In this document: positions 1 through 64,000 of the stretch, piece by piece
How positions within the stretch are numbered: the first letter of the stretch is position 1
How the letters are laid out: the number at the start of each line of letters is the position of its first letter
Assembly: GCF_009805705.1 (NCBI RefSeq)
Contig: NZ_VSMB01000001.1
Location: forward strand, 62,001 to 126,000
DNA: 64,000 bases
Direction: 5' to 3'
Source of the DNA: Ruania rhizosphaerae
GTDB taxonomy: Bacteria; Actinomycetota; Actinomycetes; Actinomycetales; Beutenbergiaceae
Position numbers and translations under genes: made by a program
The notes under the pieces: generated by a model
Told to the model about the DNA's origin: nothing
Seen by the model: the letters and a program-made list of their open reading frames with translations, nothing else
Database searches by the model: none

Positions 1-412
1 GGTACAAGGTCCCGGTGAACCGGTGCGCCTCCACCACAAAGGACCCAGGTACCAGGGTGGTCAACTCAGCAGTCAGGGTGAGGAACAGATCCGATTCCGA
101 ACGCAGCGGCACCCGGATCACGGCCCCGTGCGGGGTCTGGCGCCACCGCAGCGCCCTGATCGCCACCGACACCGAGGCACGCACCACATCCACCAGCAGC
201 CGTCCGGTCAGCAGCACCACCCCGATCAGCGACACCCTGCCCTCGAAACCGACGCGCGGCATCGGGAAGACCCACAGCAGCAGGACGCTCACGAGCACCC
301 CGGTGAGGACGTTGGCGACCGTCAGGTGACCCCAGAGCAGCACCCACACGGCCGTCATCCACACGGCCATCGGCACCCGCTGCAGCCAGTCCCAGCGACC
401 ACGACCACTCAT
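1..412 (-). CDS. mrpE: Na+/H+ antiporter subunit E (MrpE/MnhE), 3' part outside window
   Basis: This is the N-terminal 137 residues of the small MrpE subunit of the multisubunit cation/proton antiporter in the cytoplasmic membrane. It starts at an ATG that overlaps the mrpD stop in an ATGA junction. The visible protein has two closely spaced hydrophobic segments, then a stretch reading VFPMPRVGFEGR and a long soluble region, as is usual for MrpE (about 160-180 aa in full). Gene order (A/B, C, D, E) and the translational coupling support the call more than the sequence alone. The F and G subunit genes are expected just beyond base 1. The reading frame is intact to the window edge. Confidence 0.85.
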   Translation of the reverse strand, partial: MSGRGRWDWLQRVPMAVWMTAVWVLLWGHLTVANVLTGVLVSVLLLWVFPMPRVGFEGRVSLIGVVLLTGRLLVDVVRASVSVAIRALRWRQTPHGAVIRVPLRSESDLFLTLTAELTTLVPGSFVVEAHRFTGTLY

Positions 413-1947
413 GAGTCACCTCCCTGAGCATCCGCGGACTGACCCTCGCCACGACCGTCGTCCACGAGGACCGACGAGATGTAGGGGTCCTGCAGGCGCA
501 AGTCCCGCGCAGCCGCGTCGGTGTAGGAGTACAGCGGCCCCGCGACCAACGCGATCACCACACCGACCGCAGCCAGAACGGCCGTCGGCCCGAACATTCC
601 CCGCGGCACGCTCGCCTCGGGCAACGGTGCCGGCGCCTCCTGCCAGAACGCCTTGTTCCACGCCTTCACCACCGCGTAGAGCGTCAGCAAGGAGGTGGCC
701 AGCCCGACGGCGACCCCCACCAGAGCCAATGGCGTCCCGTCCTCCAGGCCCGCCTGGAGGAGACCTGCCTTGCCGAGGAATCCGCTCATCGGCGGGATCC
801 CCGCCAGGTTCATCGCGGAGACGAAGAACACCACGCCCAACGCGGGGGCCACCTTCGCCAGGCTCCCGAGGCGCACCAGCGAGGTCGTCCCACCCCGCCG
901 CTCGATCAGGCCGGAGACGAGGAACAGCGCGGTCTGCACGGTGATGTGGTGGGCCACGTAGAAGATCGCTGCGGAGAGCCCGACATCGCTGGCCAGCGAG
1001 ATCCCGAAGATCATGAAGCCGATGTGGCTGACCAGGGTGAAGGAGAGCAGACGTTTGATGTCCTCCTGCGCGACAGCCCCAGCGATCCCGACGAGCATGG
1101 TCAGCAGCGCCGCCACCATGAGCACGGTGTCGAGGGTGCCGTCGGTGAACAGCAGCGTCTGGGTGCGGATGATGGCGTAGACGCCGACCTTGGTCAGCAA
1201 ACCGGCGAACACCGCGGTGACCGGGGCTGGTGCGGTCGGGTAGGAGTCCGGCAGCCACGCCGAGAGCGGGAAGATCGCAGCCTTGATGGCGAAGCCCATG
1301 AGCAGCATGATCTGCAGGACGGTCTGCAGACCAGGATCCAGGGCATCGATGCGGTCGGCCAGTTGCGCCAGGTTGAGAGTGCCGGTGGCCCCGTACAGCA
1401 GTGCGATCGAGATCAGGAACAGCAGTGAGGAGAGCAGCGAGACGACCACGTAGATGGCACCGGCCCGGATGCGTTCACCGGTGCCGCCGAGGGTGAGCAG
1501 CACGAAGCTGGCCGCGAGCAGGATCTCGAAGCCGACGTAGAGGTTGAACAGGTCACCGGAGGTGAACGCCATCGCCACCCCGGCGGCGAGGACCAGATAG
1601 GTGGGGTGGTAGATCGCCACCGGCGCACCCTTGGGGCCATCGGCGAGACCCTGGGCCAGGGAGTACAGCAGCACCCCGAGCAGCACGACGGCCGAGACCA
1701 CGAGCATCAACGCCGAGAGCCTGTCGGTGACCACCGCGATCCCGACGGGCGCTGCCCAGCCACCGACGTTCACCACCTGTGGCCCCACGGTGTGGGTGAC
1801 GAAGATCAACGCGACTGCCACGATCAGCACGGCGGTGAGCGCCACCACGGAAATCACACCTTGCACGCGGGAGTGCTTCGCCAGGGCGAGAGCCAACCCG
1901 GCAGCGACGAGCGGGATCACCACCGGGAGCGCGACGAGCCAGGTCAT
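409..1947 (-). CDS. mrpD: Na+/H+ antiporter subunit D (MrpD/MnhD)
   Basis: This 512 aa polytopic membrane protein belongs to the NuoL/M/N proton-pumping family. It has about 14 hydrophobic segments and the family core, including the LLSFTLVSHIGFMIFG segment near the middle and a KAAIFPLSAWLPDSYPTAP segment that carries the conserved lysine. In Mrp complexes this subunit is thought to form one of the proton or sodium channels and acts with subunits A to G. The ATG overlaps the end of mrpC and its TGA overlaps the start of mrpE, so the operon is translationally coupled. Length is normal for the family. I see no frameshift. Confidence 0.93.
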   Translation of the reverse strand: MTWLVALPVVIPLVAAGLALALAKHSRVQGVISVVALTAVLIVAVALIFVTHTVGPQVVNVGGWAAPVGIAVVTDRLSALMLVVSAVVLLGVLLYSLAQGLADGPKGAPVAIYHPTYLVLAAGVAMAFTSGDLFNLYVGFEILLAASFVLLTLGGTGERIRAGAIYVVVSLLSSLLFLISIALLYGATGTLNLAQLADRIDALDPGLQTVLQIMLLMGFAIKAAIFPLSAWLPDSYPTAPAPVTAVFAGLLTKVGVYAIIRTQTLLFTDGTLDTVLMVAALLTMLVGIAGAVAQEDIKRLLSFTLVSHIGFMIFGISLASDVGLSAAIFYVAHHITVQTALFLVSGLIERRGGTTSLVRLGSLAKVAPALGVVFFVSAMNLAGIPPMSGFLGKAGLLQAGLEDGTPLALVGVAVGLATSLLTLYAVVKAWNKAFWQEAPAPLPEASVPRGMFGPTAVLAAVGVVIALVAGPLYSYTDAAARDLRLQDPYISSVLVDDGRGEGQSADAQGGDS

Positions 1948-2486
1948 GTGTTCTCACCCCGGTCGTGCCGCTCGGCCTCGGTGTCGTCGGCCCCCAGCCG
2001 AGGTCCGTGATGAGCGGTCTCCAGGGAGTGCTCTTCCTCGGTCTCGTCCCGGGCCTCGGCGGCCTCGGTGGCGAGGTCGGTGCCCACGTCGTCGGCTCGG
2101 GTGTCTTCCTCGTGCCGGGCGGCGCGACGGGCAATCCTGCGGTCCTCGAGGTCGTCCTGGACTTCGTCGTGACCGTGAAGTTGCCAGGAGCGATAGGCCA
2201 TCGCCAGCACGAAGGCGGTGATCCCCAGGTTGATGACGATCGCTGTCAGCACCATCGCCTGCGGCAGCGGGTCGGCCATCTGGTCCGGCTCAGTGGTCCC
2301 GACCAGCGGCGGCCCGCCAGCAGCGCCACCGGCGATGAGGAAGAGCAGGTTGACCCCGTTGCTGATCAGCGTGATCCCGATGATCACCCGGGAGAGACTC
2401 CGTTCGAGCAGCAGGTACACACCCGAGCCCACCAAGACCCCGACGGCGAGCACCAGCGCCAGGCTCGGGCTCATCTCCACGCCCAT
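1944..2486 (-). CDS. mrpC: Na+/H+ antiporter subunit C (MrpC/MnhC, NuoK-like)
   Basis: The first ~110 residues hold three hydrophobic helices of the NuoK/MrpC type, including the conserved stretch RVIIGITLISNGVNLLFL and then AMVLTAIVINLGITAF. The remaining ~65 residues are highly charged and rich in Asp, Glu, Arg and His, probably a cytoplasmic tail. Such acidic tails are common in actinobacterial MrpC. The gene overlaps mrpA at its start and mrpD at its end by a few bases. It should work only as part of the multisubunit antiporter, in pH and sodium homeostasis. Confidence 0.92.
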   Translation of the reverse strand: MGVEMSPSLALVLAVGVLVGSGVYLLLERSLSRVIIGITLISNGVNLLFLIAGGAAGGPPLVGTTEPDQMADPLPQAMVLTAIVINLGITAFVLAMAYRSWQLHGHDEVQDDLEDRRIARRAARHEEDTRADDVGTDLATEAAEARDETEEEHSLETAHHGPRLGADDTEAERHDRGENT

Positions 2487-5455
2487 CAGTGCTCACCTCC
2501 AGCGTCCACGAGCGGGCGACTGTCGTCGGGACTACTGCGCGGGGAGTCGTGGGCGATGTCCGGTGAGGCGGTGCCCGTGGCCTCGCCCTGCCGGTCGATC
2601 TCGGCGCCGAGCGTGCGCAGCACGTCCAGCATCAGTCCCACCACCACGAGGAACACGCCGATGTCGAAGAACAGTGAGGTGACCAGGTGCATCTCGCCGA
2701 GGATTCCGAGGTCGACGTCGATCTTCACCGACTGCAGCACCACACCCCCGAAGAACAACGGGACCGCACCCGCACCGGCAGAGAGGAACAGCCCGGTGCC
2801 CAGCAGCGCACCCGGCAGGATGGGCGCCGCCTCCCCGAGCTCGTACCGCCCGCCGGCGAGGTAACGGACGGTGAGCGCGATCCCGACGATCAAGCCCGCG
2901 ACGAAGCCACCGCCAGGTGCGTTGTGGCCGGAGAACAGCAGGAACAGCGCGAACACGAGCATGGTGTGGAACAGCAGCCGTGTCGCCACCTCGAAGATCA
3001 CCGACCGCCGGTTCGGGGCGAGGGCGCCGGGACCGGTCAGCCAGGACCGCGCCCGGCGAGGGGCGGTTGCGGTGCCCTGGGCCGGGCGAAGTCTGCTGGC
3101 CGGGTCCTCCAGCTCGCTCGGCCAGACCTGTGCATCGCCGCTACGCCGGTCTCTCATCCGCTCCACCCGTCCGGTCCGGGTACGAGTGCGGGCGAACACC
3201 AGTGAGGCCACACCGGTTGCCGCCACCAGGAGTACGGCGATCTCACCCATCGTGTCCCAGGCGCGGATGTCGACGAGCGTGACATTCACGATGTTCTTGC
3301 CGTATCCGTACTCGTACGCCTCCGTCGGGAAGAGCACCGAGATCGGATCGGCCACCCGGGCCGCCGGAACGATCAGGGCGAGTGCCATCGCCAGCACACC
3401 CACGAGTGCACCCAGTGCCGCCCGCCACCACCGGCTGGACTTGAGCGGCCGGTTGGAGAAGTACGCCGGAAGGCGGCGCAGCACGAGGATGAACACCACC
3501 AGTGCGATGGTCTCCACCAGTGCCTGCGTGAGAGCGAGATCGGGGGCACCGTGCAGGGCGAACAGCACCACCACGCCGTACCCGGTCACGCCGAGCAGCA
3601 CCACGGCCTTGAGCCGCCGCCGGGCCTGCGCCGTCAGGATCGCGCCGATCACGATGATCCCCGCGACCAGCAGCTGGGCGGGGCTGTCGAAGAGCCGCAC
3701 CTGGCCGATCTGCACCCCCGAGCTCCCCAGCGCGATCGCCGCCGACACCACGGTCACCACCAGGATGATCCCGAGATAGCCGGGCAGGGATCCACGCTGA
3801 GTGGCGGAGGTGACGGCCACGGCCGCCCGGTCCAGGCGCCGCATCAGGGTGCGATACCCACGGTCCGCATCCGGGCCGAGAATCACCGCATCCTGCGCGC
3901 GTTCGACCAGCCCACGCGCTGCGAACAGCCCGAGCCCGACGGCGACGATCACCACGGTCAGCGCCAGCGCCGGTCCGATACCACCCCAGAGGGTCAAGTG
4001 CCCCGGCTCCCCGGCCGGGTAGGTGGCCGCGTACCGTTCGAACAACCCCTCCCCCAGCCCTGGGAGCAGTCCGGCACCGAGACCCAGGATGGCGAGGACG
4101 AAACCGGGCACGAACAGTCCCGGAGGCTCCCGGTCCAGCTGGGCGTCGGCCACACCGGGCTTGCGGGCGAAGGCGCCCCACAGGAAGCGCATCCCGTAGG
4201 CGAACGTCAGCACCGAGCCGACCACCACGACGGCGAGGAGTGCACTCTCGTAAGCTCCGCCGTCGTGGGTGAGGGCCTCCAGCACGGCCTCCTTGCCGAC
4301 GTAGCCGGCGAACGGTGGCAGGCCCACCATGGAGAAGGTGGCGAGGAAGCCGGGGATGGCGGCCCCGCGCAGGTTCCGCCCGAGGCCGGAGAGCTGGCGC
4401 AGGTCGCGGGTGCCGGCGGAGGCGTCGATCACGCCGACGGTCAGGAACAGTGCGGCCTTGAACATTGCGTGGGCACCGATGAGCGCCAGGCCCGCGAGCG
4501 CGACAGCCTGGTTCGGCTGCCCGACGAGCAGGATCAGGAAGCCGAGCTGGCTGACGGTGCCGAACGCGAGCAGCAGTTTCAGGTCGTGCTGTTTGAGGGA
4601 GCGGTAGCCGCCGATGAGCATGGTGGCCGAGCCGGTGATCAGGATGATCCAACGCCAGGTGTCCATCTCCGCGAAACCGGGTGCGAGGCGGGCGACGAGA
4701 TAGACGCCGGCCTTCACCATGGCGGCGGCGTGCAGGTAGGCGCTGACCGGCGTGGGTGCGGCCATCGCGCCGGGGAGCCAGAAGTGGAACGGCACGAGCG
4801 CTGATTTGGTGAGCGCGCCCACGAGGATGCAGACGATCGCCACCGTGGCCGCGGTGCCTGCGGGTGGTTCCCTGACGAGCTCGGACAGCGAGAACGAGCC
4901 GCCGGGCATGGCGCCGAGGATGAGGAAGCCGGCGAACATGGCCAGGCCGCCGAACGTCGTCACGATGATCGCCTGCATGCCGGCACGGCGGGCGCCCTTG
5001 CGGGTGAAGTAGTGCCCGATCAGCAGGTAGGAGAAGACCGTGGTCAACTCCCAGAATGTGTACAGAGCGAGGGTGTTGTCGGTGGTGACCAGGCCCAGCA
5101 TGGCACCGGCGAAGCCGATGAAGATGCCGGCGAAGCGGCCCAGGAACTTTGCACCCGTGGCGAAGTACCAGGCGCAGTAGATCATCACGAGGGCGCCGAT
5201 CCCGCCGACCAACAGCACCATCAACCAGGCGAGCACGTCCAGGCGGAAGGTCAGGTGCATGTCCAGCGAATCCACCCACGACACACTCTGGACGGGCACC
5301 TCGCCGGCGAGGACATCGCCCAGACGGGTCAACGCCCAGATGGCGGCGGAGCCGGGCACGAGCGCCAGCGGAAGGAACATCCGCCGGCCGAAACGCGAGA
5401 CCAGCGCCGGGGCAGCGAGAGCCGCGAGCAGGTGCACGGCGATCAGCTGCAGCAC
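2486..5455 (-). CDS. mrpA: Na+/H+ antiporter subunit A with fused MrpB domain
   Basis: This 989 aa protein joins the large NuoL-like MrpA subunit (about residues 1-780) to a C-terminal MrpB-type domain (about 815-960), which contains LFHTMLVFALFLLFSGHNAP followed by more membrane helices. A charged, soluble linker rich in Arg and Pro separates the two. The A/B fusion is known in actinobacteria and explains why no separate mrpB gene lies between A and C. The GTG start is preceded by GGGAG at a good distance. It is the first gene of the operon. A perfect 14 bp inverted repeat lies about 150 bp upstream. Confidence 0.93.
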   Translation of the reverse strand: MLQLIAVHLLAALAAPALVSRFGRRMFLPLALVPGSAAIWALTRLGDVLAGEVPVQSVSWVDSLDMHLTFRLDVLAWLMVLLVGGIGALVMIYCAWYFATGAKFLGRFAGIFIGFAGAMLGLVTTDNTLALYTFWELTTVFSYLLIGHYFTRKGARRAGMQAIIVTTFGGLAMFAGFLILGAMPGGSFSLSELVREPPAGTAATVAIVCILVGALTKSALVPFHFWLPGAMAAPTPVSAYLHAAAMVKAGVYLVARLAPGFAEMDTWRWIILITGSATMLIGGYRSLKQHDLKLLLAFGTVSQLGFLILLVGQPNQAVALAGLALIGAHAMFKAALFLTVGVIDASAGTRDLRQLSGLGRNLRGAAIPGFLATFSMVGLPPFAGYVGKEAVLEALTHDGGAYESALLAVVVVGSVLTFAYGMRFLWGAFARKPGVADAQLDREPPGLFVPGFVLAILGLGAGLLPGLGEGLFERYAATYPAGEPGHLTLWGGIGPALALTVVIVAVGLGLFAARGLVERAQDAVILGPDADRGYRTLMRRLDRAAVAVTSATQRGSLPGYLGIILVVTVVSAAIALGSSGVQIGQVRLFDSPAQLLVAGIIVIGAILTAQARRRLKAVVLLGVTGYGVVVLFALHGAPDLALTQALVETIALVVFILVLRRLPAYFSNRPLKSSRWWRAALGALVGVLAMALALIVPAARVADPISVLFPTEAYEYGYGKNIVNVTLVDIRAWDTMGEIAVLLVAATGVASLVFARTRTRTGRVERMRDRRSGDAQVWPSELEDPASRLRPAQGTATAPRRARSWLTGPGALAPNRRSVIFEVATRLLFHTMLVFALFLLFSGHNAPGGGFVAGLIVGIALTVRYLAGGRYELGEAAPILPGALLGTGLFLSAGAGAVPLFFGGVVLQSVKIDVDLGILGEMHLVTSLFFDIGVFLVVVGLMLDVLRTLGAEIDRQGEATGTASPDIAHDSPRSSPDDSRPLVDAGGEH

Positions 5456-5608
5456 GTCGGCTCCCGGTCAGTCGGCGTGGTCAGGGGCAGGTGGTGCTCG
5501 GATGTGAGGTTGTGGGTGTGCGGCAGCCCCGGCCCGAACGCCGGAGTGGACACCGCGGTTGAACCACCTTATCAATCGGGAGTCGTCACCGATCGGCAGC
5601 CATCTCGG

Positions 5609-5646
5609 CACTCACCTCGATCAAGTGGGCTGGATCGAGGTGAGTG
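5609..5646. terminator. Perfect 14 bp inverted repeat, probable terminator or operator before mrp operon
   Basis: Arms at 5609-5622 and 5633-5646 are exactly complementary (CACTCACCTCGATC and its reverse complement) with a 10-base loop. It lies about 50 bases after the stop of the upstream minus-strand gene and about 150 bases before mrpA. No T-tract follows on either strand. A terminator for the dcd operon is the simplest reading; an operator for the mrp promoter is the alternative. Confidence 0.55.
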
Positions 5647-5692
5647 AGTCCGGAGAGTACGGAGGTGGTTGCCTCGGCCGATGCGCCCTCGC

Positions 5693-6724
5693 CTAGAGCT
5701 GGACGAGGAACTGATCGTCGTCGGTGACCTCACCATCGGTGGCGGTCTGAATCGCCCGGGCCGCAGCCTCGATCCGGGCGCGCGCATCCTCTCGCTGGTC
5801 CAGGACGACCCGCCCGGCCCGATGCTGCTCCAGCGCCACCGGGTCGGCCGGGTACCAGCGCAGGGAGTAGGCGATGGTGCCGGTCGCCGCCCACTCGAGG
5901 CCGGCCAGCACGAGCGGCACCAGCACCTCGGCCTCCACCGAGACTCCGATCGTGCCGCCGTCGGGGTAGGGCGAGACGGCGCCGTAGGCTTCGGTGACCT
6001 GCGGCTCGTTCAGGGCGTGGGCGTCGTAGGCATCGGCCTCGGCGTGCAACCAGGCGCGCTCCCCCTCGTCCAGCTCCCGCACTCCTGGCCGAACGCTGAG
6101 TTGTTCGGCGTTCGAGGGCTGATTCGCCGAGGAACTCAGCGTTCGCGGCGGGTCGGGCTCGGCGAGCAGGCGGACACCGGGGAGGGCTGGCCGGAGCACG
6201 TGTACCAATGCGTCGGGATGCAACCACACGGGCGCGTGCACCACCAGGTCCACACCCGCCGTCGGGGCCGGTTCCAGCACGTGGCCGGTGGAGGTGCGCA
6301 CCACGCCGCCCAGGCGGCGGCCCATCGCGCACAACACCTCGACGGCGGCCCTCTCCATCCCCTCGACGCTCCCCTGCGCGAACGCCGCCAGCAGGCCACC
6401 GACCGCCTGCAACTCCTCCGGGACGGGCCCGCCACGTTCGATCGGGCAGGTCAGAAGATACGCGTGCTCAGCCCAGGCGGGCAGGCCCAACTCGGCCCGG
6501 TCGGCGGCGGTGACCAGGAACGGGCCGGAGAGGTAGGTCTCCTCGTCCAGCTCCAGGACGTCGTCGGCGACCCAGTGCGCCCGGGGGTAGCGGGAGAGGG
6601 CGAGCGCCTCCACCTCCTCGACCGTGACGTCGTCAGGAAGCACCAGCAGATGCCGGGCGAGAGCGGCGGCGAGGTCGAGCGGCGCCGCACTCTCGGGGTG
6701 GCCGGGAGCACCAGTGCTGGCCAT
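5693..6724 (-). CDS. Uncharacterised protein downstream of dcd
   Basis: I do not recognise a family in this 343 aa soluble protein. It is acidic, rich in Ala, Leu, Val and Glu, and has no signal peptide or membrane segment. It begins six bases after the dcd stop, so the two are very probably co-transcribed. Residues around 190-212 (SSSANQPSNAEQLSVR) are encoded by a 64-base palindromic repeat (6087-6150) that recurs at 8303-8367, so this part is probably a later insertion that stayed in frame. The two flanking parts look like normal high-GC coding sequence. Its function is unknown. Confidence 0.75.
   Translation of the reverse strand: MASTGAPGHPESAAPLDLAAALARHLLVLPDDVTVEEVEALALSRYPRAHWVADDVLELDEETYLSGPFLVTAADRAELGLPAWAEHAYLLTCPIERGGPVPEELQAVGGLLAAFAQGSVEGMERAAVEVLCAMGRRLGGVVRTSTGHVLEPAPTAGVDLVVHAPVWLHPDALVHVLRPALPGVRLLAEPDPPRTLSSSANQPSNAEQLSVRPGVRELDEGERAWLHAEADAYDAHALNEPQVTEAYGAVSPYPDGGTIGVSVEAEVLVPLVLAGLEWAATGTIAYSLRWYPADPVALEQHRAGRVVLDQREDARARIEAAARAIQTATDGEVTDDDQFLVQL
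6087..6150. repeat. Palindromic repeat element, copy 1 (inside a coding gene)
   Basis: This 64-base unit starts GGCCGAACGCTGAGTT and shares most of its sequence with 8303-8367. It folds as a two-storey hairpin: an outer perfect 13 bp stem (6090-6102 with 6133-6145) and an inner 6 bp stem (6105-6110 with 6125-6130). It lies inside the gene at 5693-6724 and adds roughly 21 codons without breaking the frame. It behaves like a REP or Rickettsia-type intragenic palindromic element. Confidence 0.75.
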
Positions 6725-6730
6725 GGCGGC

Positions 6731-7312
6731 CTAACCCTCCACCCGGGTACGGTGGAAGTTCTGGTGGGAGCGGGACGCCGTCGGGCCACGCTGGCCCTGG
6801 TAGCGCGAGCCCTGGGCGCCGGAGCCGTACGGGTGCTCGGCCGGACTGGTGAGGCGGAAGTAGCAGAGCTGGCCGATCTTCATCCCCGGCCACAGCGTGA
6901 TCGGCAGGGTGGCCACATTCGACAGCTCCAGCGTGACGTGACCGGAGAAGCCCGGGTCGATGAAGCCGGCGGTGGAATGGGTGAGCAGCCCGAGTCGGCC
7001 GAGGCTGGACTTGCCCTCCAGGCGGGCCGCGATGTCATCGGGGAGGGTGATGAGCTCGTAGGTGGAGCCGAGCACGAACTCGCCCGGGTGCAGCACGAAC
7101 GGCTCGTCGGGGTCGACCTCCACCAGCCGCGTGAGGTCCGGCTGGTCGGCGGCAGGGTCGATCACCGGGTACTTGTGGTTGTCGAAGAGCCGGAAGTAGC
7201 GGTCGAGGCGCACGTCCACACTGGAAGGCTGGATCATGTCGGCGTCGAACGGGTCCAGGCCCACACGGCCGGAGGTCAGTTCGGCCCGGATGTCGCGGTC
7301 GGAGAGCAGCAC
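6731..7312 (-). CDS. dcd: dCTP deaminase (probably bifunctional, dUMP-forming)
   Basis: This enzyme deaminates dCTP and, in the actinobacterial bifunctional form, also hydrolyses the product to dUMP for thymidylate synthesis. The sequence opens with the family start [10 protein letters not shown], has the active-site block GKSSLGRLG (about residues 100-108) and the conserved Glu of HVTLELSN near 129. I chose the GTG at 7312 because it puts this family start at residue 2; another GTG three codons upstream (7321) is possible. The C-terminal tail ends in Gln, Arg and Gly-rich sequence, as in relatives. It is divergent from tRNA-Gly and heads a two-gene operon. Confidence 0.95.
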
Positions 7313-7419
7313 GCAGGCCACGGTAGCCGAGACGGCTGGGCGGTGCGGCTCCCGACTGTGCCGGACACCGGCGGAGATTAGGTATGCTGGTTCCCGCAGT
7401 GGCCCACAAGGCCGCTCGT

Positions 7420-7490
7420 GCGGGTGTAGTTCAATGGTAGAACTTCAGCTTCCCAAGCTGACAGCGCGGGTTCGATTCCCGTCACCCGCT
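7420..7490 (+). tRNA. tRNA-Gly (anticodon CCC)
   Basis: This 71-nt cloverleaf has acceptor arms GCGGGTG and CACCCGC with discriminator T, anticodon stem TCAGC/GCTGA and loop TTCCCAA, giving anticodon CCC at 7452-7454. The T arm is GCGGGTTCGATTCCCGT. CCA is not encoded. A TATGCT hexamer at 7383-7388 may be its -10 element. Its 3' 46 bases are repeated at 8230-8275, marking it as an integration site. Confidence 0.97.
7445..7490. repeat. Probable attachment-site repeat (att copy within intact tRNA-Gly)
   Basis: These 46 bases, from the anticodon stem to the 3' end of tRNA-Gly, match 8230-8275 at 44 positions. Duplication of a tRNA 3' end is the usual trace of site-specific integration by tyrosine recombinases. 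Confidence 0.75.
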
Positions 7491-7497
7491 CACGTTG

Positions 7498-7531
7498 CAC
7501 AGGCCGCCCGACGAAGTCGAGGCGGCCTGTG
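7498..7531 (+). terminator. Terminator after tRNA-Gly
   Basis: An 11 bp GC-rich stem (CACAGGCCGCC at 7498-7508 with 7521-7531) begins eight bases after the tRNA. The 12-base loop can add a small CGA/TCG pairing. No strong T-run follows, which is common in actinobacteria. Confidence 0.7.
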
Positions 7532-7646
7532 TCATGCGGGGAGTCGGGAGGAGAAGCGCACGGTGAGGGACGAACTCGCCGTCACTCATCCAGGCTGCGC
7601 GGGACGACGGGCGCACGCTCCTGCGATGGCCTGGGCCGTGAACACA

Positions 7647-7904
7647 TCAGACTCGCTCGAGGTACTTCTTCCGGGCGGCCTGCGGGCTAACCCCCAGTGC
7701 GACGCCGATCTCGATCCAGGTCAGACCCCGGTGACGGGCTTCGATCACAGCCCTATCCACCATGTCGTTCGCCGCCTGCCGCATCTGGAGGGCTGCACGG
7801 ATGTCCGCTGCATCCGCCCGGTCACGCACTACTGCCGTCTCCGGCTCCAGCGTCTCAAGGCGCTCCAGCGCCTCGGCGTCGGTGAGCCTGTTCTTCGTTG
7901 CCAT
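7647..7904 (-). CDS. Small helix-turn-helix protein, probable antitoxin
   Basis: This 85 aa protein ends with a clear helix-turn-helix (about residues 53-83, LTWIEIGVALGVSPQAARKK), similar to those that recognise DNA in sigma-70 region 4 and small antitoxins. The N-terminal half is helical and charged and could contact a partner. It lies 21 bases downstream of a damaged toxin-like reading frame (7926-8148) in the same direction. Both sit inside the segment bracketed by the tRNA-Gly repeats. A role as antitoxin or autorepressor is inferred from size, fold and neighbour. Confidence 0.7.
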   Translation of the reverse strand: MATKNRLTDAEALERLETLEPETAVVRDRADAADIRAALQMRQAANDMVDRAVIEARHRGLTWIEIGVALGVSPQAARKKYLERV

Positions 7905-7925
7905 CGTTCATCACCACCTCGGTTT

Positions 7926-8148
7926 CTAGGGCCAGTACTTGCGACGCGCAGGCATCGCGTGAATCACCCGCGGATCATCGGCGTCAAGCACGACTCCGAT
8001 CTCCAGCATGTCTCCGTTGCGGGCCGGTCCGATGAACATCGCCACCTCGGCATCACCCTGCTCGGCGTACACACGCACGTAGTTGTCCATCGCATGACGA
8101 GCATCCCTCCGCCACTCCGTGACGCTTGGCGCTGCTCACCAGCCTCAT
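7926..8148 (-). pseudogene. Frameshifted small toxin-like gene
   Basis: The downstream frame reads RHAMDNYVRVY, then MFIGPARNGDMLEIGVVLD, and ends VIHAMPARRKYWP and stop. These are features of small toxin-like proteins often paired with helix-turn-helix partners. No start codon is open before RHAMDN except the internal ATG. In another frame, the ATG at 8148 gives VSSAKRHGVAEG, which is the expected N-terminus of such proteins. The two parts would join with one frameshift near 8104-8110. I therefore read it as a decayed toxin gene. A short functional form starting at the internal ATG remains possible. Confidence 0.55.
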
Positions 8149-8170
8149 CGAGACAATGATAGATACTGTC

Positions 8171-8204
8171 GGCCAGAGAAACAACCTATGTTGTTTCTCT
8201 GGCC
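8171..8204. promoter_or_regulatory. Perfect 15 bp inverted repeat with 4-base loop
   Basis: Arms GGCCAGAGAAACAAC (8171-8185) and its exact complement (8190-8204) surround CTAT. It is A/T-richer than its surroundings. It lies just upstream of the toxin-like frame and 25 bases from the second att copy. It could be a terminator, an operator for the toxin-antitoxin unit, or a recombinase site. Confidence 0.6.
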
Positions 8205-8229
8205 CACTCGGAACCCCGGCCGGAAGGTA

Positions 8230-8275
8230 TCAGCTTCCCAAGCTGACAGCGCGGGCTCGATTCCCGTCACCCACT
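8230..8275. repeat. tRNA-Gly 3'-end remnant (second att copy)
   Basis: This 46-base stretch repeats the anticodon arm and T arm of the tRNA at 7420-7490 with two changes (one T to C, one G to A). There is no 5' half, so it is not a functional tRNA. With 7445-7490 it encloses about 740 bp containing the toxin-antitoxin remnant but no integrase. Confidence 0.8.
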
Positions 8276-8302
8276 CCAGGTGGCCCAGTGACGCAGCCCA
8301 GC

Positions 8303-8367
8303 GGCCGAACGCTGAGTTGGTCGGCGTATCGGGCCCGGACACCGAGTAGCTCAGCGCTCGGGCGACG
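8303..8367. repeat. Palindromic repeat element, copy 2
   Basis: This copy matches the element at 6087-6150 over its full length with one gap. It starts with the same 17 bases, GGCCGAACGCTGAGTTG, and has the same two-storey hairpin plan (outer arms near 8305-8316 and 8350-8361 with one mismatch). It ends directly before the stop codon of the VOC protein gene at 8370. Confidence 0.75.
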
Positions 8368-8369
8368 TC

Positions 8370-8783
8370 TCAGGCCGGCTGCCCCGCGGCGTTGACGAGC
8401 CACCGGATTCCGAACGGGTCGATCAGCATCCCGAAGGTGTCGCCCCAGGGGGCTGCCACGAACGGCTCCACCACGGTGCCGCCGGCAGCAAGGCCGTCGA
8501 AGTAGCCACGGAGCTCGTCCACGTCGTCGCCACTGAGGGAGATGTGGACGTTGGTCCCAGGCTGGTACTCCATCTGGGCGGGTACGTCGGCCGCCATCAG
8601 GGTCATTCCGCCCGGGGTCTGCAGCATCGAATGCATCACCTGGTCGGCCTCTGCCGGGTCCTGGTTCATCCCGAACTCGCCGAAGGTGCTGAACGTCGGG
8701 GTGCCACCGAGCACCGAGGCGTAGAACTCCATCGCCTCCCGGGCCTGACCGCGGAAGTTGAGGTACGGATTGAGTACGGTCAT
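8370..8783 (-). CDS. VOC family protein (PhnB-like)
   Basis: This 137 aa cytosolic protein has the vicinal-oxygen-chelate fold. It starts with NPYLNFRGQAREAMEFYASV, has VPAQMEYQPGTNVHISLSG in the middle and ends with WGDTFGMLIDPFGIRWLVN, the hallmarks of the PhnB/DUF1338-like branch. A strong AGAAAGGA ribosome site precedes the ATG. Such proteins are often annotated as glyoxalase-like, but substrates are unknown for most. The stop codon directly abuts a palindromic repeat, so the last residues may have been affected by that insertion. Confidence 0.88.
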   Translation of the reverse strand: MTVLNPYLNFRGQAREAMEFYASVLGGTPTFSTFGEFGMNQDPAEADQVMHSMLQTPGGMTLMAADVPAQMEYQPGTNVHISLSGDDVDELRGYFDGLAAGGTVVEPFVAAPWGDTFGMLIDPFGIRWLVNAAGQPA

Positions 8784-8873
8784 CGTAGAGTCCTTTCTCC
8801 TGGGCTCTCATCGTCCCACCCAGCTGCCGGTCGCGCGGCGGAACCGCACCACCAATCTCGAACGAAGGCACCG

Positions 8874-9761
8874 ATGCCCCGCACCCTCGCACCCGGCCAG
8901 CGATGCCGGATCCACGTCCTCGACGTCGCCACCGGAGCCACCCGGCTCGTGCACGAATCGGCCGACGTGCTCTATGAGGCCCCGAACTGGAGCGCTGAGG
9001 ACCTGATCGTCAATGGCGACGGGCTGCTCTTCCGACTACCCGCCGACGGGTCGGGTGATCCAGCGCCGATCGAGATCCGCGGCCTGCCGCCGGCGAACAA
9101 CGACCATGTGCTCGCCCCGGACGGGATCCACGTGTTCATCTCCGCCGAGGACGGGCACATCTACCGTGCTCCGCTCGCGGGCGGCGAGGCCGTGCGAATC
9201 ACCAGCGACGACGGGCTGCTGCACTTCCTGCACGGCGTCAGCCCCGACGGCGCCACCCTCGCCTACGTCGGCGTGGTCACCGATCCCGAGGGTGCGTGGC
9301 GGGCGCCGAACCTGTTCACGATCCCCGCCACCGGCGGCCCGAGCGCCCAGCTCACGGATGATGAGTTCCCCGACGACGGAGCCGAGTTCTCCCCGGACGG
9401 CGCCTGGATCTACGTCAACACCGAGCGGCCGCTCGACGGGCCGCCCCGTGCGCGCGGCCACGCCCAGCTGGCGCGAATGCGCCCCGACGGCAGCGCCGCT
9501 GAGCAAGTCACCCACGACGAGCGGGTGAACTGGTTCCCGCATCCCTCCCCCGACGGTGCCCGGCTCGCCTATGTGTCCTTCCCGCCCGGGACCGTGGGAC
9601 ACCCGGCCGACCGGGACGTCATCATCCGCACCTGCGGCCCGCGGGGTGAGGACGTGCGCGACCTGGTCACGCTGTTCGGCGGCCAGGGGACCATGAACGT
9701 GCCCAGCTGGTCCCCGGACGGCGCCCGGATCGCCTACGTGGACTACCCAGCGGGCGGCTGA
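8874..9761 (+). CDS. TolB-like beta-propeller protein
   Basis: This 295 aa protein consists of WD40/TolB-type propeller blades. The repeats FSPDGAWIYVN, PSPDGARLAYVSFP and WSPDGARIAYVDYP are the typical PDG(A/K) signatures. It has no signal peptide, so it is probably cytosolic, unlike periplasmic TolB. The ATG at 8874 follows GAAGG with five bases of spacing, which I prefer to in-frame starts upstream that would overlap the divergent VOC gene. Close relatives are described as biopolymer transporter TolB or PD40-domain proteins. A specific role cannot be deduced. Confidence 0.85.
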   Translation: MPRTLAPGQRCRIHVLDVATGATRLVHESADVLYEAPNWSAEDLIVNGDGLLFRLPADGSGDPAPIEIRGLPPANNDHVLAPDGIHVFISAEDGHIYRAPLAGGEAVRITSDDGLLHFLHGVSPDGATLAYVGVVTDPEGAWRAPNLFTIPATGGPSAQLTDDEFPDDGAEFSPDGAWIYVNTERPLDGPPRARGHAQLARMRPDGSAAEQVTHDERVNWFPHPSPDGARLAYVSFPPGTVGHPADRDVIIRTCGPRGEDVRDLVTLFGGQGTMNVPSWSPDGARIAYVDYPAGG

Positions 9762-9955
9762 CCCCCACGCGAGGGATGCTCGCCAGCGGCACCGCAGGAG
9801 GCGTTCGCGGTCTGTTCGGAATCGGACTTGGCGGCGTCGTTCAGAACGTCCAGCAAGCGCTGCGCCACCTCCCCGGCACAGCATGGCACTGAGAATCCGC
9901 CGAGGCGTGACTGTAGGTGCAAGCCACCCAACAAGGAGACGGGCTCGGCGAGCCG

Positions 9956-10303
9956 TCAGATCCCAGTGACGAGACGAACTCCGCCGGCCACCTGAGTCAT
10001 CAGATAGCCGGGAAGCCGGCCAATCGGGTGCGGCTCGAGGAAGCCCCGGTCGATCGGCCCCACCTGGGAAACGACAGCAACGGAGTCGCGATCCAGACCA
10101 GAGGCCAGCGCCGGAATCCGCACATTCCCCGGGAACACCTCCAGTTTCAGGTTGGAAGTCATGGGTACCACGATCACTGTGCTGATGGCTGACTCAATCA
10201 GCCAGTCCTCCTGCAGCACCACGGCGGGACGCCGCTTGGCGGGCTCGCTGCCGCGCGGGGTACCGAAGTCGACCCAGACGACGCTGCCACGTGCGATCAC
10301 CAC
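9956..10303 (-). CDS. MazF/PemK-type toxin
   Basis: This 115 aa protein has the MazF fold signature. It begins GSVVWVDFGTPRGSEPAKRRPAVVLQ and continues through VIVVPMTSN and VSQVGPIDR, as in mRNA-cleaving MazF endoribonucleases. The start overlaps the upstream antitoxin gene by seven bases, so the pair is translationally coupled with antitoxin first. The expected activity is sequence-specific cleavage of RNA when free of antitoxin. Cognate cleavage site and physiological trigger are unknown. Confidence 0.88.
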   Translation of the reverse strand: MVIARGSVVWVDFGTPRGSEPAKRRPAVVLQEDWLIESAISTVIVVPMTSNLKLEVFPGNVRIPALASGLDRDSVAVVSQVGPIDRGFLEPHPIGRLPGYLMTQVAGGVRLVTGI

Positions 10304-10542
10304 TCGACCTCACGCGAGGCGGCTTCGCGGGCCGCGTTCAGGAACAGCCGGTCTTCGGCAGGTTGGCCGGCGGCCTCTATCGCTGCGTCCGCCAGTCGAG
10401 TGAGTTCGCTCGTCCCCTCTAACTCGTCCGCCAGCCGTTCACCAGCACGACGGAAGAACTCCGAACGATTCATCGCATGACGCTTCGCTACCCGCTCGAA
10501 TCGCTCGAACTCTTCATCGGGCAGGGAGATTGCGGTCTTCAT
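10297..10542 (-). CDS. Ribbon-helix-helix antitoxin of the MazF-type toxin
   Basis: This 81 aa protein has an N-terminal ribbon-helix-helix (TAISLPDEEFERFERVAKRH, then NRSEFFRRAGERLADEL), which dimerises to bind DNA. The acidic C-terminal half probably wraps the toxin. It is first in the operon and a perfect 12 bp inverted repeat lies directly before its ATG, as expected for autorepression. It is of the MazE/CopG type found with MazF toxins in actinobacteria. Confidence 0.85.
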   Translation of the reverse strand: MKTAISLPDEEFERFERVAKRHAMNRSEFFRRAGERLADELEGTSELTRLADAAIEAAGQPAEDRLFLNAAREAASREVEW

Positions 10543-10544
10543 TC

Positions 10545-10570
10545 AGCTAGTATAACTGGTTATACTAGCT
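10545..10570. promoter_or_regulatory. Operator of the MazEF-type operon
   Basis: A perfect inverted repeat, AGCTAGTATAAC (10545-10556) and GTTATACTAGCT (10559-10570) with a 2-base centre, ends two bases before the antitoxin start. Each arm contains a TATAAC or TATACT -10-like hexamer, so repressor binding would occlude the promoter. Autorepression by the antitoxin-toxin complex is the known pattern for such modules. Confidence 0.75.
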
Positions 10571-10574
10571 CCCG

Positions 10575-11756
10575 TCACCCCTCCAACAGCAGCGCCTCGC
10601 CCTGGCCTCCCCCACCACAGAGCCCGAGGGCGGCCCGTCCGCCGTGCGACGCCCGCTGGTGGGCGGCGTGGACGGCCAGGCGTGCTCCGGACGCGCCGAT
10701 CGGGTGCCCGAGGGCGATCCCACCCCCGTGTGGGTTCACCACATCTAGCTCCGCGCCGAGCTCAGCCACCGAGTGGGCCACCACCGCCCCGAAGGCCTCG
10801 TTGATCTCGATGTGGCCCAGGTCGGCCACCGTCCAGCCCTGCCGGTCCAGTGCGGCCAGGATCGCCCGCGCCGGCTGAGAGTGCAGCGACGTATCGGGAC
10901 CGGCCACTTGACCGGCTGCGCGGACGGTCGCGAGCACGACCCACCCCTGGTGCTCCGCGTGGGCGCGCGTGGTCAGGACCAGGGCGGCTGCGCCGTCGGA
11001 GATCTGCGAGGCGTTCCCTGCGGTGATGGTGCCCTCGGGGGTGAACGCCGGCTTCAGCCTCGCCAAGGTCTCGACGGTGGTCTCCGGCCGGATGCCCTCG
11101 TCACGGTCGACGATCACCTCCCCCTTCCGCGTCATGATCGCGACCGCCGCGATCTCCGGGGTGAAGACTCCCGCCTCCCACGCCACCGCCGCCCGCTGGT
11201 GCGACCGGGCGGCGATCGTGTCCTGGTCGACGCGGCTGATGTGGAAACACTCGGCGTCGTAGCGATCGGTGGCCAGGCCCATCGCCTCGTGGTCGAAGGC
11301 GTCGGTGAGGCCGTCGTGGGCCGTCACGTCGAGCGCCTCCACCGACCCATACGCCCAGCCCTGCCGCGACCCGGGGAGCAGGTGCGGGGCGTTGGTCATC
11401 GACTCCATACCACCGGCCACCACCACCTGCGCCTCACCGCAGCGCAGCAGCCGGGCGGCGTCGATCACCGCCGTCAGGCCGGACAAGCAGACCTTGTTCA
11501 CGGTGGTCGCCGGGGCGTCCCAGCCGATGCCAGCGCCGATCGCAGCCTGGCGGGCCGGGTTCTGCCCAGCACCAGCCTGCAGCACCTGCCCCATGATCAC
11601 GGTGTCCACCGCGTCCGCGGGGATGCCCTCGAGCGCCCCGCGGATCGCGATCGCGCCCAGCTCCGTGGCCGCCAGCGGCGCCAGCTGGCCGCGCAGCTTC
11701 CCCTGCGGGGTGCGTGCCGCCCCCACGATCACGACGTCGTCAGCTGCTCCGGTCAT
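10575..11756 (-). CDS. Acetyl-CoA C-acyltransferase (thiolase)
   Basis: This 393 aa thiolase condenses or cleaves acetoacetyl-CoA or longer 3-ketoacyl-CoA. The nucleophilic Cys is in TTVNKVCLSGL (residue 90). The catalytic His is in ALGHPIGASG and the second Cys in GLCGGGGQGEA near the C-terminus. I chose the ATG at 11756, which has GGAAGGAG upstream, over a start 12 codons earlier. Its neighbours in the same direction are the two subunits of a 3-oxoacid CoA-transferase. This suggests acetoacetate or ketone-body use: activation by CoA transfer, then thiolysis to acetyl-CoA. Confidence 0.93.
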   Translation of the reverse strand: MTGAADDVVIVGAARTPQGKLRGQLAPLAATELGAIAIRGALEGIPADAVDTVIMGQVLQAGAGQNPARQAAIGAGIGWDAPATTVNKVCLSGLTAVIDAARLLRCGEAQVVVAGGMESMTNAPHLLPGSRQGWAYGSVEALDVTAHDGLTDAFDHEAMGLATDRYDAECFHISRVDQDTIAARSHQRAAVAWEAGVFTPEIAAVAIMTRKGEVIVDRDEGIRPETTVETLARLKPAFTPEGTITAGNASQISDGAAALVLTTRAHAEHQGWVVLATVRAAGQVAGPDTSLHSQPARAILAALDRQGWTVADLGHIEINEAFGAVVAHSVAELGAELDVVNPHGGGIALGHPIGASGARLAVHAAHQRASHGGRAALGLCGGGGQGEALLLEG

Positions 11757-11829
11757 GGCCCGCTCCTTCCGCTGGTTCGGGGCACATCCCACCGCGCCCC
11801 TCGCTGCCCGGTCGTGGCGACGCCGGCGA

Positions 11830-12486
11830 TCATGCGCCCACCTCGACCAGGTCTGGGCCGACGGCGAGCTCCGGCTCGGTCCGTGCGATCACCTCGTCCG
11901 CGCTCACCCCGGGCGCCAGCTCGCGCAGCACCAGGGCGCTTTCAGTCACGTCGATCACCGCGAGGTCGGTGATGATCCGGTTCACCACCGCCCGCCCGGT
12001 GAGCGGCAGGGAACACTCGTGAACGATCTTGGGGGAGCCGTCCTTGGCGGTGTGCGTCATCAGCACCACCACCCGGCGGGCACCCTGCACCAGATCCATC
12101 CCGCCGCCGGGGCCCTTGACCATTTTCCCGGGGATCATCCAGTTCGCCAGGTCGCCGGCTCCGGAGACCTGCATACCGCCGAGGATGGCGACGTCGATCT
12201 TCCCGCCGCGGATCATCCCGAAGGACATCGCGGAATCAAAGAAGGACGTGCCCGGCAACGTGGTGACGGTCTCCTTGCCGGCGTTGATGAGATCCGGGTC
12301 CACGGCACCCTCGGCCGGGTAGGGCCCGACGCCGAGGATCCCGTTCTCGGACTGCAGCACGACCTCATGCCCCGCCGGAACGTAGTTCGACACCAGCGTG
12401 GGGAGCCCGATTCCGAGGTTCACGTAGGCGCCGTCGGGTAGCTCCCGGGCTGCGCGCGCGGCCATCTCCTCCCTGGTCAGCGCCAT
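11830..12486 (-). CDS. scoB: 3-oxoacid CoA-transferase subunit B
   Basis: The 218 aa beta subunit of a type I CoA-transferase carries the catalytic glutamate in [13 protein letters not shown]. Other family blocks are [19 protein letters not shown]-like at the start and [14 protein letters not shown]. It works as a heterotetramer with the product of the adjacent gene, moving CoA from succinyl-CoA to acetoacetate or a similar 3-oxoacid. The ATG overlaps the last base of the subunit A gene. Whether acetoacetate or 3-oxoadipate is the true substrate cannot be told here; the thiolase fits both. Confidence 0.93.
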
Positions 12487-13292
12487 CAGACCGCTCCCTC
12501 GGCGCCAGTCGGAGCGACCGTCCGCTTCTCGATCCGTTTCTCGATATCCGGGCCGACCTCGACCACTCGGTGCACGTACACCCCGGGCAGGTGAATCTGA
12601 TCCGGATCCAGCTCACCCGGCTCCACCAGTTCCTCCACCTGGGCGATGCACACCCGCCCGGCCATCGCGGCCTGCGGGGTGAAGTTGCGGGCGGACTTGG
12701 TGAACACGAGGTTTCCCTGCCGGTCCGCGATGGCCGCGTGCACGAGCGCGAAGTCGGCGTGGATGGCCTCCTCCAGCACGAACTCTCGAGGTCCGCTGTC
12801 CGTGGGAAAGGTGCGCACCTCCTTGGCTGCCGATGCCTGCGCAACGCCACCTGCGCCGTCGTACCTCTGCGGGAGCCCACCCTCGGTCATCTGGGTGCCG
12901 GTGCCCGCCCGGGTGAAGAACGCCGCGATCCCCGACCCGCCGGCGCGCAACCGTTCGGCGAGCGTGCCCTGCGGAACCAGCTCCACCTCGAGTTCACCGG
13001 AGAGAAACTGCCGCTCGAACTCCTTGTTCTCCCCCACGTAGGAGGCGGTCATCTTGCTGATCCGACCGGCGCGGAGCAGCAATCCGAGGCCCCAATCGTC
13101 CACGCCACAGTTGTTCGAGACCACGCGCAGATCGGTGGTGCCCTGGTCGAGCAGGGCTTGGATCAGAACGGACGGGATACCGCACAGTCCGAAGCCCCCG
13201 ACGGCGAGGGTTGCGCCGTCGGGGATGTCCGCCACCGCCTCGGCCGGGGAGGCGACAGTCTTGTCCAGGCCGCGAGAGGTGTGGGTGGTCAT
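12486..13292 (-). CDS. scoA: 3-oxoacid CoA-transferase subunit A
   Basis: The 268 aa alpha subunit has the type I CoA-transferase signature [15 protein letters not shown] near residue 30 and the later block [11 protein letters not shown]. It lacks the catalytic Glu, which is in subunit B. It is the first gene of the scoA-scoB-thiolase set, and scoB starts at its last base. No aromatic-degradation genes lie nearby, which slightly favours acetoacetate over 3-oxoadipate as substrate. This is inference. Confidence 0.92.
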
Positions 13293-13378
13293 CGTCGAGC
13301 CACTCCTTCCTGTGTGCTCCTATCGTGCGACAGACAGCCGACCGTGGCATCTTCATCGCCGCCTCGCTCACCGGGATG

Positions 13379-14887
13379 TCAGCGGGCGACTGCCGTGCCG
13401 AGGGTGAGGATCACGCGAGCGTAGGAAACGAGAGGTGGCTCTCCGTCGTCACGGACTTCGAGGATGAGGTGGATCGTGTCACCGGCAACTGCGCCCCAGG
13501 GAACACGAGCGGTCAGGACCGGCTCGTGCACCTCGTCGAACTCAAGCTCGCCGGAGTAGGTGCCGGCCTCGCGATAGTGCCACCACGCATAGGTGAGAGA
13601 GTCCCCGTCCGGGTCCGCGGCAGACGCCGTCAACGTCACGGTCGAACCGGGGTGAACTGTCAGATCCTCCGCGGGGGCCACGGAGACGACCGGAGGATGG
13701 TTCGCGGACTGATACGTCGACCGCACGGACCAGGCGAGGCGCGCCGCAAAGTCTCGCTGGGCGTCACCGAACCATCTCGTGAGCGCGTACTCCTCCGGCG
13801 CGTCGCCATCCCGGGCGCGATCGACAGCACTGCGCACCAGCCACTGCCCGTCCGAGGCCGGGACGCTGCGGCCACCCCAGCCCCCGAAGCTGGGGTGCTC
13901 AAACCCGCGGAGGCCGTTCGCGAACAGGTTGAGCATGTTGGGCGTATCGCCTTCGGAGATCCACTCCCCAGCAGGCTGCGGATCGGTCCAGACCCGGTAA
14001 CCCCTGGTGCGCAGATCTTCCGCGCTGTACCCGCAGAGATGGAAGAAGTCCGTGTAGTCGCCCTCGACCATCTGCCGTCCGTCACCCCACACGCGGTATA
14101 GCGCGCCGAGTGGACCCATCGCCCGCACATTGCTCTGCAACCAGTCGGCAGTCAACATGGGGGCGTCGGCAGGCAGGATGACGCGTCGAGCGAAGTAGCC
14201 CCATGCAGAAGCGGCCACGTCAATCACCGGAATGTCTGGCCAGCTGGAGCTGATGTACTCCTCGAACGTCGCATCCTGAGACGCAAACTTGGTCAGGATT
14301 GTTCGCTGGCACACCGCCGCCTTGCGCTGCTCCCAGTCGGCCCAACCGCTGAACCGCTCCTCGATCGACTTCAGGGCCCGCGCAATCGTGCTGGTGCCGG
14401 CCCACGCCTGCAGATGCACCGGCTCGGGGTTCTCCTCGAGCAGTGCCGCTTCGATCAGCCTGGAACCAGGCGTCGGTTCCGCCATGTCGCCCTCGAACGC
14501 GACGTTCCCGTGGCACACGAGTGAGCGCAGGTGCTCCGGCGCCGGGTACTCGGGATCGTGCACGAGCAGGTTCGAGTACACCTGGGCATACGCATCGAGC
14601 GCATCGTCGATGAATCGCTCACCAGGTGCCCAACGAAACGACTCGCGAGGCTCGTCGTACTCCCTGCTGGGGAGGAAGAAGACCGTGCCCTTTCCATCGC
14701 CCTTCCAGTGGAAGCGACTACTGGCATAGATCAGCCCTTCGATCTGAATCTCGTTGCTGTAGAGCAGCAGCCGGATCATCGAGTTGAGGTCGTCGAGCTC
14801 AGGATCAGCCGTGACGATCGTCCGCGGCTTGTGGCGGCACCCCGAAGCCTGTCCCGTGCCAGTTCCCACATCTGCCTGCTTGAACAT
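13379..14887 (-). CDS. Nucleoside hydrolase-like protein with C-terminal Ig-like domain (DUF1593/Sde182 type)
   Basis: The first ~320 residues are a nucleoside-hydrolase-like fold with the metal-binding motif TADPELDD (residues 26-33). The last ~100 residues form an Ig-like domain with the cadherin-type phrase ASAADPDGDSLTYAWWHY. This pair of domains defines the family of the Saccharophagus cellulose-binding protein Sde182. There is no signal peptide. The start has an excellent GGAGGAAAG ribosome site. It is divergent from the nucleoside hydrolase/ABC operon at 15066, so it probably serves the same substrate, perhaps a glycoside with an N- or O-linked ribose-like sugar. Confidence 0.85.
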   Translation of the reverse strand: MFKQADVGTGTGQASGCRHKPRTIVTADPELDDLNSMIRLLLYSNEIQIEGLIYASSRFHWKGDGKGTVFFLPSREYDEPRESFRWAPGERFIDDALDAYAQVYSNLLVHDPEYPAPEHLRSLVCHGNVAFEGDMAEPTPGSRLIEAALLEENPEPVHLQAWAGTSTIARALKSIEERFSGWADWEQRKAAVCQRTILTKFASQDATFEEYISSSWPDIPVIDVAASAWGYFARRVILPADAPMLTADWLQSNVRAMGPLGALYRVWGDGRQMVEGDYTDFFHLCGYSAEDLRTRGYRVWTDPQPAGEWISEGDTPNMLNLFANGLRGFEHPSFGGWGGRSVPASDGQWLVRSAVDRARDGDAPEEYALTRWFGDAQRDFAARLAWSVRSTYQSANHPPVVSVAPAEDLTVHPGSTVTLTASAADPDGDSLTYAWWHYREAGTYSGELEFDEVHEPVLTARVPWGAVAGDTIHLILEVRDDGEPPLVSYARVILTLGTAVAR

Positions 14888-14944
14888 GCGCTTTCCTCCT
14901 CACCCGCGGCGGCCCACCTCTTGACACCCTCAAGACGCCACGAG

Positions 14945-14960
14945 TACTGTACAACCAGTA
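14945..14960. promoter_or_regulatory. Possible operator between divergent nucleoside-hydrolase genes
   Basis: TACTG and CAGTA flank TACAAC in the 178 bp region between the divergent genes at 14887 and 15066. The surrounding sequence is AT-rich compared with its neighbours and holds possible -10 hexamers. The dyad is short, so it is only a candidate site for a regulator. Confidence 0.3.
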
Positions 14961-15065
14961 TCGCATAGATATGCACAACGAAGTGATCGACGGGATGGGC
15001 ACCGCCCGGCACTGCCGCCGAACAGCAAGCATCCACAGCCTCAGCACCGGAAGGGACCGCTGACA

Positions 15066-15965
15066 ATGACCCTGCCCCGACCAGGACTACGCCGCCGCGT
15101 GATCGTGAACACGGACGCCATGAACGAGGCGGACGACCAGTTCGCGATCGTCCACGCGCTGCTGACACCGATGTTTGACCTGCGCGGACTAATCGCCGCG
15201 CACTTCGGTGCAGAGCGATCCGCGACCAGCATGGAGGACAGTCGTGAGGAGATCGATCACCTCCTGCAGCTGATGGATCTCGGGGGCACCGTTCGCGTGG
15301 AGAACGGCTCCCCCCGGGCGCTGCCCGACGAGTCGACGCCAGAGGATTCTGCCGGCGCACGCCTGATCATCGAGGAGGCGATGAAGGACGACGGTCCGCT
15401 CTATGTCGCGTTCCTCGGCCCCTTGACCGACATGGCCAGCGCCATCCTGCTTGAGCCGGCGATCGCCGAGCGAGACGTCGTGGTCGTCTGGATCGGGGGC
15501 GGCCCATATGGCGACCGTATTCCTGCCTACTGGCCGGAGTTCAACCTGCGCAACGACGTCGCGAGCGCAAACGTCGTCCTCGCTTCCGGTGTCGAGGTCT
15601 GGCAGGTACCGATGTCCACCTACGTGATGATGGGCGTCAGCTATGCCGAGCTCGACGAGAAGGTGACCCCGTGCGGCGCCATCGGCAAGTACCTCACCCG
15701 GCAGGTGATCGAGTTCAATGCCGGTCGAGAAGGTAGTCACGGACCGATGGAGCACCGGTCCCTCGGTGATTCACCGGCAATCGGTCTGATGATGAGCCCC
15801 GGCAGCGCTGTATGGCGTGAGCAGTCGCCTGTGCGTTTCGGGGCCGATCACTCCTACGAGCCGAGCGATCGCGGGCGCCCGATCAAGGTTTGCGAGCACA
15901 TCGACTCCCGCCTCGTCCTGGAGGACATGTTCGCCAAGCTGCGCGCATTCACAGCCAAGCAGTGA
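15066..15965 (+). CDS. Nucleoside hydrolase (IU-NH superfamily)
   Basis: This 299 aa protein has the N-terminal calcium-binding block in the form NTDAMNEADDQFA (residues 15-27). The usual first Asp is replaced by Asn, as in an actinobacterial subgroup. Later blocks are VAFLGPLTDMASAILLEP and VVVWIGGGPY. It would hydrolyse the N-glycosidic bond of a nucleoside or related glycoside. GGAAGGGA precedes the ATG. It opens an operon with a lipoprotein sugar receptor, two permeases and a second nucleoside hydrolase. Confidence 0.87.
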   Translation: MTLPRPGLRRRVIVNTDAMNEADDQFAIVHALLTPMFDLRGLIAAHFGAERSATSMEDSREEIDHLLQLMDLGGTVRVENGSPRALPDESTPEDSAGARLIIEEAMKDDGPLYVAFLGPLTDMASAILLEPAIAERDVVVVWIGGGPYGDRIPAYWPEFNLRNDVASANVVLASGVEVWQVPMSTYVMMGVSYAELDEKVTPCGAIGKYLTRQVIEFNAGREGSHGPMEHRSLGDSPAIGLMMSPGSAVWREQSPVRFGADHSYEPSDRGRPIKVCEHIDSRLVLEDMFAKLRAFTAKQ

Positions 15966-16017
15966 CCGCACTGATGTTCCGGGCGCCAAGGACGGCGTCC
16001 TCACCGATGGAGGAATC

Positions 16018-17331
16018 ATGAAACGCATACGACTCGCGACCGCAGTAGCGGCCACTGGAGCGCTCGTTCTCGCAGCCTGCTCAGGCGAAGATGCAGGCGA
16101 CGACACGGCGTTCGACCCGGACAACCCGGACGCCGAGGTCACGCTCACCATCACGAGCACCACCGGTAGCAACGTCGACTTCTTCAACTGGGCGGCGGAG
16201 TCATTCCGCGAGGAGTACCCCGGGGTTACTGTGGACGTTGTCACCCATGACGACGACTGGTACAACCAGAATGCTGCCCGGCTGCTCAATTCCGACGACC
16301 GGCCGGATCTGGCCTGGTTCTGGCTCACCGGCTTCTACACCTCACTAGTGGACTCTGGCGCCCTGCTACCGCTGGACGACCTCTATGAGCAGGAAGGATG
16401 GGCAGATGTACTCCCCGAGAGCACGCTCAACCTACCGATGGCAGAGGATGGCCAACGATATGGGGTCGCGTTCAACTCGATCATGTCGCCGCTGCTGATG
16501 TACAACCGCAACGCCCTCGAGGCAGCGGGGATCGACGGGGAGCCGGAGACCATGGAGGAACTGCTCGCCCTGGGTCCGCAGCTCGAAGAGGCCGGGTACA
16601 TTCCGTGGACCTCGGGCCTCGCCAACCCCAGCCAGGCGACCCAGCTGTTCGACATCAATATCCGCCGGTACACCGACGATGAGACCTATCAGCAACTGAT
16701 CGACAAAGAGATCATGGACTACACCGGTCCGCAGATGATCGCGGCCTTCGAGAACATGTATGCCATGGCGAACGAACTCATGGCGCCCGGCGCGGTCGGT
16801 GTGGAGGATCTCGAAGCACGGAGCCTGTTCGCGCAGGGAGAGGCAGCCTTCTACAGCGACGGCTCGTGGAACCTCGGCGAGGCCGGTCTGGGCGGTGAGA
16901 TCTCCGACGATGTCGACCTCGGCATCATGACCTACCCCCCGGCCACCGAGGGCGGGAACCGCACCACCGGCTTCTACGACGCCAACGGGCTGGTCGTGGT
17001 CCGTGACACCGGAAACGAGGAACTGGCCAAGGCCTTCATCGCCCATGCACTCAGCTACGAGGTGCAGAGCACCATGGGTGAGGTGATCACAGGGACACCG
17101 GTCCGCAACGACATCCCCCTCGAGGTACTGGAAGAGACCTACGACCCGTTCGTCGCCTACTCCTACTCACGCGTGCAGGAGGAAGGCACGCACCGGCTGT
17201 TCAACACCATCATGCCCGGTGAGTACCGCCCCGCCGCGACGCAGCTCATCCAAGGGCTCGTCGGTGGTCAGCTCACACCGGAGGAGTTCGCCCAGCAGTT
17301 CACCGACATGGTGCAGGGACTCGACCACTGA
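16018..17331 (+). CDS. ABC transporter substrate-binding lipoprotein
   Basis: This 437 aa family-1 solute-binding protein carries a lipoprotein signal with lipobox LVLAAC (Cys21), so it is tethered outside the membrane. The mature part has typical blocks such as RPDLAWFWLTGFYTSLVDSG and GEAAFYSDGSWN. The ATG at 16018 follows GGAGG. Such proteins usually bind oligosaccharides or sugar derivatives. Between two nucleoside hydrolases, the ligand may be a nucleoside-like glycoside. A perfect 12 bp hairpin just after its stop separates it from the permease genes. Confidence 0.9.
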   Translation: MKRIRLATAVAATGALVLAACSGEDAGDDTAFDPDNPDAEVTLTITSTTGSNVDFFNWAAESFREEYPGVTVDVVTHDDDWYNQNAARLLNSDDRPDLAWFWLTGFYTSLVDSGALLPLDDLYEQEGWADVLPESTLNLPMAEDGQRYGVAFNSIMSPLLMYNRNALEAAGIDGEPETMEELLALGPQLEEAGYIPWTSGLANPSQATQLFDINIRRYTDDETYQQLIDKEIMDYTGPQMIAAFENMYAMANELMAPGAVGVEDLEARSLFAQGEAAFYSDGSWNLGEAGLGGEISDDVDLGIMTYPPATEGGNRTTGFYDANGLVVVRDTGNEELAKAFIAHALSYEVQSTMGEVITGTPVRNDIPLEVLEETYDPFVAYSYSRVQEEGTHRLFNTIMPGEYRPAATQLIQGLVGGQLTPEEFAQQFTDMVQGLDH

Positions 17332-17337
17332 CCACCA

Positions 17338-17367
17338 GGGGCCGGGTCCACGTTCGGACCCGGCCCC
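17338..17367 (+). terminator. Intra-operon hairpin after the substrate-binding protein gene
   Basis: GGGGCCGGGTCC (17338-17349) pairs perfectly with 17356-17367 around a 6-base loop. It lies between the receptor and permease genes. In many ABC operons such a hairpin limits read-through or protects the 3' end, so that receptor exceeds permease. Confidence 0.65.
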
Positions 17368-17402
17368 GCCTGACCGACTGAGCGCTACAAGGGTGGCAAC
17401 AC

Positions 17403-18377
17403 ATGAGCAGATCGACTCAGCTCTCCCCGCCGGAGACGAACGGGGACACCGACGACGAGCCCACGGCGGCTCCTACCCACGCAAGACCGCCGAGCGGGCC
17501 GCTGGCGTTCTGGAAAGCGCACGATCTTCCGATCCTGTTCATCCTTCCGACGGTCTTACTGATCGGCGGATTCATGATCTTCCCGCTCGGCTACTCGATC
17601 GTGATGAGCTTCTTCGACTGGAACGGCCTCACTGAGGCGACCTTCACCGGTCTCGACAACTACGCCCGTCTGATCGCCGACAGCGGCTTCTGGGGCGCCG
17701 TGCAGAACAACGGCCTGTTCCTGCTGCTCTTCACCTTCTTCACCGTCTCACTCGGCTTCATCTTCGCGGTGGCCATCTCGCGCCGGATGAAGGGCTGGCG
17801 GATCTACCGGTTCACGTTCTTCATTCCCTTCATTCTGGTCACCGCTGTGATCGCCGTGCTCTGGGCTCAGATTTACGAACCCACCCACGGGATACTGAAC
17901 TCGGCGCTGGGTGCGATCGGGCTGGAGTCATGGCAACAACTCTGGCTCGGCAACCCGACATTGACGATGTACTCCATCAGCGTGATCGCGATCTGGCAGC
18001 TGAGCGGCTGGACCATGCTCCTCTACCTGGGTGCCATGGAGGCGATCGACGAGGAGATCCACGATGCCGCCACGATCGACGGAGTGAGCTCCTGGCAACG
18101 GTGCTGGTACATCATCGCTCCACTCGTGCGCCGGATGACGATCGTGCTGGTGATGTTGCAGATCATCGCCGCGATCAAGACGTTCGATCTGATCTGGGTG
18201 CTGACCAAGGGCGGCCCCTTCTACGCCTCCGAGGTGATGGGAACTCTGCTCTATCGCACTGCCTTCGAACAGCAGGACTTCGGGTACGCCTCCACGGTCG
18301 CGGTGGCCATGACGGTGATCGTCATGGTCTCGACCTTGATCTACCTCAAGTTCACCAAGCTCACCGACCAGGAGTAG
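17403..18377 (+). CDS. Sugar ABC transporter permease (MalF-type)
   Basis: This 324 aa integral membrane protein has a ~40-residue polar N-terminal extension, then six hydrophobic segments. The EAA loop that docks the ATPase reads EIHDAATIDGVSSWQRCWYI. It pairs with the permease encoded seven bases downstream. No ATPase gene lies in the cluster, so a shared MsiK-type ATPase elsewhere is expected, as is common for actinobacterial sugar importers. AAGGGTGG precedes the ATG. Confidence 0.93.
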   Translation: MSRSTQLSPPETNGDTDDEPTAAPTHARPPSGPLAFWKAHDLPILFILPTVLLIGGFMIFPLGYSIVMSFFDWNGLTEATFTGLDNYARLIADSGFWGAVQNNGLFLLLFTFFTVSLGFIFAVAISRRMKGWRIYRFTFFIPFILVTAVIAVLWAQIYEPTHGILNSALGAIGLESWQQLWLGNPTLTMYSISVIAIWQLSGWTMLLYLGAMEAIDEEIHDAATIDGVSSWQRCWYIIAPLVRRMTIVLVMLQIIAAIKTFDLIWVLTKGGPFYASEVMGTLLYRTAFEQQDFGYASTVAVAMTVIVMVSTLIYLKFTKLTDQE

Positions 18378-18384
18378 GAGCATC

Positions 18385-19212
18385 ATGATCGCGCGACGAC
18401 TCGGCTTGTCGGCGGGCTACGCCGCCCTCATCGGGTGGACCCTCTTCGTGGCCGTCCCCCTGCTGTTCATGTTCATCTCGTCGTTCAAGACGCACGGGGA
18501 GTTCCTCAGGGCTCCACTCGCGCTGCCGGACGGCGTCCAGCTCGAGAACTACCGCGTGGCGCTCTTCGAGAGCTCGCTCGGCGGCAGCCTCATCAACAGC
18601 GTGGTGGTGACCGTCGCCGCATTGGCATTGATCTGCACGCTCTCGATGATGGCTGGATATGCCTTGTCCCGGCACACTTTCCCGGGCAACAAAGTGGTAC
18701 TGATCGGCCTGGTTGCCATGCTCGCGATGCCGGTGCACGCCCTCGTCGTGCCCGTGTACTACTTCATGGAAGAGCTGGGCATGCGCAACAGCCTGATCGG
18801 GCTGACCTTGCTGTATACCGCATTCGGGCTACCGATCAGCATCATCATCATGCGTGCCTACTTCGAGAACCTTCCCCGAGCGGTGGAGGAGGCGGCCATG
18901 GTGGATGGTTGCGGCAAGTTCGGAGTGTTCGGACACGTCGCGGTACCACTCGCCAAGGCATCTCTGGCCACGATCGCCATCATCAATGTGGTCGGGCTCT
19001 GGAGCGAATACCTGTTCTCCTCCGTCCTGATGACAGCACCGGGATCGCGCACGCTTCCGGTAGACATCGCCATGCTCGGTACCGGGCAGGGAGGGGCCGA
19101 CTTCGGGCTCCGCTTCGCCGGACTGAGCCTGGCAACCATTCCCCTGCTGATCCTCTACCTGGTCTTCTCGGAGCGGATCATGAAGGGAATCACGGCCGGA
19201 GCAGTGAAGTAG
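18385..19212 (+). CDS. Sugar ABC transporter permease (MalG-type)
   Basis: This 275 aa partner permease has six membrane segments and the EAA loop motif NLPRAVEEAAMVDGCGKFGV. It starts seven bases after the preceding permease, with AGGAG in the gap, so it is in the same operon. Together they would form the channel of a carbohydrate-type importer fed by the lipoprotein at 16018. Confidence 0.93.
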   Translation: MIARRLGLSAGYAALIGWTLFVAVPLLFMFISSFKTHGEFLRAPLALPDGVQLENYRVALFESSLGGSLINSVVVTVAALALICTLSMMAGYALSRHTFPGNKVVLIGLVAMLAMPVHALVVPVYYFMEELGMRNSLIGLTLLYTAFGLPISIIIMRAYFENLPRAVEEAAMVDGCGKFGVFGHVAVPLAKASLATIAIINVVGLWSEYLFSSVLMTAPGSRTLPVDIAMLGTGQGGADFGLRFAGLSLATIPLLILYLVFSERIMKGITAGAVK

Positions 19213-19280
19213 GGATGACCTCTCTCGCAACGGCACTCCCCGTAGCCACCAGCAAGAACCCCGATTCTGACGGAGGAACA

Positions 19281-20285
19281 ATGCCCGCACGATGGACGAT
19301 CGACGAATTCCCATGGTTGGAAAGGGACGTCACCGGCACCCCTGAAGCGCGGGTGATCGTGGACAATGACTTCGCCGGCGACCCCGACGACCTGTATCAC
19401 GTGGTCCACCACCTGCTGACTCCCTCCGTGGATACGCCACTGCTGGTCGCCTCACACCTGGCGGTCGGGGATCGATGGGACCCGAGCGGACACTCGGCAG
19501 CGAACGCTGCGACGGTGCTCGGGAAGACGCTGGAACTCATGGGCCTGGACCCGTCCGATCGCGTGGTCACCGGCTCAGAGGTTGCGCTCACTGACCGCAC
19601 CACCCCGCACGACACCCCGGCCGCTCGGGCCATCATCGCCGAGGCGATGCGGGAATCCGACACCCCGCTGTTCTACGCCGCCGGCGGCGGCCTGACTGAT
19701 CTGGCCAGTGCCTACCTGCTCGAGCCACGCATCGCCGACCGGCTCACCCTCGTCTGGATCGGCGGCCCCGAGTACGCCGGGCACGCCTATGCCCCTGACG
19801 GTGCGGGCGACCCGGAGTACAACCTCAATATTGACGTGACCGCCGCACAGGTGCTGTTCAACGACTCGACCATGCCGATCTGGCAGGTGCCGAGGAACAT
19901 CTACCGGCAGTGTTTGGTCTCCGACACCGAATTGCGCCGCCGGGTGAAGACCAAGGGAGCGCTCGGCGAGCACCTCTATCAGACGCTGCGCGACGTGGCC
20001 CAGGCCACTGGGTCCCTACGGTCAGAGACGTACGCTCTCGGCGACCAGCCACTGATCCTGCTCACCGGCCTGCAGTCCTTCTTCCAGCCGGACACGACCT
20101 CCAGCGATTACGCGGTGCTACCGGCCCCGATCGTGGAGGACTCCGGCCGGTTCGTCCCCACCAATGCTGGGCGCTCGATCCGCGTCTACACACGCGTGGA
20201 CGTGCGCCTGATGTTCGAGGACATGTTCCTCCGCCTCGACGAGTTCACGGAGTGGCTCGACGCGGAGCCCTCTGCCCGACCCTGA
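19281..20285 (+). CDS. Nucleoside hydrolase (IU-NH superfamily)
   Basis: This 334 aa protein has a complete calcium site in DNDFAGDPDD (residues 28-37) and the block FYAAGGGLTDLASAYLLEP. It is the last gene of the operon and differs clearly from the other nucleoside hydrolase at 15066, so the two may act on different substrates or anomers. I chose ATG 19281, preceded by GGAGGAACA, over an in-frame ATG at 19215. A strong bidirectional terminator follows. Confidence 0.87.
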   Translation: MPARWTIDEFPWLERDVTGTPEARVIVDNDFAGDPDDLYHVVHHLLTPSVDTPLLVASHLAVGDRWDPSGHSAANAATVLGKTLELMGLDPSDRVVTGSEVALTDRTTPHDTPAARAIIAEAMRESDTPLFYAAGGGLTDLASAYLLEPRIADRLTLVWIGGPEYAGHAYAPDGAGDPEYNLNIDVTAAQVLFNDSTMPIWQVPRNIYRQCLVSDTELRRRVKTKGALGEHLYQTLRDVAQATGSLRSETYALGDQPLILLTGLQSFFQPDTTSSDYAVLPAPIVEDSGRFVPTNAGRSIRVYTRVDVRLMFEDMFLRLDEFTEWLDAEPSARP

Positions 20286-20346
20286 CCTGAAGGCGGTCGT
20301 GGTCCATTCGCCCACGGGCGACCATGACCACGGGCGCACACACAGA

Positions 20347-20388
20347 AAATCGCTCGTCGATCTGGACCGCCAGATCGACGAGCGATTT
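20347..20388. terminator. Bidirectional terminator between convergent operons
   Basis: A perfect 19 bp stem (20347-20365 with 20370-20388) with loop ACCG is extended by CACAGA/TCTGTG six-base flanks (20341-20346, 20393-20398). AT pairs at the base give A- and T-rich edges on each side. It lies between the nucleoside hydrolase gene (plus) and the SorC regulator gene (minus). Confidence 0.9.
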
Positions 20389-20467
20389 CCGTTCTGTGGT
20401 CCGGTTGACGTTGTCAGATCCGGCTGACAAGGATTTCCCGGGGCGAGCGGCCCAGGCCCCGAGCGAT

Positions 20468-21433
20468 TCAGGCCCCGAGCAGGTATCTCGCGGTCCGGCT
20501 GTCCGTGATCAGCACATCTACCCACTTGCCCCGCACGGCACCGCGGATCGCCTCCCATTTGCGCTCGCCACCGGCCACGCCAACCGTGCGGGGCACGGCC
20601 GCGAGCTGCTCGGTACTGATACCCACCACGCGGTCATCGAGATCACTGACCACGGGCGCCCCGTCGGTGTCGTAGAACCGCAGGCATACGTCACCGACCG
20701 CTCCCAGGTCTCGCAACCGAGCGAGCTCCTCCTCACCCAGCGCGTTGCCCGACTGGAGCAGTAGCGGGGAGGGCTGTACGCTCCCGATGCCGGCGAGCAC
20801 CACGGTGAGGTCGTCCCAGGCCTGCACGAGCTCCTGCGTGTAGGGCTCGGCCAGCAGCGCATCTCGCAGTGCCGGGCCCGCGACGATTCCCGGTGCGGGC
20901 AGATAGCGCGGCACTGCCTTCGTCACGCGCGCGAACCGGTCGGCTAGCTGGGTGGCCTGCACCTGCACGTTCGGCCGACCCACCCCGCCGAGCACCTGCA
21001 CCACATCGGTGGCAGTGCGGGTGTTGCGGGGCGTCATCGCCTCCACCGTCGCCAACAGCGTGGAGGACCACGAGGAGATACCTACCCGGTCCTTCCCGGT
21101 CAGCGTGGTCTCCAGATACCCGGCCGCCGCAGAACCCAAACCCGAGAGCAGCCCTGTCTCACTCTCGTCGACGTCAGCAATCACCACATCGACAAGACCG
21201 AACGCATCCTTCAGCTCCTGCTCCAGCGCCGCGTGCACGCCCAGTGGCGGCACCACAATCGTGCGCACCACCCCGATCTGCACGGCCTCCTTGAGCAGCC
21301 GGGAGACCCGGGACTGGCTGATGTGCAGGCGGGCAGCGATCTCCGGTTGCAGCACGCCCTGCTCGTGGTACATCAGGGCAACCTTCGTCAGCAGGGAGAG
21401 CCGCTCCGAGGCGGACTGGGTCACCATAGGCAT
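20468..21433 (-). CDS. SorC/DeoR-family sugar-binding transcriptional regulator
   Basis: This 321 aa regulator has an N-terminal helix-turn-helix (QPEIAARLHISQSRVSRLLKEA, split between residues 29 and 50). A long C-terminal domain of the SorC sugar-phosphate isomerase-like fold includes VQVLGGVGRP and VVLAGIGSV. Such proteins respond to a phosphorylated sugar effector. It begins nine bases after the isomerase gene, so it is the last gene of the transketolase-kinase-isomerase operon and probably controls it. It may activate or repress. The effector would likely be a phosphorylated intermediate of this pathway. Confidence 0.9.
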   Translation of the reverse strand: MPMVTQSASERLSLLTKVALMYHEQGVLQPEIAARLHISQSRVSRLLKEAVQIGVVRTIVVPPLGVHAALEQELKDAFGLVDVVIADVDESETGLLSGLGSAAAGYLETTLTGKDRVGISSWSSTLLATVEAMTPRNTRTATDVVQVLGGVGRPNVQVQATQLADRFARVTKAVPRYLPAPGIVAGPALRDALLAEPYTQELVQAWDDLTVVLAGIGSVQPSPLLLQSGNALGEEELARLRDLGAVGDVCLRFYDTDGAPVVSDLDDRVVGISTEQLAAVPRTVGVAGGERKWEAIRGAVRGKWVDVLITDSRTARYLLGA

Positions 21434-21442
21434 ACTGCCAGG

Positions 21443-22420
21443 CTAGTCGACACCGAATAGCGCGTCTTGCGCGATGCGTCCTGCGGCGACAGCGTCGTGC
21501 CTGGCCTGCGCCTGCGCCAGCGCGTCCATGTCGAGCCGGTCGAGGCCGCGCTCGACCCGCTTGAGGAAGTCGATCGCCCAGGTGGCTGCCTGCACGCTGT
21601 CCTCCCGGAACGGGAACTGGTCGAGCTGCCACACGCCCTCCCAGCCGTTGCGGCGCAGCACGTGGAAGAACTCGAACAGCTCGATCGGGTGCACCGAGCC
21701 GGCGATCATGTCGTCGTCCCACCCGCGCAGGTTGTCGTTGACGTCCATACCGAACAGACGCCCATAGTCGATCGCGAGCTGGGCCGAGTCCGCCGGGGAC
21801 TCGCCACCGAAGAGCGCGTGCCCGAAGTCGAGCAGAATACCCACGTTCGGCAGGCCGATCTTCTCGATCCCGAGCAGCGTGCGGGCCACTGAGTCGAAGC
21901 TCATGTGCACGCGTGGTTCGCGCGGCTTGTACTCGATCACGAACTTCAGGTCCGGGTTCTCCTGCGCGAGTTGGCCCACGCCGTCCAGGGAGTTCTTCCA
22001 CAGAGCGCCGTGGTCCACCTGGAAGGGGTAGTCCCAGCCGTCCTGTCCGGGCCAGAGCTTGACGTAGTCGGCACCGAAGTGGCGCACCACGCCCGCGGCC
22101 TCGGTGCACAACTCATTGGCAAGCCTGCGCACGCCCGGGTCGGGGTTGGTGAACGAGCCCTTGGCGAACACGCGGGTGTAGATCTCCGGGGTGATGCCGA
22201 TGACGTCGAGCCCCGCCTTCTCCAGCTCGGCGCCGATCTGCTCGTTGCTGAAGTTGCCCCCGAAGAAGGGGTAGTTCAGGTCCACCACGGACAGGTCGGG
22301 CACCTGGCCGGCCAGGGCGATGGCGTCCAGGATGGTGCGTGGCTCGCCGTAGCCGTCGGTGGCGTACCGGTCCACGTAGGTGGCGAAGTGCCAGATTCCG
22401 GCACCGTATCGCTGTGTCAT
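21443..22420 (-). CDS. TIM-barrel sugar isomerase/epimerase (candidate D-apiose isomerase)
   Basis: This 325 aa protein is of the xylose-isomerase-like TIM-barrel superfamily. Candidate metal ligands and catalytic residues are E163 ([10 protein letters not shown]), D198 and H201 ([10 protein letters not shown]), D226 (MDVNDN), H244 and D267 (QLDQFPF). ATG 22420 has AGAGGA upstream, so I reject a start 72 codons earlier. The operon has an FGGY kinase and a two-subunit transketolase. That combination matches transketolase-type D-apiose catabolism, where an isomerase makes D-apulose. Another ketose pathway, such as one for a tetrulose or pentulose, cannot be excluded. Confidence 0.82.
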
Positions 22421-22445
22421 GAGGGTCCTCTTCTCTCGCCGTACG

Positions 22446-23909
22446 TCACTGCTGAAGTCCACGTGCCCGCCCGACGGCGGCCGCCCACCTCTGTCTGCGA
22501 GCGTCCGCCAGCGTGGGGTCGAGTCGGGGGGTGAAGATGTCGGGGCCGCCGGGACCGAAGGGCGTCGGCGGTGCATCTGTCCACAGCCCGGCCACGTCCC
22601 CGGCCAGGTGCGCGGCCCCCAGGGCGGACAGGTCACTCACCCTGGCCCGGTGTACCTGCCGCCCGGACAGGTCGGCCTGGTGCTGCATGAGCCAGTCGTT
22701 GGCGGACCCACCGCCGTCGGCGAGTACGGTCGCCACCGGTGTACCGGCCCTGGACACTGCCTCGAGCACATCCTCGATCTGCAGCACGACGGCGTCGACG
22801 GCCGCCCGGGCCACCTCCGCGCGCCCGGTGCCCAGCGTCATCCCGGTCAGTGCGGCCTGCGCCGCGGTGTCCCACCAGGGCGCCCCCAGGCCGGAGAAGG
22901 CCGGCACGAGATCGACCCCGCCATCCCCGACCCGGGCGGCCAGGTCGGCGAGCTCGGCCACACTCACCCCGAGCAGCTCAGCCGCCCACACCAGCGTGGC
23001 GCCCGAGGCGAGGATGTTGCCCTCCAGGGCGAGCTGCGCCGTCGGGCCTCGTTGCCAGGCCACCGTGCGCACGAGCCCTCCCGACGGCGGAGCCTCCTCG
23101 GCCAGTGCCATCACCGAGGAGCCGGTGCCGTAGGTGACCTTGACCTCGCCGGGGCGGCGGGCGCCGTGGCCGTACAGGCTGGCGTGGGAGTCGCCGAGCA
23201 CGGCGGTCAGGGGTGCGGTGACGCCGCCCCAGTCGGCGCTGGCGGTCGGCTCGTCGGAGGCCACCACGCGCGGCAGGGCTTCGGCCGGGATGGCGAAGCG
23301 GTCCAGCAATTCGGGTGACCAGTTGGCGGTGGCTAGATCCAGCAGCTGGGTGCGGCTGGCGTTGCCGGCCTCGATGCGGTGCTCACCGGTGATCCGGGTG
23401 ACGATCCAGGAGTCCACGGTGCCCAGGCAGATCTCGCCGGCGCGGGCGCGACGGCGATCGGAGTCCACCTGGTCCAGCAGCCAGGCGAGCTTCAGCGCGG
23501 AGAACATCGGGTCCACGGGGAGACCGGTGATCTCCTGGACCCGTGCGGCGTCGCCGGCCTCGAAGGCGTCGGCAGCGGCGCTGGTGCGCCGGTCCTGCCA
23601 GCCGAGCACGGGTCCGAGGGGTTCGCCGGTGCGACGGTCCCAGATCACTGCGGACTCGCGCTGGGTGCTCAGACCGACGCTCACGACGCCACCGCTGTTC
23701 TCGACGGCAGCGTCGGCAACGGCGCCACGGACGGCGGCGTGCACGCTGGCGAGCAGTTCCTCGGCATCCTGCTCCACCCATCCCGGCTGGGGGTGGGCCA
23801 TCGAGACGGGCACGGTCGCCCGCCCCACCACGCGGCCGCGTGAATCCACCACCAGCGCCTTCGTGGCGCTGGTGCCCTGGTCCACGCTGACCACGAGCGG
23901 TTCAGGCAC
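22446..23909 (-). CDS. FGGY-family carbohydrate kinase (candidate D-apulose or xylulose kinase)
   Basis: This 487 aa kinase has the N-terminal phosphate loop [16 protein letters not shown] and the domain-2 signature [10 protein letters not shown]. The ADP-binding block is [24 protein letters not shown] kinases phosphorylate ketoses or polyols. The GTG at 23909 overlaps the end of the transketolase gene by eight bases, so the operon is tightly coupled. Downstream is the isomerase. In an apiose-type pathway it would make D-apulose 4-phosphate. Sequence alone would also permit D-xylulose or glycerol-like substrates. Confidence 0.88.
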
Positions 23910-24861
23910 GGGCGATCGCCGCCTTCGCGGCTTCGGCGAGGTGCTCGGCATCGAGGCCGGCGCGGGTGAGCAGCACGTTCGTGCTCCCGGTCGGGGCGAA
24001 GTCGTGCAGGCCGAGGATCTCCACCGGCACCCGCTGCCCCGCGGGCAGGGTGGCGACCAGGCTCGCCACCGCGGCTCCGAGTCCACCCGACACGTTCGCC
24101 TCCTCGGCGGTGACGATCGCACGCGTCTGCGCGGCGGCTGCACGCACGGCGTCGTCATCGAACGGGGCGAGCCAGGAGGCATTCAGCACCCGCGAGGTGA
24201 CACCTTCGGCAGCCAGCACCTCGGCAGCCTGGAGCGCTCGGGAGACCATGGTGCCCGCGGCGATGATGGTGACATCTGCGCCGTCACGCACCTGCTGGAA
24301 CCGGCCCCGCTCGAGGGTGGACGGCTCCGGCAGGTCGGGCACCTTGTGCCGGCCCACCCGCATGAACGTCGGACGCGGCTCGGCGGCGAGCATCCGCACC
24401 GCTTCCCGGGTCTGTGCACGATCCGCGGGAAGCACGATGTCGAGTCCCGGCAGGGCGCGCAGCCAGGAGAGATCTTCCACCGAGTGGTGCGTGGGGCCGA
24501 GCTCGCCGTAGGCCATGCCGGGGCTCATCCCGCACAGGATCACCGGGTGCTGGGAGTAGGCCACGTCCGCCTTGATCTGCTCCAGGGACCGGCCGGTGAG
24601 GAAGGGGGCGGCGGCGCAAACGAACGGCACGAAGCCCATACTGGCAAGCCCGGCACCCACGCCCACCATGTTCTGCTCGGCGATCCCCACATTGATCAGC
24701 CGGTCCGGGAAGCGCTCGCGGAACTCCACCAGGTTGCTCGAGCCGACCGAGTCGTTGCACACGGCCACGATCCGGGGGTCGGCCGCAGCGAGCGCCATGA
24801 GCTCCTCGGCGAACGCCTTGCGGTTGTCGTGCACGGGGGCTGCGACGTCGACGGCGGTCAT
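23902..24861 (-). CDS. Transketolase, C-terminal subunit
   Basis: This 319 aa protein corresponds to the pyrimidine-binding and C-terminal domains of transketolase. It contains the cofactor glutamate in RLINVGIAEQNMVGVGAGLA, and GPTHHSVEDLSWLRALP. It cannot act without the N-terminal subunit encoded just upstream, whose stop overlaps its start in an ATGA junction. Split transketolases of this kind often belong to specialised sugar pathways and not to the core pentose phosphate pathway. The start at 24861 is chosen because of this coupling. Confidence 0.9.
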   Translation of the reverse strand: MTAVDVAAPVHDNRKAFAEELMALAAADPRIVAVCNDSVGSSNLVEFRERFPDRLINVGIAEQNMVGVGAGLASMGFVPFVCAAAPFLTGRSLEQIKADVAYSQHPVILCGMSPGMAYGELGPTHHSVEDLSWLRALPGLDIVLPADRAQTREAVRMLAAEPRPTFMRVGRHKVPDLPEPSTLERGRFQQVRDGADVTIIAAGTMVSRALQAAEVLAAEGVTSRVLNASWLAPFDDDAVRAAAAQTRAIVTAEEANVSGGLGAAVASLVATLPAGQRVPVEILGLHDFAPTGSTNVLLTRAGLDAEHLAEAAKAAIARA

Positions 24862-25769
24862 GCGAGTTCCAGAAGTGCCTGCTCGGCCTGCTCGCTCGTC
24901 GGCACCTTGTGGTGCCACTCGACCCGATCCTCCATGAAGCTGATTCCTTTGCCCTTGATCGTGTTGGCGATGACCGCCACCGGGCCACCCGTGACCGGCG
25001 GTGCATATGCCTCGGCCAGTGCCAGGTGGTCATGCCCGTCCACGGACCGCACCTCGCACCCGAAGGCGGCGAGCCGCGCGTCCAGCGGGTCGAGCCCGTT
25101 GGTGTCCTCGGTGCGTGCGCCCTGCTGCAGCCGGTTCCGGTCGACCACCAGGGTGAGGTTCTCGAGGCCGTAGTGCGCCGCGGCCATCAGGGCCTCCCAG
25201 TTACTGCCCTCTTGCAGTTCACCATCTCCGGCCACCACGAACATCCGGGCCGGTGAGCCGGCTAGGTGGGCGCCCACCGCCTGCCCGACGGCGACCGGCA
25301 GGCCATGCCCGAGCGGCCCCGTGTTCGTCTCGACCCCGGGGACCTTCACCCGGTTCGGGTGGCCGTTGAGCGCCGACCCCTCTGCCATGAAGGTGCCCAG
25401 TTCCTTCGGTGAGAAGTAGCCGCAGGAGGCAAGCGTCGCGTACAGCGCGGCAGCGCAGTGGCCCTTGCTGAGGATGAACCGGTCGCGGTTCTCGGGCAGG
25501 TCGGCCGGGTCGATCCGCAGCGTCTCGTAGAACAGGGTGGTGAGGATGTCGGTCACCGACATGTCCCCGCCCACGTGCCCCTGTCCCGCGGCCATGATCA
25601 TCTGCACCACGCGGCGTCGGATGGCCTGCGCTCGACCGGCCAGCAAGGTCGCCTTCTCCGCGGGCTCGGCCGCAGCGATGCGATCGCGCTCGGCGCGCCA
25701 GATCAGCACCTGCTCGAGGTCCGTCGTCAGCATCTCCGCATATCCATTCAATAGTGATCTTGTGTGCAT
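24858..25769 (-). CDS. Transketolase, N-terminal subunit
   Basis: This protein (303 aa from the first ATG) holds the thiamine diphosphate-binding domain. Key blocks are GHVGGDMSVTDILTTLFYE, LSKGHCAAALYA, GPLGHGLPVAVG and the TPP motif VVAGDGELQEGSNWEA. It is the first gene of the operon. The ATG at 25733 is an alternative start. Neither start has a good ribosome site, and a TTGACG hexamer at 25794-25799 suggests the promoter lies close to the first ATG. The pair should transfer a two-carbon ketol unit from a ketose phosphate to an aldose phosphate. Confidence 0.9.
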   Translation of the reverse strand: MHTRSLLNGYAEMLTTDLEQVLIWRAERDRIAAAEPAEKATLLAGRAQAIRRRVVQMIMAAGQGHVGGDMSVTDILTTLFYETLRIDPADLPENRDRFILSKGHCAAALYATLASCGYFSPKELGTFMAEGSALNGHPNRVKVPGVETNTGPLGHGLPVAVGQAVGAHLAGSPARMFVVAGDGELQEGSNWEALMAAAHYGLENLTLVVDRNRLQQGARTEDTNGLDPLDARLAAFGCEVRSVDGHDHLALAEAYAPPVTGGPVAVIANTIKGKGISFMEDRVEWHHKVPTSEQAEQALLELA

Positions 25770-25843
25770 TCACCATGGCACGGCTGCGGGTCGGCGTCAA
25801 GATCCTCGCCCCGTCCCGGGTCCCGACCACCCAGAAAATCGAA

Positions 25844-25860
25844 CGTCAATCTGGTTGACG
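25844..25860. promoter_or_regulatory. Inverted repeat between divergent operons, possible operator
   Basis: CGTCAA (25844-25849) and TTGACG (25855-25860) flank TCTGG. It lies between the transketolase operon and the divergent XRE-MNT gene. It could serve the SorC regulator or the XRE domain of the antitoxin. Confidence 0.4.
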
Positions 25861-25899
25861 ACGTGGAGGATTACCCAGGTCGCTTCATCGCAGATTTGC

Positions 25900-25905
25900 T
25901 ATACT
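25900..25905 (+). promoter_or_regulatory. -10 element TATACT of a leaderless promoter
   Basis: TATACT is followed by exactly six bases and then the GTG start at 25912. This spacing places the transcription start on the start codon, and no ribosome site is present. Confidence 0.6.
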
Positions 25906-25911
25906 GAATCG

Positions 25912-26367
25912 GTGAGCACCTTCGGTGAGTTCCTCCGAGCGCGGCGTGAGGCGGTCGGCTTGACCCAGCAACGACTCGCCGAGCTCAGCGGCGTCCAGCA
26001 GTCGACGATCGCGGCTATCGAGCGCGGTCGGCGCCAACCGTCTGACGAGGCCCGACGTCACCTGTCGAAGGCGCTCCTGGTACGGCCGCGGGAAATTCTT
26101 CTGAACCGACGTCGCGAGGTCGTTGCCGTGGCAAGTGAACACGGCTTGCAAGACGTCAAGGTCTTCGGGTCGATCGCTCGCGGTGACGACACTCCGTACT
26201 CGGATGTCGATCTCATGGCGACGTACCCCGCAGATTTCGACCTCGTGGACAAGGCCGAGCTGATCGAGGATCTCGAACGACTCTTGACCGTCCATGTCGA
26301 CGTCGTCTCGCGGACCTCCGGCGGTGCAGCGGCCGCCGAAGCCCGGCGCGAGGCCATCGCCCTGTGA
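25912..26367 (+). CDS. XRE helix-turn-helix fused to MNT nucleotidyltransferase (antitoxin)
   Basis: This 151 aa protein has an XRE helix-turn-helix (residues 4-58, LTQQRLAELSGVQQSTIAAI) followed by a minimal nucleotidyltransferase. The catalytic motif is GS at 86-87, ten residues, then D98-V-D100, with a third Asp at 130 (VHVDVV). MntA proteins of this type neutralise HepT by adding AMP to a Tyr next to the HEPN active site. The fused DNA-binding domain should let it repress its own promoter. The gene looks leaderless. Its TGA overlaps the GTG of the HEPN gene. Confidence 0.88.
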   Translation: MSTFGEFLRARREAVGLTQQRLAELSGVQQSTIAAIERGRRQPSDEARRHLSKALLVRPREILLNRRREVVAVASEHGLQDVKVFGSIARGDDTPYSDVDLMATYPADFDLVDKAELIEDLERLLTVHVDVVSRTSGGAAAAEARREAIAL

Positions 26368-26894
26368 CCGACACCGACGAGCAGCACCTCCGCGACGAGG
26401 CCGACTATGCGAGCGCCGACGAGAAGCGGATGTACCAGAAGGGTCGGGGATACCCGAAGAACGCCCGGCCGTTCTCACCGGAGCAGACGCGACGCCGACT
26501 GGGCGACCTGGTCGAGGTGGCTATCCGGTGCGGGCGGATCGTCGAGCGCGGCCATGCCGCATTCCTCGCCGACGACACCGACGGCGAACTTCTGAGGGCA
26601 GCGGCAGAGCGCTACCTCATCACAATCGGGAACATCGTCGAAAAGCTGCACAGCGACTACAAGGACACATTCCCCGACGTCCCCTGGCCGGCCGTCACCG
26701 CGATGCGAAATCTCATCGCACACCACTATGACAAGGTCGACCATGAGCAGGTCTGGCAATCGATCACGCGCCGGGTGCCGGAACTGATCGAGACGCTGCA
26801 CCTCGCCGATTCGGTCGACGACATCACCCTTCCCGCCAATCTCCAGCCACGAACACCCCGGCCAGCCGACCCGTTTCCCGGGCCTGACGCCTGA
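26364..26894 (+). CDS. HEPN-domain toxin (HepT/DUF86 type)
   Basis: This 176 aa protein contains the HEPN RNase motif RX4HXY as R115-NLIA-H120-H-Y122, with helices before it of the DUF86 type. HepT proteins are RNases kept inactive by AMP on the Tyr of this motif. The GTG start overlaps the antitoxin stop (GTGA), so the two are made together, antitoxin first. The N-terminal ~40 residues and the Pro-rich C-terminus are longer than in the shortest HepT proteins. Activity is inferred from motif and context. Confidence 0.85.
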   Translation: MTDTDEQHLRDEADYASADEKRMYQKGRGYPKNARPFSPEQTRRRLGDLVEVAIRCGRIVERGHAAFLADDTDGELLRAAAERYLITIGNIVEKLHSDYKDTFPDVPWPAVTAMRNLIAHHYDKVDHEQVWQSITRRVPELIETLHLADSVDDITLPANLQPRTPRPADPFPGPDA

Positions 26895-27014
26895 CGCCGC
26901 ACCTCAGCAAGGTCATGATGCTGCGGATCGGGTGTGCCCCTACGCTCCGGACCCACACCACAAGCACATAGGCTCCCACCTCAAAGGCGTAGCGACCCCG
27001 GTCCCCTCGCGCCG

Positions 27015-27020
27015 TAGCAT
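27015..27020 (+). promoter_or_regulatory. -10 element TAGCAT of a leaderless promoter
   Basis: TAGCAT is followed by GGCGCC and then the ATG at 27027. There is no ribosome site, so the nuclease mRNA probably starts at the ATG. Confidence 0.55.
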
Positions 27021-27026
27021 GGCGCC

Positions 27027-27980
27027 ATGCCGGAGGACTTCCTGATCGCCCGGAACCCCGAGGAAGGCAGCACGCTGCCGTATCTGCTGCGGATCCCGCT
27101 GGGCGAGCACGGGATCGTGCTCAAGACGCGCGAGGTCTGGCCGCGCACCGGGAAGGTCTACTGCCACCGCGCGGTCGGGTGGCCGAGCGAACCGGAGATC
27201 GTGGAGGCTGTTCCCGTGCGGTCGTGCCGGCGCCGGGGCACTGCGATCGATCTCGTCCTGGACCGCTCCCGCGAGAACCGCAGCCAGTTCGTGCTCACCC
27301 GAATCAAGGGTGGCCGGGAAGCGGTGTTCTGGCAGACCGCACGCACAGCGAAACAGGCGCGCCCCACCGTCGCCATCCCCACAGCCAGGGCGAGTGGCCT
27401 GGCCGGGCTGGAGATCGTGGTCGACAGCCACGAGCGATACGCCTGGAAGTTCAGCCACCAACAGGCCACCACGCGAAAGGCACCACTGGCCGCGGGCGAC
27501 TATGCGGTCGAGCTCGACGGCGCCGTCATCGCCTCCGTTGAACGAAAGAGCCTGAGCGACCTCGTCAGCACGCTCACCACTGGCAAGATGCGCTACCTCG
27601 CGGCCGACCTCAGCGACCTGCCGCGTGCCGCGATCGTGGTGGAGGACAGGTACTCCCAGGTCTTCGCGCTCGAGCACGTGCGGCCATCGGTCGTGGCCGA
27701 AGCCGTGGCCGAACACCACGCGCGGTTCCCCCAGGTCCCGATCGTGTTCTGCGAAACTCGGGCGCTTGCGCAGGAATGGACCTATCGGTTCCTCGCTGCC
27801 ACGTTGGCCGAGATCGCCGGGGAGAACATCGGCGAGGTGCGCACCAGCGCGCTCGCGAGCGCCGCCGCACCGACTCCGGCGGCCATCCGGTCGTGGGCGC
27901 TCGAGGCTGGTTACACGGTCTCGACCCGCGGTCGCATTCCTGCCGAGGTGCGGGCCGCGTTCGACCGCCGCCACGAGTAG
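27027..27980 (+). CDS. ERCC4-type nuclease with C-terminal Lsr2-like DNA-binding domain
   Basis: This 317 aa protein has three parts. Residues 1-110 are an unassigned beta-rich domain. Residues ~125-265 are an ERCC4/XPF nuclease: D133 in VVDSHER, GDY at 157-159 and the metal-binding core V-ERK at 171-174 with D178. Residues ~285-313 match the Lsr2 C-terminal domain (IRSWALEAGYTVSTRGRIP), including the RGR tripeptide (301-303) that Lsr2 inserts into the AT-rich minor groove. The expected enzyme is a nuclease aimed at AT-rich or branched DNA. It is leaderless and sits next to a HEPN/MNT module. Confidence 0.85.
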   Translation: MPEDFLIARNPEEGSTLPYLLRIPLGEHGIVLKTREVWPRTGKVYCHRAVGWPSEPEIVEAVPVRSCRRRGTAIDLVLDRSRENRSQFVLTRIKGGREAVFWQTARTAKQARPTVAIPTARASGLAGLEIVVDSHERYAWKFSHQQATTRKAPLAAGDYAVELDGAVIASVERKSLSDLVSTLTTGKMRYLAADLSDLPRAAIVVEDRYSQVFALEHVRPSVVAEAVAEHHARFPQVPIVFCETRALAQEWTYRFLAATLAEIAGENIGEVRTSALASAAAPTPAAIRSWALEAGYTVSTRGRIPAEVRAAFDRRHE

Positions 27981-28103
27981 GGCGCGCCGGCACGGGGTCC
28001 AACAGTTCCGCAATGGCGGAGCCCGACGGCGCCTCACGCCTCACGCCTCGCTGGTCACCTTCGGTAAGAGACGCCGTCGGGCCGAACGCAGCCGAGCAGA
28101 ACC

Positions 28104-29786
28104 TCATCCGCGCAACTCGAGGTACCTCTCGATCAGCGCCTTCGTCGACGCGTCCTGGTTCGCGAGCGCCTCAGCCTCCCCCGCCACGGCGGGAGCGAGC
28201 TCGGTGGCGAGTTGCTTGCCCAGCTCCACGCCCCACTGGTCGAAGGAGTCGATACCCCAGACCACGCCTTGGACGAAGGTGATGTGCTCGTACAGGGCGA
28301 TCAGCTGCCCGAGAACGGATGGAGTCAGCGCGGGGGCGAGGATCGACGTCGTCGGGCGGTTCCCCTCGAACACCCGGGCCGGGACGATGGCCTCGGGTGT
28401 CCCCTCGGCCCGCACCTCCTCGGCTGATTTGCCGAACGCGAGCGCCTTGGTCTGGGCGAAGAAGTTGGCGAGGAACAGACCATGAACATCGGTCTCCCCG
28501 TCCTTCAACGGGTGCGCCGGCGAAGCGACCGCGATGAAGTCGGCCGGGATCAGGCGGGTGCCCTGGTGGATCAGCTGGTAGAAGGCGTGCTGGCCGTTGG
28601 TGCCGGGCTCACCCCAGAAGATCTCCCCGGTGTCGGTGGTCACGGGCGTGCCGTCCCAGCGCACGCTCTTGCCGTTGGACTCCATCGTGAGTTGTTGCAG
28701 GTAGGCGGCGAAGCGGTGCAAATGCTGGGCATAGGGCAGCACCGCGTGGCTCTCCGCGCCCAGGAAGTTGACGTACCAGACGTTCAGCAGGCCCATCAGG
28801 ACCGGCACATTCTGGGCCAGCGGCGTGGTCCGGAAGTGCTCGTCCACCGCGTGGAATCCGGCGAGGAACTCGGCGAAGCGCTCCGGGCCGATCGCGATCG
28901 CGAGGGAGGTACCGATGGCCGAGTCCACCGAATAGCGCCCGCCGACCCAGTCCCAGAAGCCGAAGGCGTTCTCCGGGTCGATGCCGAACGCGGCCACCTT
29001 GTCCAGGGCGGTGGAGACGGCCACGAAGTGCGCGGACACCGCAGCGGTGCGTGCGTCGTCGACATCCTCGATCGCGCCGGCCGCGATCAGTTCCTTCCAG
29101 AGCCACTCCCGCGCCAGGCGGGCATTGGTCAGGGTCTCCAGGGTGCCGAACGTCTTGGAGGCGACGATGAACAGCGTCGTCTCCGGGTCCAGGCCCTGGG
29201 TGGTCTCGGCCACGTCGGTGGGGTCGATGTTGGAGACGAAGCGCACTTCGAGGCCGTCCGCCACGTACGGCTGCAGCGCTTCATACGCCATCACCGGCCC
29301 GAGGTCGGATCCACCGATGCCGATGTTCACCACCGTGCGCACCGGCTTGCCCGTCACACCTGTCCACTCCCCGCTGCGCACCTTCCCGGCGAAGTCGTAC
29401 ACCTTGGCCAGCACGGCGTGCACGTCGGCGTCGACGTCCTGCCCGTCGACGACCAGCGGCGGCTGCATACCGGCGGGCCGGCGAAGCGCGGTGTGCAGCA
29501 CGGCGCGATCCTCGGTGACGTTGATGTGATCACCGCGGAACATCGCCTCGATCCGGTCCGGCAGGCGCACATCCTCGGCCAGTTGCAGCAGCAGGTCCCG
29601 GGTCTCGTCCGTGATCAGGTTCTTCGACAGATCCACGTGCAGGTCGGCCGCCTGGTGGGTGAACCGGTCCGCTCTCCCGGGATCGTCGGCGAACCACCCT
29701 CGCAGGTTCGGTTCGAGCACACGGCAGTGAGCCATGAGATCGGCCCAGCTGGTGGTGCGAGTGGCGTCGATCGGCGCGTGGGTCAC
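28104..29786 (-). CDS. pgi: Glucose-6-phosphate isomerase
   Basis: This 560 aa enzyme interconverts glucose 6-phosphate and fructose 6-phosphate. Family signatures are present: [49 protein letters not shown] and, near the end, [17 protein letters not shown]. Length matches the long bacterial form. The GTG at 29786 is preceded by AGGAGAG, so I reject a start 34 codons upstream. It stands alone, with no sugar operon partner, as a housekeeping gene would. Confidence 0.97.
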
Positions 29787-30019
29787 AGTTCTCTCCTGAG
29801 GCGGCGCTGGCGGTGATCCCTCACACGGTAGACCGGCCGGGCCCGGCACGACCACCACGGCGGGCGATGTCTCGCCACAGCCCACCACGAGGGCGCCGCG
29901 CCCCGGCCGCCGAATCCCCTTCCCGCCACCGAACCACCCAACAGCCAGTGGAAGGGGGATTCGGCAGCGGTGAGAGGATTCCCTCCAGTGCGGGCCGGGC
30001 GATCGGTACCCTGGAGAGT

Positions 30020-30379
30020 ATGGACAGCCTGACGTTCCGGACCCGGGTGATGGAGATCCAGGCCGAGCTTTCCGACATGGATCCCACCGATCCGGGCACC
30101 GTCGAGCGGGCCACCGAGCTCGCGGACGAGTTGGATGTGCTCGCCGCGGAGCAACGCGAGCGGGCCAACCAGCTTGCCGCCCGGGCGTTCGAGCAGCAGG
30201 TGGCCGTGACCGGCGTCGATACTCCGTTGGAGAAGGTGAGCGAGGCAGTGGACCGCGTCACCGGCACCGATGCGACCGACTCCGATGAGGCCAGTGACAC
30301 CACTGGGACCGGTGGCGCTCGTCCGCATGGCACCGCAGGCCACGGCTCGGACCCAGCAGGCACCGACGACCCGCGATGA
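30020..30379 (+). CDS. Uncharacterised small acidic protein
   Basis: This 119 aa protein is helical and acidic in its first 70 residues (likely a coiled coil, [20 protein letters not shown]), and then low-complexity Thr, Asp and Gly. There is no signal peptide or known domain. The ATG is preceded by GGAGAG, and also by TACCCT with seven bases of spacing, so the message may have little or no leader. Its stop overlaps the start of the next gene by four bases, which implies coupled translation. Confidence 0.65.
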
Positions 30380-31830
30380 TCCTGACCGCCGACCTCATCC
30401 GCGCCCGCCTCGCTGCCCCGGATCTCCCCGAGACCCTCACCCTGCTCGGTTTCACACCCGAGGACGCCGCCGCCACCCTCGAACTTCGTGAGCGCGCTCT
30501 CGATGACGCCACGATCGAGCAAATCCGGGCCGATGTCCACGAGCTCTCCCGCCGCCTCGGCGATGTCACCCGCGAGATCCCTGGCGAGATCTGGCCACGG
30601 ATCGAGTCCAGCAGCGACGCCGACGAGCGCGCAGCCGTGGGCCATCGCGCGATCCTCACCTTCCTGGCCACCCTGCCCGAGATCCGTGCCTTCCACCGCA
30701 GCCGGGGCATCCCCGAGGCGATCTCCTGGCGGTCACTGGCAGACCTCGGCCAGCAAGTCGCCGTGCACCGGCTCGCCTTCGGCGAGTTCGGACTGCACAC
30801 CCAGAACTGGCTGATCAACACCTGGGCGGGCGGGCTGTACTGGCTCGGCCGGTTGCAGTACACCGTCGAGCGCGCCGGCGACGAGCTCCTCGCTTCCGCG
30901 CACATCCCACGCACCGGCCCGCTCGACCCCGCGGCGGTGGACGCCTCCTTCGCACGTGTCGGGCCGTTCTTCGCCCGCCACTTCCCCGAACTCCCGATCG
31001 CCGGTCTGCACTGCAACAGCTGGCTACTGGACCCGCAACTGGCACAGGTCCTGCCCGAGCGGTCCAACATTGTGGCGTTCGGGCGCCGTTGGCGCCTCAC
31101 CGGGGAGTCCAGCCCCGGCGCGGCGGACGTGCTGTTCTTCGTGTTCGCTCGCCGCGGGCACGTGGATCTGGACGCCCTTCCGCTCACCTCAAGCCTGCAG
31201 CGCGGCGTGGTCGAGCACCTCCAGTCCGGAGGTACCTGGCACACGTGCGCGGGCAGGCTTGCGTTGCCTCCCGACGGCGGCCCCTCCTCAGGCGCTGACG
31301 CCGCCACGGCTGGGGCGACAGCAAGCACCCACGCCACACCCGGGGTGGGACCAGGCGATCTCACCACAGCCGGCGCCGAGGTGCCGGAAGCGCTGGTGCG
31401 GGAGTTCCATCATGTCTACGACGTGCCGGTCGGATCGGCCCCGTCGCTCGACTCCAGCCGCGTGCCGATGCGGATGGCCCTGATCGCCGAGGAGTTCGCC
31501 GAGCTCGTCGGGGCCGTCTACGGCCGGGAGGCCGAGGCGGTGCTGGAGGCCGCCTACCTGCAGGCGGTGAGGGTTGCAGACGACGCACGGGACGCCGTCG
31601 GGGCGGCCGATGCGATCGGCGACCTGGTGTACGTGCTGTACGGGATGGCGCTGGAATGCGGGATCCCGCTGACGGAGGTGCTGGCAGAGATCCAGGCGTC
31701 GAACCTGTCCAAGCTGGGCGTGGACGGCCGCCCGATCCTTCGGGAGGACGGCAAGGTGCTCAAGGGCCCTGGCTACCGCGCGCCGGATATCGCCGCCGTG
31801 CTGGAGCGCGCGCGAGACGGGCGAGTCTGA
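30376..31830 (+). CDS. Fusion of acyltransferase-like domain and MazG-like pyrophosphohydrolase
   Basis: The first ~305 residues of this 484 aa protein resemble the N-terminal and GNAT-like parts of 'acyltransferase domain-containing' proteins, with LHTQNWLINTWAGGLYWLGR and the block LGLHCNSWLL-like GLHCNSWLLDPQLA. After an Ala/Gly/Thr linker, residues ~345-484 form a MazG/phosphoribosyl-ATP pyrophosphatase-like domain: RMALIAEEFAELVGAV, DAIGDLVYVLYGMALE and SNLSKLGVDGRPILREDGK. The latter has the EExxE and ExxD-type metal site (here D in GDLVYV). The combination suggests acyl transfer linked to nucleotide clean-up. This is inference. Confidence 0.8.
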   Translation: MILTADLIRARLAAPDLPETLTLLGFTPEDAAATLELRERALDDATIEQIRADVHELSRRLGDVTREIPGEIWPRIESSSDADERAAVGHRAILTFLATLPEIRAFHRSRGIPEAISWRSLADLGQQVAVHRLAFGEFGLHTQNWLINTWAGGLYWLGRLQYTVERAGDELLASAHIPRTGPLDPAAVDASFARVGPFFARHFPELPIAGLHCNSWLLDPQLAQVLPERSNIVAFGRRWRLTGESSPGAADVLFFVFARRGHVDLDALPLTSSLQRGVVEHLQSGGTWHTCAGRLALPPDGGPSSGADAATAGATASTHATPGVGPGDLTTAGAEVPEALVREFHHVYDVPVGSAPSLDSSRVPMRMALIAEEFAELVGAVYGREAEAVLEAAYLQAVRVADDARDAVGAADAIGDLVYVLYGMALECGIPLTEVLAEIQASNLSKLGVDGRPILREDGKVLKGPGYRAPDIAAVLERARDGRV

Positions 31831-31834
31831 CAGG

Positions 31835-32113
31835 TCACGCGAGCGAGAGGAACAGCTTCTCCAGCTCCTCCGTCGTGAGCCCGTCCTCGGATTCGGCAAC
31901 CCCGTCCGGATCGGCGAGACACTCCTTCATCGCCGAGGAGACGACCGTGAACCCGGCGCGGTCCAAGGCGGTGGAGACGGCCGCCAGCTGGGTGACGACG
32001 GCTCGGCACGAGCCTCCCTCCTCCACCGCGGTGATCACCGCATCGAGCTGACCACGGGCCCGACGGAGGCGGTTGAGGATCCGGCGCTGGGCCTCGGCAT
32101 CCTGCGTGAGCAT
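31835..32113 (-). CDS. CsoR/RcnR-family metal- or persulfide-sensing repressor
   Basis: This 92 aa all-helical protein belongs to the CsoR (DUF156) family of tetrameric repressors. Using M. tuberculosis CsoR numbering, Cys36 (GGSCRAV) and Cys65 (AMKECLA) are present, but the copper-binding His61 is Ala. Two Cys without the His is the pattern of persulfide sensors of the CstR type. So copper sensing is unlikely. It starts four bases after a Cys-rich microprotein gene, and a CsoR-type operator stands before both. The ATG at 32113 is preferred to in-frame upstream starts. Confidence 0.85.
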   Translation of the reverse strand: MLTQDAEAQRRILNRLRRARGQLDAVITAVEEGGSCRAVVTQLAAVSTALDRAGFTVVSSAMKECLADPDGVAESEDGLTTEELEKLFLSLA

Positions 32114-32117
32114 CGGA

Positions 32118-32288
32118 TCAACGCCCCAGGATCCGGGCGAGGAATCCTGGCTGGGGCTGCTGCTCGGCCAGCGGGTGTCCGGGGCACTGCTGCGCCTGGG
32201 GTACGGCACTCATCACCTGGTCGACGTGCTCACCGCAGCCGGCCCAGGTGGTCTTTCCGCAGGTGTCGCACGAGACGGGACGGCACAT
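32118..32288 (-). CDS. Small Cys-rich protein in operon with CsoR-like repressor
   Basis: This 56 aa protein starts MCRPVSCDTCGKTTWAGCGE and has a CxxC pair (Cys7, Cys10), Cys2, Cys18, Cys35 and nearby His residues, so it probably binds zinc or another metal or carries reactive thiols. GAAGGGA precedes the ATG at 32288. It ends four bases before the repressor gene. It is first behind the palindromic operator at 32318. Similar short actinobacterial proteins exist without known function. Confidence 0.75.
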   Translation of the reverse strand: MCRPVSCDTCGKTTWAGCGEHVDQVMSAVPQAQQCPGHPLAEQQPQPGFLARILGR

Positions 32289-32317
32289 GGGGTTCCCTTC
32301 GATCGAATCTGATTTGT

Positions 32318-32333
32318 ATACCCCCTAGGGTAT
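32318..32333. promoter_or_regulatory. CsoR-family operator
   Basis: ATACCC and GGGTAT (perfect 6 bp arms) flank CCTA. The site is G/C-tracts inside an A/T frame, as in known CsoR and CstR operators. It lies 30 bases upstream of the Cys-rich gene and so should control that gene and the repressor gene itself. Confidence 0.75.
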
Positions 32334-32355
32334 CTTACTCTTGTCGTTGTCGCAG

Positions 32356-33060
32356 TCAGGGCAACAAGGCGATGATCGCGAGCACGGCCCACCAGGTGAC
32401 GACCCCCAGGATCATGACGAAACTGGCGATCCACAGGATCCGGGGAATGGGGGTCAGTGCCGCCAGCACTGCCGGGTCGCTACCCCGGCTGCGGTCGCGG
32501 GCCACCGAGCCGAGGTGCCGCCAGGATCCGACCAGCAGGAGCGCACCCATCCCCAGCACCGCCAGTCCTTGCCAGAGCGAGTCCGCCGCCCACCACAGCA
32601 GACCGACCGCGGACACCAAGGCGAGCAGGACGACGGCGGTGAGGACCGAGCGCACCCGGATCAGGGAGCCGAGGAGAATCAGTAGGGCGAGTGCCAGCAC
32701 CGGGGGCGCCCAGCCGTGGGCTGCGGCGACGATGAGGACGGCCCCGACTACCGCGGGGGCGGGGTACCCGGCCCAGGTGGTGGCGATCCGCCCGAATCCG
32801 CGCGTCGGCCCGTGGGTGACCGCATGTCCGGAGGCGTCCATCCGCAGGACGAAGCCGGTGAAGCGCCGGCCGCAGAGAACGCCGATGACGGCGTGCCCCA
32901 GCTCGTGCACGAGCGTCACGCCGAGCCGGGCCGCGCGCCAGGCGGGGCCCAGCACGACCACAGCGACCACGAGCCCGAGCAGCACCAGCAACTCCCTGGC
33001 CGTGGGCGCGAGCGCGCCCACCGGGCCGATCCGGTCGACGATCTGCTGCCACCACTCCAT
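32356..33060 (-). CDS. M50 family membrane metalloprotease
   Basis: This 234 aa protein has about six hydrophobic segments and the zinc motif HELGHA in GVTLVHELGHAVIGVLCG. The block HGPTRGFGRIATTWAGYPAP follows the pattern of the Peptidase_M50B group. The start at 33060 (MEWWQQIVDRIG) is preferred over a start 24 codons upstream. Such proteins may be intramembrane proteases, but for this branch no substrate is known. It ends about 60 bases from the CsoR-type operon. Confidence 0.85.
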   Translation of the reverse strand: MEWWQQIVDRIGPVGALAPTARELLVLLGLVVAVVVLGPAWRAARLGVTLVHELGHAVIGVLCGRRFTGFVLRMDASGHAVTHGPTRGFGRIATTWAGYPAPAVVGAVLIVAAAHGWAPPVLALALLILLGSLIRVRSVLTAVVLLALVSAVGLLWWAADSLWQGLAVLGMGALLLVGSWRHLGSVARDRSRGSDPAVLAALTPIPRILWIASFVMILGVVTWWAVLAIIALLP

Positions 33061-33293
33061 CCGGCTGAGCCTATGCGCCGCCGCTGACCGGACCGACACA
33101 GCCGCGTGGAGTGCGGCGCGATGCTGCCGCACACGGGCGTCGTCGTGTCAGTTCGGTCAGAAAGGCGGCGGGTAGGAGCGCGAGGCGCGGCCGGAGCCGT
33201 CATCCACCGGCACCCGGGCGTTCGCGGCTCGTTCATCCAGTGTTCGCCACGCCCCGAGAGGATCACAGGTGGCCCCAATCCGAAGGAGTACCT

Positions 33294-35954
33294 GTGCGCC
33301 GCACTCTCTCCCTCGCCACGGTCGCCGCCCTCGTGGGCAGCGCGGCCACTGGCATCATCCTCGCTGCCCCCGCTGCTGCCGCCGACACCGACGTGCGCAT
33401 CAACGAAGTGCAGTCCAACAGCGACGACGACTCCCCCGACTTCGTCGAGCTCACGAACACCGGCACCGAGGCCGTCGACATCTCCGGGTGGATCATCCGC
33501 GATGACGATGACGACCACACCTTCACCATCGCCGACGACACCGTGCTGGAGCCGAGCGCGTATGCCGTGTTCGAGACCAACGAGGTCGCTGACGGCTTCG
33601 GACTGGGCTCGAATGACATGGCCCGCCTGTTCACCCCGGACGAGACGCCCGTCGACTCCTACGCCTGGACCGATCACGCCTTCACCGAGGGGCGTGTACC
33701 CGATGGCACCGGCGAGTTCACCGACACCGAGCCCACCCCCGGCGCCGCGAACGTGGAGCGGAACGAGCCGGAGTGGTACGACGCCGAGGAGACCATCGCC
33801 GTCAACGAGGTCATGTCGGACGATCCGGATGACGGCGAGGACTGGGTGGAGCTGGTCAATGACGGCGAGGCCGAGGTGGACCTCTCGGGTTGGATCCTGC
33901 GCGACGACAGTGACCTCAAGGCCCTCCCGATCGCTGCGGGCACCACGCTCGAGCCGGGCGAGTTCCTGGTGATCGAGACCAACATCACCGACGACGGCTT
34001 CGGTCTCGGCAAGAACGACATGATCCGCGTCTACCTCGCTGACGGTCTCGGCCTGGTCGATTCCTACGAATGGACCGATCACGCGTTCACGGAGGGCCGC
34101 GTGCCGGATGCCACCGGAGCCTTCGTCGACACCCGGCCCACCCCGGGTTCGGCCAACGTGGCCCGCAACTCGGAGAGCCCGATCGTCATCAACGAGATCG
34201 AGTCCAACGGCGGCATCGGCGACTGGGTCGAGCTGGCGAACACCGACACCGAGCAGTCGCTGGACCTGACCGGCTGGACCCTCATCGACAACGACCCCAC
34301 GCACCCGCCCGTCGAACTCTCCGGCGAGATCGAGTCCGGCGGGTATGCGGCGTTCATGACCCAGCCGAACTTCGGACTCGGAGACCCGGACAGCGCCACC
34401 CTGCGCGACGCCGAGGGCACCGTGGTGGACTCGGTGGCCTGGCAGGACCACGCCCCGATCACGCTCGGGCGCTGCCCGGACATGACCGGCGCCTTCGCCG
34501 AGACGTCCGAGAGCACCCATGAACTCCCGAACGCATGCGATGAGATCGTCGAACCGGAGATCGAGGCCGAGCCGTGGCCGTTCGCCAACGAGATCACTGA
34601 CGCCGTCGCCGCCGGGACCTTCGGTGAGGACATGTCAGGGGTCGACATCGCTACCGACGGCACCGTGTACGCGGTCAACAACGGCACCTCCGAGCTGGTC
34701 ACGATGGAGGCCGAGGGCGAGGCGTACGTCGTCACCGACTCCCAGATCGTCACCTACGCCGACGGCGGAGACCAACCGGACACCGAGGGTGTCACCGTGA
34801 CCGAGGACGGCCAGATCTTCGTCTCCACCGAGCGTGACAACGCCGCCGGTGGCACCAGCCGCCCGTCGGTCCTGCGCGTGGACACCGAGACCGGGACCGC
34901 CACGCACGAGTGGAACCTGGCTGACATCACCGGCCAGCTGAGCGCGAACGGCGGCTTGGAGGGGATCGAGTGGATTTCCGACGCCGACGCCACGGCACTC
35001 GGGGTCCGTAACACCGACGGCGTGGCCTACGACCCGGCCGCGTACGGCGAGCACTTCGGCGGCATCTTCGCCGTGGCCGTGGAGTCGACCGGTGACATCC
35101 ACCTCGTGGTCCTGGAGTCCGATGGAACCGCCACCCACCTGCAGTCCGTCGCCTCGAGCGAGGCCATGCCGGCGGCGATGGGCCTGGACTGGCGCGCTGG
35201 CGCCAACGAGCTGTGGGTGCTGTGCGACGAGACGTGCGACAACCGCACCTCGGTGCTTAGTTTCGATGACGGCGAGCTCACCCGCGGGCTCACCTACCAT
35301 GCCCCGACCGGGATGAACCCGGACTACACCAACGAGGGCATCGCATTCGACTGGTGCGACGTGAACGACGAGGTGGCGCCGGGAGTGCTGTGGATCTCCG
35401 ACACCGCCCACGACGGCGTCTCCCTGCGAGCGGCAGCCGGTGACGAGTGCGTCGAGCCGACCGATCCGGAGCCCACTGACCCTGAGCCGACCGACCCCTC
35501 GACCGAGCCTGTTCCCACCCCGGACGAGGACCTCACCGAGGACTCCCGCGGGAGTGTCACCGCTCCGGCGACGGCGGAGCCCGGGGATTCGATCGAGGTC
35601 ACCGTGGCGGGCAGCGAGGGTGAGCAGGTGCACGTGTGGTTGCACTCGGATCCGGTACTCCTGGCCACCGGCACCGTGGCAGATGACGGGACGACCACCC
35701 TTACCATCCCGGCTGACGCCACCCTGGGCGACCACCAGATCGTGGTCCAGGCCGCCGACGGCACCCTGATCGGCTGGGCTCCGCTGGAGATCGTGGCCGC
35801 GGACGGCAGCGGTACGGATGGTGACGGCTCCCTGGCAGAGACAGGGGCCGCCGTCGGGCCGGACCTCGGGTTGGCAGCACTCGGAGCAATGCTCCTCGGT
35901 GGGCTGCTGCTCGGTGTCGCACGCGCGGCGAAGGTACGTGGCTCGATCGGCTGA
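33294..35954 (+). CDS. Wall-anchored protein with lamin-tail domains, propeller-like region and LAETG signal
   Basis: This 886 aa protein is exported. A signal peptide ends AAPAAAADT (about residue 31). Three lamin-tail (LTD) domains follow (about 33-390); the first two share VDSYxWTDHAFTEGRVPD, a clear duplication. Residues ~405-710 look like a beta-propeller of the esterase-like phytase type (GTVYAVNNGTSELVTM, then NEGIAFDWCDVND). A Glu/Pro/Asp/Thr linker and an Ig-like domain lead to LAETG (847-851), a hydrophobic stretch and a basic tail, as for class E sortase substrates. GAAGGAG precedes the GTG start. Confidence 0.87.
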   Translation: MRRTLSLATVAALVGSAATGIILAAPAAAADTDVRINEVQSNSDDDSPDFVELTNTGTEAVDISGWIIRDDDDDHTFTIADDTVLEPSAYAVFETNEVADGFGLGSNDMARLFTPDETPVDSYAWTDHAFTEGRVPDGTGEFTDTEPTPGAANVERNEPEWYDAEETIAVNEVMSDDPDDGEDWVELVNDGEAEVDLSGWILRDDSDLKALPIAAGTTLEPGEFLVIETNITDDGFGLGKNDMIRVYLADGLGLVDSYEWTDHAFTEGRVPDATGAFVDTRPTPGSANVARNSESPIVINEIESNGGIGDWVELANTDTEQSLDLTGWTLIDNDPTHPPVELSGEIESGGYAAFMTQPNFGLGDPDSATLRDAEGTVVDSVAWQDHAPITLGRCPDMTGAFAETSESTHELPNACDEIVEPEIEAEPWPFANEITDAVAAGTFGEDMSGVDIATDGTVYAVNNGTSELVTMEAEGEAYVVTDSQIVTYADGGDQPDTEGVTVTEDGQIFVSTERDNAAGGTSRPSVLRVDTETGTATHEWNLADITGQLSANGGLEGIEWISDADATALGVRNTDGVAYDPAAYGEHFGGIFAVAVESTGDIHLVVLESDGTATHLQSVASSEAMPAAMGLDWRAGANELWVLCDETCDNRTSVLSFDDGELTRGLTYHAPTGMNPDYTNEGIAFDWCDVNDEVAPGVLWISDTAHDGVSLRAAAGDECVEPTDPEPTDPEPTDPSTEPVPTPDEDLTEDSRGSVTAPATAEPGDSIEVTVAGSEGEQVHVWLHSDPVLLATGTVADDGTTTLTIPADATLGDHQIVVQAADGTLIGWAPLEIVAADGSGTDGDGSLAETGAAVGPDLGLAALGAMLLGGLLLGVARAAKVRGSIG

Positions 35955-35968
35955 TCACCACCGCCAGG

Positions 35969-35999
35969 AGGGCCGCACCCGTGCATCGGGTGCGGCCCT
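35969..35999 (+). terminator. Terminator after the LTD surface protein gene
   Basis: A perfect 13 bp stem (AGGGCCGCACCCG at 35969-35981 with 35987-35999) and a 5-base loop are followed by TT. Confidence 0.85.
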
Positions 36000-36137
36000 T
36001 CGTGCATTCGCGGCCAACGCCCCCAGAGCGAGCTTCACGGCTGAAGGCACCATGCGCGACGCCGCCTTGCACGCGGACGGATGGCATGACGTGCACCTGC
36101 ACGCCCGGATCGCCGCGGTGAGGGTCATCTGACGTCG

Positions 36138-37148
<1,011 letters not shown>

Positions 37149-37184
37149 GGACGTGGTATCACTTTCTCTTTGAATGGGGGGTGG

Positions 37185-37571
37185 TCACGCGGTCAGTGCG
37201 ATGGCGAGAACGATCACGCCGAGCGCGGGAAGGATGCCCTGCTTCATCGCGGCCGCGAGTTTGTCGGGGCTGGAGAGTGCCAGCACCAGGCTTGCTGCCG
37301 CCATCGATCCGGCACCGGCGAACAGGAGCGCCGCCCCTGCCGCACCCTGGCCGGCGGCGAACAGGATGATCCCCGTGAGAACCACGATGGCGAGGAACAG
37401 GTTGTAGAAGCCCTGGTTGAAGGCGAGCGCCTTGGTGGCCCGCGCCTCCTCCTCAGTGGTGCCGAAGACGGCACGAGCGCGCGCCCCGGTCCACGCGATC
37501 GACTCCAGGTAGAAGATGACGATGTGGACCAGCGCCGCGACGCCGGTGAGCACGAGTCCCGCGATGATCAT
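37185..37571 (-). CDS. DUF1304 membrane protein
   Basis: This 128 aa protein has four hydrophobic helices and family blocks HIVIFYLESIAWTG and AFNQGFYNLFLAI. DUF1304 proteins are small membrane proteins of unknown function. AAGGGA precedes the ATG at 37571. It is first in a two-gene operon with the CurA-type reductase, directly behind the TetR operator. Confidence 0.85.
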   Translation of the reverse strand: MIIAGLVLTGVAALVHIVIFYLESIAWTGARARAVFGTTEEEARATKALAFNQGFYNLFLAIVVLTGIILFAAGQGAAGAALLFAGAGSMAAASLVLALSSPDKLAAAMKQGILPALGVIVLAIALTA

Positions 37572-37619
37572 GTGGATTCCCTTTCGGTGGCCCAGACCGC
37601 GCTGGACCGATTCTGAAAC

Positions 37620-37647
37620 GTTCGGTTCAGTATATACTGGATCGAAC
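37620..37647. promoter_or_regulatory. Imperfect 28 bp palindrome, TetR operator
   Basis: GTTCGGTTCAGTAT and ATACTGGATCGAAC form an almost symmetrical dyad centred in the divergent promoter region. It includes TATACT-type hexamers. It is 27 bases before the TetR start and 48 bases before the DUF1304 start, so it can control both. Confidence 0.75.
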
Positions 37648-37674
37648 AGTCTAGAAAGTGGAGTGGGGAAGATC

Positions 37675-38265
37675 ATGGCCAGAACACAGAGCTTCGATCG
37701 CGACACCGTGGTGCGAGCAGCACGTGCGACGTTCTGGCACTCCGGCTACTCAGGCACCTCCGTCCCCGATCTGGAGGCGGCCACAGGTCTGAGCCGTTCC
37801 AGCATCTACAACGCCTTCGGCTCCAAACGGGGACTGTTCGACGCAGCCGTGCAGAGCTATCTGGATGAGGTGATCCGCCCGCGGCTGCGGCCGATGCAGA
37901 GCGAGCCCGTCGAACCTGACGCCGTGATCACCTACCTCACCGGACTAGGCGAAGCGTTCTCACGTGCGGACTCCATGCCCGCGACCAACGGGTGCCTCCT
38001 CGTCAATACGGCCGGGGCTCCTATCGCCCAGGACGCGCACGTCGCAGCAGTCATCGCCGAGTATCGCCGAGAGCTACACGAGGCACTCACCCGCGGAATC
38101 GAAGCACATCGCCCCACTGCCGAACCGGCAGAGGTGACCCAGCTGGCCGACACTACGACCGGCCTCATCGTCGCAGCCTTCGCGCTCGCGCGTATCGACC
38201 CGATAGCGGCATCGCGGAGCATCGCGACCGCACGCGAGCTCATCGAGCAGACGCAACACCGCTAG
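37675..38265 (+). CDS. TetR/AcrR-family repressor
   Basis: This 196 aa repressor has the TetR helix-turn-helix near residues 25-50 (YSGTSVPDLEAATGLSRSSI, then YNAFGSKRGLF). The C-terminal ligand domain includes NGCLLVNTAG, which is typical of the TetR_C_16/NemR-like branch with a conserved Cys (CLLVN). NemR uses a Cys to sense electrophiles, so this fits the adjacent enone reductase. It is divergent from DUF1304-CurA and shares the palindrome at 37620. Confidence 0.92.
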   Translation: MARTQSFDRDTVVRAARATFWHSGYSGTSVPDLEAATGLSRSSIYNAFGSKRGLFDAAVQSYLDEVIRPRLRPMQSEPVEPDAVITYLTGLGEAFSRADSMPATNGCLLVNTAGAPIAQDAHVAAVIAEYRRELHEALTRGIEAHRPTAEPAEVTQLADTTTGLIVAAFALARIDPIAASRSIATARELIEQTQHR

Positions 38266-38324
38266 CCGCCCACCAGAGCAGTGCTGTGGACAGACGCTGA
38301 CGGGTGTCACCGGCAGCAGGCAGG

Positions 38325-40406
38325 ATGGAGGTGATGACTTCCACCGCTGAGTTCCTCGCCGCCACCATCCGATCCGTGGCCGGGCCCGACGCTGCCCCGC
38401 GCCCGGATCAAGAGCGGGCCGTGACGGAGCTGGTGGACCACGGCCGGCGGGTGCTGGTGGTGCAGGCCACGGGGTGGGGCAAGTCCGCGGTCTACTGGGG
38501 GGCGACGGCGGCACTGCGCTCCCGGGGGTCCGGTCCCACGTTGGTGGTCTCACCACTGCTGGCGCTCATGCGGGACCAGATCGCCGCGGCCGAGCGGGCC
38601 GGGCTGCGTGCCGCCACGATCAACTCCACGAACATCGAGGAGTGGGACGAGGTCCTGGCCTCCCTCGCCGCTGGGAACATCGACGTCCTGCTCATCTCCC
38701 CCGAACGACTCGCCAATCCACGGTTCGCCGAGCGCCTCCCGCAGCTGCTGGCGAGCACTGGGATGCTCGTGATCGACGAGGCACACTGCGTCTCGGACTG
38801 GGGGTTCGACTTCCGGCCCGACTACCAGCGGCTCACGCGGACGTTGCTCCAGCTCGCGCCCGGCACACCGGTCCTGGCCACCACGGCGACGGCGAACGCA
38901 CGAGTCACCGAGGACGTCGCCTCCCAGCTGGGGGAGGCGACCGTCACCCTGCGGGGCTCGCTGGCCCGCGCTTCCCTCCGTCTGGCCGTCGTCCCGGGGC
39001 TGAGTCCCCTGGAACGCTACGCCTGGGTGGCCGAGGCGATCGGGCAGCTACCCGGCTCCGGGATCGTCTACGCCCTGACGGTCGCCGAGGCCGAGCGCGT
39101 GACCGGGTTCCTGCAGGCCCAGGGGCTGGACGTGGCCGCCTATACCGGCAAGACGGAGAACCGGACCGAGCTTGAGGACCGGTTGCGGGACAACCAGGTG
39201 AAGGCGCTGGTGGCGACGTCGGCGCTCGGGATGGGCTACGACAAGCCCGACCTCGCATTCTGCGTGCATCTCGGCTCGCCCGCCTCACCCGTGGCGTACT
39301 ACCAGCAGGTCGGACGCGCCGGCCGTGCGCTCGACAACGCCATTGCGGTGCTGGTGCCCTCAGATGCCGATGAACGCATCTGGGAGTACTTCGCCACGGC
39401 CGGGATCCCCGACCCGGAGCAGGTCGACCGGGTGCTGGAGGTACTCGCCCGCGAGGGAGGCGTGGACGAGTCCGGCAGTCAGCTGGCGGTGTCGGAGTCG
39501 GCGATCTCGACCGCCACGGGCATCCGGCCCGGACGCCTGGCCACCCAGCTGAAGATCCTCGCCGTCGATGGCGCCGTCGAGCGAGTGCGCGGCGGCTGGG
39601 CTGCCAGCGGCCGACCCTGGCACTTCGATGAGCAGAAGTGGTCGTCGCTGCGGCAGGTCCGGGCGAACGAAGCGGATCTGATGCGCCGGTACGCCCACGG
39701 CGAGGGCTGCCTGATGCAGTTCCTGCAGCAGGCGCTCGACGATCCCGATCCGCGCCCGTGCGGTCGCTGCTCGGTCTGCGACGGGCACCTGCCTCCTCCT
39801 GGCGCCCGCCCGAGCGAGGACCTGGTCGCCACCGCCCGCCAGCACTTCCGCGGCCTGGACAGCAGGGTCGAGCCCCGCAAGCTATGGCCGTCTCGCCTCG
39901 AGGGCGTACGCGGGAAGATCGGCCCGATCATCGCCGAAGGGCGAGCCATCGCCTTCGCTGACGACCCCGCCTGGTCAGATGTGCTGGCGCGACTGTGGGC
40001 TGAGGACCAGCAGGCGCCGCCGGAGATCCTGCAGGCCGCGGTCGCCACGCTGCGCCGGTGGGCACCTCATTGGCAACGCCCGACGGCGGTCGTCCCCATG
40101 CCGTCGAGGCGGCACCCCCGGCTCGTGAGTTCCGTTGCCGAGCACCTCGCCCAGGTGGGCCGCCTGCCTGTGGTGGAGGCACTGCAGGTCAGCGGGCCGC
40201 CGCCGTCGGACGAGGCAGCCTCGGGCGTACGGGTCTCACAACTGCTCGAGCGAACGAGCGTGGTCGACGGTGTGGAGCTGCACGGGCCGGTCCTGCTCGT
40301 GGACGACACGATCCGCACCCGATGGACCGTCACCGTCGCTGCACACCTGCTGAAGGCGACCGGCGCCGGCCCCGTTCTGCCGTTCGCGATCCACCAGCTT
40401 CCCTGA
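38325..40406 (+). CDS. RecQ-family helicase fused to phosphoribosyltransferase-like domain
   Basis: The protein (693 aa) is a superfamily 2 DNA helicase. Walker A is ATGWGKS (48-54) and motif II is DEAHCVSDWGFDFRP (from 151). Motif VI region YYQQVGRAGRA follows. A Cys cluster CGRCSVCDG near residue 475-485 probably binds zinc. After ~540, a phosphoribosyltransferase-like domain ends in VLLVDDTIRTRWTVTVA, the PRPP-binding loop. Alternative starts are GTG 38331 and ATG 38334, close to GGAGG. It probably unwinds DNA in repair or recombination; the PRTase part may be a ComF-like relic or regulator. Confidence 0.88.
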   Translation: MEVMTSTAEFLAATIRSVAGPDAAPRPDQERAVTELVDHGRRVLVVQATGWGKSAVYWGATAALRSRGSGPTLVVSPLLALMRDQIAAAERAGLRAATINSTNIEEWDEVLASLAAGNIDVLLISPERLANPRFAERLPQLLASTGMLVIDEAHCVSDWGFDFRPDYQRLTRTLLQLAPGTPVLATTATANARVTEDVASQLGEATVTLRGSLARASLRLAVVPGLSPLERYAWVAEAIGQLPGSGIVYALTVAEAERVTGFLQAQGLDVAAYTGKTENRTELEDRLRDNQVKALVATSALGMGYDKPDLAFCVHLGSPASPVAYYQQVGRAGRALDNAIAVLVPSDADERIWEYFATAGIPDPEQVDRVLEVLAREGGVDESGSQLAVSESAISTATGIRPGRLATQLKILAVDGAVERVRGGWAASGRPWHFDEQKWSSLRQVRANEADLMRRYAHGEGCLMQFLQQALDDPDPRPCGRCSVCDGHLPPPGARPSEDLVATARQHFRGLDSRVEPRKLWPSRLEGVRGKIGPIIAEGRAIAFADDPAWSDVLARLWAEDQQAPPEILQAAVATLRRWAPHWQRPTAVVPMPSRRHPRLVSSVAEHLAQVGRLPVVEALQVSGPPPSDEAASGVRVSQLLERTSVVDGVELHGPVLLVDDTIRTRWTVTVAAHLLKATGAGPVLPFAIHQLP

Positions 40407-40544
40407 CACATCGTCCACCAGCTGAACATTCGTAGAGTTGCGAAGTTGAACGCCTGGACAGGATGGGGGCGGATGCGGTTGGGTAGCACTCGGTACTAGA
40501 CCATCAGCGGCCGAACAGCCGCACGAGCCTCGGGGGAGGATGCG

Positions 40545-42950
40545 ATGCCGCGCGCACCGCATGCAGTCAGAGACAACCGGACAGACCGGCGGTGGCCCGC
40601 CCGCGGTGGAGCGCTTCTCGCATTCGTCGCCCTCGTGGCGGCCGCGCTGGGAACGACGGCGCCGTGGGCGGCCACGCCCGCGAGCGCTGCTCCGGGCGAT
40701 CCGTTCGACGCAGCCGATCCGTTGGTCTTCGTGGGCCAGGGACAGCCGACGGGGCTCTACCAGGCGATCACCAATGCCGACGGCGAGGTGGAGTTCCAGA
40801 CCGAGGGCCCCACGTCGCCGGTGACCTACAACGCGCTGGCGTACAACACCGGCGACAACTACCTGTACGCCATGGTCAACAGTGACGACAGCCAGGAGTT
40901 CCCCGAGGGGTCCTTGATCCGTATCGGGCAGGAAGGTGCCCTGACCCGCGTGGGGACGGAGACCTACAGCACGTCGATCATCGGCGCCTTCGGCGACGAC
41001 GGCTTGTACTACAGCGCAGTGTCTGGCAACGAGGAGTTGCAGGTGATCGATGTCTCGACCGGCAACCTGGTCGACACCATCGAGCTGGACCAGCCGATGT
41101 ACGGCGATCTCGGCGGACCCGACTTCGCGCTGCTCGATGGCTACTTCTGGGGAGCGGGCAGCGGTGCGATCACGAGGACCGATCCTGCGACCGGCGAGGT
41201 GACCTACTTCCCTGACGTGTTCTCGGCAGACCTCGCGATCGCCGGTGCCGCCTGGACCTTCGGCAACGGCAACCTCGGCTTCTCGTTCAACGCCACCGGG
41301 ACCGTGATGCAGCTCGAGGTCGAGAACCCGGACGCCGACGCCCCGACCTTCACAGTGGTCAGCACCGGGCCCGGCCCCTCGAGCACCAACAACGACGGCG
41401 CCGCCTCACCCGGACAGCCCACCGACCTCAGTGTGGACAAGACCGGCCCGGCAGCGCTGGTGCCTGGTGGGACGATCGAGTACACCATCACCGTGACAAA
41501 CCACGGCCCCGGCAACTCCTCCGGGTTCACCGTCAGCGACACGATCCCGGACATGCTGCTCAACCCCGACACGGACGAGCCGAACTGCACCGTGGCCGAG
41601 GGGACCTTCACCTGCATCGGCGGACGGACCGAGGCCGACACGTCGGTGGACTTCACCATCAGCGCTGAGGTTCCGGACGACCTCGACCCGCAGACGCTGG
41701 TCGAGAACACCGCGACCGTCTCCGCGAACGAGGAGGACCCGGACGAGGAGAACAACACCAGCACCTCCGGTGGCGCCGTCCCCGAGGTGCAGCTCGAGAA
41801 GGAGGTCGCCTCGATCGAGGACGCCAACGGCAACGGCCTCACCGACGCCGGTGACCTCGTCCACTACAACTTCACTGTCACCAACACCGGCCTGGTGGAT
41901 CTGAGCGACATCGCGATCGAGGACCCGTTGCTCTCCGAGCCCGCCACCTGCCCGGTCACCGAGCTCACGGCCGGGGACGAGACGGTGTGCACCGCCACCT
42001 ACACCCTGACCCAGGACGACGTCGATGCGAGCTGGGTGGCGAACACAGCCACGGCAAGCGGTGTACCCACCGGGGCGGAGGAGCCGATCACCTCGGAGCC
42101 CTCGACCACCGGCGTGGAGATCCCGGCGGTTCCGGCACTGACGATCACCAAGACGGCCGACCCGGCGACGGTCGACTCCTACGTGGTCGACCAGGAGATC
42201 ACCTACACGTTCCTGGTGACCAACACCGGCAACGTCACCCAGACGTGGGTGGAGGTCGTCGAGGGTGAGTTCACCGGCAGCGGTGAACTCGGCCCGCTCA
42301 CCTGTCCCGACGGCGCCGGCGAGAGCCTGGCTCCGGGTGACAGTTTCGAGTGCACCGCCTTGTACACCCTCACGCAGGAGGACATCGAGGCAGGATCGGT
42401 GGAGAACAGCGCGACAGCCACCGGCTTCCCACCGGGCGGGGAGATCCCGATCGAGTCGCCGCCGTCGACTGTGACGATCCCGCCGCCGGCCGAGCCGGCG
42501 CTGAGTGTGGTGAAGACCTCCGACACGGCCAGCGTCCAAGAAGCCGGTCACGTGATCACCTACGAGTTCCTGGTGACCAACACCGGCAACGTCACGATCG
42601 AGGACGTCACGATCGATGAGGGCGAGTTCACCGGTGCCGGCGAGCTGGAGCCGGTCACCTGCCCGGCAGCGGCTGCTGCCCTCGCTCCGGACGAGGAGGT
42701 CGTGTGCACCACCACCTACGAGGTGGTCGAGGCCGACCTCACTGGTGGTGAGCTCAGCAACACTGCCACCGCGATCGGTTCCACACCTGGCGGCGACCCG
42801 GTCACCTCGCCGGAGTCGACAACGACGACGGACACGGTGGCACCGCTGCCCACGACCGGTTCCTCGGTGCTGCCGATCGCCGCTCTCGCGCTGCTCCTGG
42901 TGGGGGCCGGTACCGCATTCGCGGTCATCCGCCGCCGTAGCGCGAACTGA
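40545..42950 (+). CDS. Wall-anchored DUF11-repeat surface protein with LPTTG signal
   Basis: This 801 aa exported protein starts with a signal peptide ending about residue 49 (ATPASAAPG). Residues ~50-290 form a propeller-like region (FGDDGLYYSAVSG, LIRIGQEGALTRV). Then come four DUF11 repeats marked by YTITVTNHGPGN, HYNFTVTNTGLVD, TYTFLVTNTGNVT and TYEFLVTNTGNVT. The C-terminus has LPTTG (768-772), a hydrophobic helix and RRR. It should be covalently fixed to peptidoglycan by a sortase. GGGGAGGA precedes the ATG. Confidence 0.88.
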   Translation: MPRAPHAVRDNRTDRRWPARGGALLAFVALVAAALGTTAPWAATPASAAPGDPFDAADPLVFVGQGQPTGLYQAITNADGEVEFQTEGPTSPVTYNALAYNTGDNYLYAMVNSDDSQEFPEGSLIRIGQEGALTRVGTETYSTSIIGAFGDDGLYYSAVSGNEELQVIDVSTGNLVDTIELDQPMYGDLGGPDFALLDGYFWGAGSGAITRTDPATGEVTYFPDVFSADLAIAGAAWTFGNGNLGFSFNATGTVMQLEVENPDADAPTFTVVSTGPGPSSTNNDGAASPGQPTDLSVDKTGPAALVPGGTIEYTITVTNHGPGNSSGFTVSDTIPDMLLNPDTDEPNCTVAEGTFTCIGGRTEADTSVDFTISAEVPDDLDPQTLVENTATVSANEEDPDEENNTSTSGGAVPEVQLEKEVASIEDANGNGLTDAGDLVHYNFTVTNTGLVDLSDIAIEDPLLSEPATCPVTELTAGDETVCTATYTLTQDDVDASWVANTATASGVPTGAEEPITSEPSTTGVEIPAVPALTITKTADPATVDSYVVDQEITYTFLVTNTGNVTQTWVEVVEGEFTGSGELGPLTCPDGAGESLAPGDSFECTALYTLTQEDIEAGSVENSATATGFPPGGEIPIESPPSTVTIPPPAEPALSVVKTSDTASVQEAGHVITYEFLVTNTGNVTIEDVTIDEGEFTGAGELEPVTCPAAAAALAPDEEVVCTTTYEVVEADLTGGELSNTATAIGSTPGGDPVTSPESTTTTDTVAPLPTTGSSVLPIAALALLLVGAGTAFAVIRRRSAN

Positions 42951-42954
42951 GATG

Positions 42955-42987
42955 GTCCCGGTCCGCGTCGCTGACGCGGACCGGGAC
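42955..42987 (+). terminator. Terminator after the DUF11 protein gene
   Basis: A perfect 15 bp stem (GTCCCGGTCCGCGTC with 42973-42987) has a 3-base loop. It starts five bases after the stop codon. Confidence 0.9.
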
Positions 42988-43134
42988 AGTCCGCAGACTC
43001 ACCTCCGCCCGCGCATCCGCTGAGGGTGTGCGGGCGAACCTATGCCTGGCCGACGCGATCGGCGTCAGCGACCTGGGACCGGCTCACGCCGAGGGCCGAT
43101 CCTCCTCTCGCGCAGGCAACACGCTCGAGGTCAG

Positions 43135-43737
43135 TCAGGAAGTCCGCACCAGTGGTCGCCACTGGTGCGGCTCGAGCGTGGGAACTTCGTGGTCGGCGAG
43201 CCCAGCCCGGGCACGACTGTGTGCGATGACCTCTTCGAGCAGCCGGTGCAGCCGCTCGTCCGGATCGGGCACACAGGCCTCCGCGATTCCCCGGACGGCG
43301 ATCTCCGTGATCGCGATCGCGGAGGAGTCCCGCACATCCGGGCGCGCCATTCGTCGAGCGAAGGTCGTCGCCCAGTGGCGCAAGGCTGCGTACTCCGCCA
43401 GCTTCGCGCGCGCCCACCCCACCACTGCTGGCTGCGCCGAAGTGGTGTAGCGACCGAAGTCTCCCACCGTGCGGCCGATGCCGACGGCCAGGGCACGCTG
43501 TCGGGACTCCGACGCCACGGGCAGGGCGTGGATCGCCGCGATCAACGCGATCTCGTCCTCGAGCCCGCGCCCGAGATCACGCAGCCCGATCACCCCGGGG
43601 ATGAGCGCCGCCAAGCGCGGGCGACCTGCATCGCTGGTGAGGTCGTTCACCAGTCGGGCCAGGTGGGCGAGGGATTCATCGGTACAGGCGGGCGCATCGC
43701 TCCAGGCTTCACCCGCTAGGAACGAGGCGAGTTCCAT
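43135..43737 (-). CDS. Uncharacterised actinobacterial protein
   Basis: The 200 aa protein starts MELASFLAGEAWSDAPACTD and continues HLARLVNDLTSD, AALIPGVIGL and RWALAVGIGR-like stretches. It is all-helical, without signal peptide or membrane segments. The same start is found in hypothetical proteins of other actinobacteria, as far as I recall. I chose ATG 43737; the frame stays open further upstream to 44064, but that part looks like noncoding sequence. No function can be given. Confidence 0.65.
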   Translation of the reverse strand: MELASFLAGEAWSDAPACTDESLAHLARLVNDLTSDAGRPRLAALIPGVIGLRDLGRGLEDEIALIAAIHALPVASESRQRALAVGIGRTVGDFGRYTTSAQPAVVGWARAKLAEYAALRHWATTFARRMARPDVRDSSAIAITEIAVRGIAEACVPDPDERLHRLLEEVIAHSRARAGLADHEVPTLEPHQWRPLVRTS

Positions 43738-44015
43738 AAAGCACGCGCCTCGGCGAGGGTTGCGGTGGCGGCCTCTCGCGAGCATCGGCATCGACGCAGA
43801 CATCGACCCTGTGGCGGACATTCTCGACACCTCCAGCAGACGGCTGACCACCAGTGTCCAACTGATCGGGCACTCCCGCCACAGGAGGGCGGCCGGTCGG
43901 GCGGGGAAGCGAGCGGGCAGCGGGCGACCGGCACTCGAGTCTGAGAGATCGCACGGATAAGCGGAGCCTGCTACACGCCGCCCCAGCACGTACCTCTCAG
44001 TGCGGCGAACGCTTC

Positions 44016-45026
44016 CTACCCCTGGTCGGCGTCCTCGCCTGAAAGATCCCATGCCTGCCCCCACGCCACCTTCCGCGCAGCCCGGAACGCCGTCTTGTCG
44101 CGCTTGGATACGGTCACCTCACGCGCCCGACCGTCGGACTCGCACAGCTGCAGCCGCACATGACCAGGTCGCACCTGCGGATGGCGCAGCACCCGGGCCG
44201 TGGCCGGCTGCACCGGGAGCCGGGTGGCTGCGACGTAGGAGAACTTCTCATCCTCGAACCCGCGCGAACCACCCTTGGCCTGCCGGTGGGCGGCCGTACG
44301 TTCGAGCCGGGTCGCGGCGTGACACCAATCTCCCGGTCCGAGTGGGCAGTCCAGCTCATGCGGGCAGGGCGCGGCGATCCTCATCCCGGCAGCGATCAGG
44401 CGTTCGCGCGCACGGAGCACGCGGGCGTAGCCGGCCGGGGTACCCGGCTCCACCACCAGCACCGTGCCGGCACTGCGCGCCAGCCGATCCACGACGGCGT
44501 CCCTGGCCTGCTCGTCCAGCTCACCCAGGACGTAGCCCGCCAGGGCCAGATCCGCCTGGTGACGGCATGGCGGCCCTTCATCCTCGACATGATCGCTGCG
44601 GCCCAGCCGCGCCACCTCGTGCTCGACCGCGGCACCGGAGTCGGCCAGCAGCCGCCCCGCCAGCGCGAGCGCCGCAACCGAGTAGTCCACCACCCGCACC
44701 CGTTCCACACTGTCGAACGCATCGAGTGCTGCCCAGCTCATCGCCCCAGTCCCGGCGCCCAGGTCCACGACCGCCCGCGGCTGCAGATCCGGAACAGCGT
44801 CGACGACCTGGTCGAGCGCGAGCCGGGCCGCAGCAAACGTCGCCGGCATCCGGGTCAGCACATACGCGGCGGCACGCAGGTCGGAATCCATGATCGGCTC
44901 GCGCGCCGGGCGGTCCGCCAGGTACCGATCGCTGAGGGCGCGGGCCGCGCGGACCACCTCGGCGGGGCGGTGCGGGGCCATCACGGCCTCGGCGGCAGCG
45001 ACCATCGGCCCGGGGAGCGGGTGCAC
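44016..45026 (-). CDS. Rsm22/METTL17-like methyltransferase
   Basis: This 336 aa protein has a SAM-binding Rossmann motif, VVDLGAGTGAMSWAAL, and post-motif blocks ADLALAGYVLGEL and VLVVEPGTPAGYA. The Cys set CPHELDCPLGPGDWC (with a later Cys) is the pattern of Rsm22-family proteins, which in mitochondria (METTL17) carry an iron-sulfur cluster and help assemble the small ribosomal subunit. The GTG at 45026 is six bases after a CATACT hexamer and has no ribosome site, so it is probably leaderless. The MOSC gene is divergent. Confidence 0.85.
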   Translation of the reverse strand: MHPLPGPMVAAAEAVMAPHRPAEVVRAARALSDRYLADRPAREPIMDSDLRAAAYVLTRMPATFAAARLALDQVVDAVPDLQPRAVVDLGAGTGAMSWAALDAFDSVERVRVVDYSVAALALAGRLLADSGAAVEHEVARLGRSDHVEDEGPPCRHQADLALAGYVLGELDEQARDAVVDRLARSAGTVLVVEPGTPAGYARVLRARERLIAAGMRIAAPCPHELDCPLGPGDWCHAATRLERTAAHRQAKGGSRGFEDEKFSYVAATRLPVQPATARVLRHPQVRPGHVRLQLCESDGRAREVTVSKRDKTAFRAARKVAWGQAWDLSGEDADQG

Positions 45027-45032
45027 CCGGCC

Positions 45033-45038
45033 AGTATG
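45033..45038 (-). promoter_or_regulatory. -10 element CATACT of a leaderless promoter
   Basis: On the minus strand, CATACT is followed by six bases and then the GTG start of the Rsm22-like gene. Confidence 0.5.
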
Positions 45039-45115
45039 GCGCCCCGCACAGGTCTCGGTGTCCGATGGCCAGGAGCGCGGAGGTCGCCGTCCACATCTCG
45101 CACAGCATCGCCACC

Positions 45116-45778
45116 ATGGCACTCGTGCATTCGGTGATCGTCGGCGTCTCCCGCGCCAACCCCTGGAAGGGCACCGGAACCACGGGGATCGACAAACGCC
45201 CGGTGAGCGGCCCCGTCGCAGTCCGCGCCCCCGGACCGAAGGGCACCGGCGCCGTCGGGCTGCAGGGGGATCGCGCCCATGATGTGGAGCACCACGGTGG
45301 CGACTATCAGGCCGTGTACGCCTATCCGCGCGAATCGCTGGACGCATGGGCCGAGCGGCTCGGTCGGCCACTCACCGATGGCGTGTTCGGCGAGAATCTC
45401 ACCACCTCGAGCCTGGACGTGCACGGCGCGCTGATCGGCGAGCAGTGGCGGATCGGCCCTGATGTGCTCCTGGAGGTCTCCTGCCCGCGGATCCCCTGTG
45501 GCACGTTCCAAGGGTGGATGAGTGAGCAGGGCTGGATCCGCACATTCACCCAGGCCGCCGAACCGGGCGCCTACCTGCGCGTGATCGAGCCCGGTGCCAT
45601 CACGGCCGGCGACGAGATCACCGTCACTCACCACCCCGAGCACGACGTGAGTGTGGCCACCTGCTTTCGGGCCCTGACCACCCACTCCGAGCTACTGCCC
45701 CACCTGTTGCACCCTGGCGTCGCCGAGGCCATGCCACCCGCGGACCTGGCGCAGATCCGCCGCCGTCTGGCGCGCTGA
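45116..45778 (+). CDS. MOSC domain-containing protein (YiiM-like)
   Basis: This 220 aa protein has a MOSC domain with the sulfur-carrying Cys in EVSCPRIPCGTFQGWM and GVFGENLTTSSLD before it. MOSC proteins are related to the C-terminus of molybdenum cofactor sulfurase and move sulfur or reduce N-hydroxylated compounds with the cofactor. I chose ATG 45116 because VHSVIVGVSRANPWKG aligns with the usual YiiM start (VxSVNVG). An in-frame start at 45065 exists. It is divergent from the Rsm22-like gene. Confidence 0.9.
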   Translation: MALVHSVIVGVSRANPWKGTGTTGIDKRPVSGPVAVRAPGPKGTGAVGLQGDRAHDVEHHGGDYQAVYAYPRESLDAWAERLGRPLTDGVFGENLTTSSLDVHGALIGEQWRIGPDVLLEVSCPRIPCGTFQGWMSEQGWIRTFTQAAEPGAYLRVIEPGAITAGDEITVTHHPEHDVSVATCFRALTTHSELLPHLLHPGVAEAMPPADLAQIRRRLAR

Positions 45779-45888
45779 GGTGCGCGCCGAGCACCACCAT
45801 CCTCCGAGTCAATTCTCTGCCAACTCTCCTCATCGACGCTCCACAGCCTTTACCATTGACATACACTCGGGTCATCCGACGGGAGAGA

Positions 45889-48480
45889 GTGAGCACGGTG
45901 GCCGACCTCCTCGCCTCCTACCGTGCCGCGGGCCCGGGGCACGACGAGATGCTGCAGTCCACCGGTGCAGCGCGCGCCGCTTGGGACCAGATGGCCGACC
46001 TCGCCCAGGTGCAGTCCTGGGAGCAGTTGGCCGAACGCCGTCAGGAAGTGGCCCTCCTCCTGGAGGACCACGGTGTCCGGTTCGGCACCGGCGGCGATGT
46101 CGGCACTCAGACGCCAGGTGCTGCCGGACCGGGTGGGACGGCCGCGAGCTCGACCGGCCAGGCCGCTGCCGCCATCGACTCACCCTGGCTGCTCGACCCC
46201 CTGCCGGTGATCCTGGACGAGCTGGAGTGGGCGCAGGTGGAGACCGCTCTGCGCCAGCGCGCGATGCTGCTGGATGCGATCCTCACCGACCTCTACGGTC
46301 AACGGCGCCTCATCGGTGACGCGGCGCTTCCGCCGGAACTGGTACTCGCCCACCCGGGGTTCCTGCGGGCTGCGGAGGGGATCACCATCCCCGGTCCCCA
46401 TCAGCTGTTCCTCTATGCGGCTGACCTCGCGCGTAACGCCGATGGCTCCTGGGTTGCCCTCTCCGACCGCACCCAGGCACCGTCGGGCCTCGGCTTCGCG
46501 ATGGAGGACCGGCGCGTGGTCTCGCAGGTGCTCGCCGGCTCCTACCGCCAGGCCCGGATCCGGCGCATGGGGCCGTTCTACCACGCGATGCGGACCGCGC
46601 TGCAGGAGGTCGCGCCGGCCGAGGGTGATGCTCCGCGCATCGCACTGCTCACCCCGGGACCGTATTCGGAGACGGCGTTCGACCAGGGCTACCTCGCCAC
46701 CATGCTCGGCCTGCCCCTGGTCGAGGGTGAGGACCTCGTCGTCTCCGGTGGCCGGCTGTGGATGCGCTCGCTGGGTGGCCTCGAACCGGTGGACGTGCTG
46801 ATCCGGCGGGTCGACGCCGAGTTCTGCGACCCCTTGGACCTGCGGGGCGACTCGGTGCTCGGCGTCCCGGGCCTGGTGCAGGCCGCCCGCAGTGGCGCCG
46901 TGACCGTGGTGAACCCGTTCGGTGCCGGTGTGCTGGAGAATCCCGCCCTGATGACGTTCCTGCCGCGCCTGTGCCGGCAGGTCCTCGGTGAAGAGCTGCT
47001 GCTCGGCTCCGCCGCGACGTACTGGTGCGGTGAGCGCAGCATGTGCTCGCACGTGATCGCCAACCTGGAACGCCTGGTCATCCGGCAGACCGTCCCGGGT
47101 GGGTACCGGCGCAACGGCTGGGAACTGACGGTGGCCCAGCGGGCCGACCTGGCGACCATGATCGCGGCGGATCCGCACCGGTGGGTGGGGCAGGAGCCGG
47201 TGGACGCCTCCACCACCCCGACCATCGGGTCGAAAAGCCTGCAGGCCCGTCCGACGACGTTGCGCACCTTCGCGCTAGCCCGGCCCTCGGGCTATCAGGT
47301 GCTCTCCGGCGGGCTCGCCCGGGTCGAGCTCGACGAACAGCACGAGGACCGTGTGCCACATTCGCCCATGGCGGGTGCAGCCGCGAAGGACGTGTGGATC
47401 CTCTCCGCCGAACCCCAGCCGGTGCAGGACCCGTGGCTCACCGATGACGGCGCCCCCTACCACCCGAGCGTGCCGGCGATCTCCCCCGGCGCTGCGGAGG
47501 ATCTGTTCTGGTTCGGTCGCTACAGCGAGCGTGCCGAGGCCACCGTCCGGCTCGTGCGCGCAGTGGCCGACCGGTGGGAGGACTACCACCTGACCCCGCA
47601 CAGTGCGGGCGGCCGGTCGTTGGAGATCCTGATGACGGCGCTGGCTGGCGTGACCACTGACGCCGGCTTGGATGACGTGGTGCTGGACGAACGGCAACCG
47701 GGCTCGATCGCCTTCGCCGTCACCCACGCGGTACGCGCGGCGACCGGGGTGCGCGACCAACTCTCCGCAGACACCTGGATCGCGCTGTCGGCGGCCGAGC
47801 GAGCCCTCGCTCGGGGCCGGTCGCGGCGCGCCCGCACCGTCGGACCGGAGCTGGATCTGGACGGGGTGCTCACCCGGACGCTGGAGGCACTGCTCGCCCT
47901 CGCCGGCATCGGCGGCGAGGCGATGATGCGCGATGTCGGCTGGGCCCTGATGGACGTGGGCCGGCGGCTCGAACGCGCCCAGCACCTGGTGCAGGTGCTG
48001 GCAGCCACGGTGACGGTGCGGCGCGATCGTACGGTGGACTCGATGGTGCTGGAGTCGGTGCTGATCGCACACGAGTCGGTGATCAGTTACCGGCGGCGTT
48101 CCCAGACGACGGCGCGGCTGGAGGCATTCCTCGAGCTGCTGCTGATGGACACCCGCAACCCCCGTTCGCTCGCCCACCAGCTCACCACGCTGCGCACAGA
48201 CCTGGACTCGTTGCCGACGGCCGCGCACAACGCCCAGGTGCGCGACCAGTTGCTGGCGGACCTGGGCGATCTGCTGGCGGAGCAGGATACGGCCGCTCTG
48301 GCCGCCACGGACCCCGCAGGTGACCGCCGCAGGCTGGCGGAGCTGCTGGAATCGCTGGACTGGCGACTGCGTGATCTGGGTGAGGAGATCGCCCGGGTGC
48401 ACTTCGCCCACCCGGTGCCGATCCAGTGGGCCGACGCCGCCGGCACCTGGGTTCCCCGCCGTGAGGAAGTGACCTCATGA
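45889..48480 (+). CDS. Circularly permuted ATP-grasp fused to alpha-E domain
   Basis: In this ~863 aa protein the first ~540 residues are the circularly permuted type 2 ATP-grasp (DUF404/407), seen in VALSDRTQAPSGLGFAMED, RVDAEFCDPLDLRGDS and NPFGAGVLENPALM. The last ~310 residues are an alpha-E (DUF403) helical domain starting FWFGRYSERAEAT. The protein may form an amide bond in a small peptide, but substrate is unknown. GTG 45898 or the upstream TTG 45856 are other possible starts. Its stop overlaps the next gene (ATGA), a transglutaminase. Confidence 0.9.
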   Translation: MSTVADLLASYRAAGPGHDEMLQSTGAARAAWDQMADLAQVQSWEQLAERRQEVALLLEDHGVRFGTGGDVGTQTPGAAGPGGTAASSTGQAAAAIDSPWLLDPLPVILDELEWAQVETALRQRAMLLDAILTDLYGQRRLIGDAALPPELVLAHPGFLRAAEGITIPGPHQLFLYAADLARNADGSWVALSDRTQAPSGLGFAMEDRRVVSQVLAGSYRQARIRRMGPFYHAMRTALQEVAPAEGDAPRIALLTPGPYSETAFDQGYLATMLGLPLVEGEDLVVSGGRLWMRSLGGLEPVDVLIRRVDAEFCDPLDLRGDSVLGVPGLVQAARSGAVTVVNPFGAGVLENPALMTFLPRLCRQVLGEELLLGSAATYWCGERSMCSHVIANLERLVIRQTVPGGYRRNGWELTVAQRADLATMIAADPHRWVGQEPVDASTTPTIGSKSLQARPTTLRTFALARPSGYQVLSGGLARVELDEQHEDRVPHSPMAGAAAKDVWILSAEPQPVQDPWLTDDGAPYHPSVPAISPGAAEDLFWFGRYSERAEATVRLVRAVADRWEDYHLTPHSAGGRSLEILMTALAGVTTDAGLDDVVLDERQPGSIAFAVTHAVRAATGVRDQLSADTWIALSAAERALARGRSRRARTVGPELDLDGVLTRTLEALLALAGIGGEAMMRDVGWALMDVGRRLERAQHLVQVLAATVTVRRDRTVDSMVLESVLIAHESVISYRRRSQTTARLEAFLELLLMDTRNPRSLAHQLTTLRTDLDSLPTAAHNAQVRDQLLADLGDLLAEQDTAALAATDPAGDRRRLAELLESLDWRLRDLGEEIARVHFAHPVPIQWADAAGTWVPRREEVTS

Positions 48481-49535
48481 GCACCCGCGAGGCAAGCGCA
48501 CCCCAGCCGCGCGCGGCAGAGACGTCCCGGCACTATCGCCTGACGCACACCACGACCTACCGGTATCCAGCGGCCGTGACATCCTCCTACGGCCGGGCCA
48601 CGCTGCTGCCACGCCCCGGTGGGGGTCAGCAGGTGCACAGCAGCGGGCTGGTGATCGACCCAGTCCCGGACGTGGTCGCCGAGCACCGGGACTTCGCCGG
48701 CAACCGGTCGGGGTTCTTCCATGTCACCACCGAGCACGAGGTCCTACGGGTGGTCAGCCACGCGGTGATCACCACGGGTCGGCGCCGCAGCGACATCGCA
48801 CGCCTGCCCACCACCGGCTGGGAGGAGGTCGCCCAGCTGGTGCGTACGATCCGGATGGGTGCACCCGGTACGAGCCGGGACAACCCGAACACCGTGGTGG
48901 CGATCGCCGATGCGCGGTTACCTTCTGCGATGGTCGACACCGACGAGAGTGTGCGCGAGTACGCCCAGGAGTCCTTCACTCCCGGGCGCCCGCTGGTCGA
49001 GGTCATCATGGAGCTGACGCACCGCATCAACACCGATTTCACCTACGCCCCCGGCTCCACCTCGGTCAGTTCGCGACTGCCGGAGGTGCTCGCCGGGCGC
49101 AAGGGGGTCTGCCAGGACTTCGCCCACCTACTCATCGGGTGCATGCGGTCGATGGGCCTGGCGGCACGGTACGTCTCCGGCTACATCGAGACCCGTCCAC
49201 CACCGGGGAAGCCGAAGCTGCGCGGGGTGGACGCCTCGCACGCATGGGCGGCGGTCTGGCTGCCTGATGGCGGATGGGTGCAGGTGGACCCGACAAATGA
49301 CCAGGTGGTCGACAGCCGGTACGTGACGATCGGCTGGGGCCGGGACTATCGCGATGTCGCCCCATTGCGTGGCATCGTGTTCACCGACGGCTCCGGTTCG
49401 CAGCTCGACGTGGGCGTGGACCTGTGGCCTCTCGACGGCGGCGAGGTGGCCGGTGCGGTGGCTGAGGTGGACGATCTCACCGCGCCGTGGCGAGACCGCT
49501 GCGGCACCACGACAGGACGAGGGAGTGCAGACTGA
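48477..49535 (+). CDS. Transglutaminase-like cysteine protease
   Basis: This 352 aa protein has the bacterial transglutaminase N-terminal domain (YRLTHTTTYRYPAAVTSSYG) and a catalytic core with Cys212 (GVCQDFAHLL), His255 (ASHAWAAV) and Asp271 (VDPTND). It overlaps the ATP-grasp/alpha-E gene by four bases. This pair is conserved in many bacteria and is thought to make and process a modified peptide. Its product and target are not known. There is no signal peptide, so it is cytosolic. Confidence 0.92.
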   Translation: MSTREASAPQPRAAETSRHYRLTHTTTYRYPAAVTSSYGRATLLPRPGGGQQVHSSGLVIDPVPDVVAEHRDFAGNRSGFFHVTTEHEVLRVVSHAVITTGRRRSDIARLPTTGWEEVAQLVRTIRMGAPGTSRDNPNTVVAIADARLPSAMVDTDESVREYAQESFTPGRPLVEVIMELTHRINTDFTYAPGSTSVSSRLPEVLAGRKGVCQDFAHLLIGCMRSMGLAARYVSGYIETRPPPGKPKLRGVDASHAWAAVWLPDGGWVQVDPTNDQVVDSRYVTIGWGRDYRDVAPLRGIVFTDGSGSQLDVGVDLWPLDGGEVAGAVAEVDDLTAPWRDRCGTTTGRGSAD

Positions 49536-49996
49536 TGGCGATCGCGACGAACACCCGAGTGGGGCGAGCCGAGCTGGAGGAGTTCCTGCGGCCCCGGCAT
49601 CGCGGGATCGTGATGACTCTCCGTACCGACGGCGGACCGCAGCTCTCCCCCGTGGCCTGCGGCCTGGACAGCGAGGGCCGCCTGGTGGTCTCGACCTATC
49701 CGGACCGGGCGAAGGCCAACAACGTGCGCGCCCGCGAGCAGGTGGCCGTGTGCGTGCTCTCCGACGAGTGGAACGGCCCTTGGGTGCAGGTGGAGGGTGT
49801 CGGTGAGATCATCGACCCACCGGATTCGGTGGAGCCACTGGTGGAGTACTACCGGGCCGTGGCCGGGGAACACCCGGACTGGGACGAGTACCGCGAGGCG
49901 ATGGTGCGTCAGGGCAAATCGCTGTTGCGGCTCACCATCACGCGCTGGGGCCCGATCGCGACGGGTGGGTTCCCGGCACACCTGGCACCCTCCTGA
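49535..49996 (+). CDS. PPOX-class F420-dependent oxidoreductase-like protein
   Basis: This 153 aa protein has the split beta-barrel fold (RHRGIVMTLRTDGGPQLSPV, then YPDRAKANNVRAREQVAVC). Such proteins bind F420, FMN or heme. The ATG overlaps the stop of the transglutaminase gene (TGATG), so it is part of that operon. This connects the ATP-grasp and transglutaminase set with a possible redox step. Cofactor and substrate are not known. Confidence 0.87.
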   Translation: MAIATNTRVGRAELEEFLRPRHRGIVMTLRTDGGPQLSPVACGLDSEGRLVVSTYPDRAKANNVRAREQVAVCVLSDEWNGPWVQVEGVGEIIDPPDSVEPLVEYYRAVAGEHPDWDEYREAMVRQGKSLLRLTITRWGPIATGGFPAHLAPS

Positions 49997-50057
49997 CAAC
50001 CCGGAACCTCACGCCCGGATAGACCGGCGCAGGGCCGGCCGACTGCGGACAGATCGC

Positions 50058-50462
50058 TCACCCTTTCTCGGTGACGGCGAGTTGCCAGTTGACGCCGAAC
50101 CGATCCTCGACCCAGCCGAAAGGCCCGAACCCGTAGTCGTCGAGCGGCATGTGTTGCTTCCCCTCTCGTGCCAAGGTGGTGAAGACGTGTTGCTGCTCCT
50201 CGCGCGATGCACAGTCCACCCAGACGGACACCGCGGGCGTGAACGTCCACTCATGTGCTACTGCACTGTCGCTGCAGCGAAATCGTTGCCCCGCAACCAC
50301 GAACTCGGCCATCAGCACGCTCCCCTCCTCACCCGGCTCATCGGCACCGCGACGGCGGTCGGTCACGATGTGACCCCCGAAGAGGTCGACGTAGGCGTTC
50401 ATCGCGTCGGCAGCCCCCCAGCTGCCGCCAGGCGGGAACGTGAGGAACGGCGTTGCGTGCAT
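50058..50462 (-). CDS. VOC family protein (PhnB-like)
   Basis: This 134 aa protein has the 3-demethylubiquinone methyltransferase/PhnB-like VOC pattern: TPFLTFPPGGSWGAADAMNA at the start, FRCSDSAVAHEWTFTPAVS, and GPFGWVEDRFGVNWQL at the end. ATG 50462 is chosen because family proteins start at MHATPFLTF-like sequence. It is convergent with the PPOX gene and has no operon partner. Function unknown. Confidence 0.85.
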   Translation of the reverse strand: MHATPFLTFPPGGSWGAADAMNAYVDLFGGHIVTDRRRGADEPGEEGSVLMAEFVVAGQRFRCSDSAVAHEWTFTPAVSVWVDCASREEQQHVFTTLAREGKQHMPLDDYGFGPFGWVEDRFGVNWQLAVTEKG

Positions 50463-50660
50463 GACAGGGCTCCGATCGATGGACGGGTCACGGTGAGGTC
50501 TGTGCGCTGTGTGGCGCCACCACGACAATAGGCAAGCATCGACTTGCATGTCAATCAGTTGGGCCGCGGTCGAGAGTGACGCTGCCGTCGATTCCGGTGC
50601 CGTGGCGGAACACGCCTGCCAGATGGTTCGCGCGAAACCAGGACCCCACCCTCGAGCGCT

Positions 50661-51764
50661 TCACTCGGCGCGATGCACGTCGCTGGACCAGCCCACTGTC
50701 AGGGCCGGGGGCTCGACGCGCGGCTCGGTGACAGCGCCGAGCGAGTCGAAGGTCGGATACGCAGTTCGCATCATCACCGCGGCCCAGCGGGCGCCGACGT
50801 CCGTCACCCGATACTCCAGCGCCGTGATGGGCGATTCGCTCGTTTGCGACTCCCGGGAGCCGAGCCAGGACACCACCGCGACATCCTGCGGTACGCGGAG
50901 GCCGGAGGCCCTCAGGGTGGTGATCGTGTCGCTGGCGATCGCGTCGTTGTCGACGACGACAGCGGTGGCGTCGTGGCCCAGGACCTCCCGCACGGCCCGG
51001 TGGACACCCTCGGTCCGGTCCAGCGATGCGTTCGCGATCACGAGCGTGTGCTCTGGAGACCGGTGCGACCACTCCGTCAGTGCGCGACGGCGTTCGACGT
51101 TGGCCACCAGTTCCGCCGGCCCGAGAACCCAGACAATCGTGCGGTGTCCGTGGCGGACCAAGTGGTCTACCACGAGCGCCACCCCTTCGGCATTGCGCGG
51201 ATCGACCCGTGCCACACGGTCGTCCGGCAGAGTGACGCGCTGATCGGCCGTCAGATCGTCGACGATGCAGCCGACCGCGATCCCGCTATCGGCCAGGTTC
51301 CCGAGGCGGGGATCATCGCGTTCGACATCGGAAAGAAAGATGCCATCCACCCGTCGCTCCGTGACCCACTCGGTATGCTGCCGGATCTCGTCCGAGGCGC
51401 TACCGACGAGCTTGACGAGAACGTCGAAGGGTGTTCCTTTGAGCGCGAGCTGGACTCCCACGAAAAGATCGAGGAAGTACGGATCGACTGTCGCCGTCTT
51501 CGGCGTCTGGCGCACCGTCCAGCCGAGGGTTCCTGTCTGCCCACGGGAGAGCGCTTGCGCTGCGGAATTAGGTCGCCAGCCGCGTGCCCGAGCCAGCGCC
51601 ACGATCGCCTTGCGCCGCTCGGTGGACACGCCGGGCTCGCCCGACAAGGAACGCGAGACAGTGGCCTTGCTGACGCCGGCTTCACGAGCGATGTCCTCGA
51701 TGGTCGGACGGCGGCCGCGAGGTCGCCCCTCGCCCGCTCTCGTACTCGAGCTGTTCCTACTCAT
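50661..51764 (-). CDS. LacI-family transcriptional regulator
   Basis: This repressor (367 aa from this start) has a LacI helix-turn-helix and hinge (PTIEDIAREAGVSKATVSRS near residue 21, then LSGEPGVSTERR). The periplasmic-binding-protein-like domain follows (WTVRQTPKT, VDGIFLSD, RHGHRTIVWVLG). In-frame ATG 51821 and TTG 51845 are other starts; a TACCAT hexamer sits just before 51821. It lies at the end of the GMC/ABC operon and probably binds the palindrome at 56998 upstream of that operon. The ligand would be the imported sugar or its product. Confidence 0.88.
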   Translation of the reverse strand: MSRNSSSTRAGEGRPRGRRPTIEDIAREAGVSKATVSRSLSGEPGVSTERRKAIVALARARGWRPNSAAQALSRGQTGTLGWTVRQTPKTATVDPYFLDLFVGVQLALKGTPFDVLVKLVGSASDEIRQHTEWVTERRVDGIFLSDVERDDPRLGNLADSGIAVGCIVDDLTADQRVTLPDDRVARVDPRNAEGVALVVDHLVRHGHRTIVWVLGPAELVANVERRRALTEWSHRSPEHTLVIANASLDRTEGVHRAVREVLGHDATAVVVDNDAIASDTITTLRASGLRVPQDVAVVSWLGSRESQTSESPITALEYRVTDVGARWAAVMMRTAYPTFDSLGAVTEPRVEPPALTVGWSSDVHRAE

Positions 51765-51870
51765 AGCCGCCCGCGCTTGCGCCGGGTCAGACTTGCGCTC
51801 CGACCGGTTCGTGAACGCCATCGCATGTGCCGATGGTAGGCGCAACGCTCACCACGCGCGGTGCGTGCGT

Positions 51871-53889
51871 TCAGGTTGACGCTCGGGCGAACGTTCGCGA
51901 GATGCGCAGACTGTTCGCCAGAATCGTCAGCACCGGATTCACACCACCGTTGGTGACGTGCGTCGATCCGTCCACGATGAGCACGTTCTCGCAGTCCCAC
52001 AGCCGCCCCATCGGATCGGTGACCGAATGCCGCGGATCATCTCCCATCCGGCAGGTACCGGCCTGATGTTGGCCGACACTGGGTGACGGTGCTCTCACCG
52101 AGGTGGCACGCATCGGAAGCACCCGCATCGCGCCGGCGGCCGTCAGCCACTCGACCGCGGTGTCGGCCAGCCGTTCCTGCACTCGGTAGTCCTCGGTGTG
52201 CAGCGAACCACTCAGCTCCACGAGGGACCGACCGTGTACGTCGACGCGTGACCGATCGATACGCACCCGTGCCGAGGCGGTGGTGACCTCCTGGACGGGA
52301 CCCATCACGCGGGCCATGCGAACCATCGCCGACTCCATCTCGCGCGAGGCGATCCTGGAACCTGGTTCAGCCAGTCCGGTGTCCAGGAGGTACCTGACGG
52401 TGTTCGCGGGCGTCGGTACGAACTCGTTGGCCAGCATGCCGCCGCCAACGATGCCTGGGTTGTGATGGCGCGTATGCGTGAGAGCAACATCGGGGCCCGG
52501 CCCGACCAGATCCACCACTGGATCCTCGAACAGCGCAGTTGCTCCGCCGTAGAGGTGGCCCTGCAGGTGCCGTCCGACATTGTCGCTATCGTTTCCCAAC
52601 CCTCGAGGTGCCCCCTCCTGTGCCGAGTCGAGCAACAGCCGCGCGGTCTCGATCGCCCCGGCACCCAGCACGATGGCGTCTGCGCCGATAGTGCGCGTGC
52701 TAGGGCCACCCGGACCACTCGCACTCACGCGAACTCCGGATGCCCGCTTGCCTGTCCTGTCCAGCAGTACGCGCGTGACTTGCGCGTGGAGCGCAATGGT
52801 CAGGTTTCCTGTTCCAGCAGCCTCAGGAATCATCGTGTTGTGCGTGCCTGCTCGTGCGTTCACAGGGCACTCGAACCCCACGCACTGCGAACATCGGATG
52901 CATGCGGGTCGACCGGCGTGAGGACGAGAGTTGATCAGCAGAGGAACCGGCGTCGTCGGCCACCGCAGTCGGGCGGCTCCCTTCTGCAGTAGCCGCCCGA
53001 TGTGAGACTCCGACAGCGCCGGCAGCCGCCACTCGGCCCTGGAACCGCTGGGCACCGCACCCGCTCCGGCTAGGCCGAGCGTCGCCTCGATCTCGTCGTA
53101 GTACGGGTCGAGCTCCTCCGTGCCGATGGGCCAATCACGCAGCGCACTGCCGTCGGGAACGCCATAGGTGCTCGCCATCGCGAAGTCCTCCGCGGTGAAA
53201 CGCCATGCTTGTGCACCATAGAGGCGAGTTCCGCCACCCAGCGTCATGGCATTGTTCCCCCATCGGGGATCGTTCGCGCGCACCTGCTCCGTACCGTCCC
53301 GCGCCGGGACCATGCGCTGCTCTGAGGTCGTCGAACTTGGCCCTGCGAAGCTATATAAGCCCGCCGAGGCACGGGGCGAACGCGCATGATCGCCCATCAA
53401 CTCAGCACTCCCAGGAAGGCCCCCACGTTCCACCAGGAGCACCCGCCATCCAGCCGTGGCGAACTCACGCGCTGCGGTTCCACCGCCAGCTCCCGACCCC
53501 ACGATCACCACGTCGTAGAAGGAGTCGAGCGCCGGCACCGCGCGACACGCGGCACGCACACGCTCGATCTCTTCGAACGGGTCGGACGCGAGAGGCGCGG
53601 GACGCCAACGATCAGCCAGAGGCCTCAGCTCAGGGCCGACGACTGGCGCGCTCAACCCTCGCCGATACACGGCGTCGGCCGCCAGCGCGACCAGCGCCAT
53701 GCGGCTGCCCTCGTCGTGCAGAGTACTCAGGTCAGGAAGTGCGCTCGATCCACGCTCGGCGGCCACATCGCTCAGATACGACAAGATCAGGCTGCGGATG
53801 GTCGCGCGCCCCTCCGGGTCCAGCCGGTCCGCAGCGATCACAGTCTGCAGCATGTGCTCGGTGAGCAGCTCGACGTCACTGGCCGGCAA
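51871..53889 (-). CDS. GMC-family FAD-dependent oxidoreductase
   Basis: This 672 aa flavoprotein has an N-terminal helical extension of ~120 residues, then the FAD motif VIVGSGAGGGTAARE (from ~128). A Cys-rich loop CIRCSQCVGFECPVNA and the C-terminal active-site block HQAGTCRMGDDP, with NGGVNPVLTI, follow. GMC enzymes oxidise sugars or alcohols. The gene overlaps the permease gene upstream by 14 bases, so it is in the importer operon and likely acts on the imported compound, for example making a keto-sugar or lactone. The bound electron acceptor is unknown. Confidence 0.9.
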   Translation of the reverse strand: MPASDVELLTEHMLQTVIAADRLDPEGRATIRSLILSYLSDVAAERGSSALPDLSTLHDEGSRMALVALAADAVYRRGLSAPVVGPELRPLADRWRPAPLASDPFEEIERVRAACRAVPALDSFYDVVIVGSGAGGGTAAREFATAGWRVLLVERGGLPGSAELMGDHARSPRASAGLYSFAGPSSTTSEQRMVPARDGTEQVRANDPRWGNNAMTLGGGTRLYGAQAWRFTAEDFAMASTYGVPDGSALRDWPIGTEELDPYYDEIEATLGLAGAGAVPSGSRAEWRLPALSESHIGRLLQKGAARLRWPTTPVPLLINSRPHAGRPACIRCSQCVGFECPVNARAGTHNTMIPEAAGTGNLTIALHAQVTRVLLDRTGKRASGVRVSASGPGGPSTRTIGADAIVLGAGAIETARLLLDSAQEGAPRGLGNDSDNVGRHLQGHLYGGATALFEDPVVDLVGPGPDVALTHTRHHNPGIVGGGMLANEFVPTPANTVRYLLDTGLAEPGSRIASREMESAMVRMARVMGPVQEVTTASARVRIDRSRVDVHGRSLVELSGSLHTEDYRVQERLADTAVEWLTAAGAMRVLPMRATSVRAPSPSVGQHQAGTCRMGDDPRHSVTDPMGRLWDCENVLIVDGSTHVTNGGVNPVLTILANSLRISRTFARAST

Positions 53890-54727
53890 GCGATCCTCCG
53901 ATCCCGCCCAGGCTGAAGTAGCGGTTCAAAAGCGCGAAAACGACTATCGGCGGAAGCATCATCAACACGGCGGCCGCCATGACCGGACCCCAATCCGTGG
54001 CGTTCTGCTGAAAGAAGGTCTGCAATCCGATCGGCAGCGTGAAGTTCGACGATGATCGCAGGAACACCAATGCGATCAGATAGTCATTCCAGGCGAGCAA
54101 AAATGCGTAGATAGCCGTTGACAGAATACCGGGCAACGAATTGCGGAGAACGACTCGGAAGAAGCTTCCAAATATCGAGCAGCCGTCCATCCATGCGGCC
54201 TCTTCGAGCGAGACAGGGATACTGTCGAAGTACGCCGCCATCATCCACGTCGCCACGGTGACGGACATCGATACGTAGATGAATGTGATCCCCACCAACG
54301 AATCAACCATCCGGAACTGCGTGAAGACGATGAAGAGCGGAATCACGAAGATGATCACCGGCAAGGACTGCACAACGAAGATTCCCAAGGAGAATGCCGA
54401 GACGGCGCGTGAGCGGCCACGAGATATGACGTAGCCGGCCGGCGCAGCAACGAGAACCGAGATCGCAGTGGCGGTGAGGGTTGCCAGCAAACTGTTCTGC
54501 AACCAGGTAAGGACACCAGTATCACCCAGCACAAAGGCATACGACTCCAACGTCAGCCCCGTCGTGGACGACGAGACGAGCGGTCGCAGGCTGAGGTAGA
54601 ACACCACACCGATCGGGAACAGGCACAAGGCAGCGAAGACGCTCACCAGAACGGTCACATGCAGTCGCGGTGCGGGACGTTCATCGGGCACTAGGCGCTC
54701 GGGGGTGACGGACTTCTGTGCGGTCAT
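53876..54727 (-). CDS. Carbohydrate ABC transporter permease (MalG-type)
   Basis: This 283 aa protein has six membrane helices and the EAA loop SIPVSLEEAAWMDGCSIFGS. It begins two bases after the upstream permease and overlaps the GMC gene at its end. Codon use is a little less GC-rich than in the neighbours. With 54730-55614 it forms the channel of an importer lacking a local ATPase gene. Confidence 0.93.
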   Translation of the reverse strand: MTAQKSVTPERLVPDERPAPRLHVTVLVSVFAALCLFPIGVVFYLSLRPLVSSSTTGLTLESYAFVLGDTGVLTWLQNSLLATLTATAISVLVAAPAGYVISRGRSRAVSAFSLGIFVVQSLPVIIFVIPLFIVFTQFRMVDSLVGITFIYVSMSVTVATWMMAAYFDSIPVSLEEAAWMDGCSIFGSFFRVVLRNSLPGILSTAIYAFLLAWNDYLIALVFLRSSSNFTLPIGLQTFFQQNATDWGPVMAAAVLMMLPPIVVFALLNRYFSLGGIGGSLAGQ

Positions 54728-54729
54728 GG

Positions 54730-55614
54730 TCAGTGCACCCTCCGGATGCTGCGGAAGAGAGCCAGCGAGATGGCAATGAGGGCCGCCGTCATCACGAACG
54801 CGATGGCGACCCCGGTACCCGGCTGGAACGCCTGGAACACACGGTCATAGGCCAGCACCACCAGAGTGGTCGTGGCGTCAACCGGACCACCGCCGGTGAG
54901 CAGGAAGATCGTCGGAAAGTCGTTGATGGTGAACATGGACATCAGAACCCAGCTGATGTAGACCGATCGTGCGGTGAGTGGCAGCGTGATGGCAGTCAAG
55001 ACTGTCCACCTGCCCGCACCGTCCAACGTTGCCGCCTCGTACACCGTGGGATCGATTCCTTCGAGCGCGGCTGACATCATCACGAACATGAATGGGAAGC
55101 TGATCCAGATCTTGAACAGGCACACGATCACCGCCGCAAGAGTGGGGTCCGCCAGGAAGAGCACATCCTCGAGCCCCACGGCCTCGAACAGCACAGGCAA
55201 CGGGCTGCTGGAGGTGGCAACCAACCAGTTCCAGCTCATCGTCGTCACAACCACGGGCACGATCCATGGCAAAAGCAGCAGAACCTTAAGAGCCGCTCGA
55301 CCAACGAAGTAGCGCCGGAAGACCAGCCCCAGTGCATACCCGACGACCCAGCTTCCCAATACTCCTGCGACAGTGAAGATGGCGGTGAATCGCGCGGCGT
55401 TCCAGAAGTCGGGGTCGGTTAGGACGGTTCCATAGTTCTCCAGACCGACGAATGGCCCTTGCTGGATCAGATTGCCTTGGTGTACGGACTGCACCGCGGC
55501 ATAGAAGACGGGATACGCGTTCACCACCGCCATCAGCACCAATGCCGGTGCAGCCAGGGCTGTGAATGTCAGGGCACGGCGCGTGGCGTTCGTAGTGCGG
55601 ACTGTCATCGTCAT
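54730..55614 (-). CDS. Carbohydrate ABC transporter permease (MalF-type)
   Basis: This 294 aa protein has six hydrophobic segments and an EAA-type loop GIDPTVYEAATLDGAGRWTV. It starts with a polar segment, then LTFTALAAPALVLMAVV. It lies between the substrate-binding lipoprotein gene and the other permease. A shared MsiK-like ATPase is expected. Confidence 0.93.
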   Translation of the reverse strand: MTMTVRTTNATRRALTFTALAAPALVLMAVVNAYPVFYAAVQSVHQGNLIQQGPFVGLENYGTVLTDPDFWNAARFTAIFTVAGVLGSWVVGYALGLVFRRYFVGRAALKVLLLLPWIVPVVVTTMSWNWLVATSSSPLPVLFEAVGLEDVLFLADPTLAAVIVCLFKIWISFPFMFVMMSAALEGIDPTVYEAATLDGAGRWTVLTAITLPLTARSVYISWVLMSMFTINDFPTIFLLTGGGPVDATTTLVVLAYDRVFQAFQPGTGVAIAFVMTAALIAISLALFRSIRRVH

Positions 55615-55640
55615 GCTTGCTTCCCAGCGACCAGAGCCTG

Positions 55641-56945
55641 TCAGCCCATCAACTCTTCGATATCCGCCTGAAGAGTCTCCAACAGCGGAAGCGCCTCACT
55701 CTCACCCTGTACGACCCGCTGGACGAAGGAGGCCATCGCACGCCCCCCATCCACCGAGTTCAGAGCACCGAAGGCCTGGGGTGACTGCGCCGCAATCGTC
55801 TTCCCAACCGGCTGCCACTCCTCGATCGACTTGACCACGTTGGGGTTCTCGGTGATCTCAGGCAGCGCGGCCACCCGCTCAGTCACCGGCAGGTCGATCA
55901 TGACGCCATCGGTCCAGAACTTGTCCGTCTGGGCCGCATACCAAGCCGCGAACTGCTCACCTGAAGCCGTGTCCGGTGTATCCGTGTAGAGCATGATCGC
56001 GTTGATGTAGTACAGGGACCCGGTCAGCCCGTTCGGACTCACGAGCGGACTCGCGACCCGCACGTCTTCGGCGGCCTCGCCGCTCAGTACGCGATCGAGG
56101 CCCGTCTGATGGAAACCCATCCCCACTCGCCCACTCCCCCAGTCCGAGTCGAGATTGTCCGAGTTGTAGCTGACACTGCGCGGGTCGATGATTCCCTCGC
56201 GCACGAGTTCGAGCACGAACTCCAGCGTCTCGATGTTGGCTTCGCTGGTCACGTCTGGCTCAGCGTTCTCGTTGAACAGTCCGCCACCATTGCTGATCAT
56301 CAGTGACACGATCGTCTTCTGTGCATCCGTGGTGTCACTGCCGGCGGCGAGCCCAAGGCCGACGACGTCGATCTCGCGGAGTTGCTTGCCCACTTCCAAG
56401 AGTTCCGGCCAGGTCGTGGGTGGTTCCAGACCTGCATCCTGCAGAATCGACTCGCGGTACCAGAAGACGCGCAGGTCCAGGCCCCACGGGATTCCCGCGT
56501 AGCCCTGATCGGTGTTCATCGCGTCGAGGATTCCCGGTAGGAAGTCGGCCTTCCCATCCGCCTCAAGGAGGTCGATAGCTCCGTCCGCCGGCGCGACCGT
56601 GCCCTGCTCCAGGAAGAAGAACGGCTGGAATGACGCGCCCGTGCTGACCGCCGGGCCGGTGCCCGAGGCCACCGCTGAGGTGAAGGTCTGGTACCAGTTT
56701 GCCCACGGGATGGATTGATATTGGACCGGATGGAGATCCCCCGGGTCGTACTCGGCTGCGATGGTCTCCGCCACCTCGGTGTACGGCGCCCCTGTTCCCC
56801 ACACCATGTCCCAGAAAGTGAGCGATTCCAGCGAGGGCGATCCCCCGCCGTCGCAGGCCCCAAGCATCGGCGCCGCGGCAGTCGCCGCACCCAGCGCCAG
56901 GAAGTTTCGACGATTTGGACGGAAGTGTTTCGCGTCTGCGCGCAT
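55641..56945 (-). CDS. ABC transporter substrate-binding lipoprotein with Tat-type signal
   Basis: This 434 aa solute-binding protein has a twin-arginine signal (RRNFLAL, Arg12-Arg13) followed by a lipobox LGAC with Cys31. So it is probably exported folded and lipidated. The body has family-1 blocks such as QGYAGIPWGLDLRVFWYRES and WGSGRVGMGFHQTG. It is first in the operon with the permeases and GMC enzyme. The LacI-type operator at 56998 stands before it. Sugar or sugar-derivative uptake is expected. Confidence 0.9.
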   Translation of the reverse strand: MRADAKHFRPNRRNFLALGAATAAAPMLGACDGGGSPSLESLTFWDMVWGTGAPYTEVAETIAAEYDPGDLHPVQYQSIPWANWYQTFTSAVASGTGPAVSTGASFQPFFFLEQGTVAPADGAIDLLEADGKADFLPGILDAMNTDQGYAGIPWGLDLRVFWYRESILQDAGLEPPTTWPELLEVGKQLREIDVVGLGLAAGSDTTDAQKTIVSLMISNGGGLFNENAEPDVTSEANIETLEFVLELVREGIIDPRSVSYNSDNLDSDWGSGRVGMGFHQTGLDRVLSGEAAEDVRVASPLVSPNGLTGSLYYINAIMLYTDTPDTASGEQFAAWYAAQTDKFWTDGVMIDLPVTERVAALPEITENPNVVKSIEEWQPVGKTIAAQSPQAFGALNSVDGGRAMASFVQRVVQGESEALPLLETLQADIEELMG

Positions 56946-56997
56946 GTGAGCCCGTGTCTCCTTTGATCGGTGCTGAGTGTGAACGTCGCTCCGCCTG

Positions 56998-57015
56998 AAC
57001 GTAACCGCTTACGTT
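56998..57015. promoter_or_regulatory. LacI-family operator before the ABC-GMC operon
   Basis: AACGTAA and TTACGTT are perfect arms around CCGC. The core GTAACCGCTTAC fits the LacI-family pattern with a central CG. It lies 53 bases upstream of the substrate-binding protein start, at a promoter position. Confidence 0.85.
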
Positions 57016-57117
57016 GGATGCGCGACGAGAAGTACCCACAAGTTAGCCATCAAAACTCAGTTCGTCAATACATCGCCGTTAGGCCTCGATCTCCCTAAGT
57101 CGTGAGTCTTCACAGGA

Positions 57118-57148
57118 CGGGCGTGGAAGCGTGGCAGCCCCACGCCCG
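57118..57148 (-). terminator. Possible terminator after the BBE-type oxidase gene
   Basis: CGGGCGTGG (57118-57126) pairs with 57140-57148 around 13 bases. It begins nine bases after the stop of the minus-strand oxidase. No T-run follows. Confidence 0.5.
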
Positions 57149-57156
57149 ACAACCGC

Positions 57157-58461
57157 TCAGTACAGCGCGTGCGCCGCCGCGAAGATCCCGTCCGGATCCA
57201 CCCGCGCCTTCACCGTCCGCAGCCGCTCGAGGGTGGCCGGCGGATACATCGCCGCGGTAACCTCCGGGCCCCGGTCGAGAGAGAAGTTGCCGTAGATCCC
57301 GGTGCCGTGACCGAACACGCCTGCCTGTGCCTCGCGCGCAGCAGCGATCACCTCCTCCGGCGCGTCCGCCGGCAGCAGCGCGTTCGCGACCGCGAGCACC
57401 CGCGCGTCCCGGTGTGCGAAGGCAGTCTCCTCGCCGCCGACCCGGCCGAAGGCGCCACCGAGCCCGCGCAGCATGAGCATCGTCGGCGCATCGCCCGCGG
57501 CCAGGGCGGCCAGGCGATCGAGTGCCTCGCTCGTCAGCTCCGGCAGCAGGCGATTGCCCCCCACGAAGGTGACGGGAATGTCCTCGGGTGGCGTCGGGCC
57601 GAGTAGGTCGGCGTAGCGGCAGGGTTCGATGCGCTCCGAGCGCAGACCGTCGACGGCGAGCAGCGGCGCGACGACCTCCCTCGCCTCACCCACGGTGCCC
57701 TCGAGCACCAGGTCGACCAGCCCGCCGGCCGGGAACTGGGGGCTGATATCCGGCATGACGGCGAGGGTCGAGTTGACGGTGTCAGGCGCCTGGGCCATCA
57801 CCTGCCACCACGCCTCCATCAGCGAGCGAGTGGCGGACGGCTCATATCCGAGCTCGACCCGCACGAGGTCCGGAGCGGGCGCTGCCTCGATCCAGAGCCG
57901 GGTGACGACGCCGAAGTTGCCACCCCCGCCGCGCAGCGCCCAGAACAGCTCGGGATCTTCCTGGGCGTCGACCATGCGGATCTGACCGGCGGCCGTGACC
58001 AGCTCGATCCCACGGAGGGAGTCGATCGTCAGGCCGTGAGTGCGCACCAGCCACCCGATGCCGCCACCGAGGACGAGTCCACCCACACCCACCGAGCCGG
58101 TGTCCCCGGAGGTGACCACCAACCCGTGCGGGGCAAGCGCCGCAGCCACATCCGCCCACACAGCACCGACACCGATCTCCGCCGTTGAACCGGTCACGGT
58201 GACGCCGTCCAGCCCGCTCAGGTCGATCAGGGCACCGTCAGGGCAGGGCGCGCTCCCGTGCCCACCCGAGCGAACCTGGATCCGCAGCCCTGCCGAGACG
58301 CACACACGCACGGCGGCGGCCACCTCCTCGGTGGTGCGGGGCCGGAGGACCACCTCAGGTGTGGCGGGCGCACGGAAGAGGTGAGCTCCGCCGTCGTACT
58401 CGGGCGTTCCGGGAACGAAAGCGAAAGGTGAGACATGGTCGGGCAGGTCGGTGAGTGGCAT
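57157..58461 (-). CDS. FAD-binding oxidoreductase (berberine bridge enzyme-like)
   Basis: This 434 aa protein has an FAD_binding_4 domain with VRSGGHGSAPC, whose His usually forms the covalent 8-alpha bond to FAD, and SGDTGSVGVGGLVLGGGIGW. The C-terminus has the BBE-type block YGNFSLDRG and YPPATLERLRTVKARVDPDG. Relatives oxidise oligosaccharides or alkaloid-like compounds. There is no signal peptide. ATG 58461 is chosen over a start 12 codons upstream. The gene is not clearly in an operon. Confidence 0.9.
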   Translation of the reverse strand: MPLTDLPDHVSPFAFVPGTPEYDGGAHLFRAPATPEVVLRPRTTEEVAAAVRVCVSAGLRIQVRSGGHGSAPCPDGALIDLSGLDGVTVTGSTAEIGVGAVWADVAAALAPHGLVVTSGDTGSVGVGGLVLGGGIGWLVRTHGLTIDSLRGIELVTAAGQIRMVDAQEDPELFWALRGGGGNFGVVTRLWIEAAPAPDLVRVELGYEPSATRSLMEAWWQVMAQAPDTVNSTLAVMPDISPQFPAGGLVDLVLEGTVGEAREVVAPLLAVDGLRSERIEPCRYADLLGPTPPEDIPVTFVGGNRLLPELTSEALDRLAALAAGDAPTMLMLRGLGGAFGRVGGEETAFAHRDARVLAVANALLPADAPEEVIAAAREAQAGVFGHGTGIYGNFSLDRGPEVTAAMYPPATLERLRTVKARVDPDGIFAAAHALY

Positions 58462-58574
58462 GCGCCCTACGCTTGCACCGCCCACTGACACTGACAAGGG
58501 AGATTCGCCGCTGACGACACGCCGGACAGTCAGGTCAGCCTGGGCAAGTCAGCGACAGTCAGCTTCAGCCGGGC

Positions 58575-59342
58575 TCAGTCGCGGGCGGTGAGCACCAGCG
58601 GCCCGTCCGGGGTGATCGCCACGGTGTGCTCGGAGTGCGCGCCACGGGAACCATCCTTCGAACGAAGGGTCCAGCCGTCCGGATCCGTGTAGATCTCGTC
58701 GGTACCGAGCATGAACCATGGCTCGATCGCGATCACCAGACCGGGCCGCAGCGCAAGCCCGCGCCCGGGGCGGCCGGTGTTGGGGACGTGCGGGGCACCG
58801 TGCATCTCCCGGCCCACACCGTGGCCACCGAAGTCGGTGTTCACCGGGTAGCCGTAGGAGGCGGCAACCTCACCGATCGCAGCAGAGATGTCGCCGATCT
58901 TGTTCCCCACGGTCGCCACGTCGATGGCGGCTGCGAGCGCCTCCTCGGTGGCCCGGATGATCCGCTGGTCCTCCTCGCGCGGAGTTCCGACGATCAGGCT
59001 CCGCGCGGAATCCCCCACCCATCCGTTGACGCTGACCGCGAAGTCGACCGAGAGCAGGTCGCCGTCCTTGAGCCGGTAGTCGTTGGGCAGCCCGTGCAGC
59101 ACGGCGTCGTTGACTGAGGTGCACAGCACCTTCCCGAACGGGCTCGCCCCGAACGACGGGTGGTAGTCGATGTAACAGGACGTCGCACCCTCCTCCCGGA
59201 TCATCCGGTGGGCGAGGGCGTCCAGCTCGTTCAGGGACACGCCGACATCGGCCGCGTCTGCGAGCGCATTCAGCACCCGGCCCACGAACGCACCGGCGGG
59301 ACGCATCGCCTCGATCTCGGCGGGAGTCTTCAACTCGATCAC
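58575..59342 (-). CDS. map: Type I methionine aminopeptidase
   Basis: This 255 aa enzyme removes the starting Met from new proteins. Metal ligands are seen in LLSVDFAVSVNGWVGDSA (two Asp), GGHGVGREMHGAPHVPN (His), IEPWF and EHTVAI (two Glu). It matches the length of a short type I enzyme. A second map gene is common in actinobacteria. The gene stands alone; about 1.27 kb without a clear gene lies upstream. Confidence 0.95.
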   Translation of the reverse strand: MIELKTPAEIEAMRPAGAFVGRVLNALADAADVGVSLNELDALAHRMIREEGATSCYIDYHPSFGASPFGKVLCTSVNDAVLHGLPNDYRLKDGDLLSVDFAVSVNGWVGDSARSLIVGTPREEDQRIIRATEEALAAAIDVATVGNKIGDISAAIGEVAASYGYPVNTDFGGHGVGREMHGAPHVPNTGRPGRGLALRPGLVIAIEPWFMLGTDEIYTDPDGWTLRSKDGSRGAHSEHTVAITPDGPLVLTARD

Positions 59343-59516
59343 CGCTCCAGCGTAACCGTCCGCCGGACGAACCGGACAGGGTGGCAGGCTCGCGGTCCGC
59401 TGGCTCGCCGGCTCGCCGACCGGGTGGGGTGAACATCACACGAACGATCACCGACAAGCGGTGTGTCTGGTCCGATCCTGTCCGGACGTGCCGCCATGAT
59501 GGGAGTAGGCAGAGCG

Positions 59517-59549
59517 AAGGCCCCTCGGAATAGGCGTCCGAGGGGCCTT
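59517..59549. terminator. Strong hairpin, terminator-like
   Basis: AAGGCCCCTCGGA (59517-59529) pairs perfectly with 59537-59549 around ATAGGCG. It is A/T-bordered, so could act on either strand. No known gene ends next to it, which suggests an unannotated transcript. Confidence 0.8.
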
Positions 59550-60247
59550 GCTCATCCCCTGAGGTTCTCGACGGTTCAGTCGACCGCCTGCGCCACCGGA
59601 GGGGTGGCGGCACGATCCAGGAGAGGATCCGTCCAGGGCCATCCGATCGGCGTCTGCACGCCTCGCCGCAACCTGAAGCCGCAGCGATCATCGGTGGGAT
59701 CCCGGGTGGACTCGAGTCCGTCGGCCGGGTGTGCCGTCCTGCAGCGTCCCGTAGGTGGCACGACGCGGAGCGTGTGGAGCGAACTCCTCACATCCCTGCG
59801 CTTGCACGTCCCAAGCGTCCCTGGTTCGCGCTCCGCGCGATTCCAAGTCCGTCCGGGGAACTCCTGCGCCGGCCGGTCTCCCGGTCCGCCGCTCTCACAC
59901 TCCCCGGGATCACTCCCTGGAACCTCGCGGTTGTGATCTCGGCTCGCCCCTCCCGGAATCCGTTCGGTGCGGTCCGATTTCACGCCGCCCGCCCCGCAGT
60001 CGCCTGCCGAGCGGTCCGGTCGCGTCCAGCGGATCGTGACCCTCAGGCTGCCGGTCCGTCTTCCCCGGTCGACCGCCCAGGTTTCCCCCGCGGCGCACGT
60101 GGATATCGGACCCGCATCCGTCAGGACGTCCGTCCCACCTTCTGCGACCGAGTCGGTGAACTCGATGAGTCATGTGTAGTCCGCGTCACATCTCAGCGCA
60201 AGGGGCTGGGAGGACGAGTTTTGGCCCCGCTCGCGGTACACAGCGAT

Positions 60248-60320
60248 GTCCACAGCGTGACCTGCAAGGACGCGATCTGTGCACAGACCTGTGGAGGAAA
60301 TCTGTGGACAACCGCCCGCG
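60248..60320. repeat. Intergenic repeat unit A with GTCCACAG...CTGTGGAC dyad
   Basis: This unit begins GTCCACAG, runs through GTGACCTGCA and ACCTGTGGA, and ends with CTGTGGACAACCGCCCGCG. It shares most positions with 60502-60578. The ends are complementary, so each unit can also form a stem. Confidence 0.7.
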
Positions 60321-60501
60321 TCCACATCGGCAACCGACCCACTCAGCCCCATGCGCCGACCCCCTTCCTCTCCAGCCAGGCGTGTGCGAAACACTCGGTG
60401 AACAGTTCGACCGCGAACTCCGGCCACAATCGGCGCGATCACATGCGCTCCCGTCACCCGTTCGCACGTCGTTCACCTCGTTGGCCACCTCCCTGCCCGC
60501 G

Positions 60502-60578
60502 GTCCACAGCCGTGACCTGCACGGATGCCCGGCGTACACACACCTGTGGACAAGCGCTGTGGACAACCAGGGACCGCG
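60502..60578. repeat. Intergenic repeat unit B, before mutT
   Basis: This unit repeats 60248-60320 with scattered changes. It holds GTCCACAG, GTGACCTGCA, ACACCTGTGGACAA and a second TGTGGACAA. It ends 19 bases before the -10 element of mutT, so it could influence that promoter. Confidence 0.7.
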
Positions 60579-60596
60579 AGCATGCAGGTGCGCCGA

Positions 60597-60602
60597 TACG
60601 AT
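60597..60602 (+). promoter_or_regulatory. -10 element TACGAT of a leaderless promoter
   Basis: TACGAT is followed by CGCGGT and then the GTG start at 60609. There is no ribosome site. Confidence 0.55.
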
Positions 60603-60608
60603 CGCGGT

Positions 60609-61052
60609 GTGACTGCCGCCGCCCACTCCCGACTCGTCGTCGCCGCGGCGATCGTGGACGACCTCGATCGCCCTGCCCAGTTGCTTGCCGCGCGCCGCAG
60701 CGCACCGAAGTCGCTGGCGGGTCAGTGGGAGTTCGCCGGGGGCAAGGTCGAGGAGGGCGAGGATGACATCGCCGCCCTGCGTCGCGAGCTGGACGAAGAG
60801 CTCGGCATCTCGGTCGAGCTCGGCGATCGGATCCCTGGCCCGTCCGGCGGCGACTGGCCCATCCTGCATGGCCATTCCATGCGGATCTGGTTCGCCCGGA
60901 TCACCGACGGCACGCCGGAACCGCTCGCCGACCATGACGTGCTGCGGTGGCTGCCGCTCGAGGATCCGTTCGACGTGCCATGGCTCGAACCGGACCTCCC
61001 GGTGGTCCACGCCGTGCGCACTATCGGTCGAGGGAACAAATTTTCCGACTGA
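60609..61052 (+). CDS. MutT-type Nudix hydrolase (8-oxo-dGTP diphosphatase-like)
   Basis: This 147 aa protein has a full Nudix box, GKVEEGEDDIAALRRELDEE followed by LGI, and the preceding SLAGQWEFAGG typical of MutT. It would clean oxidised nucleotides (8-oxo-dGTP) from the pool. GTG 60609 is six bases after TACGAT, so the message looks leaderless; in-frame starts upstream run into the repeat unit. Gene density upstream is low. Confidence 0.9.
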   Translation: MTAAAHSRLVVAAAIVDDLDRPAQLLAARRSAPKSLAGQWEFAGGKVEEGEDDIAALRRELDEELGISVELGDRIPGPSGGDWPILHGHSMRIWFARITDGTPEPLADHDVLRWLPLEDPFDVPWLEPDLPVVHAVRTIGRGNKFSD

Positions 61053-61088
61053 TTCGCGGCATCTGTCACGAAATGCGATGATGTCGCC

Positions 61089-61700
61089 GTGCCCAAGATC
61101 ATCGGCTCCACGCTCGCTGAGCACCGCGAGCACGTCCGGACCCAGCTCTTCGACGCGCTCTCGCGCCTGATGACCGAATCCGGCTTCGACACGGTCAGCC
61201 TGGCCGACATCGCCGCAGCGGCCGGGGTCGGACGAACCTCGGTCTACAACCATTTCCCCGACAAGGAAGCGTTGCTACTGAGCTTCATCGAGCACGAGAC
61301 GGCCAAGTTCGTCGCCGACCTGCGGGTGTCGCTGCAGAACGTGGACGATCCCGAGCAGCAACTGCGGGTCTACGTGCGCGAGCAGATCAACCTCAAGACC
61401 GTCTACCACGTCACGTCCGGCCCGGATCTACGCTCCGTCGTCTCCGGGAGCACCCAGGCCCGCCTGCGCGAGCACGTGTGGCAGGTCGCCGAGCTGCTGG
61501 CCGGGATCCTGCGCGCCGGGATCGCCGCCGGACGACTGCCCGATCAGGACGTCGAGGCAGTCGTCCCGCTGATCAACTCCTGCCTGTCCGGGCGCACCTT
61601 TCCCGATGCCGAACCCGAACGGAGCCGCGCCATCGAGGCCACCGAGCACTTCGTGCTGCGGGCCGTCGGGATGCGCGAGACGGCTCTCACGCCCGCCTGA
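61089..61700 (+). CDS. TetR/AcrR-family transcriptional regulator
   Basis: This 203 aa regulator has a TetR helix-turn-helix near residues 25-55 (GFDTVSLADIAAAAGVGRTS, then VYNHFPDKEALL). Its start codon is GTG at 61089. The heme oxygenase gene lies 223 bases downstream in the same direction. Two short dyads of the form TGACA-N3-TGTCA lie in that gap and could be its targets. The ligand is unknown; heme is possible in this context but unproven. Confidence 0.9.
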   Translation: MPKIIGSTLAEHREHVRTQLFDALSRLMTESGFDTVSLADIAAAAGVGRTSVYNHFPDKEALLLSFIEHETAKFVADLRVSLQNVDDPEQQLRVYVREQINLKTVYHVTSGPDLRSVVSGSTQARLREHVWQVAELLAGILRAGIAAGRLPDQDVEAVVPLINSCLSGRTFPDAEPERSRAIEATEHFVLRAVGMRETALTPA

Positions 61701-61861
61701 GCATCCACGCACCTTTCAGGCGTCGCGCTCTGGCACGTCTCACGTCGCACCGCGCACGTCCCGCCACACAACCCCGCGCCCCTCATGGCGTCCGGCGACC
61801 CGCACACCGCCACCTTTTCGCAACGCCACCGTTTCGCTAACATCGAGAAACGCTTGCCAGT

Positions 61862-61880
61862 TGAGGCTGACCTCACCTAG
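61862..61880. promoter_or_regulatory. Candidate iron box (DtxR/IdeR-type) before heme oxygenase
   Basis: TGAGGCTGACCTCACCTAG matches the 19-base DtxR/IdeR consensus at 13 positions and contains the dyad TGAGG-CTGA-CCTCA. It is 44 bases upstream of the heme oxygenase start. Iron repression of heme oxygenase is known in actinobacteria. Confidence 0.6.
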
Positions 61881-61885
61881 TGTGA

Positions 61886-61910
61886 TGACACATTGTCACG
61901 ACACTCTGTC
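61886..61910. promoter_or_regulatory. Tandem TGACA-N3-TGTCA type dyads
   Basis: TGACA-CAT-TGTCA (61886-61898) is followed by GACA-CTC-TGTC (61900-61910). The repetition suggests binding of a dimeric regulator at two sites, perhaps the TetR protein encoded upstream. Confidence 0.45.
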
Positions 61911-61923
61911 AGAACGAGGCCCC

Positions 61924-62571
61924 ATGTCGATCACCTCGACGCAACTCCCGATCAGCACTCTCGTGCGGGAGGCCACGAGCGAGGCACACTCCCGTGCAGA
62001 GTCCACCGGGTTCGTCACCCACCTGATGGCCGGTCACCTCTCGCTCACTGCGTTCACCGCGCTCGTGAGGCAGCACCGCGCCATCTACGCCTCGCTGGAG
62101 CGCCTGGGCAAGCGCGTCGAGGACCAGCCCGGCGCTGCGGCACTGGTGCGCCCCGAGCTGGCCCGCTCGTCAGCCCTGCACCGCGATCTCGCCGATCTCA
62201 CCGATCTCACGGGCGCGGTCCCCGAGATCGAACCGGCCACCCGCCGTTACACCGAACGCATGGACGCGATCAACAATCTGCCCGGTTACGCCGCCCACGC
62301 CTACACCCGCTACCTCGGCGACCTCTCCGGCGGCCAGGTCATCAGGACAATGATGCAGCGCCACTACGGCCTGACCACGGGGCTGAGCTTCTATACCTTC
62401 GACCAGATCGAGAAGATCCCTCCGTTCAAGGCCTCCTATCGCGAGGCGCTCGACGCCCTCCCCCTCGACGACGCCGGCCGCGAGCGCCTCGTGACCGAAG
62501 CGCGTGAGGCGTTCGCATTCAACGAGGCGGTCTTCACCGACCTGGGGAAGCGATTCCCACCGGCCGCCTGA
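61924..62571 (+). CDS. Heme oxygenase (biliverdin-producing)
   Basis: This 215 aa enzyme opens heme to biliverdin, CO and iron. The proximal His is H22 in SEAHSRAESTGF. The distal helix has YTRYLGDLSGGQVI, with the conserved GDLSGGQ. It is the HmuO type of Corynebacterium. A DtxR-like box and tandem dyads lie upstream. It should release iron from host or environmental heme. No heme importer gene is in the window. The ATG at 61924 fits the family length. Confidence 0.95.
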   Translation: MSITSTQLPISTLVREATSEAHSRAESTGFVTHLMAGHLSLTAFTALVRQHRAIYASLERLGKRVEDQPGAAALVRPELARSSALHRDLADLTDLTGAVPEIEPATRRYTERMDAINNLPGYAAHAYTRYLGDLSGGQVIRTMMQRHYGLTTGLSFYTFDQIEKIPPFKASYREALDALPLDDAGRERLVTEAREAFAFNEAVFTDLGKRFPPAA

Positions 62572-62610
62572 CAGCCGACCGCAGCCCTGCGGCGCGGCAG
62601 GAGTAGCCGC

Positions 62611-64000
62611 TCAGCCGAACAGTGGCAGCGTCAACTCCGCCTCACCACCTGCGGCCACCCGCACCGGGATCCCCCAGTCCTGCTGCGCCAGGTGGCACGC
62701 CGGGAACTCCACCGCAGGGTCCGCGTCGCACGCAGCCGCACGAGCGCTCACGTGCAGCACCCCCTGCCCTTCGGTGAGGTGCAGTGTCCGGCGGAGGTCC
62801 GTCTCCTCGCCGTGGCCCCAGGCGAGCAGGGAGGGCGGGGTCGCCGAGACGCTCAGCTGCGTCGCTGGGCCGAACCGGTCGTCCAGTTTCGTGCCGGGCG
62901 CCGGGGTGAAGAGCACCCGTAGCTCCACCTGCTCCCCCACCTCTGCGACCGGACGCTGCACGTGGTGAGCTGCGCCGTCGTGGGTGAGCTCGTGCCCGAT
63001 CTGCACGGCGGTGAGGCGATGCGCGGTGGACTCCACGACGAGCAGACGCCCGCCTGCCACAAGCACATCGGAGGGCTCGGCGAGGCCGGTGGCGAGCGTG
63101 GTGACCTCACGCGTGATCGGGTCGTAGCGGCGCACCGCGCCGTTGTAGGTGTCGGCGACAGCGACGCTGCCGTCCGGCAGGAGGCACACCCCGAGCGGGT
63201 GCTGCAGCAAGGGTTCAGTTCCGGCAGTACCGGCTGTGCCGTCTCGGTGACCGAACTCGAACAACCCCTGCCCGACGGCGGTGCTCACCTCTCCCTCGAA
63301 TCCGCCTGTCATGTGCACCAGCCGCAGTGCCGAGGTCTCCGCGTCGGCGAGCCAGACTTGGCCGGGCTCCCCCACGGCCAGCCCGGAGGGCTGAGCGAAC
63401 CACGCCTGGGTGAGCTCGCCGTCCACGAGACCCTCGTTCATCGTGCCGGCCACGTGCCAGATGTGGCCCTGTTCGCCGTCGAACTCCCACAGAGCGTGGG
63501 TGCCGGCCATCGCCACCAGGAAGCCACCCATCCGCGGCACCCAGGCCACGTCCCACGGGGAGGAAAGGTTCTGACCGAGCGGGCCGGGAGCCTCCGGGGC
63601 GGTGTTGTCCGGCGCCCCCACCCGGTAGGGCCGGCCCGACCCGGCCACGGTGCTCACGTGCCCATCGTCCAGCCGCACCCCGCGCAGCAGGTGGTTCACG
63701 GTGTCGGCGACCACCACGTCGTAGCCGAGGGAGCGCCGCAGCTCCGGCGGCACCAGGCACAGGCCATTCGGTTCGTTGAAGGAGGCCTCGTCCGGGGCCC
63801 CGTCGGTGGCCCCACGTTCACCGGAGCCGATCCTGCGCACCAGGGTCTCGCCGTCGGGGGCGAGCTCAGCGAGGCTGTGGTGACCGGCGTCGGCCACGAG
63901 CAGGGTGCCGCCGGTCAACTCGATCGCCTTGGCAGGGAAACGCAGGGTCGTCGACGGCGGCTCCGGCGACACATAGGGGCCGTCGCCTCGGTGCAGCGTG
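62611..64000 (-). CDS. NHL-repeat protein (NHLRC2-like), 5' part outside window
   Basis: The visible 463 residues contain NHL propeller blades (ADAGHHSLAELAPDG, NGLCLVPPELR, SPWDVAWVPRMGG, HPLGVCLLPDGSVAVADTYN) and then a C-terminal beta domain. The frame is open to the window edge; a GTG at 63972 lies mid-domain and is unlikely to be the true start. Relatives with this layout have an N-terminal thioredoxin-like domain, as in NHLRC2, so the missing part probably encodes it. It is convergent with the heme oxygenase gene. Confidence 0.85.
   Translation of the reverse strand, partial: TLHRGDGPYVSPEPPSTTLRFPAKAIELTGGTLLVADAGHHSLAELAPDGETLVRRIGSGERGATDGAPDEASFNEPNGLCLVPPELRRSLGYDVVVADTVNHLLRGVRLDDGHVSTVAGSGRPYRVGAPDNTAPEAPGPLGQNLSSPWDVAWVPRMGGFLVAMAGTHALWEFDGEQGHIWHVAGTMNEGLVDGELTQAWFAQPSGLAVGEPGQVWLADAETSALRLVHMTGGFEGEVSTAVGQGLFEFGHRDGTAGTAGTEPLLQHPLGVCLLPDGSVAVADTYNGAVRRYDPITREVTTLATGLAEPSDVLVAGGRLLVVESTAHRLTAVQIGHELTHDGAAHHVQRPVAEVGEQVELRVLFTPAPGTKLDDRFGPATQLSVSATPPSLLAWGHGEETDLRRTLHLTEGQGVLHVSARAAACDADPAVEFPACHLAQQDWGIPVRVAAGGEAELTLPLFG

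What the first reader, a model, noticed from the sequence alone, without database searches (positions are those of the whole stretch)
27027..27980. ERCC4/XPF-type nuclease fused to an Lsr2 minor-groove domain
The protein has the ERCC4 core (D133, GDY, ERK, D178) and a C-terminal Lsr2-like domain with an intact RGR. Lsr2 recognises AT-rich foreign DNA in actinobacteria. A nuclease with this reader could cut AT-rich invaders, a kind of xenogeneic nuclease. A new N-terminal domain of ~110 residues is also present. It sits next to a HEPN/MNT unit.
Basis: partly seen in the sequence, partly recalled or inferred. Interest (0 to 1): 0.75.

Follow-up and report, generated by a model that had tools for sequence, protein, structure and literature searches.

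The report
Lone actinobacterial XPF-type nuclease with Lsr2 tail
The gene encodes a likely DNA-cutting enzyme of the XPF/Hef type with an Lsr2-type DNA-binding tail and a front part predicted to fold like a DNA-end-repair domain; it belongs to a patchy, apparently undescribed actinobacterial family that looks more like a solo DNA-processing enzyme than a dedicated killer of invading DNA.

Summary
Window 27027-27980 (+) encodes 317 aa: an N-terminal domain (1-115), an ERCC4/XPF nuclease core (132-255, Pfam 1e-11, catalytic residues intact) and an Lsr2 DNA-binding domain (280-313, Pfam 1.3e-13, RGR). New here: (1) the five best PDB fold matches of the predicted N-domain are all LigD 3'-phosphoesterase (NHEJ) structures; sequence comparison gives no support and the phosphoesterase motif is missing. 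(2) The family core is N-domain plus nuclease. Of 30 carriers from other classes, 2 have Lsr2, 22 end after the nuclease, 5 carry another tail, 1 is frameshifted. (3) It looks like a solo gene: no strand bias or recurrent family among neighbours, and a -10-like element at the leaderless position in 56 of 83 copies. (4) It is patchy (27/394 class, 36/396 phylum genomes), sometimes broken, sometimes on plasmids. The HEPN/MNT neighbour is incidental. 'Xenogeneic nuclease' is possible but unsupported. I favour an accessory branched-DNA or DNA-end-processing nuclease tethered by Lsr2, compare published Ku-Lsr2 phage fusions. My searches found no paper on this domain pair. Function is untested.

The parts
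27027..27980 (+). ERCC4-Lsr2 protein gene, 317 aa
   Evidence: homologues at 81-96% identity in G021 and G004
27027..27371 (+). N-terminal all-beta domain (residues 1-115), predicted LigD 3'-phosphoesterase-like fold; invariant W38 P39 W52 G71 R80 R85 F101 W102 P113
   Evidence: AlphaFold pLDDT 88.8, pTM 0.82; Foldseek top five PDB hits all LigD PE; invariance in 117 of 117 rows; no sequence-level support
27420..27791 (+). ERCC4/XPF nuclease core (residues 132-255)
   Evidence: Pfam PF02732 1e-11; Foldseek to Hef 1j24 E 7.2e-8
27423..27548 (+). catalytic motif span: D133, E136, GDY157-159, ERK172-174
   Evidence: invariant in 117 of 117 rows
27759..27851 (+). long helix 245-275 at the end of the nuclease part, leading into the linker
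   Evidence: AlphaFold/DSSP
27864..27965 (+). Lsr2 C-terminal DNA-binding domain (residues 280-313)
   Evidence: Pfam PF23359 1.3e-13; Lsr2 structures matched by sequence
27927..27935 (+). RGR motif (R301 G302 R303)
   Evidence: of 84 proteins, window included, 67 have RGR and 82 basic-G(G)-basic
27015..27020 (+). TAGCAT, -10-like hexamer placed for a leaderless transcript starting at the ATG
   Evidence: [TC]A...T starting at -13/-12 in 56 of 83 copies, window included; 2 of 83 at each of two other four-position stretches
25537..26894 (+). ORFs of an XRE-MNT and HepT (HEPN) pair: neighbour, judged NOT part of the system
   Evidence: missing at the syntenic site of G005; of loci L001-L117, MNT hits only in L001, L002, L096 and a partial, tkt-side hit in L010

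Best explanation
It is a stand-alone, accessory DNA-processing nuclease of an undescribed actinobacterial family. Shown: an N-terminal domain without Pfam match, an XPF/Hef-type nuclease core with intact catalytic residues, and, in this branch, a C-terminal Lsr2 DNA-binding domain. Predicted: the N-terminal domain has the fold of the LigD 3'-phosphoesterase but not its catalytic motif. Inferred: it acts alone or as a homodimer (Hef's dimer is recalled). The N-domain would help recognise a DNA end or junction, the ERCC4 core would nick flapped, branched or blocked DNA, and the Lsr2 tail would be a general DNA tether with AT preference rather than a self/non-self switch, because relatives do without it or use another tail. 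The most likely task is optional DNA repair or recombination, for instance trimming ends during end joining.
For: Catalytic motif invariant in 117 of 117. Closest solved folds for the core are Hef, XPF and Mus81. N-domain: the top five Foldseek hits are LigD PE (3p43, 3n9d, 3n9b_B, 3n9b_A, 3p4h; prob 0.99-1.00, TMq 0.55-0.62), the next has prob 0.57. Lsr2 is dispensable in the family: of 30 other-class carriers 22 stop after ERCC4, 5 have a different tail, 2 have Lsr2, 1 is frameshifted. Solo setting: nearest gene on the same strand in 46 of 87 on each side; -10-like hexamer at -13/-12 in 56 of 83. No Pfam family in more than 3 of 129 nearest genes, no PADLOC family in more than 1 of 129. Gene tree clusters by order: 14 label changes vs 34.6 in shuffles. 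Independent precedent: mycobacteriophage Ku proteins end in the Lsr2 DNA-binding domain with RGR (PMC8612146, passages).
Against: Profile-profile comparison of the N-domain with LigD PE is at noise level (prob 0.2; score 10.4 vs block-shuffled mean 12.1), and the PE motif His/Asp have no invariant counterpart. No LexA or PafBC site (motifs recalled) is conserved upstream (1 of 81; 1 and 2 of 81). The Ku link is weak: 26 of 27 carriers vs 267 of 367 non-carriers in the class sample (Fisher p 0.005, not corrected for phylogeny or genome size), but 9 of 10 vs 35 of 49 in the order sample, 9 of 9 vs 15 of 15 and 3 of 4 vs 37 of 57 in two other classes, and 4 of 30 other-class carriers lack Ku. Patchiness, broken copies and plasmid carriage also suit a defence or mobile-element role, and the window's neighbouring MNT matches a PADLOC candidate-defence model, PDC-S09, at 8e-21.
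Confidence: 0.42

Rival explanations
1. Xenogeneic nuclease: the Lsr2 domain brings the ERCC4 core to AT-rich incoming DNA, which is then cut.
For: Lsr2-like proteins prefer AT-rich DNA (passages of PMC7002338). The Lsr2 domain is kept in all 75 members of A2 (rows were chosen as intact relatives of the window protein) and a basic-G(G)-basic motif in 82 of 84. Patchy presence and broken copies fit a defence gene. The MNT next door in the window matches PADLOC candidate PDC-S09.
Against: Lsr2 is not part of the family core. No defence family recurs among the nearest genes. No conserved partner that could protect the host's own AT-rich DNA was found. PADLOC has no hit for the protein.
Confidence: 0.22
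2. Mobile-element nuclease: the gene serves plasmids or transposons (resolution, replication or competition) and has been captured by chromosomes.
For: 23 of 72,556 plasmid records carry it, all from Mycobacterium, Rhodococcus, Streptomyces, Pseudonocardia or Mycolicibacterium. One copy lies beside TnsA, Mu-type transposase, ATPase and TniQ genes; others lie near recombinase, transposase or IS genes.
Against: 0 of 50,697 phage records. The nearest genes of 71 loci (64 of them genome-contig loci) are mostly ordinary enzymes (draft contigs cannot be assigned to chromosome or plasmid). Six of the seven plasmid copies form one clade in the quick tree and are not spread through it. Window gene GC is 69.3% vs 68.0% for the window.
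Confidence: 0.14
3. Regulator or structural protein: catalysis is vestigial and the protein acts as a DNA-bridging factor.
For: Two DNA-binding-like parts flank the core; annotation calls some members Lsr2.
Against: Catalytic residues are invariant in 117 of 117 rows.
Confidence: 0.07
4. Operon partner of the HEPN/MNT toxin-antitoxin pair next door.
For: Same strand and 132 bp apart in the window; an HTH plus NTase-like pair also sits directly upstream in a Nocardioides group (NTase by eye, no Pfam match).
Against: The pair is missing from the syntenic G005 locus and in pieces in G004. The gene has its own -10-like hexamer. Six of the seven Nocardioides-group loci share one locus.
Confidence: 0.04

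Closest known systems
Hef / XPF / MUS81 nuclease family (ERCC4 domain)
   Same: Nuclease fold and D...E, GDY, ERK motif; Hef 1j24 is the best structural hit.
   Different: No helicase part and no HhH domain found by Pfam; carries an N-terminal beta domain and an Lsr2 tail instead.
LigD 3'-phosphoesterase (PE) domain of bacterial NHEJ
   Same: Predicted fold of residues 1-115.
   Different: No detectable sequence similarity; PE motif His/Asp absent; fused to a nuclease, not to a ligase.
Lsr2 xenogeneic silencer
   Same: C-terminal DNA-binding domain with RGR.
   Different: No match to an Lsr2 N-terminal part; fused to a nuclease; domain absent in relatives.
Ku-Lsr2 fusions of mycobacteriophages Omega and Corndog (PMC8612146, passages seen)
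   Same: A DNA-end protein extended by the Lsr2 DNA-binding domain with RGR.
   Different: Ku, not a nuclease; phage-borne, whereas no phage record matched the present protein.

Membership tests
XPF/MUS81/Hef nucleases | ERCC4 nuclease fold with GDY and ERK motif | tested here: met
XPF/MUS81/Hef nucleases | ERKx3D aspartate (D178 here; motif recalled) | tested here: met
   met in the window and in the 75 rows of A2; not kept in 97% of the 117-row set
XPF/MUS81/Hef nucleases | C-terminal tandem HhH domain (recalled) | tested here: not met
   no HhH match in P0001 or in the 75 members at E 0.1; the Lsr2 domain occupies the place
XPF/MUS81/Hef nucleases | dimeric, structure-selective cleavage (recalled) | not testable with these tools
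   needs protein
LigD phosphoesterase | PE beta-barrel fold | tested here: inconclusive
   Foldseek top five all PE, prob 0.99-1.00, but E 0.016-0.13, TMq 0.55-0.62, rmsd 4.5-5.2 A, on a predicted model: suggestive, no proof of common descent
LigD phosphoesterase | sequence-profile similarity | tested here: not met
LigD phosphoesterase | H...H-x-D-x-R motif (invariant H3, H9, D11, R13 of A4; catalytic role recalled) | tested here: not met
   A4 vs residues kept in 97% or more of N-domains (no His or Asp among them)
Lsr2 family | C-terminal DNA-binding domain with RGR | tested here: met
Lsr2 family | N-terminal oligomerisation domain | tested here: not met
   only PF23359 matched; residues 1-115 are predicted as another fold
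Known anti-phage defence systems (PADLOC 2.0.0) | profile match of the protein | tested here: not met
   no hit at E 10
Known anti-phage defence systems (PADLOC 2.0.0) | defence neighbourhood | tested here: inconclusive
   31 PADLOC families hit at least one of 129 neighbours, none shown hits more than 1; no matched control set was run

The most novel reading that the evidence does not exclude
A single-polypeptide end-processing factor of bacterial double-strand-break repair: a catalytically dead LigD-PE-like domain finds DNA ends, an XPF nuclease trims flaps, and an interchangeable tail (Lsr2, another C-terminal domain, or none) anchors it to DNA. That would give bacteria an XPF/Artemis-like step in end joining and would explain why Lsr2 domains turn up on NHEJ proteins.
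Probability: 0.22. Interest if true: 0.75.

Novelty: new variant of a known kind. Interest (0 to 1): 0.5.

Why it matters
XPF-type nucleases are best known from eukaryotes and archaea (recalled). A family with an intact core, a LigD-PE-like predicted fold and differing C-terminal tails across Actinomycetota gives a small, testable bacterial example. Together with the published Ku-Lsr2 fusions it suggests that the Lsr2 domain is a reusable DNA tether, not only a mark of xenogeneic silencing.

Tried and rejected
HEPN/MNT linkage: rejected, because the pair is missing at the G005 syntenic locus and found in no other locus of L003-L117 as a pair. Conserved operon partner: none found among ORFs within 6 kb of 87 loci. 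The largest clusters (14 loci at most) are mixed up- and downstream; the only tight upstream pair (HTH plus NTase-like) belongs to a Nocardioides group. DNA-damage regulation: LexA-like site in 1 of 81, PafBC-like in 1 and 2 of 81 by two patterns, about background. Sequence homology of the N-domain to LigD PE: no support. Ku dependence: significant in one sample only, and confounded. Viral-contig scan: 80 of 144 loci kept, 24-44% identity, mostly over the ERCC4 core, none covering the whole protein; not pursued. Viral fold library: top hits are ERCC4 proteins of archaeal and eukaryotic viruses, matching about 150-220 columns. Literature: 0 papers hold ERCC4 with Lsr2, 'ERCC4 domain' with actinobacteria, XPF with nuclease, actinobacteria and Lsr2, LigD with phosphoesterase and ERCC4. 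Lsr2 with XPF gives 2 papers on breast cancer and senolytics, listing only. Five broader searches were seen as listings; only passages of PMC8612146 and PMC7002338 were read. Most subscription papers and all preprints are not held.

Limits of my controls and rows dropped. The -10 and Shine-Dalgarno control (1053 other genes: 116 and 168) used the first start codon of script-called ORFs, so its rates are too low; the within-copy control (2 of 83 at other positions) is the fairer one. Of 87 loci, L050, L051, L101 and L110 were left out of trees and motif counts as broken or mis-called, and L091 from the upstream counts (start cut off by the contig end). A2 also omits L042 and L091. L260, L263 and L284 (partial or broken) and L283 and L286 (no ORF hit) were left out of the 117-row alignment. 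In the neighbour test 16 of 87 loci were dropped as duplicates of a shared locus or broken, and genes over 1000 aa, over 3 kb away or with a length not divisible by three were skipped, leaving 129. Gene calls come from a simple GC-by-codon-position script, so single neighbours may be wrong. One search's tree used only the first 80 residues of the window protein through my parsing slip; one search repeats it with all 317. The six-plasmid clade is read, since one search printed no drawing. The Ku counts by sample were tallied by hand from the listed rows.

Full report
What is there. ORF 27027-27980 (+) encodes 317 aa. Pfam gives ERCC4 at 132-255 and Lsr2_DNA-bd at 280-313, both above cut-off, and nothing for 1-115. 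NCBIfam gives a Hef match far below its cut-off (28 of 610 bits) over the nuclease and a weak DNA polymerase III delta' match. By sequence, the PDB relatives are the Lsr2 C-terminal domain and the Hef nuclease, and with a profile also XPF.

How real is the architecture. The genome-contig scan found 357 encoding stretches, of which 80 were kept; the titles of 79 name actinobacteria and one an 'Acidobacteria' MAG. Of 75 aligned intact members (the window and 74 of the 80 loci), all 75 match both Pfam families. In a 117-row alignment that includes distant members, D133, E136, G157, D158, Y159, E172, R173 and K174 are invariant. Of 84 proteins the motif is exactly RGR in 67 and basic-G(G)-basic in 82.

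The N-terminal domain. AlphaFold on the full alignment gives mean pLDDT 88.8 but pTM 0.54, so the domains are probably flexible relative to one another. The domain alone gives pLDDT 88.8, pTM 0.82 and nine strands. Foldseek against the PDB: ranks 1-5 are LigD 3'-phosphoesterase domains, with E 0.016 to 0.13, probability 0.99-1.00 and TMq 0.55-0.62; rank 6 has probability 0.57. This is fold-level evidence on a model, and no E-value is below 0.001. Profile comparison with 22 LigD PE domains is at noise. The invariant PE residues H3, H9, D11 and R13 have no His or Asp counterpart among the nearly invariant N-domain residues. If it is a PE relative, it has probably lost that chemistry (inference).

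Domain change at the C-terminus. The phylum sample (36 of 396 genomes) includes 30 carriers outside the window's class. By their translations, 2 carry Lsr2 (G675, G785), 22 end shortly after the nuclease, 5 (G556, G683, G615, G723, G763) have a different tail of about 90 residues, and G548 is frameshifted. Of three members with the different tail that were scanned, one has weak hits there to winged-helix models (E 0.07-0.2), so 'winged helix' is a guess. Within the window's class, at least G066, G069, G091 and G113 also end after the nuclease. The core is therefore N-domain plus ERCC4.

Distribution. Of 59 genomes of the window's order, 8 have an apparently intact copy (G000, G004, G008, G021, G036, G038, G040, G054). 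G010 is truncated with a stop in frame, G005 is frameshifted and G023 has fragments; the other hits of that call cover only the Lsr2 end. Class sample: 27 of 394, of which G010, G184, G189 and G209 are split or truncated and G213 has an internal deletion. Two other classes: 9 of 24 and 4 of 61. Plasmids: 23 of 72,556 records, 22 over at least 80% of the query. Phages: 0 of 50,697. The gene tree clusters by order more than chance (14 changes, shuffled mean 34.6; 19 of 84 rows had no order). In the earlier quick tree six of seven plasmid copies form one clade. This is the pattern of an old, dispensable gene with losses and some transfer (inference).

Local context. In G005 the window's 25,904-26,826 (most of the HEPN/MNT stretch) is missing while both sides align. 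In G004 the pair is present but in pieces. About 28 kb separate the gene from pgi in G004 and G005 but are missing in the window genome; these genes look like sugar metabolism by eye, with no family search. Across 87 loci the nearest upstream and downstream genes are on the same strand in 46 of 87 each. Of 129 nearest genes, no Pfam family recurs in more than 3. PADLOC families hit single neighbours (31 families in all; the 25 shown hit one gene each), and the window's own MNT matches PADLOC candidate PDC-S09; no control set was run. One neighbour is a LigD primase-polymerase gene, a single case. A -10-like hexamer at -13/-12 from the start codon occurs in 56 of 83 copies; other gene starts in the same loci show it in 116 of 1053, but those starts are script-called and often wrong, so the better control is other positions in the same 83 upstreams (2 of 83 at each of two stretches). 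A Shine-Dalgarno-like site is present in 3 of 83. The gene is therefore probably read as its own leaderless message; in the window the hexamer is TAGCAT at 27015-27020.

What it does. An active nuclease is very likely (invariant catalytic set). For its task I weighed repair/end processing, xenogeneic defence and mobile-element service. For the first: the LigD-PE-like predicted fold, the Hef/XPF core, the solo setting, and the published Ku-Lsr2 fusions. That paper reports that Ku proteins of phages Omega and Corndog end in an Lsr2 domain with RGR and cites work in which they enable circularisation of incoming phage genomes (PMC8612146, passages). Against it: no SOS or PafBC site and a weak Ku association. 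Ku is present in 26 of 27 carriers and 267 of 367 non-carriers in the class sample, 9 of 10 and 35 of 49 in the order sample, 9 of 9 and 15 of 15, and 3 of 4 and 37 of 57, in two further classes, and in 26 of 30 other-class carriers. For defence: patchiness, decay and the AT preference of Lsr2-like proteins (PMC7002338, passages). Against it: the expendable Lsr2 tail and the lack of a recurrent defence neighbour. I commit to accessory DNA processing at 0.42.

Novelty. In the plasmid records the product names are 'ERCC4 domain-containing protein' or 'histone-like nucleoid-structuring protein Lsr2'. No NCBIfam model reaches its cut-off, and the paper searches found no description. It is a new variant of a known kind of nuclease.

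Noticed in passing
window 25537-26894: An XRE-type HTH fused to an MNT nucleotidyltransferase (also a match to PADLOC candidate PDC-S09), followed by a HepT-like HEPN gene, in a stretch of lower GC (about 62-66%, vs 68% for the window); missing at the same site in G005 and in pieces in G004.
   Followed up: partly
L085, L093, L098, L100, L105, L108, L115, directly upstream of the ERCC4-Lsr2 gene: A conserved pair in a Nocardioides group: an HTH_17 protein and an NTase-like protein (by eye; no Pfam match), in L100 and L108 ending 2 bp before the nuclease gene.
   Followed up: partly
L031:674-5620: A TnsA-like / Mu-type transposase / ATPase / TniQ gene set stands directly beside the nuclease gene on Rhodococcus plasmid pDK3.
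   Followed up: no
window 27980-28104: The nuclease gene abuts pgi here, while G004 and G005 have about 28 kb between the two.
   Followed up: partly
L264, L265, L266, L267, L268: Distant members carry a different C-terminal tail of about 90 residues, perhaps a winged helix, where others have Lsr2 or nothing.
   Followed up: partly
window 23902-25769: What looks by eye like a transketolase encoded as two adjacent genes; no family search was made.
   Followed up: no
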